DNA of 64,000 nt from Natranaeroarchaeum sulfidigenes (lineage in GTDB: Archaea > Halobacteriota > Halobacteria > Halobacteriales > Natronoarchaeaceae). A program made the translations under genes and the position numbers. The stretch spans positions 2,418,001-2,482,000 of the forward strand of contig NZ_CP064786.1 of the NCBI RefSeq assembly GCF_017094485.1, written 5' to 3'. The notes under the pieces are model-generated. The model worked only from the letters and a program-made list of their open reading frames with translations. It was not told the DNA's origin and ran no database searches. Below are positions 1 to 64,000 of this stretch, one piece after another (positions within the stretch are counted from its first letter, which is position 1; every line of letters starts with the position of its first letter).

Positions 1-378
1 GAGGCCGAAATGCTCGATCGGGTCGTCGGGACGCATCCGATCGAATCGCTCGCCCCGGTCACCGACACGGCGACGCTCGTGGGCGCCCGACAGGCGGTCG
101 CGGAAGTCACGATCGAGGCACCCATACGTGAGTACGCGACGCGACTTGCGACGTACACGCGCGAGCACGCGGAACTCGGTGCCAGCCCCCGTGCAACTGT
201 CTCCCTCCTCCGTGCAGCACAGGCACGGGCGGCGTTCTCCGGACGGGAGTACGTCCTCCCCGACGACATCAAGACGGAAGCGCCGGTCGTGTTCTCACAC
301 CGGATCCGAACCCGCGACGGGAGCAGATCGGGTACGGATGTCGTCGAGAATGCACTCACATCGGTACCAGTCGAATGA
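1..378 (+). CDS. MoxR-family AAA+ ATPase, C-terminal part (5' end outside window)
   Basis: The open frame enters from the window edge, so only about the last 125 residues are visible, without the Walker motifs. They match the MoxR lid region: a helix ending in an RAAQARAAFSGREYV-like segment followed by P-D-D-I-K, and a final VFSHRIRT stretch. MoxR ATPases are chaperone-like AAA+ proteins usually encoded next to DUF58 and transglutaminase membrane proteins, exactly as here: the DUF58 gene starts 13 nt downstream. The internal ATG at 10 is probably not the real start. The context makes the family call firm, but the substrate is unknown. Confidence 0.85.
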   Translation, partial: EAEMLDRVVGTHPIESLAPVTDTATLVGARQAVAEVTIEAPIREYATRLATYTREHAELGASPRATVSLLRAAQARAAFSGREYVLPDDIKTEAPVVFSHRIRTRDGSRSGTDVVENALTSVPVE

Positions 379-391
379 GGGGTCGTTGTCG

Positions 392-1453
392 ATGAAGCCA
401 ACACTTCGCGGCGTTGTCGTAATCGCCTTGATCGGCGGGGGCGTCTATATGGCCGCAGAGTTCGGCCCCCGGGCGCTCAATGCCGTCGTCGGGCCGGCAC
501 TCATCGCACTCATCATCGCCGCCGTACAGGTCGGCATCGCAAATAAACCCCGGGTCGAGCGTCGGCTTCCGGAACCGGAGACCGCCGGCACGGAGGTGAC
601 TGTAGAGCTGGCCATAGAGACGGCCTCGCCGACCAGTGCAACGGTGTACGACCGCGTCGGTAACGGACTGACTGCTATCGGCAACCGTCTCACGACGACG
701 ATCGGAAACGGAACGCTCTCCTACGACCTCCGTCTGGACGAGCGCGGCGACCACGAGATCGGTCCACTTGCTGTCGAAATTACGGACGTACTGGGGCTTT
801 TCAGCCGTCAGTTCGAGTTCGAGGAGATCGACCGATTGCTCGTGTATCCGCCAGCCTATCGACTTGACCTCACAGGCACCGATCTGGTAGTCTTCTCGAC
901 GGTCGATCGGTCCTACGGCAATGATGAGTTCGCCCATCTCCGGGAGTATCAGCGAGGTGACACGCTTCGGGATGTCGACTGGAAGGCGAGTGCAAAACGC
1001 CCGGACGAGGGGCTCGTCGTCGGGGAATTCGACGATAGCAGTCGGCAGGAGACAGTACGAATAGCGGTCGATACCGACGCCGGTGACCCTGACGACCTCG
1101 CGGCAGCCGCCGCAAGCGTTGCATGTCACCTCCTCGATACCGGTTTTGAGGTCGGCCTTGGGACCCCCACGGCGACGGTCGCTCCCGAAAGTGGCGGCGA
1201 GCACCGACGATCGATCCTGACGGCACTCGCTCGGCTTTCCGACGGAAAACTGGCCGACGAAACACTGGAGCATGCTGACCTGATCATCTCGACCGAGGGG
1301 GAGGAAGTGACAATTCGAGCGGAGCACACAACGGTTGCATTCGATGAACTCGTCACTGGGGGCAGGACTGAACCAGTCAGGGATGGTTCCCAGATCTCTG
1401 AAGCGGATCGGGGCGCTTTCGGCAGGACGGCAACCGGGGTGGGAGCGACGTGA
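392..1453 (+). CDS. DUF58 domain protein, MoxR-associated
   Basis: A 353-aa protein. I chose the ATG at 392 because it begins a hydrophobic stretch (MKPTLRGVVVIALIGGG) followed by a second one, giving two N-terminal membrane segments within about residues 5-50. The frame is open further upstream, but that part overlaps MoxR and looks like an out-of-frame artefact. The DUF58 hallmark D-V-D-W-K-A-S-A-K-R is at about residues 194-203, after an R-E-Y-Q-R-G-D-like segment. DUF58 proteins resemble von Willebrand A folds and sit in MoxR operons. The stop overlaps the next start (GTGA), which indicates translational coupling. Confidence 0.85.
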   Translation: MKPTLRGVVVIALIGGGVYMAAEFGPRALNAVVGPALIALIIAAVQVGIANKPRVERRLPEPETAGTEVTVELAIETASPTSATVYDRVGNGLTAIGNRLTTTIGNGTLSYDLRLDERGDHEIGPLAVEITDVLGLFSRQFEFEEIDRLLVYPPAYRLDLTGTDLVVFSTVDRSYGNDEFAHLREYQRGDTLRDVDWKASAKRPDEGLVVGEFDDSSRQETVRIAVDTDAGDPDDLAAAAASVACHLLDTGFEVGLGTPTATVAPESGGEHRRSILTALARLSDGKLADETLEHADLIISTEGEEVTIRAEHTTVAFDELVTGGRTEPVRDGSQISEADRGAFGRTATGVGAT

Positions 1454-3672
1454 GTACGACGACCACTGAGCGACTCGGTACTCTGGTTCCGGAAGACCTG
1501 GAGCTTACCTCCGCATACCGATATCTCGCACTCGGATCGATTCTGGTGTTGACTGTGTCGTACACGACCGTGTTGCGGGATATCGCCGTCGTCGTGGGGG
1601 AATCCTCCCAGGTCGTTACCGCGGTGATGCTGACGCTAATGGTCGCGACGATCCTTGCAAAACTCGTTGCGGAGCGCACTGCGTTGTTACTCGCCGGGAG
1701 TTTACTGATTATCGGCTACGGCTGGTATCTCGCGATGTCGCCGGGGACGACCGAGACAGTAATCAGCTCGTGGGACATCCTGTTGAACGACGCACTCTCC
1801 CTGCTTACTGGCCTGTCGCTGATCCAGATCACGGACGCCGAAGTGTGGGCGACCGGCACCGCACCCGCCCCCGTCTTCCTGTCGTGGTATCTGGCAGTTC
1901 GCGGTCGATATATTGGGAGTACCGTCGTTGGTGGGGGTGCCCTGTTGATGCTCGTGCTTACCGGCGACGCCCCGGCAATGACGACGCTGATCGGCGTCCT
2001 CGCCGCGACGTGTGCGGTCGGATTCGGTGAACTCGATCGCAGGGACGGCTCGCTGCGGCAACTCGACGTTCTCGTCGTACTCGTCGCAGTAATGCTGCTG
2101 TTTACGCTGTCCGTGACCGTCGTCCCGAGCGGCAGCGGCTCACCGCTCGGGCTCGATAGCCCCGGCTCACTCGGCGGACTGGAAGACGGTGAGGACGCGG
2201 ACACGATCGAGGGGAGTCTGATGAACTCACCGGACGAGCTACAGGTACAGGGGAGTGTCGATCTCACGCCGGAGGTTCGGTTTACCGTCGAGAGCAACGA
2301 GCCAGCCCACTGGCGAGTCGGGATCTACGATACGTTTACCGGGGACGGCTGGGTCCGCTCTGGCGATACCAGTGGTTACGATGGTCCGATCGAAGGACCG
2401 CCCGGATCGACCGAGACGATCGTACAGAGCTACCGGGTCGAGACGCAGACGAACGCGATGCCTGCGGCCAATCAACCGACTGAAGTCCGCGGTGGGATCA
2501 CCTCACAGACGCAGGTGACCGAACACGGTAGCGTTCTAACCGAGCGGTCGCTTCTCGAAGGCGACGGCTACGGAATTCGCAGCGAGCGCCCCGATGCAGA
2601 GCCCGACGAGCTCCGCGCCACCGGGACAGAGTACCCCGACGAGATAGAGGATCGCCACCTGCAACTTCCAGAGGACCAGCCGGAGCGAGTGGGTGAGCTG
2701 ACAGACGACGTGACAGCCGACGCTGACAACCCCTACGACAGCGCAGTAGCGATCGAGGAGTACCTCAAAGCAGAAAAGGAGTACTCCCTCGATGTCGAGA
2801 AGCCCGACGGCAACATCGCTGACGGCTTCCTCTTTGAGATGGAGGAGGGCTACTGCACCTACTACGCGACAACGATGGTCGCAATGCTCCGATCACAGGG
2901 GATCCCGGCCCGGATGGCCACTGGCTACTCTACCGGCCAGTCCGTCGGTGACGACGAGTACGTCGTCCGCGGGCTGAACTCCCACGCCTGGGTCGAGGTG
3001 TACTTCCCCGACGAAGGGTGGGTGACCTTCGACCCAACGCCATCCGGGCCGCGCGACGACACCCGCGCCGACCGGATCGAAGAAGAGCGGGCACTCGGGA
3101 ACCCTGACGTGGATACCGATGACAGTGAGGACGAAGCTGTCGAAGATGAATCGGAAAGCGACGAGGACGAAAACGAAGAGGAGACCGACGAGTCCGAGGA
3201 GGACGAACAGGAGCACGACGAGGAATCACCAGATGCCGATGAGTACGACGACCCGGACAAAGGCCTGACGATCCCGCTTCCCTCCCGAGAAACGATCGCG
3301 ATGAGTCTCGTACTGTTCGTCGGCCTGGCCGCCGGTGCGCACCGCGCTGGCTACATGGACCGCGCGCATCGAACTGCCCAGCTGCACTGGCAGACCGCCG
3401 GTGAGGACCCGGAGGCAGACATCGAGCGTGCGTTCTTCCGGCTCGAGCTGTTGCTCGGCGACGAGTATCGGGACCGCGATCCGACTGAAACGTATCGCGA
3501 ATATCTCGCTACCGTAGGGGACGTCGACGAACGTGTCGAACGGATCGCACGGATCCACGAGCGAGCACGATACGGCGGAGCGGTCACATCAGAGGACGCC
3601 GACGATGCGGTTCGGCTCGTCGACGAGCTGGTCGCCGAAAGAAGTCGACTCCGAGGACTGCTTCGTCGGTGA
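1450..3672 (+). CDS. Membrane transglutaminase-like protein (TgpA-type)
   Basis: A 740-aa protein that starts at a GTG overlapping the DUF58 stop. The N-terminal ~230 residues hold several membrane helices (DUF3488-like). An extracytoplasmic part follows with a transglutaminase-core triad readable as Cys469 (EGYCTYY), His512 (NSHAWVEV) and Asp528 (TFDPTP). Next comes a very acidic linker (about residues 555-600, dominated by D/E/S), a further membrane helix near 616-635 and a C-terminal helical DUF4129-like tail. TgpA-type proteins are linked to MoxR/DUF58 systems. Substrates in archaea are unknown. The triad suggests a real cysteine protease or transglutaminase acting outside the membrane. 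Confidence 0.87.
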   Translation: MSTTTTERLGTLVPEDLELTSAYRYLALGSILVLTVSYTTVLRDIAVVVGESSQVVTAVMLTLMVATILAKLVAERTALLLAGSLLIIGYGWYLAMSPGTTETVISSWDILLNDALSLLTGLSLIQITDAEVWATGTAPAPVFLSWYLAVRGRYIGSTVVGGGALLMLVLTGDAPAMTTLIGVLAATCAVGFGELDRRDGSLRQLDVLVVLVAVMLLFTLSVTVVPSGSGSPLGLDSPGSLGGLEDGEDADTIEGSLMNSPDELQVQGSVDLTPEVRFTVESNEPAHWRVGIYDTFTGDGWVRSGDTSGYDGPIEGPPGSTETIVQSYRVETQTNAMPAANQPTEVRGGITSQTQVTEHGSVLTERSLLEGDGYGIRSERPDAEPDELRATGTEYPDEIEDRHLQLPEDQPERVGELTDDVTADADNPYDSAVAIEEYLKAEKEYSLDVEKPDGNIADGFLFEMEEGYCTYYATTMVAMLRSQGIPARMATGYSTGQSVGDDEYVVRGLNSHAWVEVYFPDEGWVTFDPTPSGPRDDTRADRIEEERALGNPDVDTDDSEDEAVEDESESDEDENEEETDESEEDEQEHDEESPDADEYDDPDKGLTIPLPSRETIAMSLVLFVGLAAGAHRAGYMDRAHRTAQLHWQTAGEDPEADIERAFFRLELLLGDEYRDRDPTETYREYLATVGDVDERVERIARIHERARYGGAVTSEDADDAVRLVDELVAERSRLRGLLRR

Positions 3673-3752
3673 TCACGAGAACCGATACGGCGGGTTCTGT
3701 GCCGCCGGGTCCCGACAACGTTTAATACGATAGTGGCATACATGGATCTGTA

Positions 3753-4046
3753 ATGTCGGAAGTCTGCTCGACGTGCGGGCTGCCCGAGGAGCTTTGCGTC
3801 TGCGAAGACGTGGCCAAGGAATCCCAACAGATAGAGATCCGCATTGACGAGCGCAGATACGGCAAAGAGGTAACGATCATCGATGGATTCGATCCCAGTG
3901 ACGTGGATCTGGATAGCCTGTCTTCGGACCTGAAATCCAAGTTCGCGTGTGGTGGGACCGTCGAGGAAGGACTCATCGAACTCCAGGGCAATCACTCCGG
4001 ACGTGTCGAGGACTTCCTCAGAGACCGTGGGTTTAACGTTGCCTGA
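3753..4046 (+). CDS. Translation initiation factor aIF1 (SUI1/eIF1 family)
   Basis: A 97-aa protein of normal aIF1 length. The N-terminus has a small cysteine cluster ([13 protein letters not shown]) typical of many archaeal SUI1 proteins. The SUI1 core follows, with K-E-V-T-I-I-D-G-F and the G-G-T-V-x-x-G-x-I-E-L-Q-G-N-H segment. The factor acts on the small ribosomal subunit in start-codon selection. A TTTAATAC box about 30 nt before the ATG supports a leaderless start. It stands alone after the MoxR operon and faces the acyltransferase gene tail to tail. Confidence 0.93.
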
Positions 4047-4057
4047 TTGACCGCTCC

Positions 4058-4075
4058 CCGGTCGTCTGACCGGGC
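4058..4075. terminator. Hairpin between convergent genes
   Basis: A perfect 7-bp inverted repeat, CCCGGTC with loop GTCT and GACCGGG, lies between the stop of aIF1 and the stop of the convergent acyltransferase. It is followed by a weakly T-rich stretch. It could end transcription from either side, but archaeal termination relies mostly on T runs, so the role is inferred. Confidence 0.45.
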
Positions 4076-4113
4076 CGCAGATTCTCTTGTAGATCGCCTG
4101 AGGACCGAGGGGT

Positions 4114-5031
4114 CTATCGGTCGCGTCGTCGATCCGGCCCCAGATCGCGCTGAAACTCATCGAACTGGTCCAGATCATCCGGTAACTCGTACTCCAGCTC
4201 GCGGTCGGCCTGTCTGTTCACGTTAACGTCATCGCCATCGACCGGCATCGCCTCGTCTTCAAATCCCGGTTTGATCTTGACGCTTTTGGCTGGCATCCCC
4301 ACCGCGATGTGGTGGTCCGGGATGTCGGTCTGGACGACGCCGCGTGCGCCGACGATGGCGTTTTTGCCGACGCGACAGCCCGCCCGGACCATGGCGTCGT
4401 AGGTAACCCGTGCGTCGTCGTCGACGATCGTATGGTAGTTCCGTACCTCAGTCTGGTCGACGATGTCGTGATCGTGGCTGTAGAGGTGGACGCCGTCGGA
4501 GATCGAGACGCGATCCCCGATCGTCAGTTTACCGCGGTCGTCCAGATGCACGTCATCATGAATCACGACGTTGTCGCCGATCTCGATGTTGTGCCCGTAG
4601 GTGACCGAGATTCCCTTGAAAAAGCGACAGTCCTCGCCACAGTCTGCAAAGAGGTGATCCGCGAGCATCCGGCGAAATCGCAGAGCGAACTCGACGTTGT
4701 CGGCCATCGGCGTCGCATCGAACTGCCGCCAGAGCCACTGGAGGTGTTTCGAGCGCTGGAACTGCGCTTCGTCCTTCTCGGCATAGTACTCACTTTCCAG
4801 CGTCGAGTTACACGGGTCGTACCCCTGCAGGCGGACGCGCTCGGCGGGCGAGACATCGCCGCCGTTTTGCCACCGCTCGTAGGCCTCCCGATCCCCATGT
4901 AAATCGACGAGGGTGTCCTCCACGACTGCGCAGGTGTCCTCCTCGGACGCGAGGCGGTCGTCTACCTCGGTAATAAAGGCGTCGAGCCCCGATTCCGCGT
5001 CCGCGGGGAGTTCGACGTGGCGCTTGGTCAT
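4114..5031 (-). CDS. Hexapeptide-repeat acyltransferase (maltose/galactoside acetyltransferase-like)
   Basis: A 305-aa protein. The C-terminal half (about 125-265) has left-handed beta-helix repeats such as I-G-D-N-V-V-I, I-G-D-R-V-S-I and V-G-K-N-A-I-V-G-A, ending with the G-M-P-A-K-S motif of acetyl-CoA dependent acyltransferases. The first ~120 residues are a longer than usual helical extension resembling a maltose-acetyltransferase cap. The likely role is O-acetylation of a sugar or a surface-polymer precursor. No neighbour identifies the substrate. The start is the first in-frame ATG. Confidence 0.75.
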   Translation of the reverse strand: MTKRHVELPADAESGLDAFITEVDDRLASEEDTCAVVEDTLVDLHGDREAYERWQNGGDVSPAERVRLQGYDPCNSTLESEYYAEKDEAQFQRSKHLQWLWRQFDATPMADNVEFALRFRRMLADHLFADCGEDCRFFKGISVTYGHNIEIGDNVVIHDDVHLDDRGKLTIGDRVSISDGVHLYSHDHDIVDQTEVRNYHTIVDDDARVTYDAMVRAGCRVGKNAIVGARGVVQTDIPDHHIAVGMPAKSVKIKPGFEDEAMPVDGDDVNVNRQADRELEYELPDDLDQFDEFQRDLGPDRRRDR

Positions 5032-5126
5032 AGGATGGGTTTGCCGCCCGAGGTAAAATGGGTTTTCGTCCGGGCCGCGTTCGCCGGTGTTCGGGGACCT
5101 GCTGGCGCCAGCTTCGTCGATGTGGC

Positions 5127-5369
5127 CTATTCTGCAAAAAGCTCGTCCATCGACGCATCGATCGGAGCGTCGTCAGTCTGTTCCGAGCAAACCGGCTCGG
5201 TGTCGACATCGGCGACGAACCCCTCGAATTCGTCCGGTGATGGCCCATCACCAGTTCTGTCGGGAGTATCGTCGAGCTGGGCGACAGTCTCCGGGTCGAC
5301 CGTATCGAGCTCCTGTACCTTCTTCGACCGCCCGACATCGTTAATTTCACCCATGATAGATTGTTCCAT
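5127..5369 (-). CDS. Small acidic protein, 80 aa, unknown function
   Basis: I do not recognise a family. The protein is very acidic with repeated D/E/T/P residues and ends D-A-S-M-D-E-L-F-A-E. There are two possible starts, M-E-Q-S-I-M-G-E at 5369 and M-G-E-I-N-D at 5354. A TATA-like TTTATT on this strand at 5394-5399 is 25-30 nt before the 5369 ATG, the spacing of a leaderless haloarchaeal promoter, so I prefer 5369. The promoter is bracketed by a perfect 8-bp inverted repeat, suggesting regulated expression. The absence of transmembrane or catalytic motifs suggests an adaptor or regulatory peptide. Confidence 0.6.
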   Translation of the reverse strand: MEQSIMGEINDVGRSKKVQELDTVDPETVAQLDDTPDRTGDGPSPDEFEGFVADVDTEPVCSEQTDDAPIDASMDELFAE

Positions 5370-5374
5370 ACACA

Positions 5375-5407
5375 CCAGTATAGTTTGCAAGATAATAAAT
5401 ATACTGG
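5375..5407 (-). promoter_or_regulatory. Core promoter bracketed by 8-bp inverted repeat
   Basis: CCAGTATA at 5375-5382 and TATACTGG at 5400-5407 form a perfect inverted repeat with a 17-nt spacer. The TATA-like TTTATT of the small acidic gene (5394-5399, minus strand) lies between the arms. This is the geometry of an operator that blocks or modulates TBP/TFB binding. The cognate regulator is unknown. Confidence 0.6.
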
Positions 5408-5520
5408 ACAGATCCGTTAATCTCTGAAGAGAAATCTGTTCAAATAATCTCTGTGGTAGACGATGTTGTCGACCCCCGGCATCCGTACGCGCTAAGTATC
5501 CCCACATCTAACGGGTGTGT

Positions 5521-6576
5521 ATGAACTATAGAACGCTCGGCGAGAGCGACGTCGAAGTGAGCGAGGTCGGCTTTGGCGCGTGGGTCGTCGGCACCGACTG
5601 GTGGGGTGACCGAGACGAGCAGCAGGCGATTGATATGGTCCGTCACGCCGTCGACCGAGGGATTACGTTCTTCGATACGGGCGATGTCTACGGTCATGGC
5701 GCAAGCGAGGAGATCATCGGACAGGCGCTCGCGGACCGCCGTGAGGAGGTCACCATCGGAACGAAGATCGGCTACGACTTCTACAACAACCCGCAAGCCG
5801 GTCACGGTGAGCTCCCCAAAGAGGTCACGCCCGAGTGGATCGAGACTGCGCTCGACCGCTCGCTGGACCGACTCGACACCGACTACGTCGACGTACTCCA
5901 GTTGCACAACGCGAACGTCGAGGAGGTCGACCGCGACGTCCTCGAAACGCTCGACGAGCTACAGGAGTCGGGCCGCGTCGACGCCGTCGGCTGGGCGCTC
6001 GGCCCCTCGATCGGCTGGCTCGCGGAGGGTGAGGCAGCGATCGAACACGAGTTCGACGCGCTCCAGACCGTCTTTAATCTCTTCGAGCAGGGGCCGGGGA
6101 TGCACTTCGTCGACGAGATCGACCGACAGGACGCCGACACCTCGATCATGGCTCGCGTCCCCCACTCCTCGGGCTTGCTCAACGAACAGGTGACGCCCGA
6201 GACGGAACTCGAAGACGGTGACCACCGTTCGCATCGCCCGACTGCGTGGTACGAGACCGGCTGGGAGAAAGTAGAGCAGCTCCGATTCCTCGAACGCGAC
6301 GGCGAGCGGACGATGGCCCAGGCAGCCATCCAGTGGCTGCTCTACCACGACTCCGTTGCGACCGTGACGCCAACCTTCCGTACCACGGACGACATCGACG
6401 CGTGGGCGAGCGCCAGCGACGCGCCCGCGCTCTCCGACGGGGAGTACGAACGCGTTCAGGAGCTGTACGCCGAGAACTTCGGGATCGAGCGCGACGATGG
6501 GATGGACGCGTACCGTTCTTCCGTGGGCGGCGAGGACATCGAATCGGCCGGTGTCCAGCCAGCGTCGGGCGACTGA
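5521..6576 (+). CDS. Aldo/keto reductase
   Basis: A 351-aa NAD(P)-dependent oxidoreductase of the AKR superfamily (YccK/Tas-like branch). The TIM-barrel catalytic residues are visible: D-T-G-D-V-Y-G-H-G (Asp and Tyr), G-T-K-I-G-Y (Lys) and L-Q-L-H-N (His). The C-terminal part carries the usual cofactor loop after A-A-I-Q-W-L-L. The ATG at 5521 is preferred over an in-frame GTG two codons upstream, since M-N-Y-R-T-L-G is the normal AKR beginning. The physiological substrate is unknown. It is monocistronic. Confidence 0.88.
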   Translation: MNYRTLGESDVEVSEVGFGAWVVGTDWWGDRDEQQAIDMVRHAVDRGITFFDTGDVYGHGASEEIIGQALADRREEVTIGTKIGYDFYNNPQAGHGELPKEVTPEWIETALDRSLDRLDTDYVDVLQLHNANVEEVDRDVLETLDELQESGRVDAVGWALGPSIGWLAEGEAAIEHEFDALQTVFNLFEQGPGMHFVDEIDRQDADTSIMARVPHSSGLLNEQVTPETELEDGDHRSHRPTAWYETGWEKVEQLRFLERDGERTMAQAAIQWLLYHDSVATVTPTFRTTDDIDAWASASDAPALSDGEYERVQELYAENFGIERDDGMDAYRSSVGGEDIESAGVQPASGD

Positions 6577-6677
6577 TCGCGGTAGCTGTTGTCATCCCCC
6601 TTCGCTTCGCTTCGAAATCGCCCGAATGACCCGCCTCTCCACGTTCGTATTACACTTTCACCACGCGTCGTGAGGTG

Positions 6678-6965
6678 TCACCACGTCTCAACGATCCCGT
6701 CCTGGACGTCCTCCGCACAGCCCCTGCAGTCGGGATGCTCGGCGTCGAAACAGGCTGGATAACCCTCAGAATCGAGACGGACCGCACGACGCTCGGCATG
6801 CCGGCGACAGACCAGACGGACGCGTCCCTCGTCGTCTCGGGGCAGTTGTGCCGTGGTCTGGCCCTCTCGGTAGGCCTGCCTGGCTTCCGCGACCTGTCGC
6901 CCCGCGTTCTGGAGGGTCGACCGGATGAACCGCTCGACGCGCTCGCGGTCAGCCACGGCGATCAC
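6678..6965 (-). CDS. Small Cys/His-rich haloarchaeal protein (DUF7091-like)
   Basis: A 95-aa protein with an N-terminal helical half (RERVERFIRSTLQNAGRQ) and a C-terminal half containing C-R-R-H, a further Cys and a final C-R-G-C, possibly a metal-binding site. From memory this corresponds to the haloarchaeal DUF7091 group, which I could not check. It lies alone between the aldo/keto reductase and the rpa3 operon on the opposite strand. No function is known to me. Confidence 0.6.
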   Translation of the reverse strand: MIAVADRERVERFIRSTLQNAGRQVAEARQAYREGQTTAQLPRDDEGRVRLVCRRHAERRAVRLDSEGYPACFDAEHPDCRGCAEDVQDGIVETW

Positions 6966-7080
6966 CGACAGGAGTCATACGCCGTGGTTGGTCGTCGGGA
7001 CACTAAGACCCATCGGGGTATCAACCTGTAGTCCCAGACTCGTTCGGTGCTCAAACAGGACGGAGACGTCACCGCCACGT

Positions 7081-7132
7081 GCCGGGATTTCACTTCCGAT
7101 ACGGGGGCCGGAAGTTTATATACGATCCCGGC
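7081..7132 (+). promoter_or_regulatory. rpa3 promoter with nested inverted repeats
   Basis: A TATA box, TTTATATA at 7115-7122, precedes rpa3 with a predicted leader of about 38 nt. It sits inside two nested perfect inverted repeats: GCCGGGAT (7081-7088) with ATCCCGGC (7125-7132), and ACTTCCG (7092-7098) with CGGAAGT (7109-7115). The inner arm abuts the TATA box and the outer arm closes just after it, so a protein bound here would contact the core promoter. Confidence 0.6.
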
Positions 7133-7182
7133 CTACCTTCGAGTGTCTCCCATCGGAAAACAAAGCGGAGACGAGAGAAACC

Positions 7183-8118
7183 ATGACGGACCTTCGCACA
7201 CACGCGGAAGACATACACGAACAGTTTTCGGACCACTTGGAGGTTGACGTCGACGACGTCGAGTCGCGACTCTCGAATCTCGTCGACGAGTACAAAGTGC
7301 CGGTCGACGAGGCACGCCGGAGCGTCACCAACCACTACCTCGACGAGGCAGGATTAGAGCGCGACGCGCTCGGCGGCGCTGGCGGCGGGAGCGATCTGGT
7401 GGAACTGTCCGACATCAACGAGGCCGAACAGTGGGTCACGGTCGAGGCGACAGTCGTCGACCTGTGGGAGCCCCGCAGCGACGCCGTCGGACAGGTCGGC
7501 CTGCTCGGCGACGAGAGCGGGACGATCAAGTTCACCAAGTGGGCCAAATCGGAGCTCGACGAGCTCGAATCCGGCCAGTCATACCGGCTCGGCAACGTCG
7601 TCACCGACGAGTATCAGGGCCAGTACTCGGTGAAGCTAAATCGTACGACCACGATCGAGGAACTCGACGAGGAGATCGAGGTCGGCGACGACGCCGAGAC
7701 TGTCGAGGGCGCACTGGTCGACATCCAGAGCGGTAGCGGCCTCATCAAGCGCTGTCCCGAGGAGGACTGTACGCGCGTTCTCCAGAACGGCCGCTGTTCC
7801 GAACACGGCGAGGTCGAGGGCGAGTTCGACCTGCGGATCAAAGGTGTGATCGACGACGGTCACGACGCCCACGAGGTCATCTTCGACAAGGAAGCGACCG
7901 AAGCGGTGGCCGACATCACCCTGGAGGCGGCAAAGGACATGGCGATGGACGCGCTCGATACGACGGTCGTCGCCGACGAGATCTCCGGCAAACTGCTGGG
8001 CAAGTACTACCGGGTCGAGGGGCCGGTCTTCGGCCGGTACGTTCTGGCTGACGTGGTCGAAGAACTCGGAGCACCAGAGGATACTGAAGAGATGCTGATC
8101 AAAGCGAGGTCGATCTGA
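7183..8118 (+). CDS. rpa3: Replication protein A, RPA3 type (single-stranded DNA-binding)
   Basis: A 311-aa protein. An N-terminal helical region is followed by an OB fold (about 85-165; W-V-T-V-E-A-T-V-V-D-L-W-E, G-T-I-K-F-T-K-W-A) and a zinc finger (C-P-E-E-D-C ... C-S-E-H, about residues 186-206). One OB fold plus a zinc finger, and the following RPA-associated gene, match the rpa3-rpap3 operon described in Haloferax rather than the multi-OB RPA1. It binds single-stranded DNA in replication and repair. The ATG at 7183 follows the promoter; the upstream open frame is spurious. Confidence 0.88.
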   Translation: MTDLRTHAEDIHEQFSDHLEVDVDDVESRLSNLVDEYKVPVDEARRSVTNHYLDEAGLERDALGGAGGGSDLVELSDINEAEQWVTVEATVVDLWEPRSDAVGQVGLLGDESGTIKFTKWAKSELDELESGQSYRLGNVVTDEYQGQYSVKLNRTTTIEELDEEIEVGDDAETVEGALVDIQSGSGLIKRCPEEDCTRVLQNGRCSEHGEVEGEFDLRIKGVIDDGHDAHEVIFDKEATEAVADITLEAAKDMAMDALDTTVVADEISGKLLGKYYRVEGPVFGRYVLADVVEELGAPEDTEEMLIKARSI

Positions 8119-8119
8119 T

Positions 8120-8707
8120 ATGAGCGACGCACCTACCCGCGAGGTCGCACGCCGCGTCTTCGCCAGCGAGTTCAACGATGCAGGCTTCACGTTCAAAGAA
8201 TCCGATGACGAGCGCGCGCCGGTGTATGCGCTCCTTCCAACCGGGGAACGCGCGAACCGCGTGTTCTTCGTTGGCACGCTGACAGAAAAGGAAGACGTCG
8301 GCGAGGACAACGAGTACTGGCGCGGCCGGATCGTCGATCCGACCGGGACCTTCTTCGTCTACGCCGGGCAGTACCAGCCCGACGCCGCCTCGATGCTTCG
8401 GGATCTGGAACCGCCGGAGTACGTCGCGGTAGTCGGTAAGCCGCGAACGTACGAGACCGACGACGGCGAGGTCAACGTGTCGGTCCGGCCGGAATCGATC
8501 ACGGTGGTGGAGGACGGCATCCGCGACCGCTGGGTCGTCGAAACGGCCGACCGAACGCTCGACCGGATCGATTCGTTCGATCCCGACACCGACGAGTACG
8601 CGGCGATGGCGGACGAGGAGTACGAACTCCCGCTGGAGAACTACCGCCGCGACGTCGTGACGGCGCTGGAGGATCTCGAAGAACAGGCCGCACCAAACGC
8701 GGACTGA
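8120..8707 (+). CDS. rpap3: RPA-associated protein (RPAP3, COG3390)
   Basis: A 195-aa protein encoded 1 nt after the rpa3 stop, so almost certainly co-translated. It contains an OB-fold-like central part (N-R-V-F-F-V-G-T-L-T-E-K, W-R-G-R-I-V-D-P-T-G-T-F-F-V-Y-A-G-Q-Y) as in archaeal RPA-associated proteins. In Haloferax each RPAP works specifically with its partner RPA. The role here is inferred from pairing and sequence. Confidence 0.87.
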   Translation: MSDAPTREVARRVFASEFNDAGFTFKESDDERAPVYALLPTGERANRVFFVGTLTEKEDVGEDNEYWRGRIVDPTGTFFVYAGQYQPDAASMLRDLEPPEYVAVVGKPRTYETDDGEVNVSVRPESITVVEDGIRDRWVVETADRTLDRIDSFDPDTDEYAAMADEEYELPLENYRRDVVTALEDLEEQAAPNAD

Positions 8708-8794
8708 CCCGGGACACGGGCTGACTGGCCACGCGACCCGACATCCCGCGCGGACCGACTCGCGCGACCGATTTTTGCGGTCGGGAGTGAGACG

Positions 8795-8800
8795 TTTATA
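8795..8800 (+). promoter_or_regulatory. TATA box of cofG
   Basis: TTTATA begins 32 nt before the cofG GTG. The spacing predicts transcription starting at or next to the start codon (leaderless) and supports the GTG start. Confidence 0.6.
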
Positions 8801-8826
8801 CCGATAGCGCCGCTACTCCCGGTGAC

Positions 8827-9960
8827 GTGATCCCCGGCATCGACGAATACGACGTGGACGTGAGCGTCGAGGAAGCCGCGATCGAGTCACTGCTCGACGT
8901 CGGGCCTGCGGACGTCGAACCAGCCCCAGAACTCTCCTTCGCGAGAAACGTCTTCGTCCCGCTGACGACGGCCTGCCGGTACACCTGCACCTACTGTACG
9001 TACTTCGACCCGCCGGGCGAGGCATCGCTGCTCTCGCCCGAAGAAGTCCGGGGAATCCTGCAGACCGGCGTCGACGCTGGCTGTACGGAGGCGCTGTTTA
9101 CGTTCGGCGACGATCCGGATGACCGCTACACGGCGATCCACGACCAGCTCGCTGAGTGGGGCCACAGATCGATCCACGAGTACCTGCGTGAGGTCTGTGA
9201 GATCGCACTGGACGAAGGAATTCTCCCACACAGCAACCCCGGCGATCAGACCTACGAGCAGATGCAGACCGTTGCGGACGTCAACGCGAGCATGGGAGTG
9301 ATGCTGGAGACGACTGCGGACGTCGACGTTCACGCTGGCTCGCGCCGGAAGACGCCGGGCCAGCGGTTGAATACGATTGCGAATGCGGGCAAGCTCTCGG
9401 TCCCCTTTACCACCGGGGTTCTGGTGGGGATCGGCGAGGACTGGCGCGACCGGGCAGAGAGCCTGCTTGCGATCCGCGAGTTACACGACCGCTACGATCA
9501 TATTCAGGAAGTGATCGTGCAGCCAGTTGCGGAAAACGAGCGCTGGCAGGACGGTACGCCGGATCGGGACACGATGCGGCGCGTAGTGGCGATGGCCCGG
9601 CACGCGCTCCCCGAGGAGGTGTCGGTCCAGGTGCCGCCGAACCTGGCCGACGCTCGTGAACTCGTCGACTGCGGGATCGACGATCTGGGTGGTGTTTCGC
9701 CGATCACCGACGACCACATCAATCCCGACTACGCGTGGCCAGCGCTGAACGAACTGGAAACAGTAGCGGACCACGCTGGGGTCCCTCTCCGCGAGCGTCT
9801 GCCGGTGTACGAACGGTTCCTGCCCGCCGAGTTGCGCTCATCCGGGTTCGAGGGTCGTGTCGCCGAAGGCGACGACTGGCTCTCCGGGCGGATCGTGGAC
9901 GCCCTCGCCGAGCAATCAGTGGCGGGCGAGCGGTATCGTGCCGTCCTCGCGGGCGACTAA
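8827..9960 (+). CDS. cofG: 7,8-didemethyl-8-hydroxy-5-deazariboflavin synthase subunit CofG
   Basis: A 377-aa radical-SAM enzyme that, with CofH, makes the F0 chromophore of coenzyme F420. The Fe4S4-binding C-x3-C-x2-C is at Cys50, Cys54 and Cys57 (C-R-Y-T-C-T-Y-C). Other CofG signatures include H-S-N-P-G-D, the long L-E-T-T-A-D segment and G-G-V-S-P-I-T-D-D-H-I-N-P near the C-terminus. It uses a GTG start placed by the TATA box 32 nt upstream. The gene converges with cofH and overlaps it by 4 nt at the stop codons. Confidence 0.95.
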   Translation: MIPGIDEYDVDVSVEEAAIESLLDVGPADVEPAPELSFARNVFVPLTTACRYTCTYCTYFDPPGEASLLSPEEVRGILQTGVDAGCTEALFTFGDDPDDRYTAIHDQLAEWGHRSIHEYLREVCEIALDEGILPHSNPGDQTYEQMQTVADVNASMGVMLETTADVDVHAGSRRKTPGQRLNTIANAGKLSVPFTTGVLVGIGEDWRDRAESLLAIRELHDRYDHIQEVIVQPVAENERWQDGTPDRDTMRRVVAMARHALPEEVSVQVPPNLADARELVDCGIDDLGGVSPITDDHINPDYAWPALNELETVADHAGVPLRERLPVYERFLPAELRSSGFEGRVAEGDDWLSGRIVDALAEQSVAGERYRAVLAGD

Positions 9961-11330
9961 TCGTCGGCAGCAGGTGGTTGCTCTGGTACCCCATCGAGCA
10001 TTGGTGACCCGTCGGCTCGCGGGCCAAGCAACGGTCCGAGGGGAGCGTCGTCGGCATCGAGTTTCCGCCGTTTCCGGTAATCAGTGGAGCGCTCGACGGG
10101 AACGCGACCGATCGACTCGATCATCTCGGCGTACTGGTCGAACGTGCGGATTTCTCCGTAGTCCCCGCCCGCCCGCTTCGTGATCTCCTCGGAGAGGATC
10201 GTCCCCATGAAGTCGTCAGCACCACAGGAAAGCATCTTCAGCCCCTGCTCGTCCCCGTACTTGACCCACGAGGACTGTATGTGCTCGACGTTATCGAGGA
10301 AGAGCCGGGAGACGGCGATCATCAGTTCGTCCTCGTCGTCGCTCGCGCCGCCGTCGACCAGCCCCTGACGATAGAGTGGGGTCTCCGGATGGATGAACGA
10401 GAGCGGGACGAACTCGGTGATCGCGCCGGTTCGGTCCTGTAGCTCACGGACGCGCTGGAGGTGGACCGCGCGGTGGGCGGCGTTCTCGACGTGGCCGTAC
10501 ATGATCGTGGCGGTGATATCGAGGCCGACGTTGGCGGCGGCTTCCATCGCGGTCAGCCACTCCTCGGCACCGATCTTGCCGGGACAGATCGCTTCGCGGA
10601 CTTCGGGGACGAGGATCTCCGCGGCGGTACCGGGGACGCTGTCGAGGCCCGCATCCCGGAGCCTGCGGTACACCTCCTCATAGCTCCAGTCAGTACCCCG
10701 TCGGGCGTGATACGCCTCCTCGGGCGTCATCGAGTGGACGTGAACGCCGTCGACGTTCATCGCGTCGATCTGCTCGACGTATGTGCCGGGATCGACATCG
10801 TATGCCTCGGGTGGCGTGTACTGGACGTCAGGATCGTCGAGGGTTTCGAGAACTCCGCGGTGCTCGTCGTCCAGCGCGAACGCGGGATGGAGTCCCGAAA
10901 CGGAACAGACCTCGTAGATCCCCATATCGAGCGCGTCGTCGACAATTTCGCGTGACTGGGCGGGCGTCTTGGTGAAGCCATCGTTCTCGCCGTCGTGGTC
11001 GCGCTCGAAACGCTGGGCGGCGTCCTTGAAGTTACAGAACAGACAGCCAACGTCACAGGCGGTCGTGACGTTGTTGTTGAGGTTCGCGACGAAGGTGACT
11101 TCCTCGCCGACGACCTCGGCCCGGCGTCGATCCGCCGCTTCGAGCACCTGCTCCTTGCGCTGGGGGTCGATACCGTCGTCGTCACTACCGGTCGTCAACA
11201 GCTCGATCGCGTCGTCGACCGTCAATCGCGTGCCGTCCCGCGCCTTCGCCAGCGCGTTTTCGAAGGACTGGTCGCTGGTCGGCGTGTGCTCGAATGCAAG
11301 GTCGGGATCGGCGTCGAGGCCATCGGCCAT
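9957..11330 (-). CDS. cofH: 5-amino-6-(D-ribitylamino)uracil--L-tyrosine 4-hydroxyphenyl transferase CofH
   Basis: A radical-SAM enzyme of about 457 aa that couples tyrosine to the ribityl-uracil precursor in F0 synthesis. The C-x3-C-x2-C cluster motif (C-D-V-G-C-L-F-C) is at about residues 92-99 after N-N-N-V-T-T-A. Two adjacent ATGs occur (11333 and 11330); a TTTTAATG box at 11353-11360 on this strand is better spaced to 11330. It is arranged tail to tail with its partner cofG, an uncommon layout for two subunits of one pathway. purC starts divergently about 100 nt away. Confidence 0.95.
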
Positions 11331-11431
11331 CACCCGTCATAGGGGTCTCCGTCATTAAAACGTGCGCGGGTTCGTCCGCAGCCGCTCGTCGTTTCGGCAG
11401 CTACATTATCCGGGACGCCACGAGTTGGTGT

Positions 11432-12451
11432 ATGACCAGCGTCAAGGAGTTCCGCGTCGACGCCGAGGCGACCCCCGACGAGCTCGGCCGCGGCGCGTTC
11501 GTCTTCACGGACGCGTACTCGGTGTTCGACTGGGGACAGATGCCCGACGAGATTCCGGACAAAGGAGCCAGCCTCTGTGCGATGGGCGCGTACAACTTCG
11601 AGCTGCTCGAAGCCGAGGGAGTGCCGACTCACTATCGCGGTGTCGTCGAGGATGGCGATACCGTCTCGCTCGATGATGTCGATGCGCCGCCGACCGAGAT
11701 GGCGATCGACCTCACCCAGGTTCCAGATCTGCCACACGACGGCCGCGAGTACGACTACGACACGTACCACGACGCCGCGGGCGAGAACTACCTCGTGCCG
11801 CTCGAAATCGTCTTTCGGAATCGCGTCCCGATCGGCTCCAGTCTGCGCCGCCGGACGGACCCCTCCGATCATGGACTCAGCCTCGACGACTGGCCAGACG
11901 AGCCGGTCGATCTGGACGAACCGATCGTCGAGTTCTCGACGAAGTACGAGGAGTCCGACCGGTATCTGGATCGGGCGGAAGCCGACCGGAACGCTGGAAT
12001 CGCCTCGATCGACGAGCTCGACTCGGTCGCCCGCGCGGTCAACCTGACCGTCACCAACCGCGCCGAGTCGGTTGGGATGACCCATGAGGACGGGAAGATC
12101 GAGTGTCTGTACTACGACGGCGAGATCCGCGTCGCGGACGTCGTCGGGACGTTCGACGAGAACCGTTTTAGCTACGAGGGCCAGCAGCTGTCCAAGGAGG
12201 TCATCAGGCAGTACCACAAACGTACCCAGCCCGAGTGGGTCGAGGCGGTAGACGCCGCGAAAACCGAGGCCAAAGAGACGGATGTGGCGGACTGGCGGCC
12301 ACTCTGTGACGTCCAGCCACAGCCCCTCGACGAGGACGTCATCGAGACTGCACGCGCGATCTACACGGCCGGAACGAACGCATACGTCGGTCAGGAGCTG
12401 TTCGACGCACCAGCGCTTGACGACGCCGTCGACGCCGCCCGAGAGCTGTAG
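11432..12451 (+). CDS. purC: Phosphoribosylaminoimidazole-succinocarboxamide synthase (SAICAR synthetase)
   Basis: A 339-aa purine-pathway enzyme joining CAIR and aspartate. Visible family signatures are [11 protein letters not shown] near the start, [15 protein letters not shown] and the [12 protein letters not shown] segment. The protein is longer than bacterial PurC, as in haloarchaea. An A/T-rich CTACATTATC about 25 nt before ATG 11432 fits a leaderless promoter. The upstream in-frame extension overlaps the divergent cofH promoter and is unlikely to be real. Confidence 0.95.
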
Positions 12452-12500
12452 CGGGGAGAAATAGAACGTTTAAAACCTGTCGTCTACTTCCATGGCAACA

Positions 12501-12689
12501 ATGGTAGATCCGACTTCAGATCTCGAAGAGGACGTCAGCGAGGACGACGCACCGCGATGTGTCGTCTGCGACGAGCCAATCGTCGAGGATCCCGCCCACC
12601 GCGTCCGGACGTGGGTCGAGGACGGCGCGGTCGAGCATCGACACTTCTGCTCGGAATCCTGTGAGGCCGAGTGGGAGTCAGAGGACTGA
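12501..12689 (+). CDS. Small zinc-binding protein, 62 aa
   Basis: The protein has an acidic N-terminus followed by C-V-V-C-D-E-P-I ... H-F-C-S-E-S-C, a four-Cys treble-clef or MYM/TRASH-like metal site with the pattern C-x2-C ... C-x3-C. From memory it resembles the haloarchaeal DUF7576 group. An in-frame ATG at 12492 exists, but TTTAAA at 12469-12474 is spaced 27-32 nt from the ATG at 12501, so I chose the latter. The function is unknown; such micro-proteins often act as regulators or metal carriers. Confidence 0.7.
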   Translation: MVDPTSDLEEDVSEDDAPRCVVCDEPIVEDPAHRVRTWVEDGAVEHRHFCSESCEAEWESED

Positions 12690-12782
12690 ACGCCGCTTTT
12701 GCTCTCGGATCTCGCTTCGATACTGTCACTGGCCTCGCGCATACCGAATTGACTAAGAGCATCCCGTTCTGCAGTACACCTA

Positions 12783-13739
12783 ATGACAACGCTGGGGACG
12801 GCCAGCGCAGCACCCGGCGAAGTAGATACCGGGCGACTGCACGTCGGCGAGACCCGTGATGGGAGCCGGATCGGATTGCCGGTCGCGGTGATAAATGGCG
12901 CGGCGGACGGCAAGCGACTCTACGTACAGGCGGTCAGCGACGGCGACGAGCTAAACGGTCTGGGCGTCCTCCGACGATTCGTCCCGCAGGTCGAGCCAGC
13001 CGAACTCGCTGGCGAGATCCTGATCGTCGGGATCGTCAACTACCACGCCTTCCAGGTCGCCGAGCATCGAAACCCGATCGACGATACGAAAATGAACCGG
13101 GTCTACCCCGGCAACGAGAACGGCACGTCGAGCGAGCGGATCGCCAGCGCGACGTTCGACGCCGCGGTGAGCGCGGATCTCGTCATCGACCTCCATCAGG
13201 GATCGACGAGTCAGATGATCGACGAGACACGAGTTCGGTGCGGGAAACGCCACCGAAAACACAGGGAGTGCCTCGAACTGGCCAAAACCTTTGGCTGCGG
13301 TTACATCCTCGATCAGAAGGGGCCGGACGGCCAGCTGGCCAGAGCAGCCCCCGACGAGGGGATCCCGACCATCGACCCGGAGCTTGGCGGCGCTGTCGGT
13401 CTCGACGAACGAAGCGTCGATATCGGCGTCGAGGGGCTGTTCAACGTCCTCCGCGAGTACGACTTCCTGAGCGGAACTGCCGATATCGAGCCACAGATCC
13501 GCGCGTCCGGGTTCGACCAGTACGGCTCACCGTCGGGTGGACTCGTCGATTTTGCCGTCGACCTCGGCGATCGGGTTTCAGCCGGTGATCGACTCTTCAC
13601 GATCACTGATGTCTTCGGAACGGTGAAATCCGAGATAACCGCGGATAACGATGGGGTATTCTGGCGAACCCGACGCCTTCCACAGGTCGCAACAGGCGAA
13701 TACGTCTGCTCGGTCGGCACGGACATCGACACGTACTGA
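12783..13739 (+). CDS. Succinylglutamate desuccinylase/aspartoacylase-family protein
   Basis: A 318-aa protein of the M14-like AstE/AspA deacylase family. It shows the Arg-containing substrate region (E-H-R-N-P-I-D-D-T-K-M-N-R-V-Y-P-G, about residues 94-110), the distal metal ligand in D-L-H-Q-G (His138) and the usual C-terminal beta domain with G-D-R-V-S-A-G-D. The first metal motif, normally H-G-x-E, reads D-G-D-E (Asp53, Glu56), so the canonical His is an Asp. Hydrolysis of an N-acyl amino acid or related amide is likely; the substrate is unknown. Confidence 0.8.
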   Translation: MTTLGTASAAPGEVDTGRLHVGETRDGSRIGLPVAVINGAADGKRLYVQAVSDGDELNGLGVLRRFVPQVEPAELAGEILIVGIVNYHAFQVAEHRNPIDDTKMNRVYPGNENGTSSERIASATFDAAVSADLVIDLHQGSTSQMIDETRVRCGKRHRKHRECLELAKTFGCGYILDQKGPDGQLARAAPDEGIPTIDPELGGAVGLDERSVDIGVEGLFNVLREYDFLSGTADIEPQIRASGFDQYGSPSGGLVDFAVDLGDRVSAGDRLFTITDVFGTVKSEITADNDGVFWRTRRLPQVATGEYVCSVGTDIDTY

Positions 13740-13835
13740 TCGGGGCGCTGCCAGCGAAACGCTCTTTACACAGATGTGTGTGAGTACCGCACAGACAGCG
13801 GATCCGCGGCCGCCGGTCCGCACTCCCCCCTACAC

Positions 13836-15029
13836 ATGAGTACCGATCTCCATTGCCGATCCTGTGACAGAACCTACGAGGCAAGCGCCGAGGAGCCGTG
13901 GCGGTGTCTCTGTGGCGCACCGCTGGATTATGCCGAGCGCTCGCTTCCCGGTCGAAACACCCCGCCGGTTGCCCGTTCGATCGACCGTAATCTCGGGCTG
14001 TGGGCGTTTCAGGAGTTTCTCCCCGAACCTCCGCTGGTCACGTTAAAAGAGGGCTTTACACCGCTGGTCGACGCCGACGGGTGGAACGCCCAGTTCAAGC
14101 TTGAGTATCTCTTTCCCTCCGGTAGCTACAAAGATCGCGGTGCAACCCTGACGCTGTCTCGGGCCGCCGCGCTCGGCGTCGAGAAGGTGATCGAAGACTC
14201 CTCGGGGAACGCGGGTGCTGCGATCGCCACTTACGCCGCCCGTGCCGACATCGAGGCCGATATCTACGTCCCCGCGGATGTCAAACAGTCGAAGCTCGTC
14301 GCGATCCAGCGAGCGGGTGCCCGTCCGATCCGAGTCGAAGGATCGCGTGAGGACGTCACCGACGCCTGTCTCACCGCCGTCGAGAGCGCCGACGGGGAGC
14401 GATCCGGGGGACCACAGCAGACGGGGACGGGCTGGTACGCCAGCCACGCGTGGAATCCAGCATTTTATGCCGGAACGGCGACCATGGCGTACGAAATCGC
14501 AGCCCAGCGGGAGTGGTCGGTGCCGGACGCCCTCGTCGTCCCCCTGGGACACGGAACCGTGTTGTTGGGGGCCTATCGGGGCTTTACCGCACTGCGCGAG
14601 GCTGGCTACACCGATAGACTCCCCCGACTGCTCGGGGCACAGGCGGTCGGCTATGATCCAATCGCCAGCGAACTGCACGATGATGATACCGGAGGCGAAG
14701 ACGTCCCAGGGAGCTCGCTCACCGAAGCGCTTGTGAACTCCGACGAACCGCCGGAGCCAAACGACCTTGCAGACGGGATTCAGATCCGGTCCCCGGCGCG
14801 GGAAGGGCAGCTCTTCGAGGCGATCGAACGGACGAACGGTGACGCGATTGCGCTGAACAGCGACGACGTCGAGAGCGAACTCGACCGGCTCCACCGCAAC
14901 GGCTTCTACGTCGAGCCCACGAGTGCGGTCGCAAGCGCCGCCCTCCACGAGTACCGTGACCGCGGCGTCCTCTCGCCGGATGCGGACGTCGTTGTCCCGC
15001 TGACCGGAAGCGGCATGAAAACGCTATGA
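13836..15029 (+). CDS. Threonine synthase-like PLP enzyme
   Basis: A 397-aa fold-type II PLP enzyme. The N-terminus has a rubredoxin-like zinc ribbon (C-R-S-C ... C-L-C) typical of archaeal threonine synthases. The PLP lysine is Lys99 in P-S-G-S-Y-K-D-R-G, followed by E-D-S-S-G-N-A-G and a C-terminal V-P-L-T-G-S-G-M-K. Haloarchaea often carry several ThrC paralogues. Without neighbours from threonine synthesis I cannot say whether this one converts O-phosphohomoserine. Start ATG 13836 was chosen because M-S-T-D-L-H-C leads straight into the zinc ribbon. Confidence 0.85.
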   Translation: MSTDLHCRSCDRTYEASAEEPWRCLCGAPLDYAERSLPGRNTPPVARSIDRNLGLWAFQEFLPEPPLVTLKEGFTPLVDADGWNAQFKLEYLFPSGSYKDRGATLTLSRAAALGVEKVIEDSSGNAGAAIATYAARADIEADIYVPADVKQSKLVAIQRAGARPIRVEGSREDVTDACLTAVESADGERSGGPQQTGTGWYASHAWNPAFYAGTATMAYEIAAQREWSVPDALVVPLGHGTVLLGAYRGFTALREAGYTDRLPRLLGAQAVGYDPIASELHDDDTGGEDVPGSSLTEALVNSDEPPEPNDLADGIQIRSPAREGQLFEAIERTNGDAIALNSDDVESELDRLHRNGFYVEPTSAVASAALHEYRDRGVLSPDADVVVPLTGSGMKTL

Positions 15030-15322
15030 GCGATTCCGGCGCTGAACAGCCGTATGTCTCATCGGCTATCGTACCCATGTTATGTCACGGGGGCTCGGTG
15101 CGGTCGAATTGGTGGGCGAACTGCTGTCCGACATTGCCGTGATTCCGATCGCTCATGACGCAACTGGACACGTTGTCGTACTCTTCGCGGTAGTGTACTG
15201 GCGCCCGGACCGCACCAGCACGATTCAATTTCGTGGTATCGAACCACCATCTCTATCCGGGTCAGATTGTTCCAGCCACGACGAAACGTATATTAACTGC
15301 AATCATGTGAGTGTTCTAACGC
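15030..15322. other. Intergenic region with no supported gene
   Basis: Almost 300 nt between the threonine synthase-like gene and PAP2. An 83-codon frame exists (15082-15333), but its composition and lack of any motif do not support a gene. The right end contains the likely PAP2 promoter (CGTATATTAAC at 15287-15297). A small hairpin GTGGT/ACCAC lies at 15233-15247. Confidence 0.5.
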
Positions 15323-16156
15323 ATGCAGCGTGACGTCGGTGCAGTCGACCTGTTCCAGTCGTTGGTCCCTGAATCCCTCGCGATGGTGGTCGCCCTCCTC
15401 ACGCAGCTCGGTGCCCTCTGGTTCGCCGGATTCGTTCTGGCGGGCGTCTATCTGTTTCACGACCGGGAGGATGCGGTGGTGATCGGTGGACTGCTGATCG
15501 CTAGCACGGCGATCTGGCGGGCGATCAAAGACGCGTATCGACTCCCGCGACCCGAGCAACCGCTGGTGGCCGTCGAGTCGCTCCCGGAGCTCCTGCAGCC
15601 GGTCTTCCAGTATGCGGTGGTCAACAGCGGCCCGGGGTTCCCGAGCGGGCACGCGATGACCGGGACCGTCGTGTACTTTCTGCTCGCCGAGTACCTCCCG
15701 GTCAGTACGCGACGACGGCGATACACCGCCGCAGTCGGTCTCGTCGCGCTCGTCGGCGCGACACGGATCACACTCGGTGTCCACTATCTCGTAGACGTGA
15801 TCGTAGGCGCGGCGCTGGCACAACTGCTAATACTCGGTGCTGGCCGTATCCTCGGTCGGCATCCCGACCGGCGGGCGACACTCGCAGTCCTGATCGGCGT
15901 CTGCTTTGCAGGTCTGGGTCTGCTGGTGAACCTGCTCGTCGACCCCATCAATCCGAAGGACGTGCTCATCGTGACCGCGTCGGTGACGCTGCTGGGCTGG
16001 TGGGAGGTAGTAGTACGACACGGCTGGAAGCCACCGAGTGCAACCGTTCGTTCGCTCCCCCCGACCGTGTTTAAGACCGCCTTTGGTGCCGTCATTGCCG
16101 CCCAGGTTGCGTTCGGTCTCCTCGCGTTCGGCGTCCATACAATCGCGCTCGGCTAG
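15323..16156 (+). CDS. PAP2-family phosphatase, membrane
   Basis: A 277-aa integral membrane protein with the three PAP2 motifs: K-x6-R-P (Lys69 to Arg76-Pro77), P-S-G-H (107-110) and R-x5-H (Arg148, His154, followed by Y-L-V-D). Several hydrophobic helices surround them, and extra C-terminal helices extend the protein beyond the core. The family dephosphorylates lipid phosphates or polyprenyl pyrophosphates at the membrane. A TATA-like box about 27-34 nt upstream suggests its own leaderless transcript. Confidence 0.9.
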   Translation: MQRDVGAVDLFQSLVPESLAMVVALLTQLGALWFAGFVLAGVYLFHDREDAVVIGGLLIASTAIWRAIKDAYRLPRPEQPLVAVESLPELLQPVFQYAVVNSGPGFPSGHAMTGTVVYFLLAEYLPVSTRRRRYTAAVGLVALVGATRITLGVHYLVDVIVGAALAQLLILGAGRILGRHPDRRATLAVLIGVCFAGLGLLVNLLVDPINPKDVLIVTASVTLLGWWEVVVRHGWKPPSATVRSLPPTVFKTAFGAVIAAQVAFGLLAFGVHTIALG

Positions 16157-16166
16157 CCGTGTTCGA

Positions 16167-17435
16167 TCACCGCTCGGGATGTATCGGTGCGTCGAACCCA
16201 CCCCGCACGAGCGGTTTCGCAATGTGGCGGCGCGCACATGGCGGAACCTCATACCAGCCCGGTTCGAGATCGCGTTCGATCCGGCGCTCGACTTTCCCAT
16301 CCGAACTGGTCTTGCAGTCCCGACAGCGATAGCCCTGTCCCGCACCTGCGCTCTCCATTCGACGCTCGCAGTCGGGACAGGTTGGCGTCACAAGCTCGGT
16401 GGTTTCGAGGGAACGCACCGCGAACTTCTCCAGTTTGAGCGTGCCGCCGCTCACCTCACCACAGACCGTCACTTGATCGCCGGCCCGGAGCGCTCGGACA
16501 CGGTCTCGAAATCGTTTCGTCGGTTCAAAGGCCGCACATTGTCGGCTGGCGTCCCCGTCCCCAACCGTCAGGAAAACGTGGCCGCCCTCACGGGTTTCGG
16601 GCGGGTCAACGACCGTCCCGTCAACACGGTAGGCGTATCCGTCCGTGAGGTCACCGAGTTTGCCGTCGATCAGGTGGACGTCTGTACCCTGATTGGTGTG
16701 AAAGAGCCGCGCTGACTCGACAGGCTCTCCCTGGATGTGCTCGGCAAGGCCCCGGACTGCGTCCGCGTCGTCGCCACGGATCCCGTGGAGGATCGGCCCC
16801 GGCGTGTGCGGGACACAGACCGCCTGCCCCTCGATACGGTCGACGGTATCCCACGCCTCGGGGTAGTAGTCGTCTGCAGCCGCGAAGACGGTATCGAGGT
16901 CGATATCCCGCGGCGTTCCGCGACGCGGCAGCTCGCGGTAGGAAATATACTCGTATGTCCAGTCGTCGTGTGCTCGCCACGCCCCGATCGCCGCGAGCGC
17001 GCCGATTCGTCCCCGTCCGCCATCCCACCCGACGCTTCGGTAGCCGTGGGCGTCGATCAGCGCCTCGGCATCGGCGAGATCGTGGTGTCGGGACATCGCA
17101 TCCCGTGCGAAGGCGGCGATATCGTCAGGCACGGCGTCAGGAGTCCCGTCAGCGACGACGACCCCCGGGCTCGTGCGAGGATCATCGGTCACGGCGGAGT
17201 CGGCCACGAACTCACGAGCGACCTCGAAGGCTCGATCGGCTCCGAGATCCGTGTGGATCGCGAGCGCGGCGTTCCCGCGGGTCTTGTGCTGGACCGCGGG
17301 GTTGAGGCGAATCAGCAGGACGCGGGTCACTGCTCCGGCTGCAGCACTGATTTCGTCGGCGATCCGACTCGCGGCGTACGTCGTACACATCCCCTGCTCG
17401 CGCGAATCGGTGTCGTCGAGCCCGATGACCGTCAT
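16167..17435 (-). CDS. tiaS: tRNA(Ile2) 2-agmatinylcytidine synthetase TiaS
   Basis: A 422-aa archaeal enzyme that attaches agmatine to C34 of tRNA-Ile(CAU) so that it reads AUA. Seen: the N-terminal G-L-D-D-T-D-S motif, G-Y-R-S-V-G-W-D-G-G-R-G-R-I-G, H-T-P-G-P-I-L-H-G-I-R-G, an OB-fold region (residues ~270-350) and a C-terminal zinc ribbon C-P-D-C ... C-R-D-C. The length is normal for the family. It is essential in archaea and stands between PAP2 (convergent) and a divergent small zinc protein. Confidence 0.95.
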   Translation of the reverse strand: MTVIGLDDTDSREQGMCTTYAASRIADEISAAAGAVTRVLLIRLNPAVQHKTRGNAALAIHTDLGADRAFEVAREFVADSAVTDDPRTSPGVVVADGTPDAVPDDIAAFARDAMSRHHDLADAEALIDAHGYRSVGWDGGRGRIGALAAIGAWRAHDDWTYEYISYRELPRRGTPRDIDLDTVFAAADDYYPEAWDTVDRIEGQAVCVPHTPGPILHGIRGDDADAVRGLAEHIQGEPVESARLFHTNQGTDVHLIDGKLGDLTDGYAYRVDGTVVDPPETREGGHVFLTVGDGDASRQCAAFEPTKRFRDRVRALRAGDQVTVCGEVSGGTLKLEKFAVRSLETTELVTPTCPDCERRMESAGAGQGYRCRDCKTSSDGKVERRIERDLEPGWYEVPPCARRHIAKPLVRGGFDAPIHPER

Positions 17436-17527
17436 TTGCTCCCGGTCAGTGCGCGATCACAACGAATCTTGCGACTCCAGGATCCGGCGGCGAGGCGTTT
17501 ATTCGGCTGTACGTCGTTTGTACGGCT

Positions 17528-17692
17528 ATGACGCCCGCGACCCACAGGTGTGTCTGCGGTGCGACGTTGCAGTACAAGCAGGATCTCAGGAAAGAGGACG
17601 GCGACGTCTACCCGATCTGGAAGTGCAGGGACTGTGAGACGCCGGTACCGGGACAGATCGCCGAGCGAATCCGACACCAGCATCCCTCCTGA
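17528..17692 (+). CDS. Small zinc-ribbon protein, 54 aa
   Basis: The short frame reads M-T-P-A-T-H-R-C-V-C-G-A-T-L-Q-Y ... W-K-C-R-D-C-E-T-P-V and ends H-Q-H-P-S. The pairs C-x-C and C-x2-C make a plausible zinc ribbon. TTTATT at 17498-17503 lies 25-30 nt before the ATG, the leaderless promoter spacing, which strongly supports a real gene. It ends 3 nt before the convergent tmk stop. Function is unknown; haloarchaeal zinc micro-proteins of this size are common. Confidence 0.72.
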   Translation: MTPATHRCVCGATLQYKQDLRKEDGDVYPIWKCRDCETPVPGQIAERIRHQHPS

Positions 17693-17695
17693 TCG

Positions 17696-18295
17696 TTACT
17701 CCAGTCGACTGCGATCGTCCACGCTCCGGTCGAGGACTGATGTCACGCGTGTCAGGACGGTCTCCGGCGGTTCCGTGGCATCGATCCGGACGAAGCGATC
17801 GGGATCGTCCTCGATCAGCCGTTCGTAGTTCTCCCGGACGCGGGAGAGGTAGGCATCCTGCTCGAACTTGTTGGTCTTGCCACTTCGCCTGGCGGCGGTC
17901 TCGGGATCGATATCGAAGTAGAGCGTAACGTCTGGACGGACGGTAAACGGCTCGTGGACGTCCTGAACGTACTGCATCGGCTCGTCGAGGACATCCGCCA
18001 GTGTCGCGCCCTGATAGGCGTACCGCGAGTCGGAGTAGCGATCGGAGATCACGAGGTCGCCACGATCCAGAGCAGGCTGGACGGTCTCCGCGAGATGAGC
18101 CGCATGGTCGGCCGTGTAGAGGAACAGCTCTGCGAGCGGATCGGCGTCGTCGTCACCGATCGAGCGGTTGACCGCCTCGCCGTACCACGTCTCCGTCGGC
18201 TCGCGGGTGAATACGGCATCCGGGAACTCCTCGTGTAGCGATTCCCAGACTGTCGTCTTTCCGCTCCCGTCGATCCCTTCCAGCGTCACCAGCAT
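17696..18295 (-). CDS. tmk: Thymidylate kinase
   Basis: A 199-aa dTMP kinase. P-loop G-I-D-G-S-G-K-T-T is at residues 7-15, followed by F-T-R-E-P-T-E-T (substrate Arg), [13 protein letters not shown] (about 84-96) and a lid with [10 protein letters not shown]. It converts dTMP to dTDP for DNA synthesis. The true start is the ATG at 18295 right before V-T-L-E-G-I-D-G; the longer upstream frame is not coding. Confidence 0.95.
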
Positions 18296-18383
18296 ACCAC
18301 CTGGTTTGCCCCGACCGGTCAATTGTCTATCGGAGTCCGGCCGCAGGGGTCGCATTTTTCTCATCTGCTGGTGTAACTGAAGT

Positions 18384-18776
18384 ATGGCCCGAAGACTCCT
18401 GGCCCTTGTTGGCGTCATCGAACTGCTCGTCCCCGGCCGGGTTATCGAGGCCGCCGAGCGGATCGCCCTCGAAAACCCGGACGACACCGAACTGCGCGCG
18501 TGGACGATCCCGATGGCTCGACTCGAAGCGCTGGTCTGGCTACTGCTCGCACGCCGCGGCGATCCACACGGTCGGGTTCGTAAACTGTTCGCATTCCTGT
18601 GTGGGCCAGCCGCACTCGTGCCTCGACGGTACGTCGATGTCGGCGCGCGGCTGGTCTACACCGATCCAGATCGCTGCGAGTGGAAGCCATGGGTCGTTCC
18701 CGCGACACGCGTGTTTGGAATTCTGTGCATCCTGCTGGCACTCAGTACACGTGGGGAGACAGACGGCGAAGAATAA
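18384..18776 (+). CDS. Predicted membrane protein, 130 aa
   Basis: I recognise no named family. The sequence starts with a hydrophobic segment ([15 protein letters not shown]), has a central hydrophobic stretch ([10 protein letters not shown]) and ends with [11 protein letters not shown]. Between them are two similar modules, P-G-R-V-I-E ... E-L-R-A-W-T-I-P and P-R-R-Y-V-D ... E-W-K-P-W-V-V-P, so the protein may be an internal duplication. It is probably a small integral membrane protein. Confidence 0.7.
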
Positions 18777-18833
18777 GAACCAATCCCTCAGTTTCACGGT
18801 ACATTTATCGGCGATCAACCCCACTCTCGAAGC

Positions 18834-19721
18834 ATGAATGTCCTTGTTGCGGGCGGAACCGGATTTATCGGTCGGAACCTGTGTACGGAACTCGTCGAAC
18901 GTGACCACGATGTTACGGCCCTCTCTCGCGATCCCGATGCGAGTGAGTTACCGGAGGGCGTCGAGACGGCTGTTGGCGATCTCTCGGCCTACGATTCGAT
19001 CGAGGGCGCGTTCGAGGGGCAGGATGCGGTGGTCAATCTCGTCGCGCTCTCGCCGCTGTTTCAGCCGCCGAAAGGAGTAACACACATGACGGTCCACTAC
19101 GGTGGAACCGAAAACGTGCTACGGGCAATGGAAGAACACGGCGTCGAGCGATTGGTCCACATGAGCGCACTGGGTGCTGACCCTGACGGACTGACCGAAT
19201 ACATCCGCGCGAAGGGGCTTGCCGAGGAAGCGGTGCGGGAGGCGGGGGTCAACTCGGTGATCTTCCAGCCGTCCGTCGTGTTCGGTGACGGCGGAGAGTT
19301 CGTTCCGTTCGCGCGCAAACTCACACCCGGACCGCTATTCAAGGTACTACCCGGCGGCGGCAAGACCCGGTTCCAGCCGATCCACGTAGACGATCTGGTA
19401 CCGATGCTCGCCGATGCAGTCGAGGACGACGAACATACGGGCAACACCTACGAGATCGGGGGACCGGAAGTGCTGACGCTTGCGGAGGTGACACGTCTTG
19501 CGTACGAGGCAAAAGGGAAGTCAGCCCAAATCGTCCCCATGCCGATGGCGCTTGCAAAATTCGGGCTAACCCTCGCGGGTCCGGTCCCATTCATACCGAT
19601 GGGGCCGGATCAGGCGCGCTCACTCCGCCTGGATAACACCACGACGGACAACGGCGTCACCGCTTTCGGTGCTGATCCCAGCTCCCTTACGACGCTTCAA
19701 CAGTACTTAGGACTGTCCTAA
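18834..19721 (+). CDS. NAD(P)-binding SDR protein, complex I NDUFA9-like
   Basis: A 295-aa extended/atypical SDR. The Rossmann motif G-G-T-G-F-I-G is at residues 7-13, with V-V-N-L-V-A near 65-70, a Y-I-R-A-K substrate-site motif (Tyr and Lys of the SDR core) near 122-126 and the NDUFA9-type segment F-Q-P-S-V-V-F-G-D-G. Many archaeal and bacterial relatives are annotated as NDUFA9-like reductases of unknown substrate. TTTATC at 18804-18809 gives the leaderless spacing to the ATG. Confidence 0.85.
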   Translation: MNVLVAGGTGFIGRNLCTELVERDHDVTALSRDPDASELPEGVETAVGDLSAYDSIEGAFEGQDAVVNLVALSPLFQPPKGVTHMTVHYGGTENVLRAMEEHGVERLVHMSALGADPDGLTEYIRAKGLAEEAVREAGVNSVIFQPSVVFGDGGEFVPFARKLTPGPLFKVLPGGGKTRFQPIHVDDLVPMLADAVEDDEHTGNTYEIGGPEVLTLAEVTRLAYEAKGKSAQIVPMPMALAKFGLTLAGPVPFIPMGPDQARSLRLDNTTTDNGVTAFGADPSSLTTLQQYLGLS

Positions 19722-19739
19722 CGCCAGCACTTCTTTTTT
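19707..19739 (+). terminator. Inverted repeat and T run after the NDUFA9-like gene
   Basis: TTAGGAC (19707-19713), a single T and GTCCTAA (19715-19721) form a perfect inverted repeat covering the last codons and the stop. A run of six T follows at 19734-19739. T runs are the main archaeal termination signal. Confidence 0.5.
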
Positions 19740-19781
19740 ACCCCAATGGTATAACAGATCTTAAACACCCGCTACCGTCCC

Positions 19782-19831
19782 GTGAGTAGTTCCTTTCTAC
19801 CCATCAACAATTACCGATGGAACTAACTCAC
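19782..19831. promoter_or_regulatory. Long imperfect inverted repeat upstream of cetZ1
   Basis: GTGAGTAGTTCC (19782-19793) pairs with GGAACTAACTCAC (19819-19831) with one extra base, and an inner CCATC/GATGG pair lies inside it. The element is about 80-130 nt ahead of the likely cetZ1 transcription start. It could be an operator or a structured RNA remnant; the preceding gene already has a T-run terminator. Confidence 0.45.
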
Positions 19832-19938
19832 GTCTTGCGGTTTTGAGCTACCGAATAGGTTCAGCTTATTCGCACCATCACAAGGCTTATATTCCTATTA
19901 CCTCTGTTCTCATGCCAACGGAGACCCGGATACGAATT

Positions 19939-21120
19939 ATGAAACTGGCGATGATCGGTTTTGGACAGGCAGGCGGGAAGATCGTCGATAAATTCCTCGA
20001 ATACGACGATCGGACCGGCAGCGGGATCGTTCGATCCGCAGTGGCGGTAAACACCGCCAAGGCGGATCTGATGGGGCTAGATCGGATCCCCCAGGAGAAC
20101 CGCGTACTGATCGGCCAGTCTCGCGTTAAAGGCCACGGCGTCGGCGCGGACAACGAACTTGGGGCCGAGATCGCGGAGGAAGATATCGACGAGGTACAGG
20201 GTGCGATCGACGCAATCCCCGTCCACGAGGTCGACGCGTTCCTGATCGTCGCCGGGATGGGTGGCGGTACGGGAAGCGGCGGTGCGCCCGTGCTCGCGAA
20301 GCATCTCAAGCGCATCTACACCGAGCCCGTGTACGGACTGGGTGTACTGCCGGGCAGCGACGAAGGTGGAATATACACACTCAACGCCGCGCGCTCGTTC
20401 CAGACGTTCGTTCGCGAAGTGGACAACCTGATGGTCTTTGACAACGACTCGTGGCGACAGTCCGGCGAGTCCGTCGAGAGCGGCTACGCCGAAATCAACG
20501 ATGAGATCGTCCGTCGCTTCGGAATCCTCTTTGGCGCAGGCGAGATCAATCAGGGCGACGAGGTCGCCGAAAGCGTCGTCGACTCCAGCGAGATCATCAA
20601 TACGCTCTCTGGCGGCGGCGTCTCGACGGTGGGATACGCTCGCGAAGAGGTCGACAAAACCGGCAGCGACGACGGGGGTCTACTCTCGCGGTTCACGGGC
20701 GGTGACGAACCGGAGATCGACACGGCCCACACGACGAACCGAATTACCAGTCTCGTCCGCAAGGCCGCGCTCGGCCGACTCACGCTTCCCTGCGAAATCG
20801 AAGGGAGCGAGCGTGCACTGCTCGTGCTGAGCGGCCCACCACAGCATCTCAACCGGAAAGGGATCGAGCGCGGGCGCAAGTGGCTCGAAGAGCAGACCGG
20901 TAGCATGGAGGTTCGCGGTGGCGACTACCCAGTCCCCGAGTCGAACTTCGTCGCCAGCGTCATCCTGCTTGCGGGCGTCTCGAACGTCCCCCGGATCAAG
21001 GAGCTCCAGCAGGTCGCCATCGAGGCACAGGACAACATCGAGGACATCCGGTCGGAAAGCGAAGAGAACTTAGAAAGCCTTGTCGAAGATGACGAAGATG
21101 AACTTGAACCGTTATTCTAA
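19939..21120 (+). CDS. cetZ1: Tubulin-like protein CetZ1
   Basis: A 393-aa FtsZ/tubulin superfamily GTPase of the archaeal CetZ group, which controls cell shape and motility rather than division. The tubulin signature G-G-G-T-G-S-G is at about residues 106-112, preceded by the N-terminal G-F-G-Q-A-G-G-K loop and V-A-V-N-T-A-K-A-D. The long stretch V-K-G-H-G-V-G-A-D-N-E-L and the C-terminal E-D-E-L-E-P-L-F agree closely with my memory of Haloferax CetZ1. A TATA-like CTTATAT at 19885-19891 fits transcription from about 19912, where another in-frame ATG lies; family conservation favours 19939. Confidence 0.94.
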   Translation: MKLAMIGFGQAGGKIVDKFLEYDDRTGSGIVRSAVAVNTAKADLMGLDRIPQENRVLIGQSRVKGHGVGADNELGAEIAEEDIDEVQGAIDAIPVHEVDAFLIVAGMGGGTGSGGAPVLAKHLKRIYTEPVYGLGVLPGSDEGGIYTLNAARSFQTFVREVDNLMVFDNDSWRQSGESVESGYAEINDEIVRRFGILFGAGEINQGDEVAESVVDSSEIINTLSGGGVSTVGYAREEVDKTGSDDGGLLSRFTGGDEPEIDTAHTTNRITSLVRKAALGRLTLPCEIEGSERALLVLSGPPQHLNRKGIERGRKWLEEQTGSMEVRGGDYPVPESNFVASVILLAGVSNVPRIKELQQVAIEAQDNIEDIRSESEENLESLVEDDEDELEPLF

Positions 21121-21901
21121 GCTTACTACCCTGCTCGTCGTCGGCTGTCTCCTGCTCGCCACGGTCGGTCTCGCAGGAGCCGTTACTGTCACCAGTGAGG
21201 ACGTCCCCGATGAGGCTGAGGTCGAGTCGGAGATGAGCGCGACTGTCGAGATCGATGATCTCTACGACGACTACGACGAGTGGGCAGTCGACGGGGAGAC
21301 CGAGTTGAACAACGTCACCTGGACGATTACGTACTACGACGGTGACACCCAGATCGACGAACACCAGATCGATGGACAAGAGATTCGACAGGACGGTATC
21401 GACCGGAGCCTCGACGAAGAGCCACGCCAGATCGAAGTGAGCCTGACCGGTGAGGTCCCCGAAGTCGAACAGTACAGCTACGAGCCACGACAGGAGTTCA
21501 CCGCGATGAACCTCACGCAGGTCCGTAGTGATGACGGTGCAACCGAGGATATCGGTTCGTGGTCGACCCACCACTACACCGCCAACAGCTCGGAGGCTCG
21601 CACCGCGATCGACGACGCGAGCGCGGCCATCGATGAGGCTCGCGACAGCGGCGCTGATGTCGACCGAGCCGAAAGCGATCTCCAGAACGCCATCGACTTC
21701 TACAACGACGGTAACTTCGAGAGCGCGATCAGCAACGCCGAGCAGGCACAGTCCGAAGCCGAGGACGCACAATCGAGCGCCGAACAGCGCGACTTGCTCC
21801 TCTACGGTGGCGTCGGTCTGGTCGGTCTGCTGCTCGTCGCCGGACTCGGTTTCCTGCTTTACAAGCGCCAGCAAGGCGACGACTACGACAAACTCGGCTA
21901 G
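21098..21901 (+). CDS. Exported/membrane protein with acidic ectodomain, cetZ1 neighbour
   Basis: A protein of about 267 aa overlapping the end of cetZ1 in another frame (possible starts at 21080, 21089 and 21098). It shows a signal-peptide-like N-terminus (L-T-T-L-L-V-V-G-C-L-L-L-A-T-V-G-L-A-G-A), an acidic beta-rich domain (~30-165), an Ala/Glu/Asp-rich coiled-coil (A-R-T-A-I-D-D-A-S-A ... A-E-D-A-Q-S-S-A-E-Q, ~170-235) and a C-terminal transmembrane helix (L-V-G-L-L-L-V-A-G-L-G-F-L-L) with a short K/R-rich cytoplasmic tail. No named family is recognised. The overlap suggests co-expression with cetZ1. Confidence 0.75.
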   Translation: MNLNRYSKLTTLLVVGCLLLATVGLAGAVTVTSEDVPDEAEVESEMSATVEIDDLYDDYDEWAVDGETELNNVTWTITYYDGDTQIDEHQIDGQEIRQDGIDRSLDEEPRQIEVSLTGEVPEVEQYSYEPRQEFTAMNLTQVRSDDGATEDIGSWSTHHYTANSSEARTAIDDASAAIDEARDSGADVDRAESDLQNAIDFYNDGNFESAISNAEQAQSEAEDAQSSAEQRDLLLYGGVGLVGLLLVAGLGFLLYKRQQGDDYDKLG

Positions 21902-21946
21902 TCCGAATTCGCAACGCCCTTTTTTGCCCGACGTCGACCCATAGCT

Positions 21947-22597
21947 ATGCGTGTACTCGTCCCGTTCGACGCGGCCGAGCCCAAAACGCGCCTTTCGGAC
22001 GTGTTCGACCGACGAGAGCGGGCCGAGTTCGCGTACGCGATGCTCGAGGACGTGCTGGAAGCGGTTCGGGAAAGCGGTGAAGAGCCGGAGCTACTGGCGA
22101 CGGCACCGCTGGCGGACGAGCGGGATTTCAGTGTCCCGGTCGCCGTCGACGACCGCCCGCTCTCGCCCGCGATCAATGACGTGCTTGCGGGCGCTGACGA
22201 ACCGGTCGCCGTCGTGATGGCCGATCTCGCACTGGCACGACCAATCGACCTCCGACGGCTGGTCGACGTCGATGAGGAGGTCGTTGCAGTCCCGGGGCGG
22301 GGCGGCGGGACGAACGCTCTCGTGATACGTCATCCCGAGTTCCGGGTCGACTACCACGGTGTCTCCTTCCGTGACCACCGCGAGATCGCAGCCCGGATCG
22401 GTGCCGAGTTCACCGCGTTCGACTCACATCGTCTTGCCACGGACGTCGACGAGCGAAGCGACCTGGTCGAACTCCTCCTGCACGGCGAGGGGCATGCCGC
22501 CGACTGGCTCGACGCGGCCGGATTCCGCCTCGCGGAGACCGGGGGACGGGTCACCGTCCAGCGCACCGACGGCTCGGATTCCGAACGTCTCAAATAG
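21947..22597 (+). CDS. cofC: 2-phospho-L-lactate guanylyltransferase CofC
   Basis: A 216-aa nucleotidyltransferase of F420 synthesis that activates 2-phospholactate with GTP before transfer to F0. Family features are the N-terminal V-P-F-D-A-A-E-P-K-T-R-L, the V-V-M-A-D-L-A-L metal region, G-G-G-T-N-A-L and a C-terminal D-V-D-E-R-S-D-L segment. A T-rich box at 21920-21925 is 22-27 nt before the ATG. It complements cofG/cofH 11 kb away in the window. Confidence 0.92.
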   Translation: MRVLVPFDAAEPKTRLSDVFDRRERAEFAYAMLEDVLEAVRESGEEPELLATAPLADERDFSVPVAVDDRPLSPAINDVLAGADEPVAVVMADLALARPIDLRRLVDVDEEVVAVPGRGGGTNALVIRHPEFRVDYHGVSFRDHREIAARIGAEFTAFDSHRLATDVDERSDLVELLLHGEGHAADWLDAAGFRLAETGGRVTVQRTDGSDSERLK

Positions 22598-22618
22598 GCG
22601 GGATGGGTACTGTGGCGT

Positions 22619-24670
22619 GTGTCACGGCAGGTCCCGCAGGTCGACACGCTGTTCCTCCACGAGTCGAACGACGACTACTTCGTCACCGTTCGACGCGACG
22701 GCGAGCGACTGTTCCGCGCCCGACTCGACCTCAAGGAGACCTCCGCGGGCCCCCGCCCCGGCCGCTTTCGTATCAAGGACGGCTCCAGCGAGGAGCCACG
22801 CAGCCCGGACGAATTCGTCGATATCGCACGCCGGGCCAACAGGATTCGTATCTCCGAACAGACCGCCCCGGAGCATCGAGACCGCCTCCGAGAGGCGCTC
22901 GACGGCTACCAGCTCTCGGCCAAGGTCGTCCGCACGTGTCGGCTCTGTGCCTCCGATGGTCGGTACTCGCCGCTGAAGAGCGAGACGGCGATCAAAAAGG
23001 ACGATGAATACGTCTGTCCGGCCTGCGCGAAAATCGAGCTCGAACGCGAACTCTCCTATCAGGGCGAGGTCACGAGCGCCGCTCAGGAGCGACTCGAAGA
23101 GCTCCTGCTGGACGTCCAGGATCTCGAACGGATCACGAACCTCCTCAAGGGCCATCTCGATCCGGATCTGACCAAGTTCGACGAGATCAGCGCAACGACC
23201 GACGAGATAGATCGGGTTCGTGTTGACTCGCTGAACCTCCATCCCGGCGTACAGGGGCTTCTGGAGGACCGGTTCGAGACGCTCCTGCCAGTCCAGAGCC
23301 TCGCAATCGAGAACGGCCTGCTGGAAGGCGACGACCAGCTCGTCGTGAGTGCGACGGCAACTGGGAAGACACTCGTCGGCGAGATGACCGGGCTCGACCG
23401 CGTGCTCAACGGCAAGGGCAAGATGCTCTTTCTCGTACCGCTGGTCGCGCTCGCCAATCAGAAACACGAGGATTTCGAGGACGAGTACGGCGACCTCGTC
23501 GACGTGACGATCCGCGTCGGTGCGAGCCGGGTCCGGGATAACGGCAGTCGGTTCGATCCCAGCGCCGACGTCATCGTCGGCACGTACGAGGGGATCGACC
23601 ACGCGCTCCGGACCGGACGAGATCTGGGCGATATCGGTACCGTCGTCATCGACGAGGTGCACACACTCAAAGAGGACGAACGAGGCCACCGCCTGGACGG
23701 GATGATCTCGCGGCTCAAGTACTACTGTGAGCAGCGTTCGAAGTCCCGTTCGGGGTACAGCGGCGCTCAGTGGATCTACCTCTCGGCGACCGTCGGAAAC
23801 CCCCGCGAACTCGCACAGGGACTGCGTGCGAACCTCGTCGAGTTCGAGGAGCGACCCGTTCCGATCGAACGCCACGTCACCTTCGCCGACCAGCGCGAAA
23901 AGACCAGACTGGAGAACAAACTGGTCAAACGCGAGTTCGACTCGAAATCCTCGAAGGGGTATCGCGGGCAGACGATCATTTTCACCAACTCGCGGCGACG
24001 CTGTCACGAGATCAGCCGCAAACTGGAGTACGAGTCGGCGGCCTACCACGCCGGGCTCGATTACGGACAGCGCAAATCCGTCGAGCGGAAGTTCGGGAAT
24101 CAGGATCTCGCTGCAGTAGTGACGACGGCAGCACTGGCAGCCGGTGTGGACTTCCCCGCCTCACAGGTGATTTTCGACACGCTCGCGATGGGGATCGAGT
24201 GGCTCTCGGTACAGGAGTTCCACCAGATGCTCGGCCGGGCTGGACGGCCCGACTACCACGACAAAGGCACTGTCTACGTGCTGGTCGAGCCCGACACGTC
24301 CTATCACTCCAGCATGGAGATGAGCGAGGACGAGGTCGCATTCAAGCTCCTGAAAGGCGAGATGGAATCGGTGCAGACGGTCTACGACGAACGCGCCGCC
24401 GTCGAGGAGACCCTGGCGAACATCACCGTCGCGGGCAAAGCCACCAAACGACTCAATGCCCGGATGCTCGGTGACGTGCCGACCAAACACGCGGTCGGTA
24501 AGCTACTCCAGTACGAGTTTATCGACGGCTTCGAGCCGACGGCGCTGGGCAGGGCAGTGACGACGCACTTCCTGTCGCCGAACGATGCCTTCGTCATGCT
24601 CGATGCGATCCGCAAGGGCAAGGATCCCTACGATATCGTGGCCGAGATCGAGCTGCAGGACCAGTTCTAG
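22619..24670 (+). CDS. SF2 DEAD/DEAH-box helicase with N-terminal zinc finger (DUF5814-type)
   Basis: A 683-aa helicase. An N-terminal ~180-residue module contains C-R-L-C ... C-P-A-C, a zinc finger. The helicase core then shows motif I A-T-A-T-G-K-T, motif II V-I-D-E-V-H, motif III L-S-A-T-V, motif V A-A-G-V-D-F-P-A and motif VI Q-M-L-G-R-A-G-R. The core resembles Hel308/Ski2-like helicases but lacks their long C-terminal domains, ending after a short helical part. From memory haloarchaeal relatives are tagged DUF5814. It uses a GTG start. A role in DNA or RNA processing is likely but unproven. Confidence 0.85.
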   Translation: MSRQVPQVDTLFLHESNDDYFVTVRRDGERLFRARLDLKETSAGPRPGRFRIKDGSSEEPRSPDEFVDIARRANRIRISEQTAPEHRDRLREALDGYQLSAKVVRTCRLCASDGRYSPLKSETAIKKDDEYVCPACAKIELERELSYQGEVTSAAQERLEELLLDVQDLERITNLLKGHLDPDLTKFDEISATTDEIDRVRVDSLNLHPGVQGLLEDRFETLLPVQSLAIENGLLEGDDQLVVSATATGKTLVGEMTGLDRVLNGKGKMLFLVPLVALANQKHEDFEDEYGDLVDVTIRVGASRVRDNGSRFDPSADVIVGTYEGIDHALRTGRDLGDIGTVVIDEVHTLKEDERGHRLDGMISRLKYYCEQRSKSRSGYSGAQWIYLSATVGNPRELAQGLRANLVEFEERPVPIERHVTFADQREKTRLENKLVKREFDSKSSKGYRGQTIIFTNSRRRCHEISRKLEYESAAYHAGLDYGQRKSVERKFGNQDLAAVVTTAALAAGVDFPASQVIFDTLAMGIEWLSVQEFHQMLGRAGRPDYHDKGTVYVLVEPDTSYHSSMEMSEDEVAFKLLKGEMESVQTVYDERAAVEETLANITVAGKATKRLNARMLGDVPTKHAVGKLLQYEFIDGFEPTALGRAVTTHFLSPNDAFVMLDAIRKGKDPYDIVAEIELQDQF

Positions 24671-24740
24671 ACCACCCTGTTTGACCGCAGTCACACCCCG
24701 ACCCCGAAGATTATTCTACGTCTGGGTCGAATTCAATACT

Positions 24741-25811
24741 GTGACAGACCCAGTAGGGGACGGAGATACCGACGAGTTCATCGTCGATTCCTCGATCATC
24801 GATGACGACACCGAATTCTACCGAACCCTGCTTGCGAACACGTCAGAAGGTATCCTCACGATCGACGAGGACAGCAACATCGTGTTCGCAAACCCGGCTA
24901 TCGAAGGGATTCTTGGCTATGCCCCTGACGAACTGGTTGGAAGCTCGAAGATGACGATTATTCCTGAACGTCATCGTGAGGACCATCGAGCTGGGTTAGA
25001 AGCGTATCTACGAACCGGCGAGCGACATATCGACTGGGATGGCGTCGAACTACCGGCACAGCACAGGGCTGGTCACGAGCTCGTCGTTTCGGTCAGTCTC
25101 CGCGAGCACGAATACAACGGAGAGCGGTTTTTCACCGGTATTTTCACCGACGTAACGGAACGCAAGGAGCGAGAACGACGGCTACAGGAAAAGAACGAAC
25201 GCCTCGAAAGCTTCGCATCGGTCGTCTCACACGACCTGCGTAACCCGCTTGGGGTCGCAAGCGCCTATGTAGAGCTCGCTCAGGAGACCGATACCGAGGC
25301 AGTCGACGAGCTCGTGGAGGTCGAACGCTCCCTCGATCGGATGGAACGGATCATCGACGACCTGCTGTGGCTCGCCCGCACCGGGAATCAGGTCGGAAAG
25401 CAAGAGTTACTCGATTTCGCGGGAGTCGCCGAAGATGCCTGGGAGACGACGGAGACTGCCGACGCAACGCTCGTGGTCGACTCCACCGGCAGGATCCGTG
25501 CGGACTACGACCGGCTGGTGCAGTTACTCGAAAACCTGTTCCGGAATGCGATCCAGCACGGCGGCGAGGACGTCACTGTCCGGGTCGGACGGATCGAGGG
25601 GGGATGGTACGTCGAGGACTCTGGTCCCGGCATCGATGCTGACCTCACTGACGAGATTTTCAGTCCCGGAATGTCGACGGAAGAACTCGGGACCGGCCTC
25701 GGCCTCTACATCGTCAAGAGCGTCGCCGAGGGCCACGGCTGGGAGATATCCGTCGGTACGGGCACCGATGGCGGCGCACGATTCGAGTTCACCGGGATCG
25801 ACGAGGAGTGA
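24741..25811 (+). CDS. PAS-domain sensor histidine kinase
   Basis: A 356-aa soluble histidine kinase. One PAS domain covers about 25-140 (I-V-F-A-N-P-A-I-E-G-I-L-G-Y, ending F-T-D-V-T-E-R-K). The dimerisation H-box S-H-D-L-R-N-P-L has phospho-acceptor His164. The ATPase part shows the N box (N-L-F-R-N-A-I-Q-H-G), G1 (D-S-G-P-G-I) and G2 (G-T-G-L-G-L). No transmembrane segment is present. The start is a GTG at 24741, about 30 nt after TTATTC. The IS1341-type element ends within a few bases of the stop codon, so the extreme C-terminus may have been altered by insertion. Confidence 0.85.
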   Translation: MTDPVGDGDTDEFIVDSSIIDDDTEFYRTLLANTSEGILTIDEDSNIVFANPAIEGILGYAPDELVGSSKMTIIPERHREDHRAGLEAYLRTGERHIDWDGVELPAQHRAGHELVVSVSLREHEYNGERFFTGIFTDVTERKERERRLQEKNERLESFASVVSHDLRNPLGVASAYVELAQETDTEAVDELVEVERSLDRMERIIDDLLWLARTGNQVGKQELLDFAGVAEDAWETTETADATLVVDSTGRIRADYDRLVQLLENLFRNAIQHGGEDVTVRVGRIEGGWYVEDSGPGIDADLTDEIFSPGMSTEELGTGLGLYIVKSVAEGHGWEISVGTGTDGGARFEFTGIDEE

Positions 25812-25960
25812 CTTCCTCCCCACCCTACTCGCTCACCGCTAATGCGGTTCGCTCCTTGAGGGTGGGGCTTCCTGCTTCCACGACGCGCTTTGCAGACACC
25901 GAATCGATGTCCGTAGGGAGCGCAGTCTCCACAGGCGTTGATTCGGGACAGCCCGTCCCT
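25812..25960 (-). ncRNA. Probable omega-RNA / sense-overlapping transcript of tnpB
   Basis: The 3' end of tnpB and the right end of the element hold a strong structure: GGGTGGGG pairs with CCCCACCC (25860-25867 and 25818-25825), with an inner ACCGC-TAAT-GCGGT hairpin (25835-25848). TnpB proteins use an RNA from exactly this place, and Halobacterium sotRNAs were described from IS1341 3' ends. The start coordinate is approximate. The guide would be the sequence just beyond the element, i.e. the last codons of the histidine kinase gene read on the minus strand. Confidence 0.55.
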
Positions 25961-27054
25961 ACTTGTTCGAGACCGCGAGAAAGGATATTCCACGACGCAT
26001 TCGCGTCTCTGTCTGCCTCGAACCCACACGACGGACACGAATGCTCGCGTACCCACAACGGCTTGTCCGTCTCGACGCCACATGACGCGCACTCTTTGGT
26101 CGTGCCTCGGGGGTCCACGGCGACGAAGTACGTTCCTTCCCGCTCGCACTTGTATTTGAGCAGTCGCAGGAACGTCCCCCATGAGGCCCCGGCGCGGTTC
26201 CGAGAGTTGCCCGGAAGTTCGACCAGCCCCTTCGCGTCCAAGTCCTCGACGGCCACAAGGTCATACTCGCGGGCGTAGTACGCCGAGAGTTTGTGCAAGA
26301 AGTCTCGACGCTTGCGCTTCAGGTCAGCATGGCGTCGAGCGACCGTCTTGCGCTGTTCCTCCCAATTATTCGAGCCGTGTTCCTTCCGCGAGAGGTTACG
26401 TTGAGCGCGTTCTAACCGCTCGCGTTCATCGGAAAGGTCAGGCGACTCGACGGCAATCCCGTCGCTGTCGTGGACGTATTTTAGGATACCCACGTCGATA
26501 CCAACAGCGTCAGTCACCTCGTCGGGCTTCTTGGGCGGGTTGTCGGGAGTTTCGACGCCAAGGATGGCGTACCACTTGCCGGTGGGGTCGCGTTTGACTG
26601 TGACGGTCTTAATGGTGGCGTCGTCGGGCAGGTCGCGGTGGAAATTGATGGGAATGTCACCAATCTTCGAGAGCCACAGTCGGGTCCGACCACTCGTGTT
26701 TTTGAGTTTGAAGCCGGACTGACTGTAGGTGAACGATTGGTACTCGCCCGGTGCTTTCCACTTCAACTCCCCGACGCTGTAACCGTTCTGCTTCCGGCCG
26801 TTGAGCGTCGAGAGGTTGTCGTACAATCGCTGGACGACTTTCTGCAATACCTTCGAGTGAACGTCTGGCAGGTCAGTCCACCAGTCTTTCAGGTCCGGCA
26901 GACGCTTCTGCTCGGAGTACGACGACGTATCGTCGTGGCGGTTGAGACGGTGGAGAAAATGGTTGTAGACCTGCCTACAGGTATCGACAGTCCACGCTAA
27001 TCGCTCGCGGAGGTCGTCGGACGGGTTTAGTCGATACCTGTAGTTGTAGTTCAT
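25825..27054 (-). CDS. tnpB: TnpB RNA-guided nuclease (IS1341-type OrfB)
   Basis: A 409-aa protein with an N-terminal helix-turn-helix/wedge part and a RuvC-like nuclease. The catalytic acidic triad looks intact: Asp187 (G-I-D-V-G), Glu270 (V-A-V-E-D-L) and Asp350 (A-D-R-D-A-N-A). The zinc ribbon is Cys322/Cys325/Cys340/Cys343 (C-A-S-C ... C-P-S-C). The normal length and full motifs suggest an active enzyme, not a relic. The last codons (A-L-A-V-S-E-stop) are part of the terminal hairpin. TnpB proteins are ancestors of Cas12 and cut DNA guided by omega-RNA. Confidence 0.93.
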   Translation of the reverse strand: MNYNYRYRLNPSDDLRERLAWTVDTCRQVYNHFLHRLNRHDDTSSYSEQKRLPDLKDWWTDLPDVHSKVLQKVVQRLYDNLSTLNGRKQNGYSVGELKWKAPGEYQSFTYSQSGFKLKNTSGRTRLWLSKIGDIPINFHRDLPDDATIKTVTVKRDPTGKWYAILGVETPDNPPKKPDEVTDAVGIDVGILKYVHDSDGIAVESPDLSDERERLERAQRNLSRKEHGSNNWEEQRKTVARRHADLKRKRRDFLHKLSAYYAREYDLVAVEDLDAKGLVELPGNSRNRAGASWGTFLRLLKYKCEREGTYFVAVDPRGTTKECASCGVETDKPLWVREHSCPSCGFEADRDANASWNILSRGLEQVGTGCPESTPVETALPTDIDSVSAKRVVEAGSPTLKERTALAVSE

Positions 27055-27198
27055 CTATTCGTCGTCGGGGTCAGAAGTACGGATGACTTTCACGTCCGCG
27101 CCACGCCAGCGTTTCGGGACGTAGACGTGAGCGCCGTTGCCAGTGGCTTTCACGTCGCCGTCCACGACTTCGTGGCCGTTGATTGTGAACTGTTCCAT
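27055..27198 (-). CDS. DUF2080-type transposase-associated small protein, 47 aa
   Basis: The minus-strand frame reads M-E-Q-F-T-I-N-G-H-E-V-V-D-G-D-V ... G-A-H-V-Y-V-P-K-R-W-R-G and ends D-P-D-D-E. The G-N-G-A-H-V-Y-V-P-K-x-W core is the signature of the DUF2080 transposase-associated family, an AbrB-like small protein. Its stop codon directly abuts the tnpB ATG, so the two are one operon. A TTTATC promoter lies 28-33 nt upstream. It may regulate tnpB expression, but its role is not established. Confidence 0.85.
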   Translation of the reverse strand: MEQFTINGHEVVDGDVKATGNGAHVYVPKRWRGADVKVIRTSDPDDE

Positions 27199-27225
27199 GT
27201 ACGATGTAGATACATTGTCGGGACT

Positions 27226-27231
27226 GATAAA
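27226..27231 (-). promoter_or_regulatory. TATA box of the DUF2080-tnpB operon
   Basis: TTTATC on the minus strand, 28-33 nt before the DUF2080 ATG, predicts a leaderless transcript. The element therefore has its own promoter. Confidence 0.55.
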
Positions 27232-27290
27232 CGTGTCGGTGGGCCTGTGGGCCGGTCGTTGCAGGGTGTATGTGAGACGATGACGGCGCT

Positions 27291-27360
27291 GTATCCCCGC
27301 CCTACTGCGCTACCCGGTCGCTTCGCTCCCTGCGTTGCTCCTTGAGGACGGGGCCTTAGC
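27291..27360 (-). repeat. Solo copy of the IS1341 right-end hairpin
   Basis: CCCCGCCC (27295-27302) pairs with GGACGGGG (27346-27353) apart from one G-T wobble. The minus strand shares CCTCAAGGAGC and TAGGG(C/T)GGGG with the tnpB right end at 25815-25872, in the same orientation. No tnpB lies upstream of it, so it is a solo right end: a remnant of another insertion or a MITE-like unit. Confidence 0.6.
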
Positions 27361-27418
27361 GCCTGATTTTAGGTAAAGCGACCGGGAGTTTCTTGATGCT
27401 CTCACACCACGTCCGGAT

Positions 27419-28147
27419 ATGACCGAGTTTGATGCATGTTACTTCTGCGGTGTCGCCGTCGACGCTCCGGTTGCCGAATACGACGTGGTCCCGGCCGCGG
27501 TGGGCAACAAGCATGGACCGATCGCGTCCTTGTGTCCGTCCTGCAAGGGGAAGCTCGAAAAGGTGCTCGAGCCGACCGTCCGACGGCTTGATACGACCGA
27601 GGAAAACGCGGCGGTGACGCTCGAACCGATCACTGAAGAGGACGACGCACAGGCGGAATCGGGAGCCGACAGTCGGAGCGCCACTCCGACCCGGACAACC
27701 GAGAGTACGCCGGACGAGCGGCCCGAAAAAACGGGTGGTGATCCAGCCCCCGGAAGGGACGCGTTCGACGATGGGATCAAAGTAGAGCCAGCCGACGGGG
27801 CGCACGACGACGAACAGGCCGAGAACTCGGACGAACAATCAGGAAAGCAGTCCGCCTCCACCAATTCGACCGCGTCCGCAGATGCTGAAGTGAACACGCG
27901 CGAGACACGTGACACTGACGATGCCGATCCCGACGCTCCGGAACGGCCAGAGACGGAGACGTACAACCGGGTGGTCCGCCTGCTCCAGAATCGTGAGTTC
28001 CCGGTCGACCGCTCGGAGTTCGAGACGCTTGCGAGTTCGGCGTACGACGTCTCACCCGCGGAGTGCGAACGCGTGATCGAGTATGCGATCTATCGCGACG
28101 AACTCGATGAACACGATGGGCTACTGCAAAAACCGAACTCAGAGTAA
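27419..28147 (+). CDS. Zinc-ribbon protein with acidic linker and C-terminal helical domain
   Basis: A 242-aa haloarchaeal protein of unknown function. The N-terminal ~45 residues carry C-Y-F-C ... C-P-S-C, a zinc ribbon. A long disordered D/E/S/T/P-rich linker spans roughly 65-180. The C-terminal ~60 residues (Y-N-R-V-V-R-L-L-Q-N-R-E-F-P-V-D-R-S-E-F) are a small helical, possibly DNA-binding domain. The IS1341 element and the solo hairpin lie immediately upstream, so its native promoter may have been displaced. Confidence 0.75.
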   Translation: MTEFDACYFCGVAVDAPVAEYDVVPAAVGNKHGPIASLCPSCKGKLEKVLEPTVRRLDTTEENAAVTLEPITEEDDAQAESGADSRSATPTRTTESTPDERPEKTGGDPAPGRDAFDDGIKVEPADGAHDDEQAENSDEQSGKQSASTNSTASADAEVNTRETRDTDDADPDAPERPETETYNRVVRLLQNREFPVDRSEFETLASSAYDVSPAECERVIEYAIYRDELDEHDGLLQKPNSE

Positions 28148-28150
28148 CAG

Positions 28151-28735
28151 TCACGCGATGTCCCGGTCGATCCGCTCCGGCGCACGCCAGTCGGTCGTCC
28201 GCTCGAGAAAGTCGACGACGATCCGACCGGTCGCGCCCCAGACGGTGTAGCCGTCGACGTGGAAGTAGTGGATCACGATCTCGCCGTAGTGGGGGTGATC
28301 ACGCGCTTCGAACTCGTAATTGTCCGGGTCGAGGAGCCCTGAGACTGGTAGCACCACGATCTCGGCGACCTCCGATTCGTCAGGGACGTACTGACGGTCG
28401 GGGACGCGTGCGACGACCGGCGTGACCGCGTACTCGGTGATTGTCCGGATATCATCGAGACGGCCGACGATTCCCGCGTCTGCCGGGTCAAGGGCAATCT
28501 CCTCGTTTGCCTCCCGGAGTGCAGTCTCGTGGCTGTCGGCGTCCCTCGGTTCGCGTCCGCCGCCGGGAAAGCTCATCTGACCGGGATGCTCGCCGAGATG
28601 GTCGGCGCGTTTCGTAAACAGGAGATGGCTCTCGCCGTCCCGATCGATCACCGGGACGAGGACCGCGGCATCGTGGCGCTCGTCGGTGATCGCGCGGGGG
28701 TCGTACGCCGCGACCCGTTCCAGATCGAGATCCAT
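28151..28735 (-). CDS. NUDIX hydrolase, CoA-pyrophosphatase-like
   Basis: A 194-aa protein. The NUDIX box G-x5-E-x7-R-E-x2-E-E is readable from G-G-G-R-E-P-R-D-A-D-S-H-E-T-A-L-R-E-A-N-E. Upstream G-Q-M-S-F-P-G-G is the CoA-diphosphatase signature (L-L-T-x-R-S-like region plus S-F-P-G-G). The likely substrate is CoA or a related nucleotide pyrophosphate. Two in-frame ATGs occur; M-D-L-D-L-E at 28735 is preferred as more family-like. It converges tail to tail with the zinc-ribbon gene. Confidence 0.85.
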   Translation of the reverse strand: MDLDLERVAAYDPRAITDERHDAAVLVPVIDRDGESHLLFTKRADHLGEHPGQMSFPGGGREPRDADSHETALREANEEIALDPADAGIVGRLDDIRTITEYAVTPVVARVPDRQYVPDESEVAEIVVLPVSGLLDPDNYEFEARDHPHYGEIVIHYFHVDGYTVWGATGRIVVDFLERTTDWRAPERIDRDIA

Positions 28736-28790
28736 CGGTCGGTACACCCTGCTACGACCTCCGGATGTATAGCGTTTCAGAATCCGATCG

Positions 28791-29264
28791 CTACTCGCCC
28801 GTCGGTGCGTGCTCGTCGAGTCGTCCCCGAATCTCGCCGAGATCGACAGGGGCCCACGCCTCGATGTCGTAACTGACGTCGATCAGCGTCTCGATGCGCT
28901 CCGCATCGCTGGCCTCGATCGCGGCATCGGCATCAGATCGGAGCCGTTCTGCGGCGACGGTTCCGAGGTCGTCACGATCCGGAGACCGATCCGGAACGTC
29001 CATGATGTGAGGCAGATCCTCCGCGTGCTCGGGGAGCGTCGGAAACGCGGCGGGTCCGGCAACGAGCAAGGAGGGATCTGCGGTCTCGTAGCGGATCAGG
29101 TAGTATTCGTCGAGAGCCCGCTGGATCGCGGCGTCGATCGCATCGTCATCAGGTGTGGCCCCGCGTCGTGCGCCGAGTTCGACGAGTGCCTGTACCAGTT
29201 CGGCGCGTGTCAGCCCGTCGAAGAGGTCGACGACGCCCGCGAGGTCGTCGAGTGTTGCGGTCAT
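28791..29264 (-). CDS. Haloarchaeal protein of unknown function (DUF7109-like)
   Basis: A 157-aa, acidic, mostly helical protein with G-L-T-R-A-E-L-V-Q-A-L-V-E-L-G near residue 20 and a central D-E-Y-Y-L-I-R-Y segment. From memory it matches a haloarchaea-specific family (DUF7109). ATG 29264 is preferred because TTTATA on this strand at 29285-29290 gives about 21-26 nt spacing, while the upstream ATG at 29285 overlaps the TATA box. No function can be read from the sequence. Confidence 0.6.
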   Translation of the reverse strand: MTATLDDLAGVVDLFDGLTRAELVQALVELGARRGATPDDDAIDAAIQRALDEYYLIRYETADPSLLVAGPAAFPTLPEHAEDLPHIMDVPDRSPDRDDLGTVAAERLRSDADAAIEASDAERIETLIDVSYDIEAWAPVDLGEIRGRLDEHAPTGE

Positions 29265-29333
29265 AGTCGATGACCTGTCCCCCATATAAATAGTCGTTTC
29301 CGTGCGTTCGCAAACGTTCCGGTGCCGACAGCG

Positions 29334-30446
29334 TCAGTCCTCGCCCGACGTCAGGGATGGACCGTCGAGTGCGCGGACGGCCGCACGTTCGAGGTCGGCG
29401 GGCGACAGCGAGACATCCTTCCAGGCGGGCAGCCGCTCATCTTCCCCTGGTGGCGTCACGGCGGCGCCATAGGCCTCGACCTGTTCGCGCTCTGCCGGGG
29501 CGTCGAACTCCAACCCGTTCATCGAGGCGTCGAGCGCGTACTGCTTTACCAGTCGGTTGGCCGTCCGCCGGTACGCGGATGGGAGCGACCCGTACTCCAC
29601 ATCGAGACCGTGATCGTCGAGCACGCGAAACAGCGCATTGCCGACGTGGTCGGCCATGTCGGCGAGCCCGGTCTCGCCACCGACCGCCCGATGGTCGTGC
29701 TCGTGGAAGCCGAGATCGACCTGTGCAGTGCCCTCGAACCCACAGTAATCAAAGGCTTCTCCGAGCGTGCCAATCTCCAGCCCCCAGCTCGGCTGTGCCC
29801 GGATCGACCGTGCGAGCTCCGCCGTCATGGCGAACTCGCCAGCCAGCGCGTATCGGAAGCTATCGAGATAGCGTAATACTGGGGCCTGATGTCGATCACT
29901 GAGGACCCGGATGAGCGGCGCGACAAACAGGCGAAACAGCCGCCCGTACAGGCGCTCGTCCTCGATTCTGGCGTAGTAGCCCTTCGAGAACGAGTACTCG
30001 TGAGCTAGCGGCGCGAGCAGACGTGGCACGTGTGCTGCGGAGTAGGTCGTCGCGTCGGCGTCGTGGACGGTGATATACTCGTGGTCCGGTGCGGCCACGC
30101 CCAGCGCCAGCCACACGTCACGCCCTTTTCCGCGGTCGGTCGGGACGCCGCTCCGTGCGAGCAACGATTCGACCGGTTCGCTGTTGCACCAGAGCAGTTC
30201 GGTGTCGACGTCAAAGCCGTCGAGCCACTCCCGAAACGAGTCGACACGGTCTGGTGGTGCTCTGAGCGGCACCACGACCGTCGCCGGATCGACCCTCGCC
30301 AGTGTCGAGAGGACTCGTTCCGCCGCGGGTACACCGTACTCGCGGTGGGTCATCGGAACGACGACAGCGGTGCTGTCCGTCGGGGCCGACGGAACGGGGT
30401 TGGTGAAGTCGTGCACCGTGGCGATCCGCTCCTGAACGTACTCCAT
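29334..30446 (-). CDS. Glycosyltransferase, glucosyl-3-phosphoglycerate synthase-like (GT81)
   Basis: A 370-aa cytosolic GT-A glycosyltransferase without transmembrane helices. Features are R-G-K-G-R-D-V-W-L-A-L-G, the metal motif H-D-A-D (Y-I-T-V-H-D-A-D-A), F-R-Y-A-L-A-G-E-F-A-M, W-G-L-E-I-G-T-L-G-E and the final H-E-H-D-H. This arrangement is that of GpgS/MpgS enzymes making glucosyl- or mannosyl-3-phosphoglycerate, compatible-solute precursors. The exact sugar and acceptor cannot be told. The longer frame upstream runs through the promoter of the divergent HVO_0758-like gene and is discarded. Confidence 0.8.
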   Translation of the reverse strand: MEYVQERIATVHDFTNPVPSAPTDSTAVVVPMTHREYGVPAAERVLSTLARVDPATVVVPLRAPPDRVDSFREWLDGFDVDTELLWCNSEPVESLLARSGVPTDRGKGRDVWLALGVAAPDHEYITVHDADATTYSAAHVPRLLAPLAHEYSFSKGYYARIEDERLYGRLFRLFVAPLIRVLSDRHQAPVLRYLDSFRYALAGEFAMTAELARSIRAQPSWGLEIGTLGEAFDYCGFEGTAQVDLGFHEHDHRAVGGETGLADMADHVGNALFRVLDDHGLDVEYGSLPSAYRRTANRLVKQYALDASMNGLEFDAPAEREQVEAYGAAVTPPGEDERLPAWKDVSLSPADLERAAVRALDGPSLTSGED

Positions 30447-30564
30447 CGTGACGTAGTTGGTCCGCACGGTCAAAACCTCGGCGCTTCCGGTCGTCGTTTC
30501 CGGACCGACCGTTCCATCGGAGTGGCCCCAGTACTTTTGCCGGTTGGTTGTATCTACATATAGT

Positions 30565-30735
30565 ATGAAATCAGTCCGCAAGGCGTTACGAGACGGAACC
30601 CTGGAGAAAGATACGTACGAGCGAATCGTCTGTGGGGACTGTGAGGAGAACCTCAAAACGGAGAACGATCCCGATCAGATCGGCTCCGTTCGCGTCTGTC
30701 CGGACTGTGGTGGCCGATGGAAAGAGCTTCGATAG
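30565..30735 (+). CDS. HVO_0758-family zinc-finger micro-protein, 56 aa
   Basis: The sequence begins M-K-S-V-R-K-A-L-R-D-G-T-L-E-K-D-T-Y-E-R and carries C-G-D-C ... C-P-D-C-G, ending W-K-E-L-R. It closely matches, from memory, Haloferax HVO_0758, a studied two-zinc-knuckle micro-protein whose structure was solved and whose loss affects swarming and biofilm formation. The longer open frame upstream is not used. Its stop codon directly abuts that of the convergent aldo/keto reductase (30735/30736). Confidence 0.88.
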   Translation: MKSVRKALRDGTLEKDTYERIVCGDCEENLKTENDPDQIGSVRVCPDCGGRWKELR

Positions 30736-31824
30736 TCACTCGAAGACCCCGTCGAACGCCTCGGCCCCGAGCGGATCGTACTCGCCAGCGGCGAGGTTCT
30801 CCTCGACGTGTCCAGCGGAACTCGCTCCCACGAGCGAGGATGTCACGCCGGGGGCACTTCGGGCGAAGTTGATCGCACGCTGGGCCGCTGTTTCACCCTC
30901 TAAGCGGGCCGCGACCGCGGCCGGGAGCTCCCGTGCTAAGTCCCCCTGTGCGATACTCGCGCTCGTAAAGACGTCCAGTCCGGCCTCGTGGGCGAACCAG
31001 AGAGCACTTTGGGAACCGTCCTGTGAGTCGTGGGCCTCGACGGTGAACGCGTCGGCCATCACCACGTTGAACGGGAGCTGAATCGCACGGAGATGCGTCG
31101 CCGCGTTGCCGACCGTCGCTGCGGCCGACCGTGCCCGTGAGATCACCTCGGGCAACGACAGGTAGCGGTCGTGGTCGGCCTGCACCCGAAAACACTCCCA
31201 CGACGCGACGCCGTAGTGGGCGATATCACCCGCCGCGGCGCGTTCTTCTAGCCGTTCGAAGGCGGCTTCTAGCTGATCGTAGACGGCCCCCCTCGATCGC
31301 TCCGACAGCTGTGTTTCTGGGTTGTGGACGTAGTACAGGTCGATCGTCTCGACGTCTAGATTCGACAGTGATCGATCTAGCTGGTCGTCAAGGAAGTCGG
31401 GATGGAGAGAGTGGTGCCCGCCAACCAGCGAGTCTCGTGGGACGATATCGGTCCCGACGTACTCGTCGAGGACGTACTGGCTGGGATCCTCGGGCCGATC
31501 CTCGTCAAAAGGGATAAAGCCGCCTTTCGTCGCGACGACGACCTCATCGCGGCCCACGTCGGCGTCCGCAAGCGCCCGGCCAACCACACGCTCGCTCCGC
31601 TGGCAGCGGTAGTTGATCGCCGTATCGACGACGTTGATTCCACCTTCTAGCGCCGCCCGGATCGCCTCGTAGTACCCCTCGTCGACGACGTCGGTTGGCT
31701 CCCCGAGGTAGGTTCCGATCCCGATCGACGACACGAGCTCATCGCCGTAGCGCCGGAAGTACGTCCGGCCAAAGTCCTCGTGAAACCGGTCTCGGTAGGA
31801 CCACGTGCCAGTACTGGTTGCCAT
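30736..31824 (-). CDS. Aldo/keto reductase
   Basis: A 362-aa AKR-superfamily protein with a longer N-terminus than the family norm. Catalytic elements are N-V-V-D-T-A-I-N-Y (Asp, Tyr), V-A-T-K-G-G-F (Lys) and Y-Y-V-H-N-P (His). A C-terminal cofactor segment, N-F-A-R-S-A-P-G-V-T-S-S-L-V-G, is present. It is a second AKR in the window, only distantly like the one at 5.5 kb. Substrate unknown. Confidence 0.86.
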   Translation of the reverse strand: MATSTGTWSYRDRFHEDFGRTYFRRYGDELVSSIGIGTYLGEPTDVVDEGYYEAIRAALEGGINVVDTAINYRCQRSERVVGRALADADVGRDEVVVATKGGFIPFDEDRPEDPSQYVLDEYVGTDIVPRDSLVGGHHSLHPDFLDDQLDRSLSNLDVETIDLYYVHNPETQLSERSRGAVYDQLEAAFERLEERAAAGDIAHYGVASWECFRVQADHDRYLSLPEVISRARSAAATVGNAATHLRAIQLPFNVVMADAFTVEAHDSQDGSQSALWFAHEAGLDVFTSASIAQGDLARELPAAVAARLEGETAAQRAINFARSAPGVTSSLVGASSAGHVEENLAAGEYDPLGAEAFDGVFE

Positions 31825-31857
31825 AGAGGACGTTCGGGCTTCGGACCGAAAAAGGCG

Positions 31858-33015
31858 CTAGATGTCGCCTGCCAGTGCATTGAACAGACGATCGGTGAAC
31901 TGCTCTTCCGTGAGGCCATCCGATGGGCCGATCCCCTCCATGTGGGCAATCGAGATCTGTCCACCTCCCATGCGTGCATGCCCGCCAGCGCTCGCCATCG
32001 GGATATCCTCGGTGACTGCCGAGAGTACATCACCCATATGAACGCGGTCGTCGCGAGAGCGTCCCGACAGGCTGAGCTCGCCCTCCCGCCTGCCGTAGAC
32101 GACGACTGCCGTCACGCCCTCTAGCGTGAGCAGTTCATCCGCCGCCTGGGGGATCGCATCGACGTTCGACACCTCGCCTACGTCCGCGACGGCGAACGAG
32201 CCGTCGACCCGCCGTTCCCGGATCGCCCGTGCCTTGATATCCAGCGTCTCCGCGCTCACCTCCGGGTTGGCGATCCGGTCGAGTGCGTCCTCGTCGATGC
32301 CGGGGTACAGGAACGATGCCGCCTGAAACTCCGCCGAAGAACAGCCTTTGGTGAGATGGTTCGTGTCCGACTGGATACCATACAGTAGTCCGGTCGACAC
32401 TTCCCAGGGAATCGGGAGATCGATATCCTCCTCGTCGGCTGCCGGTCGCGCGTCGATCGCCTCGAGATACTCGGCCAGAATCGTCGCGCAGGCCCCGTAG
32501 TTCGTCCGGGCATCGGTGAACGACTCGGCCTCGCCGCCGCCGGGATGGTGGTCGATCAGCGCGTCAGGCGAGAGCCCCTCCGCGCCCGAAAACCCGCGCG
32601 GGCGGTTGTGATCGACGAGTACGAGTCCGTCTCCGTCTACATCAGCCGCAGAGTCAATCCGTATCATCTCGACGTCGAGGACCGTCCGAAACGCCCGGTT
32701 CTCCTGATGTCTGATCTGCCCTGCAAACAACAATCGTGTGTCGGTGTCGACAGTATCAGCGAGAAACGAGACCGCCAGTGCGGCGGACATCGCATCCGGA
32801 TCCGGATTCGGGTGCATCAGCACGTCGACAGTATCGTACTGGCTCAGTAATCGCTGGAACCGGAGACCGGGCGTCCGGCGAAGCCAGCGGATCGTCAGCC
32901 AGAGCGCGCCAAGCAATGCCACTACGATGGCACCGCCAACAAGAAGCGTCCCGTCGATGTCGACGGCGCGGAGTGCGTCGTCGACGACCCCACGACTGAC
33001 GACAGCGTACCGCAT
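31858..33015 (-). CDS. DHH-family phosphoesterase, membrane-anchored
   Basis: A 385-aa protein. An N-terminal transmembrane helix (about 22-43) is followed by a DHH core: H-P-N-P-D-P-D-A (68-75), V-D-H-N-R-P, D-H-H-P-G-G-G and S-D-T-N-H-L. The DHHA1 substrate motif is G-G-H-A-R-M-G-G-G-Q. Relatives include NrnA-type nanoRNases and cyclic-di-nucleotide phosphodiesterases. The missing GGDEF/PAS part separates it from GdpP. It probably hydrolyses short oligonucleotides or cyclic dinucleotides at the membrane. Confidence 0.85.
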   Translation of the reverse strand: MRYAVVSRGVVDDALRAVDIDGTLLVGGAIVVALLGALWLTIRWLRRTPGLRFQRLLSQYDTVDVLMHPNPDPDAMSAALAVSFLADTVDTDTRLLFAGQIRHQENRAFRTVLDVEMIRIDSAADVDGDGLVLVDHNRPRGFSGAEGLSPDALIDHHPGGGEAESFTDARTNYGACATILAEYLEAIDARPAADEEDIDLPIPWEVSTGLLYGIQSDTNHLTKGCSSAEFQAASFLYPGIDEDALDRIANPEVSAETLDIKARAIRERRVDGSFAVADVGEVSNVDAIPQAADELLTLEGVTAVVVYGRREGELSLSGRSRDDRVHMGDVLSAVTEDIPMASAGGHARMGGGQISIAHMEGIGPSDGLTEEQFTDRLFNALAGDI

Positions 33016-33111
33016 ACTCGTTGTGAGACCCCCACCGGCTATGAAACTTCGCCAAAGCGTATATGTACGGGGACGTTTCAGGTGGCGAGTCCAGCGGCGC
33101 TCCAGCCCGGA

Positions 33112-33999
33112 TCAGTCCGACTGATACGCCTCGATCGCAGCACGATATCCCTCACGATAGGTCGGGTACGCGAACTCGTACCCGGACGAGCGAAGGAGTT
33201 CGTTCGAGCACCGCTTGCTGGTCAGAATACGTCGCCGCGCGGCCTCGGACAGTCCAGGATCGTCGAGTCGCTCCGCTTTCGTCCGTTTTGGCGGTTCGTC
33301 TCGTCCACACTCGGCAGCCAGCCAGTCCGCAAACTCCCACTTCGAGACCGGTTCGTCGTCAACGACGACGAATGTGTCTGCAGCCGGGCGCGTTCGGAGA
33401 ATGTGTGCGACAGCTCCGGCAGCGTCCTCACGATGGACCATGTTCAGATATCCCTCCGTCACTGGCCCCTCGATGTACCGGTTAAGCCGGTATCGCTCCG
33501 GACCGTACAGGCCGGCATACCGCGCCACCGTTCCGTCGATACCGTACTCGGCCGCGACCTCCGTCGCGATACGCTCGGCCTCCGCGAGCACCCGCGTCTT
33601 CTCAGTGGTCGGATCCAGCGGCGTCGTTTCATCCACCCAGTCGCCGCCGTGGTCCCCATAGACACCGGTACTGGACGTGTAGATCAGCCTGTCCGGCGGG
33701 TTTTCGCGCGTCCCGAAGGACTCTATCGCCCGGTGCAGTCCATCGACGTAGATCTGACGGGCGGCGGCCGCTCCTCGGCCACCGGAACTCGCCGCGAAGA
33801 CGATGGCGTCGACATCGGGAACCACACTCAGTTCGTCAGCGTCGGTGATATCCGCCTGTACGGCGTCGACCCCCGCCGCTTCGATCGCCTCGATACCCTC
33901 GTCGGAGCGCCTGACACCGACGGCCTCGTGGCCTGACGCACTCAACTGTCGACCGAGTTCGATCCCGACGTAGCCACATCCGAGAATCCCAACGCGCAT
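33112..33999 (-). CDS. NAD-dependent epimerase/dehydratase-family protein
   Basis: A 295-aa extended SDR (YeeZ/YbjT-like). The nucleotide-binding motif is G-I-L-G-C-G-Y-V-G at the start. The usual catalytic Y-x3-K of epimerases is not clear after T-S-S-T-G-V-Y-G, so it may be an atypical reductase. Start 33999 begins M-R-V-G-I-L-G; the further upstream codons are unnecessary. Substrate unknown. Confidence 0.82.
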   Translation of the reverse strand: MRVGILGCGYVGIELGRQLSASGHEAVGVRRSDEGIEAIEAAGVDAVQADITDADELSVVPDVDAIVFAASSGGRGAAAARQIYVDGLHRAIESFGTRENPPDRLIYTSSTGVYGDHGGDWVDETTPLDPTTEKTRVLAEAERIATEVAAEYGIDGTVARYAGLYGPERYRLNRYIEGPVTEGYLNMVHREDAAGAVAHILRTRPAADTFVVVDDEPVSKWEFADWLAAECGRDEPPKRTKAERLDDPGLSEAARRRILTSKRCSNELLRSSGYEFAYPTYREGYRAAIEAYQSD

Positions 34000-34064
34000 A
34001 CCCGTCGTTCGCACGCTGGCGTGTTAACTCCGTATATCGACACAAGTGTTGCAGCGGCCCAACC

Positions 34065-34493
34065 TCAATACTGTCGGTCAGCGATCGCGTACTCGATGGC
34101 GACGAACTCCGCCAGATCCATCGCCGCACGCCGTTCGAGCTTCTGCTGGATCTCCTTTGCCGAGAGATCGAGTCTTACCTCGCTCGCCAGCGCGTCGACG
34201 TCCAGCACGGCCATCGACATGCCGAGCAGCAGATGCTCACACGCCATCGTCTCGATGGTTTCGGCGTCTGGATACTCCTCGCCGAGTGCGAGGATCGCCG
34301 CCGCGTCCGAAAGCGAGAGCGGCGGGGACTCCCCATCTGCAATCGCTGAAACCGTCCCAACATCGACGTCCGATTCAGCAGCGACGGTCTCGGGACCGTG
34401 CCCATCGATCACGGCCCGGAGCTCCTCGTCGTACTCTGCCCGTAGCCCGTCGACCGAGAGGCCATCTACGTCCACGCGCTGATCCTGAAGCAT
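34065..34493 (-). CDS. DUF5791-family haloarchaeal protein
   Basis: A 142-aa helical, acidic protein with a pattern I remember for DUF5791: G-L-R-A-E-Y-D-E-E-L-R-A-V-I, L-S-L-S-D-A-A-A-I-L-A-L, H-L-L-L-G-M-S-M-A-V-L-D-V-D and M-D-L-A-E-F-V-A-I. The second half reads like a helix-turn-helix, so a regulatory role is possible but unproven. A more upstream ATG (34520) adds nine residues; the conserved part begins at M-L-Q-D-Q. Confidence 0.65.
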   Translation of the reverse strand: MLQDQRVDVDGLSVDGLRAEYDEELRAVIDGHGPETVAAESDVDVGTVSAIADGESPPLSLSDAAAILALGEEYPDAETIETMACEHLLLGMSMAVLDVDALASEVRLDLSAKEIQQKLERRAAMDLAEFVAIEYAIADRQY

Positions 34494-34541
34494 ACCGAAC
34501 TCGTGCGGCGCGGCGTACATAGCGGTTGTCCCTTGTCCCGA

Positions 34542-34970
34542 TCAGGTGCCGACAAGCGTCGCCTCGAGACCCCGCCACCGGACCGGTCGAATACGGATCG
34601 TGTCCACGTCGGTACGCCACTCGCGTTGCCGGCTTCGCGCCGTGTCGATCGCACGCTCGAATCCATCCACCGTCTCGAACAGGTGATCCGGCCGTGCACC
34701 GCGCAGTAGCTCCCAGAGGAGCGTTCCATGGCACACGGGCGTAACGATGTCGGCGAAGCACTCGTTCGTTACCGTGCCGTCTCGTCTGAGCGCCACCCCG
34801 TCGGGACCGATTCTGATCGCATCAGCGGACAGCGCGTACGTTCCCGCCGACACTTGCGGGCTCGTGGCGACCACGTCGACAGCAGCAGCGACGCCGCCCA
34901 CGCTCGCACCTGAACCTCCGCTCACCTGTGTTGCTGTGTCGCGCCCGAGAGTATCCATGAGTTCGACCAT
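34542..34970 (-). CDS. Accessory protein of the TadA/TadC-type operon (DUF7311-like)
   Basis: A 142-aa protein encoded last in the operon after the TadC-like membrane gene. It starts M-V-E-L-M-D-T-L and contains G-T-Y-A-L-S-A-D-A-I and L-L-W-E-L-L-R-G-A-R-P. No catalytic motif or membrane helix is evident. From memory a haloarchaeal family, DUF7311, occupies this position next to pilus ATPases. GGAGG stands a few bases before the ATG, a clear Shine-Dalgarno site that fits an internal operon gene. Confidence 0.6.
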   Translation of the reverse strand: MVELMDTLGRDTATQVSGGSGASVGGVAAAVDVVATSPQVSAGTYALSADAIRIGPDGVALRRDGTVTNECFADIVTPVCHGTLLWELLRGARPDHLFETVDGFERAIDTARSRQREWRTDVDTIRIRPVRWRGLEATLVGT

Positions 34971-35011
34971 ACCTCCTGTCGCCGCCCGTTCGTGTATAAA
35001 CTCGTGGACGC

Positions 35012-36721
35012 TCAGACGAACAATCCGCCTGCGATATACGCAGCCATGAATACCCAGACCGAGCATACCAGCGCCCCCCCGACACGATAGCCGACCAGCG
35101 GCCGATCGAGACCGTTCTCCAGACCGACCGCAAGCGAGGTCAGGATCAGCGTTAGAAGCACCACGTAGGTTCCGACAATCGGTCCCAGCACGCTGACTGG
35201 AACGGCCGCCGTTTCGGTACTCGTGGCATCCAGCCTACCCATCTCACCCGCGAGGGAAACGGTGATACCAGCGACGAGCGGCCCAAAGATCGTTGCTGTG
35301 CTGCGGAGCGTCCCGGTGATCCGTCCGAGTTGTCGTTTCGCGTCCGTCTCGACGGTCCGAAGCTCCTCCAGATGGGAGGCCATCGAGACGATTGCACTCC
35401 CTGTTGGACGGCCCTCTCGTGCGGCCAGCGCAAGCAATGTCGCCGTACTCTGAACGCGTGGACTCGGTATCTCCGCAACCGCACCGTGCTCGCCGAGAAA
35501 TGCCGTCCGAACGTCGATCCGTAGCTGCCGCTGACGTCGAACCGCCTCGGAGAGCACGTCTCCAGTCTCGTCGTCGAGTCTATCCCCTGTCCGGCCGATG
35601 GCGGTCTCGACCGCCGTTCCCGTTCCTACCTCGCGACCGATCAGGTACAGTGCGTCGACGAGCCCCGCCTCAACCGCGCGGGCGTGGTTTCGCACGCGGA
35701 CGACCGGGCGAAACCAGGCAAATAGACCGACACCGACCCCGGTGGCAATTGCGGCCAGCGGCACCGACCACGCGGGGAGCAACGCCGTTCCGACGGTGGC
35801 AATACCGAGACACGTCCCGAGGGCTACGAACGCCGGTTTCCACCACTCACCATCGATGTCTGGATGTGACCGATCGACGGTTGGGGGCGGAAATGCGACC
35901 GGCCGACGCAACAGAAGCCATACCGAACCGAGTAGGACGACGCCCGGCAGGATCAGACAGTAGACGACCACGAGCATAGTCTGCGTAACGGGGACGCCTG
36001 CGGTCGCCGCCGCCGGGAGGACGGCAATCAGCGCGAGCGGTAACAGCACGCCGAAGGCGTACAGTCCGGTTGCTGGCCCCTGAATCTCGTTTGCGAACGC
36101 GGCCATCCGGTCGCGGGTTCCGTCGAGTACCGTTCTGAGCGCCCGATCGAGCGAACGCGGTCGCTCTTCGGGCTGGGCGTCCGCCGCCGTCCCAACCAGG
36201 GTCACCGCCCGCCCGAGTTCCGGGAACCAGTCGTCCCACTCGGCGGCGAACGATTCGAATCCCGAATCGGATCGCCCCCGCGCCCGGCGAACGTGTTCGG
36301 ACAGGCTCTCGGCCAGCGGTCCATCGCCCGCCGACGCAGCGAAACTCGCAGCGGACTCCGTAGTCGGCGTGATCCGCATCCGGAGCACCGCGCGGCCCAC
36401 GATCCCCGGCGCGGCACCAAGCGCGAGCGACCGTCGCGCCGAGGCCAGTAGCTCCGGGCCGCTGTGAATCAGGTGTGTACAGACGAGCGCTGCCGTGGCG
36501 GAACCAAACACTACCACCGACACAGGCACGTCTGTAAACACGATTCCGACCGGCATCAGGAGACAGGCGAGGACCAGGGCAGCGCCAAAACCCGCCCTGA
36601 TAACAGTCTCGGGCGCAACCGGCTCGTCGAGAAACGACAGCGAGCGCCGCAGCTCCTCGCTCGTCGAGACGGGAGCCGGATACAGCCGCGCGAGCCCCTC
36701 GACGAGTCGAGCCAGCATCAC
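35012..36721 (-). CDS. Type II secretion/type IV pilus F-family membrane protein (TadC/PilC/ArlJ-like)
   Basis: A 569-aa integral membrane protein with two halves, each with a pair of strongly hydrophobic segments around a cytoplasmic T2SSF helical domain. Hydrophobic stretches include V-L-A-C-L-L-M-P-V-G, L-I-A-V-L-P-A-A-A-T-A, L-A-A-I-A-T-G-V-G-V-G-L-F-A-W-F and V-L-L-T-L-I-L-T-S-L-A. The start overlaps the ATPase stop (ATGA type), a coupled operon. It is the platform partner of the upstream ATPase in an archaeal type IV pilus or related secretion machine. Confidence 0.85.
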   Translation of the reverse strand: MMLARLVEGLARLYPAPVSTSEELRRSLSFLDEPVAPETVIRAGFGAALVLACLLMPVGIVFTDVPVSVVVFGSATAALVCTHLIHSGPELLASARRSLALGAAPGIVGRAVLRMRITPTTESAASFAASAGDGPLAESLSEHVRRARGRSDSGFESFAAEWDDWFPELGRAVTLVGTAADAQPEERPRSLDRALRTVLDGTRDRMAAFANEIQGPATGLYAFGVLLPLALIAVLPAAATAGVPVTQTMLVVVYCLILPGVVLLGSVWLLLRRPVAFPPPTVDRSHPDIDGEWWKPAFVALGTCLGIATVGTALLPAWSVPLAAIATGVGVGLFAWFRPVVRVRNHARAVEAGLVDALYLIGREVGTGTAVETAIGRTGDRLDDETGDVLSEAVRRQRQLRIDVRTAFLGEHGAVAEIPSPRVQSTATLLALAAREGRPTGSAIVSMASHLEELRTVETDAKRQLGRITGTLRSTATIFGPLVAGITVSLAGEMGRLDATSTETAAVPVSVLGPIVGTYVVLLTLILTSLAVGLENGLDRPLVGYRVGGALVCSVWVFMAAYIAGGLFV

Positions 36722-38667
36722 GCATTCCCTCTCTCACGTGGTCGGGATTGCCGGGCGTAGGCATCGGCGACGGCCTGCGGTCGCGTCCGGCCGCTGTCGG
36801 CGAGGCGCTCGAAAACACGTTGCCAGTGACCGAGCAGACCCCGGACGTCGGCGTAGGACTCGTCGGATCGCGCGAGGCTATCGACCAGTCGACTCTCTCC
36901 GCGTCCGATTCGCCCCGTCGTGACCAGATCACTCCCGTCGAGTTCGTACAGTGGCGCAAACGTCACCCCCTCGTCGGTGACGAGGAGTTCCTCGATCGAT
37001 CGGACCCGTCGCGCCCGGCCGTCCGGCCCCTGATACGGTTCGAGCGTCGCGACGAACTCGGTGACGGCAAACGACGACTCGGGGACATCCAGATCGGAGA
37101 TGACCCGCTCCCGGACGGACTCGCCGCCGTCGCCGTGGATCGTCCCGAGGACGGCGCTGCCGCTCGCGCCGACCCGCATCGCCTCGTAGAGCACGCGGGC
37201 TTCCTCACCACGGACTTCGCCGAGGACGAGTGCCCCCTCGCCGAGCCGCAGGGCGGTTCTGAGCGCCTCGGCTGGTGAGATCCCCGGCCCGTCCTCGACG
37301 TCGACCGCGGTTTCGAGCGCCTGAACGTCCCGACCGGTCTCCTGTAACTGTTCGACCGGTAGCTCGGGTGTGTCTTCGATAACCACGGTTCGCGTGCCAG
37401 CTGGCAGTTCCCACAGGAGCGCGCCGAGCGTCGTCGTCTTGCCAGCACCCCGGGTTCCAGCGATCAGTCCCGCCCCCGAGCGTCGAACAGCGACTGATAA
37501 CAGGGCGGCCGCATCCGCAGGGAGCGTTCCGTTCTCGACGAGTGCCGGGAGCGTCAGCGCCCCGTCACCGTGATCCCGGAAGACAAAGCCCGTGCCGTCG
37601 CTGACGGGATCCGTAACGCCCGCAACACGGACGCTTCCAGCCGACTCTCCCGCGGCTGTCGTCGCCGCGAGCGTCGGACTGGCACGAGAGAAGGCGCGGC
37701 CACTCGACCGACGGAATCGTGAGGCGAAGGCGGCAGCCCCTTCTTCGGTGAGCCGGACGTTCGTCGCCAACCGGTCACCGTCGTACAGCACTCGGACCGG
37801 CGTCGATTCGACCGGCGTCGTGACGAACACGTCCGACACGGAATCATCGGATAGCAGGTCCGTCACGACGCCGAACTCCCGGGTGTGTTTGGCGAGGATC
37901 CGGGAGAGCAGTGCGATCTCGTCGTCGCTATCACAGACTGCTCGAACCGCACGACCCGGCGCTCTGTCACCTCCCTCGATCGCTCCCGAAGCCAGCCGGT
38001 CGTATGCGTCCGCCAGCTGACGGATTCCAGCCGGGGATAACTCGGTAATCGCCGGTTCCAGCTGGTACGTCCGGGTGCCGGTCGATCTATCGCGGTAGAT
38101 CCGGGCCGTGCTTTCTGTACCGAGCGATCTCGTTTCGACGAGTGCCGTATTCGCCGGTGGTCGCGCCGCCACGCGTGCACGGGCGACCGTTGACCGAAGC
38201 GCCGGTCGAAGCGCCGTCTCGTAGCCTTCGACAGACTCGGCGACGCTCGCGAGTCCGGTTTCGGCCGCAACTCGGGAGACAGGCGGCGTACGCGCTGTTG
38301 CACTCCGACACGCATCGATCGGATCCGATCGAGCGGTATTGGCGAGTTCGGCATCGTGGACAGCGACCTGCTCGACGAATCGGCCAGCAGCTACCAGCAG
38401 TGCAGCGGCACGGCCGTCGTAGATCCGGTCAAGGCCATCGGAGCGGGTCACGACCATCTCGACATCTCGTCTGGTGAGTGCGTCGACCACCACACTCCGG
38501 CAGCCGTCGCTCTCGCCGAGGCGCCCGTTCTCCGGACAGTCAGTGGCGTCGAGCACGAGTCGGTCGTCCTGAAAAGACGGTTGGCACTGACAGTCGTGGG
38601 GTCGCCCGGTACAGTCGTCGTCACGAAGCCGGTCGAGTATTTCCGAAGCGGCCGATCCGAGATTCAT
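36718..38667 (-). CDS. Type IV pilus/secretion ATPase (VirB11/TadA/PilB family)
   Basis: A 649-aa ATPase. Walker A G-T-R-G-A-G-K-T-T is at 404-412, the Asp box and Walker B-like G-E-V-R-G-E-E at 483-489 and the His box G-T-I-H-G-D-G at 508-514. A long N-terminal domain has a cysteine-rich beginning (Cys19, 26, 28, 44, 56), possibly a metal site. It powers pilus assembly with the following F-family protein. No pilin or prepilin peptidase is in the window, so the substrate is unidentified. Confidence 0.87.
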   Translation of the reverse strand: MNLGSAASEILDRLRDDDCTGRPHDCQCQPSFQDDRLVLDATDCPENGRLGESDGCRSVVVDALTRRDVEMVVTRSDGLDRIYDGRAAALLVAAGRFVEQVAVHDAELANTARSDPIDACRSATARTPPVSRVAAETGLASVAESVEGYETALRPALRSTVARARVAARPPANTALVETRSLGTESTARIYRDRSTGTRTYQLEPAITELSPAGIRQLADAYDRLASGAIEGGDRAPGRAVRAVCDSDDEIALLSRILAKHTREFGVVTDLLSDDSVSDVFVTTPVESTPVRVLYDGDRLATNVRLTEEGAAAFASRFRRSSGRAFSRASPTLAATTAAGESAGSVRVAGVTDPVSDGTGFVFRDHGDGALTLPALVENGTLPADAAALLSVAVRRSGAGLIAGTRGAGKTTTLGALLWELPAGTRTVVIEDTPELPVEQLQETGRDVQALETAVDVEDGPGISPAEALRTALRLGEGALVLGEVRGEEARVLYEAMRVGASGSAVLGTIHGDGGESVRERVISDLDVPESSFAVTEFVATLEPYQGPDGRARRVRSIEELLVTDEGVTFAPLYELDGSDLVTTGRIGRGESRLVDSLARSDESYADVRGLLGHWQRVFERLADSGRTRPQAVADAYARQSRPRERGNA

Positions 38668-38673
38668 CTGTCC

Positions 38674-39348
38674 TCAGAGCTTCCCCCGGAGGCGGTCGAC
38701 CAGCCCGTCCTCGTCGACCTTCTCCACTGGCGGTGTATCGGTGCTCGGCGCCTCCCCTCGATCGGGGCGGTTGCGGGCGGATCCTGATTCGGCCGCCTGT
38801 TCGCTTCCCGGCGCTTTCGAGGGCTGACTGTGTCGGTGAGAGCCACTATCTCGAGGAGAGCCACAACAGGGGCAGGCACCCGCTGAAGCTGGATGGAGCT
38901 CTCGCCGCTGTGTATGTCGCTCGTTGTATTCTTGATTTGCGGTACCACCATCGGTCGATGTGCGCTCCCGGGGAGTGGTCGCTCGGTCGTGCTCTCGGCC
39001 GGGATACGACGCGGCACTGGAGGGCGGGTCGGTGGAAGGAGCGGGCGGCCTGTCCTCCGTCAGTCCGTCGGCTTCCAGCCGGTCGACGCGCTCACGCAGG
39101 TCATCGACGGCTGCAAGCGCCGAGTCCGCCTCCTGTTCGACGGATTCGTCGAGCGAGCGAATATGGCCAACGTAGCCCCTGATCGCCTGAACTGCGGCGT
39201 CGAGTTCGGCGACGTTCCCTTCGAGGGTCTCGATTCGCTCTGTCAGTTCGCCGTCCGGGTCGGCCAGTACGACGTTGTCGGCGTCGCCATCGGAGATCGC
39301 CCGCTCGACGGCACGAAGCCGCTCGTCGACGGTATCGAGATCGGTCAC
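38674..39348 (-). CDS. Coiled-coil protein of the pilus operon (DUF7310-like)
   Basis: A 224-aa protein. Residues 1-95 are heptad-like (L-T-E-R-I-E-T-L-E-G-N-V-A-E-L-D, L-R-E-R-V-D-R-L-E-A), a coiled coil. A long disordered, charged S/T/P-rich middle has C-P-C-C-G in it (~159-163) and the end is V-D-R-L-R-G-K-L. It uses a GTG start at 39348, 25-30 nt from TTTATA, so it is leaderless. First gene of the operon with the ATPase and the F-family membrane protein. From memory it corresponds to haloarchaeal DUF7310. Confidence 0.72.
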   Translation of the reverse strand: MTDLDTVDERLRAVERAISDGDADNVVLADPDGELTERIETLEGNVAELDAAVQAIRGYVGHIRSLDESVEQEADSALAAVDDLRERVDRLEADGLTEDRPPAPSTDPPSSAASYPGREHDRATTPRERTSTDGGTANQEYNERHTQRRELHPASAGACPCCGSPRDSGSHRHSQPSKAPGSEQAAESGSARNRPDRGEAPSTDTPPVEKVDEDGLVDRLRGKL

Positions 39349-39372
39349 AGGGGCTCTGGCCGCCCGTTGTGA

Positions 39373-39378
39373 TATAAA
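39373..39378 (-). promoter_or_regulatory. TATA box of the pilus operon
   Basis: TTTATA on the minus strand, 25-30 nt before the GTG at 39348. It supports the GTG start and leaderless transcription. Confidence 0.6.
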
Positions 39379-39435
39379 CCTGTGGCACCCAAGTCGGGGT
39401 TCGAGAGCGAGTGCTCCAGCGCCGGGGGAAAGTTG

Positions 39436-39451
39436 ATCACTGTCCAGTGAT
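39436..39451 (+). promoter_or_regulatory. Perfect 16-bp palindrome on the cetZ2 promoter
   Basis: ATCACTG, two bases TC, CAGTGAT. It occupies -27 to -12 relative to the cetZ2 ATG, where the core promoter (TBP/TFB contact region) is expected for a leaderless gene. No clear TATA is visible elsewhere. A repressor or activator binding site is the simplest reading. Confidence 0.55.
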
Positions 39452-39462
39452 ACCCTGATGTC

Positions 39463-40542
39463 ATGAAGGTCGTACTGATCGGGGTCGGACAGGCCGGGGG
39501 AAAGCTGACCCAGGCGCTGGCCGAGTTCGATCACCGGATGGGGTTCGATGCGATCCGTGGGGCACTCGCGGTCAACAGCGCGAAGGCAGATCTGCAATCG
39601 CTTTCGATAGATACCTGTCTCGTCGGACAGGCGAGAGTGAACGGCCACGGCGTCGGCGGCGATAACGAACTCGGCGCGGAGGTCATGCAGGAAGACACTG
39701 GCGAGGTGATGGGCCAACTCGACGGACAGATCACCGCGGAAGCCGAGGGGATCTTCGTCGTCGCCGGACTCGGCGGCGGCACGGGAAGCGGTGGCGCGCC
39801 GGTACTGGTCCGCGAGCTTGCCCGCATCTACGACATCCCTGTCTACGCACTTGGCGTCCTGCCCGGTCGCGACGAGGGAGCGATGTATCAGGCGAACGCC
39901 GGTCGATCCCTCAAAACGCTCGTCCGCGAGGCCGACTCGACACTGCTCGTTGATAATGACGCGTGGCACAGTTCCGGCGACAGCGTGGGTGACGCGTTCG
40001 ATGCGATCAATCGAGCGATCGCACAGCGTGTCGGGCTCCTGTTGGCCTCTGGCGAGGCTATCGAGGGTGTCGGGGAAAGCGTCGTCGACTCAAGCGAAGT
40101 CATAAACACGTTCAAAGAGGGTGACATCGCAGCACTTGGCTACGCGAGCGCAGCGGCGAGCGAGGACAGCGCCGAGAACGTTACTACGACGATGAGTACG
40201 GCCCGTCAGGCGCTGTTCACCGGGACGAGCTTGCCCGACGCACGGACAGCCGACGCAGCGCTGCTGGTCGTCGCCGGGAGGCCAGAAGCGATCCCGCGCA
40301 AGGGCGTCGAGCGCGCGCGGCGGATGGTCGAAGACGAGACCGGGAGTCTGCAGGTCCGCGGCGGGGACTTCCCGCTCGATTCCGATCGGCTGGCGGCGCT
40401 CGTGTTGCTCTCGGGCGTCGAGCGGTCCGACCGAATGGAGGAGTTCATGGAACGTGCCAGGGAGGCCAACGAGCAACAGCCCGAGAGCGACGCCGATCCA
40501 GCAGCACAGTTCCAGAACGACGAGCTAAACGACCTATTCTGA
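39463..40542 (+). CDS. cetZ2: Tubulin-like protein CetZ2
   Basis: A 359-aa CetZ-group FtsZ/tubulin GTPase. The nucleotide loop G-V-G-Q-A-G-G-K, V-N-G-H-G-V-G-G-D-N-E-L and tubulin signature G-G-G-T-G-S-G (~106-112) are all present, as is the short acidic C-terminus (D-E-L-N-D-L-F). It differs from CetZ1 in the T1 region and lacks the CetZ1-specific insertions; from memory it agrees best with Haloferax CetZ2. CetZ2 is less well characterised than CetZ1 and probably also concerns cell shape. It is divergent from a pilus operon. Confidence 0.88.
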   Translation: MKVVLIGVGQAGGKLTQALAEFDHRMGFDAIRGALAVNSAKADLQSLSIDTCLVGQARVNGHGVGGDNELGAEVMQEDTGEVMGQLDGQITAEAEGIFVVAGLGGGTGSGGAPVLVRELARIYDIPVYALGVLPGRDEGAMYQANAGRSLKTLVREADSTLLVDNDAWHSSGDSVGDAFDAINRAIAQRVGLLLASGEAIEGVGESVVDSSEVINTFKEGDIAALGYASAAASEDSAENVTTTMSTARQALFTGTSLPDARTADAALLVVAGRPEAIPRKGVERARRMVEDETGSLQVRGGDFPLDSDRLAALVLLSGVERSDRMEEFMERAREANEQQPESDADPAAQFQNDELNDLF

Positions 40543-40752
40543 GTCCGGACCGTCGTAGACGTAGACGAAGTAGACGACGATCACGAGGCCGCTCAGTAAA
40601 CTCCCATCCACAGCGACGGAGGGGGCCAGACGCTGATCAACGTACAGCAGAGCGAGGAGTAGTAGCGTGAAGGCGAACCAGAGCGTTCCCGCGATAGCAC
40701 TGTACACGGCCCATCGACGATCGACATGGAACTCGGGAACGTCATGAGACAC
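40534..40752 (-). CDS. Small two-helix membrane protein, 72 aa
   Basis: A short acidic N-terminus (M-S-H-D-V-P-E-F-H-V-D-R-R) is followed by two transmembrane helices, about 16-39 and 50-66, joined by D-Q-R-L-A-P. It follows the phosphodiesterase-like gene by 12 nt on the same strand, so is likely co-transcribed with it. Its stop overlaps the end of cetZ2 by a few bases. I do not recognise a family. Confidence 0.62.
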   Translation of the reverse strand: MSHDVPEFHVDRRWAVYSAIAGTLWFAFTLLLLALLYVDQRLAPSVAVDGSLLSGLVIVVYFVYVYDGPDSE

Positions 40753-40764
40753 GACTAATCGCCA

Positions 40765-42108
40765 CTACACCAGGCTCGCACCGTCGTACTCCGGACGATC
40801 GTACTCGATGTCGAGTAGATCGAGAATCGTTGGCGTGATATCGAGCAGGTCCGCATCCTTGATTTCGGCTTCCGGGTGGTCGATGAACAGCGATGCGTTC
40901 CCGAACGTGTGCATCCCGTTTCGTGGCCCGGTACCGAAGACCTCGTCGTGGCCCTTGAATCCCGCTTTCAGATCGTAGCCATGGTTCGGGATCACGACGA
41001 GATCGGGTGCGATGTCGTCGTGGTCGCCCCGGAACGCGTCCTCCTTCTCGACGACGCGCTCGGCTACCGGGTTGCCATCGGGCCCTTCCAGGGCTTCGAG
41101 TTCGGCTTTGAGTTCTCCCCGGACCGCCTCGTACTCGTCTTCGGGGACGCTCCCGCGCGGTTCCCGCCCTTCTAGGTTGAGGTAGATCCTGCCCGGGATC
41201 AGCGAGTATGCCCGAGTATCGTCGGCGATATCACCCAGTTCGTCGTGCTCGTCATCCTCGAAGGAAAGCCAGCCCTCCTGCTGGAGCCAGGCGTTGAGAT
41301 GGACCTCGTAGTCGAGCGTCGTGAAGCCGTGGTCGCTGGCGACAGCCATCGTGACGTCGTCACCGAGCATCTCCCGGAGCTGGCCGAGGTAGTCATCGAG
41401 CTTTCGATAGAAGTCGAGAAACTCCTCTTTGTACTCGCCGTCGCGTTCGTAGTCCTCGAACAGGAAGTGGTTGACCCGGTCAGTCGTCATGAAGACGCCG
41501 AAAAAGAGGTCCCAGTCGTCCTGTTCGAGGTAGTGAGAGAATGCCTCGAACCGACGGTCCAGCGTCTCGTGGGCGTTCTCGATGAACTCGGACTTGTCCT
41601 CGCTGTGGCCGAGTTTCGCGTTCGCGTCGATTCTGTAATCGATCCCCTGTAGATAATCGGCGAGCTCGTCCGGATAGGCAGCCTTGTCGATACCGGGAGA
41701 GAGAAAGCCAGATACCATCCGCTGGACGTTCCGCTGTGGTGGGAACGTAACCGGGACGTTCATCACTGTGGCCTTTCGGTCATTGTCCTGTGCGACATCC
41801 CAGACCCGTTCGGCCTGCACGTCACGCCCCATCGGGACGTACGTGTCGTAGCTCCCGACCTCCCGGTCCTGAAAGCCGTAGACACCAGTTTTCCCGGGGT
41901 TCTTTCCGGTCGTCAGGCTCGGCCAGCAGGCGCTCGACTCGGGGGGAACGATGCTGTCGATCGGTCCGGCCCCACCCTCTTCTGCGATCGCTGCTAGATT
42001 CTCGAACTCGTCGAACCGGTCCGCGAGTAGACTGTACGGCACCCCGTCAATGCCGAAAAAGGCGACTCGCGGAACGTCCTCGCCGCGTAGCCGATCGAAT
42101 AGGCCCAT
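40765..42108 (-). CDS. Alkaline phosphatase superfamily enzyme (type I phosphodiesterase/nucleotide pyrophosphatase-like)
   Basis: A 447-aa soluble protein. Metal-site motifs are G-I-D-G at the start, the nucleophile region P-P-E-S-S-A-C-W-P-S-L-T-T-G (Ser or Thr), T-T-D-R-V-N-H and A-S-D-H-G-F, and M-H-T near the C-terminus. This is the fold of nucleotide pyrophosphatases and phosphodiesterases. Many haloarchaeal relatives are annotated only as alkaline phosphatase family proteins. There is no signal peptide, so it is probably cytosolic. Confidence 0.82.
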   Translation of the reverse strand: MGLFDRLRGEDVPRVAFFGIDGVPYSLLADRFDEFENLAAIAEEGGAGPIDSIVPPESSACWPSLTTGKNPGKTGVYGFQDREVGSYDTYVPMGRDVQAERVWDVAQDNDRKATVMNVPVTFPPQRNVQRMVSGFLSPGIDKAAYPDELADYLQGIDYRIDANAKLGHSEDKSEFIENAHETLDRRFEAFSHYLEQDDWDLFFGVFMTTDRVNHFLFEDYERDGEYKEEFLDFYRKLDDYLGQLREMLGDDVTMAVASDHGFTTLDYEVHLNAWLQQEGWLSFEDDEHDELGDIADDTRAYSLIPGRIYLNLEGREPRGSVPEDEYEAVRGELKAELEALEGPDGNPVAERVVEKEDAFRGDHDDIAPDLVVIPNHGYDLKAGFKGHDEVFGTGPRNGMHTFGNASLFIDHPEAEIKDADLLDITPTILDLLDIEYDRPEYDGASLV

Positions 42109-42220
42109 GTGACAGGATAGAGGGGACTGCTACAAGAAGGTTCTTTTCACTGTGAGATAATCCGCTCGTCACGGGTCGCGTCAATCCTTGCAGTCGTCCC
42201 GGTCGGGGCTCACGGTCGCG

Positions 42221-42376
42221 TCACTGGTCGACCGTATCCGTCTCCGGATCGAAGTTCTCGGGGACAACCGTCAGATGATCGATCCCGATACGGCTCTCCT
42301 GACCGCGAGCGTCGACCGATCGATCACCGTCGAGGCGTTCGTTGAGGGGTCGGCGAGCAGTGTCACTGGTTGCCAT
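42221..42376 (-). CDS. Small conserved-looking protein, 51 aa
   Basis: M-A-T-S-D-T-A-R-R-P-L-N-E-R-L-D-G-D-R-S-V-D-A-R and I-G-I-D-H-L-T-V-V-P-E-N-F-D-P-E, ending D-T-V-D-Q. No metal site or membrane helix. The ATG at 42376 is 25-30 nt from a T-rich box inside the palindrome at 42401-42416, which supports a leaderless gene downstream of ppa. The longer upstream frame runs through the palindrome and is rejected. Function unknown. Confidence 0.5.
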   Translation of the reverse strand: MATSDTARRPLNERLDGDRSVDARGQESRIGIDHLTVVPENFDPETDTVDQ

Positions 42377-42400
42377 TGTGTATGGAGGTAGCCGCTGTAC

Positions 42401-42416
42401 GGGTAAAAAATTACCC
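42401..42416. promoter_or_regulatory. 16-bp palindrome GGGTAA-AAAA-TTACCC
   Basis: A perfect 6-bp inverted repeat with a four-base A/T centre between ppa and the small gene. It covers the expected TATA position of the small gene, and read on the minus strand has six consecutive T, so it may also help end ppa transcription. Confidence 0.5.
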
Positions 42417-42494
42417 ATGCTCATAACGTATGTGTCCCGGGTGGAGAATAACTCCGGAGTATCGGAGAAATGAAAGACGTATAGAAAAGCGTCC

Positions 42495-43040
42495 TCAGTT
42501 GCGCGGGCTGTCGAAGTTCTCGTCGTAGAGCTCCATCGAGTGCTCGATCGCGTCTTTGGCGGCCGCCTTGTCTTCCCAGCCCAGCGTTTCGACTTCCTTG
42601 CCAGCTTCGAGGTTCTTGTAGGTCTGGAAGAACTCGTCGATCTCGTCGATGAGCTGATCGGGGAGATCCTGTAGATCTTCGATGTGGTCGTAGCGGGGGT
42701 CCTCCGTCGGAACGGCGATCACCTTATCATCCTGTTCGCCGTCGTCGTCCATCTTCATCAGGGCGACGGGACGAGCCTCGATGATACAACCGGGGAACGT
42801 CTGGTCCTCGACAAGCACGAGGACGTCGAACGGATCTCCGTCGTCGTAGTACGAGCGCGGCAGAAAGCCGTAGTCACTCGGGTAGTGGACGTTGCTGTGG
42901 AGCACACGGTCCAGAACGACACCCGGTACGTCCTTGTCGTACTCGTACTTGTTGCGTTCACCTTTCAGACATTCCACGACAGCGTAGATCTCGTCGGGCG
43001 CATCCGGCCCGGTTTCGAGGTCTTCCCAGAGGTTCGTCAT
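42495..43040 (-). CDS. ppa: Inorganic pyrophosphatase (family I)
   Basis: A 181-aa family I PPase that hydrolyses PPi in the cytosol. Active-site blocks are E-R-N-K-Y-E-Y-D-K-D, H-Y-P-S-D-Y-G-F-L-P and the signature D-D-G-D-P-F-D-V-L-V (Mg-binding Asp). M-T-N-L-W-E-D-L at 43040 is the natural start; a T-rich TACTTTTTGG box about 25-33 nt upstream agrees. Confidence 0.95.
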   Translation of the reverse strand: MTNLWEDLETGPDAPDEIYAVVECLKGERNKYEYDKDVPGVVLDRVLHSNVHYPSDYGFLPRSYYDDGDPFDVLVLVEDQTFPGCIIEARPVALMKMDDDGEQDDKVIAVPTEDPRYDHIEDLQDLPDQLIDEIDEFFQTYKNLEAGKEVETLGWEDKAAAKDAIEHSMELYDENFDSPRN

Positions 43041-43198
43041 ACAGACTACTCTCCTGCGGGCGGCCAAAAAGTACTTTCGGGATCCGGACGTTATTCAGGA
43101 GTGAAGACTGTCCGAATCGTCCGGATTGCGCGCCCTCTTTTGCAAACATTCGAAGCTGCATCTCCGTAATTTTCCGCCAATATAACCTAATAATATCG

Positions 43199-43224
43199 GT
43201 TAATGGTTAAGAAGTGTTAAATAT
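43199..43224 (+). promoter_or_regulatory. GTTAA repeats and TATA box of the PadR gene
   Basis: Three GTTAA copies at 43199-43203, 43206-43210 and 43216-43220 run into TTAAATAT (43217-43224), 26-33 nt before the PadR ATG, in an AT-rich region. PadR regulators often control their own promoter, so these are candidate operator half-sites. Confidence 0.45.
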
Positions 43225-43249
43225 CCTGCCTTCTTTTACTCGTTTAGCC

Positions 43250-43606
43250 ATGTCAGAGGCACAGACAGCCGCCGAAGTGGGTATTGTACGTGATTTGACC
43301 GCGTTTCAGCGGAATATTTTGATAATCCTGTCCGAAGAACCGATGTACGGCCTCGCGATCAAACGGGAGCTCGAATCGTATTACGACGACGAGGTCAACC
43401 ACGGTCGGCTCTATCCGAACCTCGACGAACTGGTTGAGCTCGGACTGGTCGAAAAGAGTGAACTGGACAAACGAACGAACCAGTACGAGCTCACGTCGGA
43501 CGGTGAGAACGCACTCTTCGAGCAACTCCAGTGGTCGATTGCGAAGCTCAGTGCCGACAAACAGCGTGGTGCCAAGCTTCGCACACTCGTCGACGGGTCG
43601 GCCTAG
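43250..43606 (+). CDS. PadR-family transcriptional regulator
   Basis: A 118-aa winged-helix protein. F-Q-R-N-I-L-I-I-L-S-E-E-P-M-Y-G-L-A-I-K-R-E and the wing region G-R-L-Y-P-N-L-D-E-L-V-E-L-G-L-V-E-K are the PadR signature. The C-terminal dimerisation helix is short (PadR-s1 subtype). In haloarchaea this subgroup is common and mostly of unknown ligand. The start at 43250 matches a TATA-like box; the longer upstream frame crosses it. Its stop overlaps that of the convergent RnhA-operon protein gene. Confidence 0.88.
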   Translation: MSEAQTAAEVGIVRDLTAFQRNILIILSEEPMYGLAIKRELESYYDDEVNHGRLYPNLDELVELGLVEKSELDKRTNQYELTSDGENALFEQLQWSIAKLSADKQRGAKLRTLVDGSA

Positions 43607-44157
43607 AACTCCGGCACCCTCCGGTTGACCGTCTCGAAGACGAGTTCGATCGATCGGTCAACGAGTTCTCTCTGTTCTTCGGTCGGCCAGACGTTACGCT
43701 GATAATACTCAGTCCGGAACTCCTGAATCTCGGCCGACGTCGCCGACTCGATCGGCCGTGCATAATGGTTCCCCATGAAGTCGGCCAGAGCCCTCGCGTT
43801 GTCCCCGTGGAGCTCTCCGTGGGTTTCACGAACCCGCTTCACGACCGCCCTGTTATGTTTTTCCACCCTCTGCCAGTCGTCAGGATCGCCGGGACCCGTA
43901 AGCGGAATCTCGACGGCACGGTCGGTATTCTCGATCCGATCGGGGCGGATCGTCCCATCGTCGAGCCACTCCGCGGGATGTAACACCAGCACCTCCCGAG
44001 AGTCTTCGGATCGAATGCGTGCCTCGAACGCCTCGTCGTCGAGTAGTTCGTCTCGTCTGGAGAGATAGGCATCACGCTCGCTCCCGTCACCCGCTTCACG
44101 CGCCAGTTGGGTGAGTCGTTCCGCTTCCTCGAGTACGTCAGTTGGGAGTTCAGACAT
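43603..44157 (-). CDS. RnhA-operon protein (DUF7108-like)
   Basis: A 184-aa acidic helical protein starting M-S-E-L-P-T-D-V-L-E-E-A-E-R. The frame overlaps the 3' end of rnhA by 8 nt, so it is translationally coupled to it. Haloarchaeal relatives are known simply as RnhA operon protein (DUF7108, from memory). It contains H-P-A-E-W and D-D-W-Q-R-V-E-K-H-N-R but no known catalytic motif. Association with RNase H activity is only by position. Confidence 0.72.
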   Translation of the reverse strand: MSELPTDVLEEAERLTQLAREAGDGSERDAYLSRRDELLDDEAFEARIRSEDSREVLVLHPAEWLDDGTIRPDRIENTDRAVEIPLTGPGDPDDWQRVEKHNRAVVKRVRETHGELHGDNARALADFMGNHYARPIESATSAEIQEFRTEYYQRNVWPTEEQRELVDRSIELVFETVNRRVPEF

Positions 44158-44743
44158 CGTCAAGTGCCTCGTTTGCCAGTTCGTCGGCCCTGTCGTTGAT
44201 CTCTCGTGGAACGTGTTCGAGCGTCCACGAGTCGAACCCGTCCAGCAATTCACGAGTTCGCACGCGCAGTTCGCGTAGTTCGGGATTGTTCGTATCCCAT
44301 TCGCCCCGGACCTGTTTGACGATCAACTCCGAATCGCCGCGGACGTCGACGCGGTCGAAGCCGAAATCGCGAGCGACTTCCAGCGCGTGGATCAGGGCCT
44401 GATACTCCGCCCGGTTGTTCGTCGTCCGGCCGATCCGTTCACCACCATCCGCGACGATCCCGTCGCTGTTCACGAGTACCCAGCCGACCGCCCCGGGTCC
44501 AGGATTCCCCCGGCATGCCCCGTCGAAATAGACATGCGTGCGACCCCCCTCGTCCCTGAGCACCGCCTCGATTTCCTGCGGGCGCACACCCTGGACGACG
44601 ACCTTCTCGTCGTAGGCAACCGCGGTCGCACCATCGGTCGACGCGCGCCACTGCTCGTGGTCGGTGTTCCCGTCGGCGATCTCGACCCCCGCCTCTCGAA
44701 GCCGGTCGCGCGCCTCGTCGACATCACACTCGTGAACTGGCAT
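44150..44743 (-). CDS. rnhA: Ribonuclease HI with N-terminal extension
   Basis: A 197-aa protein. The RNase H fold covers residues 68-192 with the catalytic acids Asp74 (Y-F-D-G-A), Glu113 (N-N-R-A-E-Y), Asp137 (R-G-D-S-E-L) and Asp187 (D-R-A-D-E-L). It removes RNA from RNA-DNA hybrids. About 66 residues precede the core (W-R-A-S-T-D-G-A-T-A-V-A-Y), which may form a small separate substrate-binding domain. It is followed by the coupled RnhA-operon gene. Confidence 0.93.
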   Translation of the reverse strand: MPVHECDVDEARDRLREAGVEIADGNTDHEQWRASTDGATAVAYDEKVVVQGVRPQEIEAVLRDEGGRTHVYFDGACRGNPGPGAVGWVLVNSDGIVADGGERIGRTTNNRAEYQALIHALEVARDFGFDRVDVRGDSELIVKQVRGEWDTNNPELRELRVRTRELLDGFDSWTLEHVPREINDRADELANEALDDV

Positions 44744-44895
44744 TGACGCAAGGTCAGCCTATTCGAGTTATATGTGTTTCCGTTTCCGCCGGGCGTTACC
44801 ATCGGTATTCGCCGTACTGCGACACGATGAATAAACCACTGATTAACTGACCATCCGTGGGCCACAAAATACTTACCGAGGGTTTAAGTGTGTCG

Positions 44896-44905
44896 GTAGT
44901 ACTAC
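44896..44905 (+). promoter_or_regulatory. Palindrome GTAGTACTAC in tfb 5' region
   Basis: A perfect 10-bp palindrome lies between a TTTAAG box (44883-44888) and the tfb ATG, around the expected transcription start. A second AT-rich stretch, TATAAAAATG, follows. It may allow autoregulation of the transcription factor, but the role is inferred. Confidence 0.4.
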
Positions 44906-44917
44906 TATAAAAATGCG

Positions 44918-45883
44918 ATGACACGGTCCACTCGCCAGCGGGAGCGCGAACAAACGACGGAGCAAGGGGAGGAGGAAAGCGAGGGCGTCCGGGAATGTCC
45001 GGAGTGTAGCTCTGATAACCTCGTCAAGAGCTCTGATCGTGGAGAACTGGTCTGTCAAGACTGCGGTCTGGTCGTCGAAGAGGAGAAGATCGACCCGGGG
45101 CCGGAGTGGCGGGCGTTCAACCATCAGGAACGCCAGGAGAAATCCCGCGTCGGCGCCCCGACGACCCAGACGATGCATGACAAAGGATTGACGACGACGA
45201 TCGACTGGAAGGACAAGGATGCCTACGGTCGCTCTATCTCCTCGAAGAAACGCAGCCAGATGCACCGATTGCGGAAGTGGCAAGAACGGATTCGGACGAA
45301 GGACGCGGGCGAACGGAACCTGCAGTTCGCACTCAGTGAGATCGACCGGATGGCGAGTGCACTCGGCGTCCCCCGCTCCGTACGCGAGGTCGCCTCAGTA
45401 ATCTACCGGCGAGCGCTCAAGGAAGACCTCATTCGCGGGCGCTCGATCGAAGGCGTCGCGACGAGCGCGCTCTATGCTGCCTGTCGCAAGGAGGGTATCC
45501 CGCGCAGTCTCGAAGAGATTTCCGAGGTCTCCCGGGTCGAGCGCAAGGAGATCGGCCGCACCTATCGTTATATTTCCCAGGAGCTCGGTCTCGAAATGAA
45601 ACCCGTCGATCCGAAGAAGTACGTCCCCCGTTTTTGTTCCGAACTCGAACTCTCCGAGGAAGTACAGACGAAAGCCAACGAGATCATCGAAACGACCGCC
45701 GAGAAAGGACTGCTCTCGGGAAAATCGCCGACGGGCTACGCTGCTGCCGCAATCTACGCCGCATCCCTGCTCTGTAACGAAAAGAAGACCCAGCGAGAAG
45801 TCGCTGACGTCGCACAGGTGACGGAAGTAACGATCCGGAACCGGTATCAAGAGCAGATCGAAGCGATGGGCATCCACAGCTGA
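44918..45883 (+). CDS. tfb: Transcription initiation factor TFB
   Basis: A 321-aa archaeal TFIIB. The N-terminal zinc ribbon has Cys27, 30, 46 and 49 (C-P-E-C ... C-Q-D-C-G). A B-finger-like segment G-P-E-W-R-A-F and two cyclin repeats follow, the first ending S-V-I-Y-R-R-A, the second [12 protein letters not shown]. It recruits RNA polymerase with TBP. Haloarchaea have several TFB paralogues, so the number of this one cannot be given. Confidence 0.93.
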
Positions 45884-46020
45884 GTCGGTGGTCGTTTTCA
45901 CCGCTTTTCCTCCCCAGCGACTGCGTTACGATCTGGTTTCGTCCCTCCGATCGGTCCGCCGCCACGCCGTGGGCCCCACACCACGCCAGAACCGTCCAGG
46001 TCACCGGCGTCACCTTGTAA

Positions 46021-46035
46021 ACAATGGTACATTGT
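46021..46035. promoter_or_regulatory. Palindrome ACAATG-GTA-CATTGT upstream of nreA
   Basis: A perfect 6-bp inverted repeat with 3-nt centre in the 226-nt gap between tfb and nreA, about 75-90 nt before nreA. TTGTAA also repeats directly at 46016 and 46032. A transcription-factor site is likely. Nothing else is seen in this gap. Confidence 0.45.
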
Positions 46036-46109
46036 AACACCGCGATGGACCCCCGACGCCGACTCCACGAAACGAAGATTCTTCACCCGGAACGACCAAC
46101 TACGATCGA

Positions 46110-47450
46110 ATGCGCCTCGACGAGTTCGTCGACGGACTGGAACGTGATGACGCCGCCGAGCGTCGCCGCCTCGCCGAGGAGAAGTCCTACGAGATCACGG
46201 AGTACATCGACCGCGTCGCTGATCGGTTCGAGGACGCGATTCAGGACGAGACGATGGTCGGGTCGACGTCGCCGTCGGTGTTCGTCGGAACCTCTAACTA
46301 CCCATCAGTCTCGACCGGCGTGCTCTCGCCGGTCGGCGACGAGGATCGGGCTGGCGACTACGTCACCGACGATAGCTGGTACCGGCAGGGCTACTCCATC
46401 GACGACGTCTTTCAGCGCCGGACGGGACTGATGAACTCCCAGCAGCGCGTCGACGTGGACGCGCCGGGCCGTCACGCCGGACACACCACGCCCGCAGTCG
46501 CCGACGCGTGGGACGGGATGCTCGGCGCACAGCGTGAGGTCGCGATCGCCGGGAACCCGGTCGACGTCGAGATCGGGCTGGATGGCAGCCCGGACCTCGG
46601 CATCGACGTCGACGACATCGCCGCGCCGACCGGGCCAAACGTCGCCGCCGAGTCGGTCGACCTCACCGAGAACCCCTACGTTCCGCGCCCGGTCAAGAAA
46701 ACGCTCGAAGACGACGACTGGCAGGCCGAGGGCGCGATGACGTATCTCTACCGGCGTGGCTTCGACGTCTACGACATCCGCGAGATCCTCTCGGCGGGGG
46801 CGCTCGGGCAGGGCGAGAACCGACGGCTCGTCCCGACGCGCTGGTCGATCACCGCCGTCGACGACACGATCGGCAAGTATCTTCGCGGCACCCTGCGAAA
46901 CGCCACGAGCATCGACGAGACGCAGGTCTGGTACAACGAGTTCATGGGCAACCGCTTCTGGATCGTGCTCACGCCGGGGCGGTGGGAGTTCGAGCTCGTC
47001 GAGATGAAAGCTCCCGGCAGCGTCTGGAACCCGACTGTCGACTCGGGCTACTGGCTTGCCAGCGCCTCGGAAGGCTACGAGGGCCGCACGAGCTACGTCG
47101 AGGAGACCGCGGGGGCGTACTACGCCAGCCGGCTGGGCGTCCTCGAACATCTCGCGGAGGAGGGTCGTCAGGCCAAGTGTCTCGTCCTCCGGGAGGTAAC
47201 CGACGAGTACTGGGCTCCCGTCGGCGTCTGGCAGATCCGCGAGAGCGTCCGGAACGCGTTCGATCCCGATGGCGGGCGGGACGTTCCCGGTGCCGAGATC
47301 CCCCCGACGCTCGCCGGGAAACACGCCACGGCCGAGACGTTCCGGGACGCGATCACCGGGCTGGAATCCCAGCTTCCGATCTCGATGGGCGAGCTCCGGC
47401 GGAAATCCGACATGGTGGCGGGGATTCAGTCACAGTTGAGCGACTTCTGA
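46110..47450 (+). CDS. nreA: DNA repair protein NreA
   Basis: A 446-aa protein of the archaeal Nre family, described as protecting against DNA damage such as mitomycin C. Conserved blocks are seen throughout, e.g. V-F-V-G-T-S-N-Y-P-S-V, P-R-P-V-K-K-T-L-E-D and P-T-R-W-S-I-T-A-V-D-D-T-I. The last residues Q-S-Q-L-S-D-F are a PCNA-interacting (PIP) motif, known in NreA. The short N-terminus lacks a clear zinc finger. ATG chosen at M-R-L-D-E-F. Confidence 0.9.
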   Translation: MRLDEFVDGLERDDAAERRRLAEEKSYEITEYIDRVADRFEDAIQDETMVGSTSPSVFVGTSNYPSVSTGVLSPVGDEDRAGDYVTDDSWYRQGYSIDDVFQRRTGLMNSQQRVDVDAPGRHAGHTTPAVADAWDGMLGAQREVAIAGNPVDVEIGLDGSPDLGIDVDDIAAPTGPNVAAESVDLTENPYVPRPVKKTLEDDDWQAEGAMTYLYRRGFDVYDIREILSAGALGQGENRRLVPTRWSITAVDDTIGKYLRGTLRNATSIDETQVWYNEFMGNRFWIVLTPGRWEFELVEMKAPGSVWNPTVDSGYWLASASEGYEGRTSYVEETAGAYYASRLGVLEHLAEEGRQAKCLVLREVTDEYWAPVGVWQIRESVRNAFDPDGGRDVPGAEIPPTLAGKHATAETFRDAITGLESQLPISMGELRRKSDMVAGIQSQLSDF

Positions 47451-47527
47451 CTACGGGCGACCGGAAAGGTGCAGCGATCGTTGTAGCCTAGCATAGTGTT
47501 TTGTGATCGCTACCCGAACCCTCGTCT

Positions 47528-48148
47528 ATGCGACGGCGAACCCTGCTTGCGACGGTCGGTACTACCGCGATCCCCCTCACGGGCTGTGTCGACCGCCCCG
47601 CAGACCGGCCGACTGATGGGGACGGATCGTCCGACACCACGACCGTCCGCGGGGCGTTCGACGACACCCCCGTCCGACCGGAGTGTGAGTACGAGTCCGA
47701 GACCGTCACCGTCGAGGAGGGCGACGAGACGCACGAATACAGCACGGCAGAACCGGTAGCCTACCCCGATCCCCCCGGCGGGTTCAAGGACGACGAGGTG
47801 ATCGCATACGCCGAGGCCTTCGAGGAAGCGTACACGAGCCACGACGCGATCTGTGACAGTACGGACCACATCCTGAATGTGAGCTACAGCACGATGGAAG
47901 ACGCCGTGGAAGAGCGACAGGACGGGATCACGACCGTCACCCTGCTCCGTGTTGCCGGGGCGAGCAAGGGCGTCGGTGATGAGGGGCCGCCCTGGGCCAC
48001 CGAACTCGTTCCGGAAGCCGTGGGATACACGGTCGACGAGACGGGCGTAGCGAGAGTCGAGGCCGAGGAACCGGTGGCACCGGATGAACTCGGCAATGTG
48101 GCTCTTGAGCCGCTGAGAGATGGCGAGCTGGTCGCGACGTTCGAGTAG
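47528..48148 (+). CDS. Predicted Tat-exported lipoprotein, unknown function
   Basis: A 206-aa protein. The N-terminus M-R-R-R-T-L-L-A-T-V-G-T-T-A-I-P-L-T-G-C has a Tat-like RR motif and lipobox L-T-G-C, with Cys20 the likely lipidated residue. The mature part begins with a low-complexity P/D/G/T segment, followed by a beta-rich domain of about 150 residues with two more Cys. It is anchored outside the cell membrane. No family recognised. Confidence 0.8.
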   Translation: MRRRTLLATVGTTAIPLTGCVDRPADRPTDGDGSSDTTTVRGAFDDTPVRPECEYESETVTVEEGDETHEYSTAEPVAYPDPPGGFKDDEVIAYAEAFEEAYTSHDAICDSTDHILNVSYSTMEDAVEERQDGITTVTLLRVAGASKGVGDEGPPWATELVPEAVGYTVDETGVARVEAEEPVAPDELGNVALEPLRDGELVATFE

Positions 48149-48165
48149 CTACCCCGCGGAGACGC

Positions 48166-48618
48166 TCAGGCGCGCGCTTCGATCTTCTCGAAGGCTTCCG
48201 AGGTCATCTCGCCAGTCTCGTCGAGGATCGCCTCCCACTCTTCGCTGTCCGGTGGCACCATCCCCGAGAGCTTCGCCAGTTTCATGATCGAGACGTGGTA
48301 GACGACCTGCTTGCCCGGCTCCTCCTCCCAGACGATCATGTTGCAGGGAAAGAGGCCGCCGATCGACTTCGTGACGTCGAGCGCGCGGTTCGCGATAGCG
48401 GGATTGCACGCGCCAAGCACGTAGTAGGGATCGCGGTCGGCGTCGACTTTCTCGTTGAGCAACTCGGAGGGCGAAAACTCGACCGGGATGCCGAAACCGA
48501 CCTCCGCACAGACCTCCCGGACGAGTTCTATCGCTTCCTCGTGGTCCATCTCTAGCGTTGCACGTTTCTCGCCGATGTCGTCATCTGTCAGCTCTGCAGG
48601 ATCGTACGGGAGCGTCAT
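48166..48618 (-). CDS. DUF302 domain protein
   Basis: A 150-aa protein carrying the DUF302 pattern: A-I-E-L-V-R-E-V-C-A-E-V-G-F-G-I-P, Y-Y-V-L-G-A-C-N-P and G-L-F-P-C-N-M-I-V-W-E-E. The family often has conserved Cys around a small alpha/beta fold; its biochemical role is unknown. Start ATG 48618 (M-T-L-P-Y-D). A CPBP membrane gene follows upstream on the same strand. Confidence 0.83.
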   Translation of the reverse strand: MTLPYDPAELTDDDIGEKRATLEMDHEEAIELVREVCAEVGFGIPVEFSPSELLNEKVDADRDPYYVLGACNPAIANRALDVTKSIGGLFPCNMIVWEEEPGKQVVYHVSIMKLAKLSGMVPPDSEEWEAILDETGEMTSEAFEKIEARA

Positions 48619-48657
48619 ACAAGTGGCGAGGGCCCCGATCGGCAAAAACCCCCGCCG

Positions 48658-49341
48658 CTAGAGCGGCACCGGCACCCACCGGAGTGCGCGCAAAGTCAGT
48701 TCTGGGGGGATGACCGGATCGCGCAACACGAGCCAGTCGAGCAGGACCAGACCCAGACCATGTGCGACGACCGAGGGCAGAATCGAGTCACTGTAGTAAT
48801 CGACGGCCCCGAAGAGTACGTCAGTCGGACCCGATAGCAGGAACTCGATTGGCGGTTTTCCGGCGTGTAACAGGGCGTAGACCACTGGGCTAATGAAGAC
48901 GCATTTGAACCCGAGGTCCCGGACACCGACACAGAGCAGACCCCGGAAGTACGTCTCGGTCGCCAGCGCGAGCAAGAACAGCTGGATCGCATGGGGGACG
49001 AACTCGCCCAGCGCCAGCGTCGTCGACCACATCGGGTAGAACGCCCGGATACTCGGCAGCGTCGAGCCGACGATATAGAAGGGTAGCACAAAGGCCGACA
49101 GCAGGATGGTGTTACGGATCGCGACCCGATTGATCTGCCAGCCGATCCGACGACCGTGCGCGAGACCGAGGGCTAGCGGGCCGACGACGAACAAGAGAAG
49201 GTCGCGGACGACGCGCTCGGTCAGGCCACTCGTCGACCAGTACTGGTAGAGGAGCAGTAGTCCCGCGGCTGCAATCAGTGAGCGCTGTATCCAGGTAAGC
49301 GAAGAAACCGTTCGACGCGCAGTGCTCGCGAGTTCGCTCAC
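48658..49341 (-). CDS. CPBP-family intramembrane protease-like protein
   Basis: A 227-aa polytopic membrane protein with 6-8 hydrophobic helices. The CPBP motifs are recognisable: A-T-E-T-Y-F-R-G (Glu129 and Arg133 of the E-E-x3-R motif, second Glu replaced by Thr130), Y-A-L-L-H-A-G (His159) and V-V-A-H-G-L-G (His194). Such proteins are related to CAAX prenyl endopeptidases. The substitution is compatible with activity, as the first Glu and both His remain. Confidence 0.78.
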   Translation of the reverse strand: MSELASTARRTVSSLTWIQRSLIAAAGLLLLYQYWSTSGLTERVVRDLLLFVVGPLALGLAHGRRIGWQINRVAIRNTILLSAFVLPFYIVGSTLPSIRAFYPMWSTTLALGEFVPHAIQLFLLALATETYFRGLLCVGVRDLGFKCVFISPVVYALLHAGKPPIEFLLSGPTDVLFGAVDYYSDSILPSVVAHGLGLVLLDWLVLRDPVIPPELTLRALRWVPVPL

Positions 49342-49347
49342 ACCGTA

Positions 49348-49632
49348 TCAGTTGGTCGGGATGGGTCCGTCACCGATGACTGCTTCGAGCTCGCCGACGA
49401 ACTCCTGCCGACTCTGGAAATACGTCGTCTCGATGTCTTCGAGCAGCGTTTCGAGCGTCTGCGGACCGTCGGGAGTTCGGACCACCGTCTCGCCCTCGCG
49501 GCGGACGACCTCGCTTCGTTCGACCGGCCACGTGAGCCGTGAGGCGGGGCGGGCCAGCGGTGCGCCTTCGACTGGCGTCCCCTCGCCGAGCTCGACGGCG
49601 GGCGTCTCGTCTTCCGCGTCGTCGTCTGACAT
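49348..49632 (-). CDS. DUF5789-family protein
   Basis: A 94-aa acidic protein with the haloarchaeal DUF5789 pattern as I remember it: L-T-W-P-V-E-R-S-E-V-V-R-R-E-G and L-L-E-D-I-E-T-T-Y-F-Q-S-R-Q-E-F. It starts M-S-D-D-D-A-E-D at 49632; an ATAATC-type box 25-32 nt upstream agrees. Function unknown. It lies 6 nt from the CPBP gene on the same strand, so may be its operon partner. Confidence 0.7.
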   Translation of the reverse strand: MSDDDAEDETPAVELGEGTPVEGAPLARPASRLTWPVERSEVVRREGETVVRTPDGPQTLETLLEDIETTYFQSRQEFVGELEAVIGDGPIPTN

Positions 49633-49829
49633 GTATCGACGTTCAGGGCCCCGGCGATTATGTGTTTCGCTTCGGCTGTTCGTCGTACTGCTGGAGAACG
49701 GCCGTCCGCGGGATCGTCCCGACTTTGTTTCATCACCGGAACTGAACGGCAATACTTGACGGCCCGGCGATCAGTGAACTGCAGGTGTCTGACATACTGT
49801 TATGTATGAGGGGCCACAATACGGCAACT

Positions 49830-50807
49830 ATGACTAGCCTCGCGGACGTTTACGAAGGCCACGTCGGGGAGGTCGGGGACGTCCGGCGGCTGTACGTCGG
49901 CATCGGTCTGTTCATCGCGGGAGCGGTGCTAACGGTTCTCGCGATGCTCGTCGCGACGACCGGCCTGCCGGGACTCGTCGGTATCGAGGGCGAGTTCACG
50001 CCGAACCTGATCGGCGGCGTCCTGGCCGGTCTTGGTGTTCCGGCGACGCTGCTCGGCGTCTCCACGATCCTTCCAGCAAGTGATCGGCTCCGCGCCGCCT
50101 CGGTGATCGGCGCGAGTATCGCCGTACTTGGCGTTGCGTTGTTCTGGCACGCCTACCCCAGCGACTGGGCAGGCTACAATCAGAACCTGACGCCATATGT
50201 ACTGGGCGTGTACTTTCTCGGGATCATGATCACGCTCGGCTGTCTGTTCGTCGGCATTGCGAACTTCAAAGAGCGCAATGATCCGGGCGGCACAGTCTCG
50301 CTTGAGGTCCGCACCGAGTCCGGGGAAACCCGCGTCGTCGAGGTCGACCGCTCGGAGGTCCGGTCGGGGGGTCTCGGCGGCATCGGGATGCTCGGCGGGA
50401 CGCCGGACGGCGAGGTTGAAACGCAGACGAATCGGCCCGGAACGTCAGGAAGCGGCGCACAGAGCGACGCCAGTGCCTCCCGGAGGTCGACCCAGTCGAA
50501 CCGCGAACCGGGGACCTACGGCACGTCCACCGGCGGAGTGACCCGGTCGAGCGGCGGAAGCGCAGGCGGACTCGGCCCCTCGGACACCGCCAGCGACGGC
50601 GGGGCGAGTACGAGCGATATCAGTTCGCCGCTGGGAGATAGCCCCACCACATCGTCGGCGTCAAAGGATGTCGGTGATCAGTACTGCGGGAACTGTGAGC
50701 ACTTCCGCTACGTCAAGTCCTCGGCCGGGATGCACCCCTACTGTGGCTACCACAACGAGGAGATGGACGACATGGACGCCTGCGAGAAGTGGGAGCCGAA
50801 CCGCTGA
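49830..50807 (+). CDS. Haloarchaeal membrane protein with C-terminal Cys cluster (DUF7139-like)
   Basis: A 325-aa protein. The first half has four transmembrane helices (about 20-160 in this numbering: V-G-I-G-L-F-I-A-G-A-V-L-T-V-L, G-V-L-A-G-L-G-V-P-A, V-I-G-A-S-I-A-V-L-G, V-L-G-V-Y-F-L-G-I-M-I). A long Gly/Ser/Thr-rich linker follows (~175-285), then a terminal metal-like cluster Y-C-G-N-C-E-H-F ... Y-C-G-Y-H ... C. From memory this matches DUF7139. ATG 49830 fits a TATA-like TTATGTAT 23-30 nt upstream. Confidence 0.72.
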   Translation: MTSLADVYEGHVGEVGDVRRLYVGIGLFIAGAVLTVLAMLVATTGLPGLVGIEGEFTPNLIGGVLAGLGVPATLLGVSTILPASDRLRAASVIGASIAVLGVALFWHAYPSDWAGYNQNLTPYVLGVYFLGIMITLGCLFVGIANFKERNDPGGTVSLEVRTESGETRVVEVDRSEVRSGGLGGIGMLGGTPDGEVETQTNRPGTSGSGAQSDASASRRSTQSNREPGTYGTSTGGVTRSSGGSAGGLGPSDTASDGGASTSDISSPLGDSPTTSSASKDVGDQYCGNCEHFRYVKSSAGMHPYCGYHNEEMDDMDACEKWEPNR

Positions 50808-51275
50808 TCAGCGTACCGATTCGAGCATCTCGACCATCCGGTTCCAGTGGCTCCCTTTCCAGAAGTACTGCTCACAGGAGCGACAGCGCCACAGCGTTGC
50901 CGCCATTTCGTCGCGTGGCAGTTCGTCGGGGACGTACTCCGGAATCTCCGGATCGGCCCCGGAAACCGGCTCGACAGCCCCGTTACAGCGACCGCATCGG
51001 CGTGGCGTCTCGGTCGGGCTGAGATCGACCGCGGCCGCGGCGAGTTCCGATAGCTGTCCTTCGGTCTCACGTTCGGTCAGCAAGATGGCAGCCTCCGCAC
51101 GATCCGCCAGCCGCCGGTCACGCGTCAGTATCGTTCTGTCTTCGGCAACCGCGACCGCGAGCAGGGCGTCGTCGGCCTCGATATCCCGGTCAGGGGCGTA
51201 GACGGTATCGTGCCCACAGAGCCGGAGATACGGCGGCAGTCGACCACACATCGTGTCGACGAGAAAGCGCGCCAT
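50808..51275 (-). CDS. Mut7-C RNase-domain protein
   Basis: A 155-aa protein. The N-terminal PIN-like fold has F-L-V-D-T-M-C-G-R-L-P-P-Y-L-R (conserved Asp7) and T-I-L-T-R-D-R-R-L. The C-terminal zinc ribbon is C-G-R-C ... C-R-S-C, ending F-W-K-G-S-H-W. These are the Mut7-C hallmarks, a putative 3'-5' RNase. It converges with the DUF7139-like gene, its stop abutting, and lies 13 nt after the end of the polX frame. Confidence 0.88.
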   Translation of the reverse strand: MARFLVDTMCGRLPPYLRLCGHDTVYAPDRDIEADDALLAVAVAEDRTILTRDRRLADRAEAAILLTERETEGQLSELAAAAVDLSPTETPRRCGRCNGAVEPVSGADPEIPEYVPDELPRDEMAATLWRCRSCEQYFWKGSHWNRMVEMLESVR

Positions 51276-51287
51276 ACGAGACCGTAA

Positions 51288-53039
51288 TCAGTGAAGGAAC
51301 CCCCGCAGTTCCTCCACGGGCCACGTGTTGACCACGTCGCTCGGCTCGGCCCAGCCGCGACGAGCGGTGTGGACGCCGTAGCGGACGTTTCCAAACTCAC
51401 CGGGACTGTGGGCGTCCGTATTGATTGCGATCGGTGCTCCGGCCTCGACTGCGGTCTGAACCGGTCGACCCCACAGGTCGAGTCGCGTGGGGTTGCTGTT
51501 TACTTCGAGTGCGACGTCCTGCTCGGCGGCCACGGCTGCGATCTCCGTGACGTCCAGATCGAGGCCCGCACGCTGGTTGAGTAGTCGACCGTGGGGGTGA
51601 CCCAGCACGTCGACTGCCGGGTGTTCCATCGCCGTCGTGAGTCGTTCTGTGGCGGCGTCAATGTCGGCGTCAAGCGCGCTGTGTGGCGAGGCGACGATCA
51701 CATCCAGCGCGTCCAGGACGTCCTCGCTCACCGAGAGCCCACCCTCGGCGTCGATGTTCGCCTCGACGCCCGTGAGAACCTCGACCTCGGCGTCCGCAGC
51801 GACTGCCTCAACGGCATCGATCTGCTCGATCAGTTCGTCGTCGTCCAGACCCGTATTCCCGAAAATACCGGGGCCGCTCGCGTGGTCGGTGACGGCGATG
51901 TACTCGTGGCCGAACGCGGCGGCCTGTCCGACCATCTCCTCGATCGTGAAGCCGCCGTCCGACCAGTCCGTGTGCGCGTGGATGTCCCCCCGAACGTCGG
52001 CCTCGGTGACGAGGTCGGGAAGCTCGCCCGCGGCCGCGGCCTCGATCTCGCCGCGCCCCTCGCGAAGCTCTGGCGGGATCGTCGGCAGATCGAGGGCGTC
52101 GTACATGCTCGCTTCGGTATGCCCACCGATCCGCTCGCCGACGCGCTGGTCGCTCTCGGGAGCCGCCACGTCGCTGATATCAAAGGCCCCGTACTCGTTG
52201 AGTTTGATGTCCCGATCGAGCGCGTAGTTACGCAGGTCGACGTTGTGCTCTTTGCTTCCCGTAAAGTACTGCAGCGCGCTCCCGAACTCCGCGTCGACGA
52301 CGACACGAATGTCGACCCGGACACCGCCGCCCGCCCGGACGCTTGCCTTGTTCTCGCCGGACTCGATCACTGACTCAACCCGCTCCCAGTCGGTGAAGGC
52401 ATCGAGGACGGCACCGTGATCCTCGGCCCCGACCAGCACGTCGACGTCGCCGATCGTCGCGCGCCAGCGCCGGATCGAGCCAGCCACTTCGACGCGCTCG
52501 ACCGGATCGCTGTCTGCCAGATGCTTCACGATCGCGTCCGCAAGCGGGCGACCGTCACCCAGCAACTCTCGCTCGCGGGCACTCCGGGCGAACTCGATGT
52601 TCTCCAGAATGTTCTGTTCGGTTTTCGGGCCGAAGCCGTGGATCTCGCGTATCTTCTCCTCGCGGGCGGCCCGGTCCAGATCCGCGAGCGTCCGGACGCC
52701 GAGTTCGCGATACAGCGTCCCGACGGTCTTCGGGCCGACACCCTCAACCCGCGTGAGGGCGTCCATCTCGACCGGTAGCTCACCGCGAAGCTCCTCTAGC
52801 TCCTCGATCTTGCCGGTCTCGGTGTACTCGACGATCTTCGCCGCAATAGCGTCCCCGACGCCGTCTATCTCGTCGAGTGCGTCGGTTCCGTCCTCGGCAA
52901 GCGCGGCCACGGAGCTGGGATGCTCGCGGATGTTTTCGGCCGCCCGCCGGTAGGCGCGGGGTTTGTACTCGACGTCTTTCGCTTCGAGCAGGTCGGCCAT
53001 CGCCTCCAGCGCGCCAGCGATCTCGTCGTCGGTCGTCAT
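51288..53039 (-). CDS. polX: DNA polymerase X family / PHP phosphoesterase
   Basis: A 583-aa protein. An N-terminal helix-hairpin-helix part (K-P-R-A-Y-R-R-A-A, D-G-V-G-D-A-I-A) is followed by the Pol-beta palm (G-S-I-R-R-W, G-D-V-D-V-L-V: catalytic Asp pair) and, in the last ~240 residues, a PHP domain (D-I-H-A-H-T-D-W-S-D-G, T-G-V-E-A-N-I). It fills short gaps and has exonuclease activity in base-excision repair. Start overlaps the DUF5788 stop by a few bases, so the two are coupled. Confidence 0.92.
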   Translation of the reverse strand: MTTDDEIAGALEAMADLLEAKDVEYKPRAYRRAAENIREHPSSVAALAEDGTDALDEIDGVGDAIAAKIVEYTETGKIEELEELRGELPVEMDALTRVEGVGPKTVGTLYRELGVRTLADLDRAAREEKIREIHGFGPKTEQNILENIEFARSARERELLGDGRPLADAIVKHLADSDPVERVEVAGSIRRWRATIGDVDVLVGAEDHGAVLDAFTDWERVESVIESGENKASVRAGGGVRVDIRVVVDAEFGSALQYFTGSKEHNVDLRNYALDRDIKLNEYGAFDISDVAAPESDQRVGERIGGHTEASMYDALDLPTIPPELREGRGEIEAAAAGELPDLVTEADVRGDIHAHTDWSDGGFTIEEMVGQAAAFGHEYIAVTDHASGPGIFGNTGLDDDELIEQIDAVEAVAADAEVEVLTGVEANIDAEGGLSVSEDVLDALDVIVASPHSALDADIDAATERLTTAMEHPAVDVLGHPHGRLLNQRAGLDLDVTEIAAVAAEQDVALEVNSNPTRLDLWGRPVQTAVEAGAPIAINTDAHSPGEFGNVRYGVHTARRGWAEPSDVVNTWPVEELRGFLH

Positions 53040-53491
53040 CGACCCCTCCCCGCCCCGCCGAGGCGGCCCGAGCTTGTGTCCTCGTGACCGAGTGCCTGTT
53101 TGAGAAACGACATCCAGCGCTTCTTGTCGGCAGTCTCCTGTGCCATCGCCTCTCCTTCGAGGTCAGTGGGCTGGAGGTTCTCCAGGGCGTTGAGCGCGCG
53201 GTCGAGTCCGACGATCGAGCGGGCCAGTCGTTCGCCCTCCTCGAAACTAATATCCCCCTCTTCGATCCGCTGGCGGCGCTGGAGACGCTCCCGGCGCAGG
53301 TTCTTTTTCGCCCGGTCGACGCGCTCGCGCTCGCTCGCCGGGTACGTCTCCCGGCGCTTGATCTCGAAGACGAACTCGTGGAGGTCGATCTCCTCGCCCT
53401 GCACGGCGATCCGCTCGGGGATCTCCGCGCCGACCGTCGCACCCTCGCGGTCGACGCGTTCGAGGAGCTGTTTGCGCTGGTACTCCTGCAT
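53036..53491 (-). CDS. DUF5788-family protein
   Basis: A 151-aa charged, helix-rich protein: M-Q-E-Y-Q-R-K-Q-L-L-E-R-V, F-V-F-E-I-K-R-R-E-T-Y-P-A-S and a basic coiled-coil-like L-R-R-E-R-L-Q-R-R-Q-R, ending with a low-complexity S-G-R-L-G-G-A-G-R-G-R tail. I recall this as the haloarchaeal family DUF5788. It is the first gene of a two-gene unit with polX and overlaps it by 4 nt, so a function in DNA repair is possible but unproven. Confidence 0.7.
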   Translation of the reverse strand: MQEYQRKQLLERVDREGATVGAEIPERIAVQGEEIDLHEFVFEIKRRETYPASERERVDRAKKNLRRERLQRRQRIEEGDISFEEGERLARSIVGLDRALNALENLQPTDLEGEAMAQETADKKRWMSFLKQALGHEDTSSGRLGGAGRGR

Positions 53492-53577
53492 ACTCGTTCG
53501 GAGGGCACCGACCGGCAAAAAGCCACGGCGAAATCGGACCGCAAACCCCTTTTGAGGGCCGCCCGAAGGGTGAGCAA

Positions 53578-54525
53578 ATGGCGAACTGCGACGTGTGTGG
53601 GCGCGAAGAGAACATGCCGTACAACTGTAGTCAGTGCGGCGGGACGTTCTGTCCGGAGCATCGCCTGCCGGAGAACCACGACTGTCCGGGACTCAACCAG
53701 TGGAACGATCCGAGCGGCGTCTTCGACAGCGGGTTCGACGACAGCGTCGACGACCGTGGCGGCTCTCGCAGCCTGCTCGACCGGCTCGGAATCGACACCG
53801 GTCCGGGCGGGCCGCTGGCGTACTTCCGCGGGAACATGACGTTCGTGTTCCTCGTGTTGATGTGGCTCACGTTTGCCGCCCAGTTGGCCGTTCAGACGTT
53901 TACTGGCGTGGTCGGCAACCCCGGGATCTACGACTGGTCCCTGTTTCGGGCACTGTTCACGCTCGATCCCCAGAACCCACTGTACCTCTGGACGTGGGTC
54001 ACGTCGATTTTCGCACACGGCGGACTGTTCCACATCGCGGTCAACAGCATCGTGATCTACTTCTTCGGCCGACTGGTCGAGGACTACATCGGCTCCAGAG
54101 AGTTCGCCGTACTGTTCATCGTCAGTGGGATCCTCGCGGGGCTCGGACAGATCGGCATCGGTATTCTCATGGGCGATGCAGTGCCCGTACTCGGAGCAAG
54201 CGGCGCAGCGCTGGCGATCATGGGCGTCCTGACGATTCTGAACCCCGGACTCAAAGTGTACGTCTACTTCATCCTCCCGATGCCGATCTGGCTGCTGACC
54301 GTGCTGTTCGCGGGCTATTCGGTGTTTGCAGCCAGTGCCCCGGGGGTTGGGTCAGGCGTCGCTCATATCGCCCACCTCATCGGTCTCGGTATCGGACTGG
54401 TCTACGGGAACTACGTCAAAGGGCAGATCCGGACGCCGAATCAGGTCCAGCTAGGCGGGGGGCGCGGTCCCGGTGGCCCCGGGGGTCCGGGCGGCCCTGG
54501 CGGTCCGGGCCGCGGCCGGTTCTGA
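53578..54525 (+). CDS. Rhomboid intramembrane serine protease with AN1 zinc finger
   Basis: A 315-aa membrane protease. The N-terminal AN1-like zinc finger has C-D-V-C ... C-S-Q-C ... C-P-E-H ... H-D-C. Rhomboid core: His152 and Asn156 (H-I-A-V-N), catalytic Ser208 in G-A-S-G and His266 in A-H-L-I-G-L. C-terminal tail of repeated G-P-G-G-P units. I recall an AN1 finger also in Haloferax RhoII, so this is likely its counterpart. It is followed 3 nt later by endonuclease V. Confidence 0.9.
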   Translation: MANCDVCGREENMPYNCSQCGGTFCPEHRLPENHDCPGLNQWNDPSGVFDSGFDDSVDDRGGSRSLLDRLGIDTGPGGPLAYFRGNMTFVFLVLMWLTFAAQLAVQTFTGVVGNPGIYDWSLFRALFTLDPQNPLYLWTWVTSIFAHGGLFHIAVNSIVIYFFGRLVEDYIGSREFAVLFIVSGILAGLGQIGIGILMGDAVPVLGASGAALAIMGVLTILNPGLKVYVYFILPMPIWLLTVLFAGYSVFAASAPGVGSGVAHIAHLIGLGIGLVYGNYVKGQIRTPNQVQLGGGRGPGGPGGPGGPGGPGRGRF

Positions 54526-54528
54526 TCG

Positions 54529-55311
54529 ATGCGTGGCCCGCCAGAGCTGGTCCGTCCCGATCTCGTACCCGATCCCGGGAACAGCCACGACGAGATGGAA
54601 GCCCAGCAGCGCGAGATTGCTGCTGTAGCGACGTTCACCGACGACTTCGAGTTCGATCCGGCACCGATCATCGATGGGCAGCTTGCGACGCCGGGCGAGG
54701 AGCCCCCGCTCGTCGCTGGCGTCGATCAGGCGTTTCTCGACGACCGGGCAATCAGCGCAATCGTCGTTTCACGGGGTGGCGAGATCATCGAGCGCGTCTA
54801 TTCGGTGACCGATCTCTCGATCCCCTATATTCCGGGGTTGCTGGCGTTCCGAGAGGGCGGCCCGATCCTCGATGCAGTCGAGAAGCTGACGAACACACCC
54901 GACCTGTTCGTCTTCGACGGGAGCGGCCGGATCCACTTTCGCGAAGCTGGGATCGCGACCCACATCGGTGTCGTGCTCGACGTGCCAAGTATCGGCGTCG
55001 CCAAGAGCCTGCTGTGTGGGACGCCCACCTGGTCAATCGAGGGGCTCGCGGCGGACGAGCGCGTCCCCATCGAGGCTGACGCGGACGTCACCGCGCCGGA
55101 CGGAGCGACGATCGGCTATGCCGTCCAGACGCGCCAGTACGACTCGCCGAATCGTCACATCAACCCGCTGTACGTCAGCCCAGGACACCGGGTCGGGCCA
55201 GCAACCGCCGCCGATCTCGTGCTTGCACTTGCCGACGGCTACAAACTGCCCGAGCCGACACGGCGGGCCGACGCGTACGCCGAGGAAGCGAAGTCGCTCG
55301 TCCAGGACTGA
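54529..55311 (+). CDS. nfi: Endonuclease V
   Basis: A 260-aa repair enzyme cutting next to deoxyinosine. Active-site residues Asp66 (A-G-V-D), the Y-I-P-G wedge (100-103), Glu109 (F-R-E-G-G), Asp130 (F-V-F-D-G-S-G) and Lys159 (V-A-K-S) are visible. A ~25-residue acidic insert lies between the N-terminal helix and the first strand, longer than in bacteria. It is co-transcribed with the rhomboid gene. Confidence 0.92.
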   Translation: MRGPPELVRPDLVPDPGNSHDEMEAQQREIAAVATFTDDFEFDPAPIIDGQLATPGEEPPLVAGVDQAFLDDRAISAIVVSRGGEIIERVYSVTDLSIPYIPGLLAFREGGPILDAVEKLTNTPDLFVFDGSGRIHFREAGIATHIGVVLDVPSIGVAKSLLCGTPTWSIEGLAADERVPIEADADVTAPDGATIGYAVQTRQYDSPNRHINPLYVSPGHRVGPATAADLVLALADGYKLPEPTRRADAYAEEAKSLVQD

Positions 55312-55372
55312 ACGCCCATTATGACGCCGGAATTTCTCCCACCCTTAATTACCTGGCGGCTAATTGGACCAC

Positions 55373-56248
55373 ATGGCCGACACGCAAGACGACGAGACGG
55401 GCGAGACGCCGCCCCGTGAGGGGAAACTGAAGACGGTGCTGATAACCGGCTGTTCGTCTGGGATTGGACGCGAGGCCGCGAAGGCATTTCTCGACGACGA
55501 CGGGTGGACGGTCTACGCGACCGCGCGCGATACCGACGACATCGCCGACCTCGGCGAGGCCGGATGTGAGACGGCCGAGCTGGACGTCACCGACGAGAAC
55601 CATGTCCGACAGGTGGTCGAACGGGTCCTCAGCGAGACCGGGCGGATCGACGCGCTGATCAACAACGCCGGCTACGGCCAAATGGGACCAATCGAGGAAG
55701 TCCCAACCGAAGTCGTCCACGAACAGTTCGATGTCAACGTCTACGGGCCACATCGACTGATCAGAGCCGTCCTCCCCCACATGCGAGAGCGCGAGCGCGG
55801 GACCATCGTGAACGTCTCCAGCGTTGGGGGACGCGTTTCCCACCCGGGCGGCGGCGTCTACTGCGGCTCGAAATTCGCGCTCGAAGCGATGAGCGATGCG
55901 CTCCGTTCGGAGGTCGAGCCGTTCGACATCGATGTCGCGCTGGTCGAGCCCGGGCCAGTGAATACCTCCTTCGGCGACGAGATGCGAGCCCGAACCGATA
56001 AACTGGAGCGTTCCGGCGCGTACGACTGGTTTTACTCGGTGATCGAGGATACCCAGCTCATCGGCGGTGGCGGGTTCGGCTCAATCGAAGCAAAAGAAGT
56101 CGCTGAAACCATCCTCGAAGCCGCGAACAGCCCGAATCCCAGCCCACGCTACCCTGTAGGACAGTTCGGCAAGCTGAGTTCGCTCGCCAGACTCGCGCCC
56201 GACCCGATCCGCGATGCCGTGTTCGGGATCGTTCGGCGGTTCGTCTGA
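55373..56248 (+). CDS. Short-chain dehydrogenase/reductase
   Basis: A 291-aa classical SDR. T-G-C-S-S-G-I-G-R (nucleotide loop), N-N-A-G-Y, S-S-V-G-G-R and the Tyr-x3-Lys pair in Y-C-G-S-K are all present. The N-terminus is extended by ~20 acidic residues. A TATA-like TTAATTAC about 27 nt before the ATG gives a leaderless start. Substrate unknown. Confidence 0.88.
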   Translation: MADTQDDETGETPPREGKLKTVLITGCSSGIGREAAKAFLDDDGWTVYATARDTDDIADLGEAGCETAELDVTDENHVRQVVERVLSETGRIDALINNAGYGQMGPIEEVPTEVVHEQFDVNVYGPHRLIRAVLPHMRERERGTIVNVSSVGGRVSHPGGGVYCGSKFALEAMSDALRSEVEPFDIDVALVEPGPVNTSFGDEMRARTDKLERSGAYDWFYSVIEDTQLIGGGGFGSIEAKEVAETILEAANSPNPSPRYPVGQFGKLSSLARLAPDPIRDAVFGIVRRFV

Positions 56249-56253
56249 ACCAG

Positions 56254-57447
56254 TCAAGAGAGACAGCGCGCAACAGTCCGGAGCATCCGTTCTCCACGCA
56301 CTTCGTCGGCAAACAGCGGGACGCGCTTGATTTCGTGGCCGCGGAACAACTCGTGTGCGGATCCCAGCGCCGCCTGCTGGACGTCCCAGCGACGCTGGCA
56401 GAACTCGCAACTGTCGAGGTCCGGCGTGACGAACTGATCGGCATCGACATCGTCGGTCACGTCCGCCAGATCCTCCATCACTTTGTTCACAACCACTGTT
56501 CCGACGGGAATCTCGAACTCACGCAACTGGTCGACCAGTCGCTGGCTCTCGAAAACGCTCATCTCCTCGGGGACCATCACGACACGGAAGTCGGTCTGGG
56601 CCGGGTCACGCAAGGTCTCACGGAGGCGTTCGATCCGCTCGCTGAGCTCTCGCAACTCGTCGACACCACCCTCCTCGGGGACGTCCTCGCCGCCGAACAT
56701 CCCTTTGACGCCCTCCAGCATTCCACTGAACCGCTCGCGCATCGCGAGGACCCGGCCGACCATGGTATCCATGATCTCGGGGAGTTCGAGCAGTCGCAGG
56801 GTGTGACCCGTCGGCGCAGTATCGACGACCACCCGATCGAAGCGTGGGTCGTCCATGTACTCGATGAGTTTCTGGATCGCCACCGCCTCGTCCGAGCCCG
56901 GCATCGACCCGCCCATCAGCATGTCCATCGGCCCATCACCGCCGAGCAGGTCGCCGAGACCGCCCAGACCGCCCTGTGAGCCAGTACCGGCACCGGCCTC
57001 TGCACTCATATCCGGGCCGCCTGCAGACCCGGGTTCGGCCCCAGCGCCACCGCCGAACATCGCGGCGTTCTCCTCCATCGCATCATCCGGATCGATCTCG
57101 GCGGCGTACAGCGGAACGTCCTCGCGAATCCGTTCCGGGCGCGGCGAGATGTCGGCCTCGAAGGTATCCGACAGCGAGTGAGCCGGATCGGTCGAGACGA
57201 CCAGCGTTTTCGTCCCCGACTCGGCGCTGGCCAGCGCGGTCGCCGCGGCCATTGTCGTCTTCCCGACGCCGCCTTTGCCGCCGTAGAGGACGTACTCGGG
57301 CGTCTCGGGCGTAATTTCGATACCGGGTTCGACGTCAACCTCGACCCCGTCGTCATCACTCTCATCGATCGGATCTGCAGACCCATCATCCGGCTCCGTC
57401 GACCCCTCCTCGACCTCGTCGACCGCCTCGACGTCGATGCTGCTCAT
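56254..57447 (-). CDS. Get3/ArsA-family ATPase (TRC40-like)
   Basis: A 397-aa P-loop ATPase. The deviant Walker A G-G-K-G-G-V-G-K-T-T is at 56-65, switch I D-P-A-H-S-L-S-D at 87-94 and switch II D-T-A-P-T-G-H at 209-215. C-E-F-C (347-350) is the zinc-binding CxxC pair of Get3. A ~45-residue acidic N-terminal extension precedes it, and a Gly/Met-rich insert (about 130-184) with M-D-M-L-M-G-G lies where TRC40 proteins have their client-binding insert. It likely targets membrane proteins rather than arsenite. Confidence 0.9.
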   Translation of the reverse strand: MSSIDVEAVDEVEEGSTEPDDGSADPIDESDDDGVEVDVEPGIEITPETPEYVLYGGKGGVGKTTMAAATALASAESGTKTLVVSTDPAHSLSDTFEADISPRPERIREDVPLYAAEIDPDDAMEENAAMFGGGAGAEPGSAGGPDMSAEAGAGTGSQGGLGGLGDLLGGDGPMDMLMGGSMPGSDEAVAIQKLIEYMDDPRFDRVVVDTAPTGHTLRLLELPEIMDTMVGRVLAMRERFSGMLEGVKGMFGGEDVPEEGGVDELRELSERIERLRETLRDPAQTDFRVVMVPEEMSVFESQRLVDQLREFEIPVGTVVVNKVMEDLADVTDDVDADQFVTPDLDSCEFCQRRWDVQQAALGSAHELFRGHEIKRVPLFADEVRGERMLRTVARCLS

Positions 57448-57574
57448 ACCCGCGCTACCGCTCGCGGGCTTGTGTACCCGTCGGTTCATATGGGATCGGG
57501 CGGCCAGAGCGCATGGACGCCCGGGGTCGGTGGGCAGGGCCGACCGACAGTCCGACTACCCCGAAAGGGCTGCG

Positions 57575-58672
57575 CTAGAAATACTCCGCGAGCCGATCCG
57601 CGGCCTCGTCGACACGCGGCGAGAGCAACGCGAATCGAAGCCACTCGTCGCGGGCGCTCCCGAACGCCTCGCCGGGCATCCCTGCGACCCCGGTGTCGTC
57701 GATCAACTGCTCGACGTTCGCAAGTGTCCCCGGGAACTCCGGGAACCGTGCGAGGACGTAGAAGCCACCGTCAGGAATCGTGTATTCGGCACCCGCCTGT
57801 TCAAGACCGTCGGTAAACGCCTCGATCCGCGCATACATCCGTTCGCGGTTCTCCCGGTAGTACGCGGGCTCGGTTTCCTGTAGCGCCTGCAGGACAGCGT
57901 ACTGGGCAGGACGGCTTCCGGCCACGTTGACCAGCATGTGCCGCGTCTTCACCGAGTCGATCAGCGCGTGCGGGACCACAGCGTAGCCGACCCGGAACCC
58001 GGTGATCGCCAGCGACTTCGAGAAGGAGTTGGTGACGATTCGATGGTCGGAGTCGACTGCCAGCGCGCTCGAAAAGTCACCGGAGTAGTCGAAATGGTCA
58101 TACACCTCGTCGCTAACAAGTATAGCGTCGACATCCTCCGCAATCGCCACGAGTTCGCACATCGTCGACTCGTCGTACACCGCACCGGTCGGGTTGTTCG
58201 GCGTCGTCACGACGATCGCCGCAGTCTCCTCGGTGGCGGCGTCGCGGATCAGCGCCGGATCGAGCGTGCCATCCGCATTTGCTGAGACGTACTCCGGAAC
58301 ACCGCTCAACAGCTCCGCCTTCCGTGGGTAGTACGGGTACACCGGATCAGTGAGGAGTACCTCATCGCCTCCTGAACGCTCCAGCGCCGCGGCCATCGCG
58401 AGGTAGTTCGCCTCCGCGCCGCCGTTCGTGACGACAACCTGTTCGAGATCGACTCCTCGGCGGTCGGCAATCTCGGCGCGGAGCTTCGTCAGTCCCTCGC
58501 TGGGCTGGTACTGGAACGCGTCGGGCTCGCTATCAGCGTACTCGACGAGCCCCTCGCGAAGCGCGGCAGGGGGTTCCCAGTCGGGGCTGCCACTTACCAT
58601 GTTGATCACGTCACCATCAGCGCGGTCGGCGTACTGCATGACCTGAAAGAACAGTGGCCGGTCGTTGCTCAT
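57575..58672 (-). CDS. Class I/II pyridoxal-phosphate aminotransferase
   Basis: A 365-aa fold-type I PLP enzyme. The PLP lysine lies in S-F-S-K-S-L-A-I-T-G-F-R, with T-P-N-N-P-T-G-A-V and S-D-E-V-Y-D earlier and the Arg of R-F-A-L-L-S near the end. These are signatures of subgroup I aspartate/aromatic aminotransferases. The amino acid substrate cannot be told. It stands alone, divergent from the CinA-like gene. Confidence 0.9.
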   Translation of the reverse strand: MSNDRPLFFQVMQYADRADGDVINMVSGSPDWEPPAALREGLVEYADSEPDAFQYQPSEGLTKLRAEIADRRGVDLEQVVVTNGGAEANYLAMAAALERSGGDEVLLTDPVYPYYPRKAELLSGVPEYVSANADGTLDPALIRDAATEETAAIVVTTPNNPTGAVYDESTMCELVAIAEDVDAILVSDEVYDHFDYSGDFSSALAVDSDHRIVTNSFSKSLAITGFRVGYAVVPHALIDSVKTRHMLVNVAGSRPAQYAVLQALQETEPAYYRENRERMYARIEAFTDGLEQAGAEYTIPDGGFYVLARFPEFPGTLANVEQLIDDTGVAGMPGEAFGSARDEWLRFALLSPRVDEAADRLAEYF

Positions 58673-58749
58673 GGCACTTCGTTCGAGCGGTGACGGGAGT
58701 CTCTTTCGGGACGGCGGGGATTCAAGACGGTGCCGATCGATTCGCCGAT

Positions 58750-59289
58750 ATGAGCGATCCTGACGACAGCACGAAACCGCCGGGGGCTACTCTCGCCGCC
58801 GAACTCGGTGACCAGCTTCGTGAGCAAGACGCCACGATTGCCACCGCAGAATCGTGTACTGGAGGACTCATGGGAGCAGCGCTGACGGCAGTCCCCGGCT
58901 CCAGTGACTACTTCGACCGTGCGCTGGTAACCTACGCCTACGACGCCAAGCGGCAGCTGCTGGGGGTCAACCGGGAGGACCTCGACGATCATGGGGCGGT
59001 CAGCGAACCGGTTGCTCGACAGATGGCCAGCGGTGTTCGGGATACTGCAGACGTAACCTGGGGTGTTGGGATAACCGGCGTCGCGGGGCCGGGCGGCGGA
59101 ACCGAGGAGACCCCTGTCGGGACGGTGTATCTCGGCGTCGCGTACGCCGGTCCGTGGGAGACGAACGAGTCGTACACAACGGTCTCACGCTACGAATTCG
59201 AGGGAGATCGGTCGGCAGTCCGATCAGCAACCGTCCAGCAGGCGCTGGAAGATGTGCTCGCGGAACTACGGTTGGTATCCGGTCTGTAA
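58750..59289 (+). CDS. CinA C-terminal-domain protein (nicotinamide-nucleotide amidase-like)
   Basis: A 179-aa protein consisting only of the CinA C-terminal domain (PncC-like). Motifs are A-E-S-C-T-G-G-L, V-P-G-S-S-D-Y-F, S-E-P-V-A-R-Q-M, G-I-T-G-V-A-G-P-G-G-G and P-V-G-T-V-Y-L-G. Such proteins convert nicotinamide mononucleotide to nicotinate mononucleotide. The start is M-S-D-P-D-D-S; the longer frame upstream crosses the aminotransferase start. Confidence 0.9.
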   Translation: MSDPDDSTKPPGATLAAELGDQLREQDATIATAESCTGGLMGAALTAVPGSSDYFDRALVTYAYDAKRQLLGVNREDLDDHGAVSEPVARQMASGVRDTADVTWGVGITGVAGPGGGTEETPVGTVYLGVAYAGPWETNESYTTVSRYEFEGDRSAVRSATVQQALEDVLAELRLVSGL

Positions 59290-59346
59290 CCGGATCAAAA
59301 GGGAAAGTATCTTTCGGCGGGCGGTCGGAGAAGATCAGTATATCCG

Positions 59347-59835
59347 ATGAATAAAAAAGGACACGTGCTCAACGCCGTCTTCCTGAGCATCGGTCTCGCG
59401 TACCTGCTCGAGCCCGCTGGTGACGAGACAACGTTTATTGCGATGGTCGCAATCGGTATTCCCGTCACACTCGGCGCACTGTTTCCGGACGTCGACACTG
59501 ACTTCGGAAAACACCGCAAGACGCTGCACAACCTCCCAATACTGGCTCTGTTCGTTGCGTTCCCGTACTTCTTTGACGGGAACCTTCAGTACGTCTGGAT
59601 CGGTGTGCTGACGCACTATGTCCTCGATATCGCGGGGAGCAAGCGTGGCATTGCGCTGTTTTACCCGATCTGGAAGAAGGAGTTCGGTCTCCCGATCGGC
59701 GTCGCGGTGAGTAGCAATCGTTCGACGCTGATGACGATCGTGGTTACGCTGGCAGAACTCGTCGTCGCGGCACTGATCATCTACGATGTCCCGCTGATGG
59801 CGCTCGACGCTGCCCGGTCGTCGGTCGGCATCTAG
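59347..59835 (+). CDS. YdjM-like membrane metal-dependent hydrolase
   Basis: A 162-aa protein with about four hydrophobic helices. The motif H-V-L-N-A near the start and P-D-V-D-T-D-F-G-K-H-R-K-T-L-H-N (about 47-62) are those of the YdjM/LexA-binding inner-membrane hydrolase family. T-H-Y-V-L-D is also present. Its substrate is unknown. It converges with the PHP gene, overlapping by 4 nt at the stops. Confidence 0.83.
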   Translation: MNKKGHVLNAVFLSIGLAYLLEPAGDETTFIAMVAIGIPVTLGALFPDVDTDFGKHRKTLHNLPILALFVAFPYFFDGNLQYVWIGVLTHYVLDIAGSKRGIALFYPIWKKEFGLPIGVAVSSNRSTLMTIVVTLAELVVAALIIYDVPLMALDAARSSVGI

Positions 59836-60596
59836 TATGCCGAGACGTCGTCGAACCGACTCGCATAGAGCGATCGTGTCGGGTGTGTTGGCTCGGTCTC
59901 CGAGAGGACGATTCGATCGAACTTCTTCCCGGTGTTCTCCCAGCCGAGATGGGCGAACTCCGCGACCGACTGGAGCCGGTGGCTCCACCCCCGACGACGA
60001 CAGGCCTGCCGTGAGACGCCGTCCTGCAGCGCAGTGCACAGCTCGGCTTCGGTCCGGATATCGCGATCGAACGTCGTCCATGCCAAGCCGACAGAGCCAG
60101 GGAGATGCGCGTACGACGACGCGGTAACCGGAGCGTCGACGGTCCGCGCAATCTCGCGGGCCCGGGTGGTGTGTCGTTGCCAGTGTTTCAGATTGTACAC
60201 CTCGACCGCGTCGATCCGCTCACGGTGGGCCAGGATATCGTCTTCGGCCAGTCCAACCGTGAGAAACTCGGGGTGAGGGACGATCACAGTGGCGTCCTGC
60301 CGATCGAGTTCAGCCATCGCACCATCGAGCGAGATGAAGTCGGGGATGGGATCGGACAGTCCCAGTGCGAGGACGTGTTTGCGCTCGCGCCAGGGGCCGG
60401 TAAACACCTCGCGGGCGGGGACAACGAGGAGTTCATCGTCCGAGAACCGATCCGCCCGGCGCTCTATCTCGGGCAAGGGCATGAAATGAGGAGCGTACAC
60501 GAGTACGTCGATCCCGCGTGCCTTTGCCCGCTCGGCGACACCTTCGTCGAGTATTTTCACGTGGCAATCGACCCGGGTCCCATCGCGTTCGGTCAC
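59832..60596 (-). CDS. PHP-domain protein
   Basis: A 254-aa TIM-barrel-like phosphoesterase of the PHP type. It begins V-T-E-R-D-G-T-R-V-D-C-H-V-K and has Y-A-P-H-F-M-P-L, V-V-P-A-R-E-V-F, V-P-H-P-E-F-L and A-S-S-Y-A-H. The first motif lacks the H-x-H pair of canonical PHP enzymes (D-C-H-V-K). GTG starts at 60602 and 60596 are possible; an AT-rich box fits 60596. It lies 45 nt from the end of blh. Confidence 0.78.
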   Translation of the reverse strand: MTERDGTRVDCHVKILDEGVAERAKARGIDVLVYAPHFMPLPEIERRADRFSDDELLVVPAREVFTGPWRERKHVLALGLSDPIPDFISLDGAMAELDRQDATVIVPHPEFLTVGLAEDDILAHRERIDAVEVYNLKHWQRHTTRAREIARTVDAPVTASSYAHLPGSVGLAWTTFDRDIRTEAELCTALQDGVSRQACRRRGWSHRLQSVAEFAHLGWENTGKKFDRIVLSETEPTHPTRSLYASRFDDVSAY

Positions 60597-60641
60597 AGCC
60601 ACGAATTCCGGGTGTCCCGAATTAGCGATTACGGTATCCGG

Positions 60642-61706
60642 TCATCGCCAGAACCCATCGTAGTAATCGAGGACGGAAACGAAGGCGACGTGTGGGAGCG
60701 TCAGCACGGCGATAAAGACCAGATAGACCCCCATTAGGCTCCCGGGGTCGGCTGCGGCTCCCGGCAGCAACAGGTAGAGCGCGACGGCAAACACGAGTGA
60801 GAGCGCCGTCAGCGGGGCAGCGTCGCGGGCAAACCGGGCCATCGGGGCCACGACAGCCCCGTCGTCCACGGACGCCGCAATCCGGTCGTCAAGCAGCAAA
60901 AATCGGACGATGTGCCGGAGCGAGTGCCAGAAACAGAAGTACAGGCCGATCGCAAGCAGTGGTGGGACGGTAGCAAAAAACACGACCAGCAATCCGGTTT
61001 CGGCGGCGTCGATCCGCCACGGACGCGTGTTCGACGCACGAATCCACCCCAGCCCGAGTGCAGTGACGACGAGCGAGCCGTACACGACGGCGACGAGAAG
61101 GCGCGCTTCGGTAGTGAAGAATGGATCGAGTGCACCGACGGCACCCGGGTCGACTACGCCGACGATCCACTCGGCGACGCGTCGGTACTCGCCGGGGAAC
61201 GCGACCAGCGGCACCAGCATGGGTGCGCCGCCGCGGACGAGGGCGGTCAGTGCCGTCCCGCCGGGACCCCGGACGTGTGTGACACCGACGAGTTCCCGAA
61301 GCGGGTGCACGTCACCCTGTCCCCAGTGAAACCAGGTGAGCAGGATGAAGAAGACGAACGCGGCGGCAGGCGAGAGAAACCAGACCACCGCGTACCCCCC
61401 ACCGAGCAGTGCGTACACGAGCCCGACCTCCGCCAGTGAGCGGGCGGTCAGTCCCGTCCCTCTCGCACGGGGAGTGACGAGATGGTCGACCGCACCGTGG
61501 GGAAGTCCCAGCAGGAGGACGCTCAAGAATAGTGGGGCTAACTGTATCGAAAGCGGAATCTCCGTGCCGACGACCGTGACAACGACGGAGGTCGCAAGGA
61601 GCGTGATCCAGCCCGGAAGAAGCGCCAGTCTGGCGGCCCCCTCTAACCGCCGTCCAGCAAGGGCTGTTGTGAGTCGCTCTGCAGTAGGGCTGGAAGTGTC
61701 ACTCAT
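60642..61706 (-). CDS. blh: Beta-carotene 15,15'-dioxygenase, Brp/Blh family
   Basis: A 354-aa integral membrane protein with about eight hydrophobic helices. Conserved His motifs of the family are L-P-H-G-A-V-D-H, W-F-H-W-G-Q-G-D, F-W-H-S-L-R-H and L-P-H-V-A-F-V. It cleaves beta-carotene into two retinal molecules, the cofactor of the rhodopsin next door. TTTTTTAT at 61731-61738 on this strand is 25-32 nt before the ATG, so blh has its own leaderless promoter downstream of hop. Confidence 0.93.
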   Translation of the reverse strand: MSDTSSPTAERLTTALAGRRLEGAARLALLPGWITLLATSVVVTVVGTEIPLSIQLAPLFLSVLLLGLPHGAVDHLVTPRARGTGLTARSLAEVGLVYALLGGGYAVVWFLSPAAAFVFFILLTWFHWGQGDVHPLRELVGVTHVRGPGGTALTALVRGGAPMLVPLVAFPGEYRRVAEWIVGVVDPGAVGALDPFFTTEARLLVAVVYGSLVVTALGLGWIRASNTRPWRIDAAETGLLVVFFATVPPLLAIGLYFCFWHSLRHIVRFLLLDDRIAASVDDGAVVAPMARFARDAAPLTALSLVFAVALYLLLPGAAADPGSLMGVYLVFIAVLTLPHVAFVSVLDYYDGFWR

Positions 61707-61730
61707 CAGTGGATACTCCGGAGCGCGACA

Positions 61731-61738
61731 ATAAAAAA
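61731..61738 (-). promoter_or_regulatory. T-rich element: blh TATA box and probable hop terminator
   Basis: The minus-strand TTTTTTAT lies 26-33 nt after the hop stop and 25-32 nt before the blh start. It can serve as the T-run terminator of hop and the TATA box of blh at once. Confidence 0.5.
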
Positions 61739-61763
61739 GGCGACTCGTCGAATCCGGGTCCGA

Positions 61764-62627
61764 TCAGTCGTCAGCAGGGGCCGCGCCGGACGCCCCGGAG
61801 CGGTCGACGCCGACCGACGGCATGTCCGCAATGACCGACTCGTTCTTCGCGACCCAGTTCAGCAGCAGGAACGCGAAGATGTACTTCGCGACGATGTCGA
61901 GCCCGCTGTAGGCCCACGAGGTGATCGCGACGTCGAGCACGGCGATCCCCTCGGCGCCGAGCGCCCAGAAGATCGGGTAGCCGAGCCACATCGCGACCGT
62001 GAGGATCTTCAGCGTGTTGAAGATTTCAGCCGTCCCGTTCGCTTTGGCGTCCTCCGGCCACTTGACCAGCAGGACGTAGAGGACGACCAGGAAGAACATG
62101 CAGCTGATGAAGTACCAGAACCAGCGCAGGCCGTGTGAAGACACGGTCAGTGCAGCTGCAAGCCCGGTCACACACATGCTGATGTCCGCAACAAGGATCG
62201 TGAACAGATCCGTCGCGTTAGAGCCTGCAAGCAGACCGAGTGCGAGCAGGATCATCGGAGTCGACAGTGCCCAGGTGAGGTAGCGACCCCACATGGTGAG
62301 TACCTCTTCGCCCGCGAGTGCGTGCCCCGCCGGCATCTCCAGGAAACTGATTGTCAGTCCGGACACGAGCCCAGTATAACTGGAGATTGAGACAAGCGGG
62401 ACCATCAGCGTCGCCACGAAAATCAGCTGCGCGCGTGGATCTTTGACGTTACGACCCATATACACGAACAGCAGGATCGAGAGGCCGGCAAGCGCGATGT
62501 TTACCCAGAACGAGGCGCTCAGCAGCGCGTCATCCTGTACTGCCTCGAAGATTTCTGGCTGTGTCATCTCGAGGAACGTCCCGAACTGTGCTATTGCAGC
62601 CGCATCACCAGCTATCGCCTCTAACAT
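61764..62627 (-). CDS. hop: Halorhodopsin, light-driven chloride pump
   Basis: A 287-aa seven-helix microbial rhodopsin. Retinal binds Lys248 in L-D-I-V-A-K-Y-I-F. At the bacteriorhodopsin positions 85/89/96 it has Thr118, Ser122 and Ala129, the T-S-A pattern of chloride pumps, with the conserved Arg115 before them. The G-R-Y-L-T-W-A-L-S-T-P and W-L-G-Y-P segments agree with Halobacterium halorhodopsin. Start 62627 is placed by a TTTTTACAT box about 26-34 nt upstream; the longer frame runs through the promoter. Confidence 0.97.
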   Translation of the reverse strand: MLEAIAGDAAAIAQFGTFLEMTQPEIFEAVQDDALLSASFWVNIALAGLSILLFVYMGRNVKDPRAQLIFVATLMVPLVSISSYTGLVSGLTISFLEMPAGHALAGEEVLTMWGRYLTWALSTPMILLALGLLAGSNATDLFTILVADISMCVTGLAAALTVSSHGLRWFWYFISCMFFLVVLYVLLVKWPEDAKANGTAEIFNTLKILTVAMWLGYPIFWALGAEGIAVLDVAITSWAYSGLDIVAKYIFAFLLLNWVAKNESVIADMPSVGVDRSGASGAAPADD

Positions 62628-62652
62628 AATCCAATCGAAGAGGGGTACGACT

Positions 62653-62682
62653 ATGTAAAAAGGGTATGTCCTTACTAGTATG
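62653..62682 (-). promoter_or_regulatory. hop promoter: TATA box and Bat-UAS-like element
   Basis: TTTTTACAT at 62653-62661 (minus strand) is the TATA box. Directly upstream, 62669-62682 (plus strand TCCTTACTAGTATG) resembles the Bat-binding UAS of Halobacterium bop (consensus from memory ACCcnactagTTnG), sharing the central ACTAG. Its position, -42 to -55 from the start, is that of the bop UAS. Confidence 0.5.
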
Positions 62683-62731
62683 AACACATCCTACAAACAT
62701 GCGAAAAGGTACCAAGAGAAACTCAGTAGTC

Positions 62732-62754
62732 GGTTGGGAGCACTAACCCCAACC
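62732..62754. promoter_or_regulatory. Inverted repeat GGTTGGG/CCCAACC between hop and bat-like gene
   Basis: A perfect 7-bp inverted repeat (62732-62738 and 62748-62754) near the middle of the 201-nt divergent intergenic region. It could be an operator serving either gene or both. Confidence 0.45.
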
Positions 62755-62828
62755 CGTGTTCTTAATATTTCTAAATTGATAATGAAACATACCAGAACAT
62801 ATTATCCGACGCGCTCCAATACCTTACT

Positions 62829-64000
62829 ATGATCAAACCCCGGACGCTGCTCGTGTATCCGGCGGAAGACGCCGACGACATCAAGGCCTCACTTGAGAGC
62901 ACGGGCTGTCAGGTCGTCCACGTCAGCAAGGCGACGAGAGCGCTCGCCAAACTGTCCAGCCAGCAGTTCGACTGCCTGGTGAGCGGGTACGAACTCCCCG
63001 GCGACGACGGGCTCTCGTTATTATCGGCCGTGCGCGAAACACATCCCGGACTACCGGTCGTTCTTTTTACCGACTCGGACGAAGAGGAGATCACGGAGCG
63101 GGCCTTCGATAACGGGGTAAGCAGGTTCCTTCGAAAGAACGGAGCCGAATCGTTACGCCAGTTAAACACCGAAGTCACCGATCTTACCGTCAACAGATCG
63201 GCGACGGTCCACAAAGAGGAAATCGAGGAACACAGACCGACGCCGGAAGATATCTCGCGTGCCGTCCACGAGGCACCGATCGGAATCACGATGAGCGACC
63301 CCACACTGGCGGATAACCCGCTCGTGTTCGTCAACGAAGCATGGTCCGAACTGACCGGGTACGACGAAGGAGACATGCTCGGTCGGAATCCTCGGATCCT
63401 ACAGGGGCCGGAAACGGATCCGGATAACGTCGACGAACTGGCGACAGCAATCGAGGACGAAGAGCCAGTCACCGTCGAGATCCGAAACTACCGGAACGAT
63501 GGGACACCCTTCTGGAACGAGTTGACAGTCGCGCCCATATACGATGACGACGGAGAGCTCGTCCACTACGTCGGGTTCCAGAACGACGTGACAGACAGAA
63601 AAGCAGCCGAACGGCTCGCAAAGGGGCGCGCGGAGAAACTAGCAGCCGAACGGACCGTATTGCAACGAATACTATCGCGTGTGAACGGACTCCTTAGCGA
63701 GATTACCCGGATCCTCGTCGAGGAGAACGAACGTGCAACGATCGAACAGCAAGTCTGTGAGGAGATAGTCAGCTCGAAAAGTTACGTCGCGAGCTGGATC
63801 GGGACGATGAATCCAGCTGATACGAAGCTACAACTGTCGACACAGACGGGAGCGATATCCGGGATTCAGTCGCCAGTCGAGATCGAATCGATGCCGAACG
63901 CGGTCGAAGACGCACTCGAGTTGGGGAGCGTCAGGGTTTGCACAGTCGGCTCCGACGAGCGCGGGCGGCTCGCCCCGGACTCAGTCGGCGCACGACGGCT
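62829..64000 (+). CDS. Bat-like sensor-regulator (receiver-like, PAS, GAF), cut by window end
   Basis: About 390 codons visible, continuing beyond the window. Residues 1-115 form a receiver-like domain whose phospho-acceptor Asp is Gly53 (S-G-Y-E-L-P-G), while Thr81 and Lys103 remain. A PAS domain covers about 145-255: V-F-V-N-E-A-W-S-E-L-T-G-Y and G-R-N-P-R-I-L-Q, ending F-Q-N-D-V-T-D-R-K. A GAF-like region starts near 300. The layout is that of haloarchaeal Bat/HTH_10 regulators, whose DNA-binding part would be outside. It is divergent from hop. Confidence 0.85.
   Translation, partial: MIKPRTLLVYPAEDADDIKASLESTGCQVVHVSKATRALAKLSSQQFDCLVSGYELPGDDGLSLLSAVRETHPGLPVVLFTDSDEEEITERAFDNGVSRFLRKNGAESLRQLNTEVTDLTVNRSATVHKEEIEEHRPTPEDISRAVHEAPIGITMSDPTLADNPLVFVNEAWSELTGYDEGDMLGRNPRILQGPETDPDNVDELATAIEDEEPVTVEIRNYRNDGTPFWNELTVAPIYDDDGELVHYVGFQNDVTDRKAAERLAKGRAEKLAAERTVLQRILSRVNGLLSEITRILVEENERATIEQQVCEEIVSSKSYVASWIGTMNPADTKLQLSTQTGAISGIQSPVEIESMPNAVEDALELGSVRVCTVGSDERGRLAPDSVGARR

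What the first reader, a model, noticed from the sequence alone, without database searches (positions are those of the whole stretch)
25812..27198. Complete tnpB-only IS1341 element with intact RuvC triad and omega-RNA-like end
TnpB has Asp187, Glu270 and Asp350 and a full zinc ribbon, and its 3' end folds into an 8-bp plus 5-bp hairpin that includes the stop codon. No tnpA is present. The element may therefore be an active RNA-guided nuclease locus. The predicted guide would be the histidine kinase gene end adjacent to the right end.
Basis: partly seen in the sequence, partly recalled or inferred. Interest (0 to 1): 0.6.

Follow-up and report, generated by a model that had tools for sequence, protein, structure and literature searches.

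The report
DUF2080-regulated TnpB element in haloarchaeon
This is a complete, well-preserved mobile DNA element of salt-loving archaea that encodes an RNA-guided DNA cutter, its overlapping guide RNA and, unlike what was first reported, a small partner gene that probably keeps the cutter in check.

Summary
TnpB at 25825-27054 (minus) has an intact RuvC triad and zinc ribbon, and the reported 3' hairpin exists. The element is not tnpB-only: a DUF2080 gene (27055-27198) abuts tnpB. True ends are 25808-27372 (1,565 bp). The 3' end is an overlapping omega-RNA by codon constraint and compensatory pairs, but matches no Rfam family. The core is an IS200/IS605 (IS1341-type) element, a known kind.

Two features are not described in the papers I could search. 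(1) The slot upstream of tnpB, where tnpA can sit, holds interchangeable antitoxin-type small genes (DUF2080, ribbon-helix-helix-like, once AbrB/MazE), swapped repeatedly between related tnpBs. (2) Just inside tnpB is a conserved stem (here 14 bp), near perfect with DUF2080 in three TnpB lineages and with ribbon-helix-helix in one, weaker or absent in TnpA-linked or accessory-less relatives. I infer two-layer control of TnpB: autorepression plus a translational hairpin. Nuclease activity and the regulatory roles are untested.

The parts
25808..27372 (-). whole element, 1,565 bp, left end at 27372, right end at 25808
   Evidence: conserved family ends and the empty site in same-genus genome G001
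27373..27377 (-). TTTAC motif flanking the left end (presumed target-adjacent motif)
   Evidence: TTAC at this place in 44 of 70 anchored left ends, counted by hand from the table, TTAA in 12, TTAG in 10, other in 4; the empty site has TTCAC
27290..27372 (-). left end with subterminal imperfect palindrome resembling the right-end hairpin
   Evidence: repeat D2; same arrangement in relatives; folded as a single DNA strand it is not exceptional, z -0.75
27199..27231 (-). promoter region: TTTATC box and repeat-like sequence before the DUF2080 start
   Evidence: class-specific 11-bp periodicity in the DUF2080 group, 9-bp in the RHH group; suggestive only
27055..27198 (-). DUF2080 family transposase-associated protein, 47 aa (P0002)
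   Evidence: NF033496 E 1.2e-18, 66 bits; Pfam PF09853 only 14.8 bits against a cut-off of 21.5
25825..27054 (-). TnpB RNA-guided nuclease, 409 aa (P0001); start codon directly abuts the DUF2080 stop codon
26975..27043 (-). 5' coding stem of tnpB: arms 27030-27043 and 26975-26988, 14 bp perfect, 41-nt loop
   Evidence: I2; z -3.86; 96.2% of cells paired in 56 relatives against at most 58% in 20 other registers; ancestry-keeping synonymous null reached in 0 of 200
25808..25972 (-). omega-RNA scaffold overlapping the tnpB 3' end and stop codon
25788..25807 (-). predicted first 20 nt of the guide (antisense of the histidine kinase 3' end)
   Evidence: directly 3' of the right end; no genomic site within 2 mismatches of motif plus guide other than the element's own end
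24585..25811 (+). histidine kinase-like gene whose stop codon TGA (25809-25811) is now supplied by the element
   Evidence: ortholog 92% identical with an empty site in G001

Best explanation
It is a complete IS200/IS605-family (IS1341-type) element that lost or never had tnpA and carries DUF2080 plus tnpB. TnpB, with the omega-RNA cut from the 3' end of its own transcript and a guide read from the flanking kinase gene, most likely cleaves the empty version of this site in other chromosome copies, so that the element is copied back or kept (anatomy shown, activity inferred). Movement most likely needs a TnpA supplied in trans by IS605 relatives with similar ends (inferred). The DUF2080 protein is most likely a small autoregulator, exchangeable with ribbon-helix-helix or AbrB proteins, that holds down the DUF2080-tnpB transcript. 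The hairpin just inside tnpB adds a second brake, making tnpB translation dependent on the upstream cistron or on the accessory protein (conservation shown, mechanism inferred).
For: Element class: TnpB; ends; empty site. Functional TnpB: dN/dS 0.09-0.15 over codons 31-360 in 7 of 8 relatives listed (the eighth, L034, has a different length and was not computed). Omega-RNA: third-position identity at 4-fold sites 0.80 in codons 361-409 against 0.52 before, 25 and 102 sites, P 6e-7; 14 of 29 predicted pairs with compensatory changes in 59 sequences; dS 0.03-0.06 in codons 361-405 against 0.17-0.42 before. Accessory slot: of 88 loci with visible upstream sequence and not chosen through DUF2080, 34 DUF2080, 37 RHH, 1 AbrB, 1 TnpA, 15 none, no locus with two; at least 6 (DUF2080) and 7 (RHH) label changes forced by strongly supported branches of a 65-TnpB tree. 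Hairpin. Transfer: 92-95% identical TnpB in other genera, no shared insertion site among the loci held.
Against: No expression, binding or cleavage data. The promoter repeats are weak evidence: shared ancestry alone gave equally high z in coding controls, and palindromes were at best marginal (P 0.047 for DUF2080, 0.5 for RHH). DUF2080 gave no confident fold (pLDDT 55 and 62) and no solved relative, so DNA binding is not shown. The RHH match is below the Pfam cut-off (CcdA, E 0.0066). Lineage-1 TnpA-linked elements also keep a weaker stem (10.8 of 14 pairs), and accessory-less sets gave weak stems at other places (P 0.015 and 0.035), so the stem is not exclusive to small accessory genes.
Confidence: 0.68

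Rival explanations
1. The small gene is a transposition or end-binding factor that works with a TnpA in trans, not a regulator.
For: It sits in the slot where IS605 relatives carry tnpA (L009); NCBI calls it transposase-associated.
Against: It is swapped for unrelated small proteins while the element ends stay alike; this genome has no TnpA to work with.
Confidence: 0.2
2. The small gene is a true antitoxin that binds and blocks the TnpB protein, so the pair works like a toxin-antitoxin module.
For: DUF2080 is listed as an antitoxin domain beside nuclease toxins (PMC10440598, one passage); the other occupants of the slot resemble CcdA and MazE.
Against: No interface or toxicity evidence; TnpA-linked and accessory-less elements do without it.
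Confidence: 0.2
3. The element is a domesticated TnpB (TldR-like repressor) that regulates the kinase gene.
For: The guide is antisense to the kinase 3' end.
Against: Catalytic triad intact; the same-genus relative lacks it at this site; relatives sit at unrelated sites.
Confidence: 0.04
4. The 5' stem is a DNA element (paired protein half-sites) rather than an mRNA hairpin.
For: A-C mismatches are not clearly rarer than G-U pairs in the stems, so RNA is not proven.
Against: Arm-to-arm distance differs by 6 nt between lineages 1 and 2, not a helical turn; lineage 1 keeps one stem under two unrelated accessory proteins.
Confidence: 0.25
5. The element is a decaying fossil.
For: No TnpA in the genome.
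Against: Both ends, triad, RNA pairs and low dN/dS are intact.
Confidence: 0.06

Closest known systems
IS200/IS605 family, IS1341-type (tnpB without tnpA) of haloarchaea
   Same: TnpB, subterminal palindromes, no target duplication, short flanking motif; PMC3119063 (passages) already notes many haloarchaeal tnpB without tnpA
   Different: carries a DUF2080 cistron and a 5' coding stem that those passages do not mention
ISDra2 TnpB with omega-RNA (8bf8, 8exa, 8h1j)
   Same: RuvC triad, zinc ribbon, alignment over residues 5-366
   Different: flanking motif TTTAC here, ISDra2 TTGAT (recalled); no tnpA in this element
Halobacterium salinarum sotRNAs / circular omega-RNAs (PMC8303175, PMC12558985; Rfam sot0042, sot2652)
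   Same: omega-RNA from the tnpB 3' end in haloarchaea; right-end hairpin
   Different: no match of the window to either Rfam model up to E 5; probably a distinct omega-RNA family
DUF2080 family transposase-associated protein beside transposase in haloarchaeal plasmid records
   Same: same gene pair already annotated in public records (9 of the 10 best records H1-H10 name DUF2080, one has no annotation)
   Different: no function, fold or regulatory element described in the passage of the one paper found that names DUF2080
Type II antitoxins (CcdA/RHH, MazE/AbrB)
   Same: size, position upstream of a nuclease gene, family resemblance of the RHH and AbrB occupants
   Different: no toxin-antitoxin behaviour shown; DUF2080 itself has no confident fold here

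Membership tests
IS200/IS605 family, IS1341-type element | tnpB present, tnpA absent in cis | tested here: met
IS200/IS605 family, IS1341-type element | subterminal palindromes at both ends, no inverted terminal repeats | tested here: met
   the LE palindrome alone folds no better than shuffles
IS200/IS605 family, IS1341-type element | precise insertion 3' of a short motif without target duplication | tested here: met
   empty site in G001, one base different within the motif
IS200/IS605 family, IS1341-type element | single-strand transposition by Y1 TnpA | not testable with these tools
   no Y1 gene in this genome; movement in trans is inference
TnpB OMEGA nuclease | RuvC D-E-D triad and zinc ribbon | tested here: met
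TnpB OMEGA nuclease | omega-RNA overlapping the tnpB 3' end, guide beyond the right end | tested here: met
   constraint and covariation; transcript not seen
TnpB OMEGA nuclease | RNA-guided DNA cleavage | not testable with these tools
   needs an assay
Rfam sot0042 / sot2652 | match to the covariance model | tested here: not met
   no match at gathering score over the window, none to these families up to E 5 over 25700-27500
DUF2080 family | NCBIfam model above cut-off | tested here: met
   66.3 bits against 22; Pfam model below its cut-off
Type II toxin-antitoxin system | antitoxin neutralises a toxic partner and autoregulates | tested here: inconclusive
   families only resemble antitoxins; operator evidence weak
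TldR nuclease-dead repressors (recalled) | loss of RuvC catalytic residues | tested here: not met
   triad intact

The most novel reading that the evidence does not exclude
Haloarchaeal TnpB elements have replaced tnpA by a plug-in control cassette: an exchangeable antitoxin-type protein acting on its own promoter, and a near-perfect hairpin at the start of the tnpB coding sequence on which that protein or its translating ribosome acts. Together they meter an RNA-guided nuclease much as an antitoxin meters a toxin.
Probability: 0.35. Interest if true: 0.68.

Novelty: new variant of a known kind. Interest (0 to 1): 0.5.

Why it matters
How selfish RNA-guided nucleases are kept from killing their hosts is open. 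If the small gene and the 5' stem meter TnpB, this gives a testable control system for TnpB in archaea with genetics, a function for the unknown family DUF2080, and an explanation for why so many haloarchaeal tnpB genes persist without tnpA.

Tried and rejected
Rfam match of the right end to sot0042/sot2652: none. Sequence link of DUF2080 to solved AbrB/MazE structures: none, best E 0.32 to unrelated proteins. Fold of DUF2080: two predictions too poor to search (pLDDT 55 alone, 62 with 25 sequences), so no fold search was run. Palindromic operators before the accessory gene: at best marginal overall, P 0.047 and 0.5. Direct repeats of 11 bp (DUF2080) and 9 bp (RHH): sharp peaks, kept in diverged representatives (z 3.8 with 9, z 5.9 with 6), but coding controls reached similar z through shared ancestry, so only suggestive. 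Self-targeting: the first 14 nt of the guide recur all over the genome; with the motif, nothing within 2 mismatches except the element's own end. Shared insertion sites among relatives: none; the one flank hit (L011) is a 61-bp stretch. TldR-like domestication and decay: rejected on the triad, dN/dS and site data.

Rows dropped before counts: near-duplicates; one search used 59 of the 73 right ends listed, my selection; L008 is left out of the tree because of an in-frame stop; L094 carries the label 'none' but its ORF start is doubtful, so it was left out. The 15 'none' loci include fragments whose hit lacks the tnpB start. The tnpB start sites in lineage 3 were set by motif and trimmed to a common anchor. 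Of 10 paper searches 9 were used.

Full report
What is there. The window belongs to a 3.04-Mb genome; the named relatives returned by the TnpB search are haloarchaea, apart from a few MAGs named only as archaea. On the minus strand, a 409-aa TnpB ORF (25825-27054) is preceded, stop codon directly against start codon, by a 47-aa ORF (27055-27198). TnpB scores 284 bits against NCBIfam guided_TnpB and hits Cas12f1-like_TNB and OrfB_IS605 of Pfam. Asp187, Glu270 and Asp350 align with the corresponding acidic residues of ISDra2 TnpB; the four ribbon cysteines are 322, 325, 340 and 343. The small ORF is DUF2080_fam_acc (66 bits). The finding's 'tnpB-only' is therefore wrong, and its end coordinate is the start of this second gene.

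The ends. In relatives the left end reads TTAC|CTGAA or CTAAA..AGGCGCTAAG followed by a palindrome like the right-end hairpin, and the right end finishes in GTAGTTCAC or, in the window's own subgroup, GGAAGTCAC. Of 70 left ends that could be anchored, I read TTAC in 44, TTAA in 12, TTAG in 10 and something else in 4 (counted by hand). This puts the element at 25808-27372. A same-genus genome (G001) has the kinase ortholog (92% identity) without the element: its sequence runs from the kinase end straight into the sequence found beyond 27377, with one base different inside the five-base motif. No target duplication is seen. The element sits exactly at the kinase stop codon, and the TGA used now comes from the element.

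Omega-RNA. In 56 TnpB genes (1,212 of 1,540 pairs, those with 60-88% protein identity), identity at third positions of 4-fold codons is 0.52 over codons 1-360 and 0.80 over codons 361-409 (102 and 25 sites, P 6e-7). Against seven close relatives dS falls from 0.17-0.42 to 0.03-0.06 there, while dN/dS of codons 31-360 is 0.09-0.15. RNAalifold on 59 right ends predicts 29 pairs, 14 with compensatory changes, in five helices plus one lone pair; the right-end stem contains the tnpB stop codon. The window's own 178 nt fold at z -3.24. No Rfam omega-RNA family matches. The guide predicted by this anatomy, starting at 25807, is antisense to the kinase end; motif plus guide finds no other site in the genome within 2 mismatches.

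Mobility. The genome has three further close TnpBs (70, 65 and 55%) but no Y1 TnpA. TnpBs 92-95% identical lie in other genera, with no shared insertion site among the loci held, so these elements have spread. The sister genome has a tnpA-tnpB element with like ends (L009), which makes mobilisation in trans plausible. That is inference.

The slot upstream of tnpB. Of 101 loci with this TnpB, 6 had been found through DUF2080 and 7 were cut by contig ends; of the other 88, 34 have DUF2080, 37 a ribbon-helix-helix-like ORF, 1 an AbrB/MazE ORF, 1 TnpA and 15 none of these (the 'none' set includes fragments). The RHH ORF matches CcdA weakly (E 0.0066, below cut-off), the AbrB ORF matches MazE_antitoxin well (E 8.7e-9). 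On a tree of 65 TnpBs the DUF2080 label needs 10 changes, at least 6 forced by strongly supported branches, the RHH label 11 and 7. So unrelated antitoxin-type genes replace one another in one place. DUF2080 also precedes other TnpB lineages: NCBIfam gives guided_TnpB for the ORF downstream in 6 of 8 loci tested (L105, L106 just under the cut-off, L119, L123, L131, L133; none for L107, whose locus is short, or L113). In the order, DUF2080 occurs in 123 of 293 genomes. Public plasmid annotation already shows the pair, so the pairing is not new. DUF2080 appears in one paper of the library, where a DUF2080 domain is listed among antitoxins of nuclease toxins (one passage).

A stem inside tnpB. 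The repeat search found a perfect 14-nt inverted repeat at nt 12-25 and 67-80 of tnpB (I2). Of 65 ORFs, 56 have a longer repeat there than synonymous shuffles allow (P up to 0.05): 28 of 28 with DUF2080, 26 of 28 with RHH, the TnpA and the AbrB one, and 0 of 7 without accessory gene. In the 56 DUF2080 or RHH genes 96.2% of cells pair, against at most 58% in 20 other registers, with G-C to A-U changes in ten genes at one pair. With a null that recodes synonymously but keeps shared ancestry, the best 9-bp stem beats 200 of 200 recodings for the lineage-1 DUF2080, RHH and TnpA sets; P is 0.005 for a second TnpB lineage with DUF2080 (16 genes) and 0.010 for a third (7 genes); for the TnpA-linked members of that third lineage P is 0.34 (19 genes). 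Two accessory-less sets gave weaker stems elsewhere (P 0.015 with 5 genes, 0.035 with 3). Mean pairs formed at each lineage's stem: lineage 1, DUF2080 13.4, RHH 13.5, TnpA 10.8, none 6.8 of 14; lineage 2, DUF2080 10.4 of 11; lineage 3, DUF2080 8.7, TnpA 7.1, other 6.3 of 9. The stem is thus near perfect where a small accessory gene precedes tnpB and weaker where tnpA or nothing does. Relatedness within sets means that these are few independent events.

How it probably works. Shown: a two-cistron element with intact TnpB, constrained omega-RNA, precise site, exchangeable small genes and a conserved stem at the start of tnpB. Inferred: TnpB uses the flank as guide and cuts the empty allele, so that repair restores the element in the many chromosome copies of haloarchaea (polyploidy recalled). 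The small protein lowers expression of its own operon; class-specific 9- and 11-bp repeats lie between a TATA-like box and the start codon, but controls show that shared ancestry can fake such signals, and palindromes are at best marginal. The stem, about 10 nt behind a tnpB start codon that abuts or overlaps the upstream stop codon, would hinder independent initiation on tnpB and tie its translation to the upstream cistron, or be the binding site of the small protein. RNA and DNA readings are not yet separable.

Literature seen. PMC12558985: abstract and two sections. PMC8303175, PMC3119063, PMC12737573, PMC10440598: passages only. Searches for TnpB with haloarchaea, ribbon-helix-helix, antitoxin plus autoregulation, accessory plus regulator, hairpin plus start codon, CopG, and repressor plus operon gave no listing whose title or visible abstract describes such a regulator or stem. 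Gomes-Filho 2015 is not held, so prior mention there is possible.

Verdict. The accessory slot and the 5' stem make it a variant worth an experiment; interest 0.5.

Noticed in passing
L034, L071 (right end), L026, L031, L032, L039, L067, L068, L070, L074, L087 (left end): Short double-hairpin inserts occur inside the left end or omega-RNA region of many relatives, and several TnpB ORFs are about 20 aa longer (426-432 instead of 407-411 aa), consistent with in-frame inserts; compare the small mobile repeats that target IS605 elements in PMC3119063. The window copy has none.
   Followed up: partly
L158, nt 28-62 of tnpB; similar in L153, L160, L164, L168, L171: Some TnpA-linked tnpB genes of the third lineage carry a different compact inverted repeat (up to 15 bp) slightly further inside the ORF.
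   Followed up: no
L011 (G001:C10): A second DUF2080-tnpB element sits about 70 bp behind another histidine kinase-like gene; probably coincidence given the many kinases.
   Followed up: no
L002 and L010: The two species share an RHH-tnpB element at the same site; in G001 the ORF carries an extra palindromic stretch.
   Followed up: no
window 25808-25811: The element supplies the stop codon of the histidine kinase, leaving its protein end unchanged relative to the G001 ortholog (both end GIDEE).
   Followed up: yes

Follow-up and report, generated by a model that had tools for sequence, protein, structure and literature searches.

The halorhodopsin gene hop of Natranaeroarchaeum sulfidigenes is preceded, immediately upstream of its TATA-like box, by a 14-bp inverted repeat that is probably an upstream activator sequence (UAS) of the Bat type known from the bop gene. 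Judging from sequence comparison, the Bat-like protein encoded divergently from hop most likely binds this element as a dimer and activates hop, and a second site at the far end of the regulator gene would likewise drive the lycopene cyclase gene crtY. The window, that is the whole 64,000-nt stretch of DNA analysed here, and the sequence directly following it contain the features below.

60642..61706, minus strand: blh, beta-carotene 15,15'-dioxygenase (Brp/Blh), the retinal-making enzyme (PF15461 and TIGR03753)
61764..62627, minus strand: hop, halorhodopsin, 287 aa (Bac_rhodopsin, PF01036)
62628..62828, no strand: promoter region of 201 nt shared by the divergent hop and bat-like genes
62653..62661, minus strand: TTTTTACAT, TATA-like box of the hop promoter, following the putative UAS after 8 nt
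62670..62683, minus strand: putative UAS of the Bat/bop type, TCATACTAGTAAGG, an inverted repeat of 14 bp and the window's best matrix match (20.3 bits)
62829..64000, plus strand, extending beyond the window as far as L002:3817 (G000:C1:2482817): Bat-like activator, 662 aa, REC-LOV*-GAF-BAT-HTH_10
G000:C1:2482809-2482822, beyond the window: exact UAS match CCTTACTAGTTAGG, overlapping the bat stop codon, upstream of crtY
L002:3969-4757, beyond the window, after the bat-like gene: crtY (lycopene cyclase)
L002:4758-5099, directly after crtY: DUF7565 protein, 113 aa

The product of hop has halorhodopsin as its top PDB match (3a7k, E 5e-112; proton pumps reach about 1e-28), and no second opsin gene, hence no proton pump, was detected in the 3.04-Mb genome. 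The start codons of hop (62627, minus strand) and of the Bat-like gene (62829, plus strand) delimit the 201-nt region from which an initial sequence-only reading had described the two genes as divergently transcribed, and blh follows hop as described there, after a gap of 57 nt. Transcription of blh may start at the hop promoter or at a T-rich stretch of its own upstream of the gene. The DUF7565 protein downstream of crtY contains paired Cys/His residues and is at most a tentative candidate for a Brz-like small zinc-finger co-regulator.

Read towards the gene, the hop promoter consists of TCATACTAGTAAGG - ACATACCC - TTTTTACAT - 25 nt - ATG, and the repeat spans positions -56 to -43 relative to the start codon. 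The sequence-only reading had placed a TATA-like box at 62653-62661 and, upstream of it at -42 to -55, an ACTAG-bearing site positioned like the UAS of bop. The box is located there, ACTAG falls inside the repeat at 62670-62683, and the measured position is close both to the claimed one and to that of the Halobacterium salinarum bop site (53 nt). The site itself turned out to be stronger than first thought: on a matrix built without the window, from hop promoters of other haloarchaea, its 20.3 bits make it the best site in the 64 kb, where the runner-up reaches 13.0 bits. Such a match is expected with a probability of about 9e-8 per position and about 4e-5 for the intergenic region on both strands. 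In comparison with the strict bop-type string ACCnnACTnnTTnGG, the element shows three departures, and the earlier estimate of about 9 of 12 matching bases was a fair count for that string. This partial match could be taken to mean that the resemblance to the bop UAS arose by chance, an explanation that is hardly credible in view of the probability calculated for the region and of the conservation at a fixed position upstream of hop found in many species. The part that is conserved is the dyad CC-N2-AC...GT-N2-GG, while at position 8 of the 14-mer 43% of sites have A and 34% have G; the ACTAG block singled out earlier is thus present within the element but is not the conserved core itself.

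An expectation-maximisation motif search in a dereplicated set of 56 hop upstream regions, the window not among them, recovered the motif CC(T/A)TAC(T/C)nGT(A/T)(T/A)GG with a log-likelihood of 298, as opposed to 47–55 in shuffled sets. This de novo motif corresponds to the 14-bp inverted repeat CCWWACYRGTWWGG, and its matrix is self-complementary (column cosine of 0.97 with its own reverse complement), as expected for binding by a dimer. The repeat starts 54–59 nt before the ATG in 42 of the 43 promoters scoring at least 8 bits (56 nt in the window). An alignment of 44 promoters shows the TATA box beginning with T in every one of them, at position 23 counted from the UAS start and thus 8 nt behind the repeat; the spacer between dyad and box is made up of eight variable bases. 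Lack of conservation of the block upstream of hop in relatives, which would have spoken against the original observation, was thus not seen: the element forms a position-locked footprint in the hop promoters of many of them. In the same-genus genome G140, whose hop is 93% identical, all 14 bases of the UAS are kept and most of the intergenic region differs; the cores at hop and at crtY are both identical between the two genomes, whose Bat proteins share 66% identity.

Because the block adjoins the TATA box and its distribution follows lineage, it could also be viewed as a general, BRE-like core-promoter element, or as a sequence kept only through the movement of hop together with its promoter between species. 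Both versions are very unlikely, since the 14-bp dyad is set off from the TATA box by variable bases, is rare in the genome, is kept in the sister species despite diverged flanks and also occurs at other pathway genes that are unrelated to hop or to each other (crtY, blp, and bop). The hop UAS is nevertheless lineage-restricted, being absent from Halobacterium and from most other sampled genera: a universal hop UAS in haloarchaea was rejected on a wider sample, drawn mainly from other genera, in which 11 of 80 hop promoters reached at least 8 bits (about 2 in shuffles). Several hop promoters of a Haloarcula-like genus (g11, L299-L310; the genus name is a guess) carry CCGATACCGTTTGG 8 nt before TTTAAGT, which is a form of the dyad shifted by one base.

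The Bat-like protein comprises a receiver domain followed by PAS (PF13426), GAF (PF13185), BAT (PF15915), and HTH_10 (PF04967) domains, the four numbered families all scoring above their cut-offs. Its PAS domain is a LOV domain (top PDB match YtvA LOV, E 2e-35) which keeps the flavin-pocket N/Q residues and carries Pro188 at the position of the adduct cysteine (GRNPRILQ aligned to GKNCRFLQ). Among hop-linked Bat relatives, the LOV and HTH domains are the most conserved and the remaining domains drift. BAT-LOV* of Halorubrum hochstenium, described as a bacteriorhodopsin regulator, binds flavin and changes its conformation on chemical reduction, and a conformation change on photoreduction was reported for a BAT-LOV* variant (Yee et al., 2015, PMC4682037). 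By analogy, the LOV* domain of the Bat-like protein probably binds flavin and responds to its reduction.

Close orthologues of this protein, defined as loci above 450 bits (n = 51), carry Pro at the cysteine position in 46 cases and Cys in five. Every one of the 51 has a match to hop, bop, blh/brp, crtY, or blp no more than about 7 kb away, a few of these neighbour matches being weak (e.g., an opsin-like one of 28% at L220). A blp homologue is found near bat in 35 of the loci; the Blp of H. salinarum (L171:3933-4196), which is bop-linked and has no assigned function, matches the SRPBCC/Polyketide_cyc2 family. The idea that the Pro-type Bat is specific to hop was rejected, as most Halorubrum orthologues adjoin bop or blp/Brp homologues. 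Across 133 genomes with hop, a hop UAS of at least 8 bits is present in 37 of 39 genomes with a Bat orthologue vs. 21 of 94 without one (Fisher 1e-15), and a count by hand at the genus level, beyond which shared ancestry is not corrected, gives 10 of 11 vs. 4 of 30 (9e-6). The exceptions run in both directions: two Halonotius genomes possess divergent bat and hop genes with no UAS, six of seven Halorubrum genomes without a Bat orthologue retain the hop UAS, and some UAS-positive genomes without an orthologue (the Natronomonas-like g20) encode a Cys-type Bat beside hop.

Hop sites in genomes without the orthologue, as in G327 and in Natronomonas-type genomes (several with a Cys-type Bat next to hop), would also suit a true activator site that is bound by another HTH_10 regulator or by a Brz-like zinc-finger partner, with the neighbouring Bat-like gene serving something else, and this genome does encode 21 HTH_10 proteins, the Bat-like protein and 20 others. 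Such an alternative regulator is unlikely when set against the strong co-occurrence of the Bat orthologue with the hop site and the fact that bat adjoins homologues of hop, bop, blh, crtY, or blp in every close orthologue locus. Binding of the hop element by the divergent Bat-like protein remains the preferred reading, and the surroundings of crtY are consistent with it. According to pattern searches, from which the genome-wide site counts derive, the sole exact match to CCWTACTNGTWWGG in the 3-Mb genome is the site upstream of crtY, whose ATG follows about 150 nt downstream. The genome's best site and one of its next-best sites are located 2.1 kb apart and flank bat. In G140, the crtY site is conserved in the same place, as is the hop site, and in both G000 and G140 the elements are hence found at opsin and carotenoid genes alike. 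A similar crtY-side site at L048 likewise overlaps the end of bat, and in Natrinema-type loci hop has no element and crtY has one about 100 nt upstream. The blp homologues of L209, L210, L231, and L251 have a UAS site 41–78 nt upstream.

Further UAS-like sites were identified outside these loci. One-mismatch sites elsewhere in the genome, located before a KatG-like gene and inside Brp-like and other coding genes, were dismissed as chance-like. A second Brp/Blh-like gene lies beside a CrtI-like gene (L178:2237-3265, corresponding to G000:C1:2658236-2659264) and holds a UAS-like palindrome within its coding sequence. Class-wide, the strict 15-mer has 40 exact matches as opposed to 21 for a reversed control, and in an opsin-free genus (g22, L143-L150) an exact UAS-like 15-mer is common to the species, near another gene. 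Since the excess over the control is only about twofold and copies are conserved in an opsin-free genus, the UAS sequence alone is unspecific. The product of the g22 gene presumably resembles an arginyl-tRNA synthetase, and the conservation of the 15-mer there suggests that another regulator may use a similar dyad. In several lineages, UAS-like sites are also situated upstream of an amino-acid permease gene with a Usp domain (L231:3766, L040:4098, L063:4090, L005:8197, and L165:1501-1515, the last being G140:C8:152080); the site in L231 lies between hop and bat. Judged by these positions, the permease is a possible extra member of the regulon, and the closest permease homologues of this genome have no good UAS site.

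The following mechanism can be proposed. A dimer of the Bat-like protein would use its HTH_10 domains to bind the 14-bp inverted repeat in front of the TATA box and would recruit or stabilise TBP/TFB, leading to transcription of hop and probably of blh behind it, and the perfect second site would promote transcription of crtY. The cysteine-less flavin LOV domain might sense flavin reduction, caused by low oxygen and/or light, and the cell would thereby produce the pump and its retinal jointly under conditions in which light is a useful energy source. The compact chloride-pump light regulon of regulator, pump, and retinal enzyme suggested by the sequence-only reading is supported by these data and gains an extra site at crtY, outside the window.

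Neither the UAS element nor the class of activator nor the LOV* chemistry is new. Binding of Bat to the upstream activator sequences of the bacteriorhodopsin regulon has been reported for micro-oxic, illuminated conditions (PMC1885257), and whether its effect on bop is direct or indirect has been left open (PMC2253796). An arrangement with biogenesis genes linked to hop has been described in N. pharaonis alone, and the other halorhodopsin genes known at that time showed no pattern (PMC1885257). Searches of the literature, with subscription literature outside their scope, revealed no description of a UAS at hop; with element and activator both known, the locus would represent a new member of the Bat/UAS regulon, centred on halorhodopsin. 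The regulation of halorhodopsin has apparently been little studied in the literature searched, and the link may have gone unnoticed because the hop promoter of the model species lacks the element. A flavin-based Bat activator is predicted to act directly on the chloride pump gene in many other haloarchaea. The 14-bp palindrome is defined precisely enough for mutation, and the hop and crtY promoters around bat form a two-promoter system in which to ask whether Bat binds the UAS directly and whether the response is to light or to redox state.

On a broader scale, one orthologous flavin redox/light activator could have served as a movable switch across haloarchaea, with individual lineages re-choosing their pump by gaining or losing the dyad, a scenario about which we are undecided and, on balance, slightly doubtful. 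It would account for the dyad at the proton pump in many Halorubrum Bat loci and at the chloride pump here, in Halohasta, and in the Natronococcus type, as well as at retinal, blp, and even amino-acid permease genes.

The closest known parallel is the Bat/UAS regulon of bop in H. salinarum, where an activator of the same domain class is encoded next to genes for opsin and retinal. The bop site was taken from the genome sequence of the H. salinarum-like G018 (whose bop matches the H. salinarum protein at 100%), in which the promoter consists of ACCATACTGATTGGG - TCGTAGAG - TTACAC and the first C of the CC pair lies 53 nt from the ATG. It shares the dyad and the 8-nt spacing to the TATA box with the element described here, which starts 56 nt from the hop start codon, and it scores 13.9 bits on the hop matrix; other bop promoters show the same element with the same spacing. 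Upstream of the neighbouring brp gene, ACCCCACTAGCTTGG lies some 51 nt from the probable ATG (counted by hand), and this site also departs from the strict bop-type string. An exact match at G018:C6:32058 was rejected as a regulatory site, as it sits inside a coding frame. The bop gene of G018 is broken after its first codons (G018:C1:1-92 and G018:C7:1-146); each of the two contig ends carries other sequence, as if an insertion element had interrupted the gene. The targets differ between the two systems: here they would be the chloride pump and crtY, whereas in H. salinarum the target is bop and hop has no site, the UAS being absent from the hop promoters scanned in G018 and G023. At the LOV cysteine position, the Bat described here has Pro and that of H. 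salinarum has His. In the halorhodopsin region of Natronomonas (PMC1885257), hop is linked to biogenesis genes, as it is here, and at the Natronomonas-type loci L041 and L044 hop has a UAS and is situated near bat; the Bat there is of the Cys type (GRNCRFLQ) and more distant, with 34% identity to the present one. BAT-LOV* of Halorubrum hochstenium has the same REC-LOV*-GAF-HTH architecture, with Pro188 and Trp172 at positions identical to those of the Bat-like protein; its LOV* domain contains no Met residues, which are present here, and it is linked to bacteriorhodopsin (PMC4682037), whereas the Bat-like gene of N. sulfidigenes is divergent from halorhodopsin.
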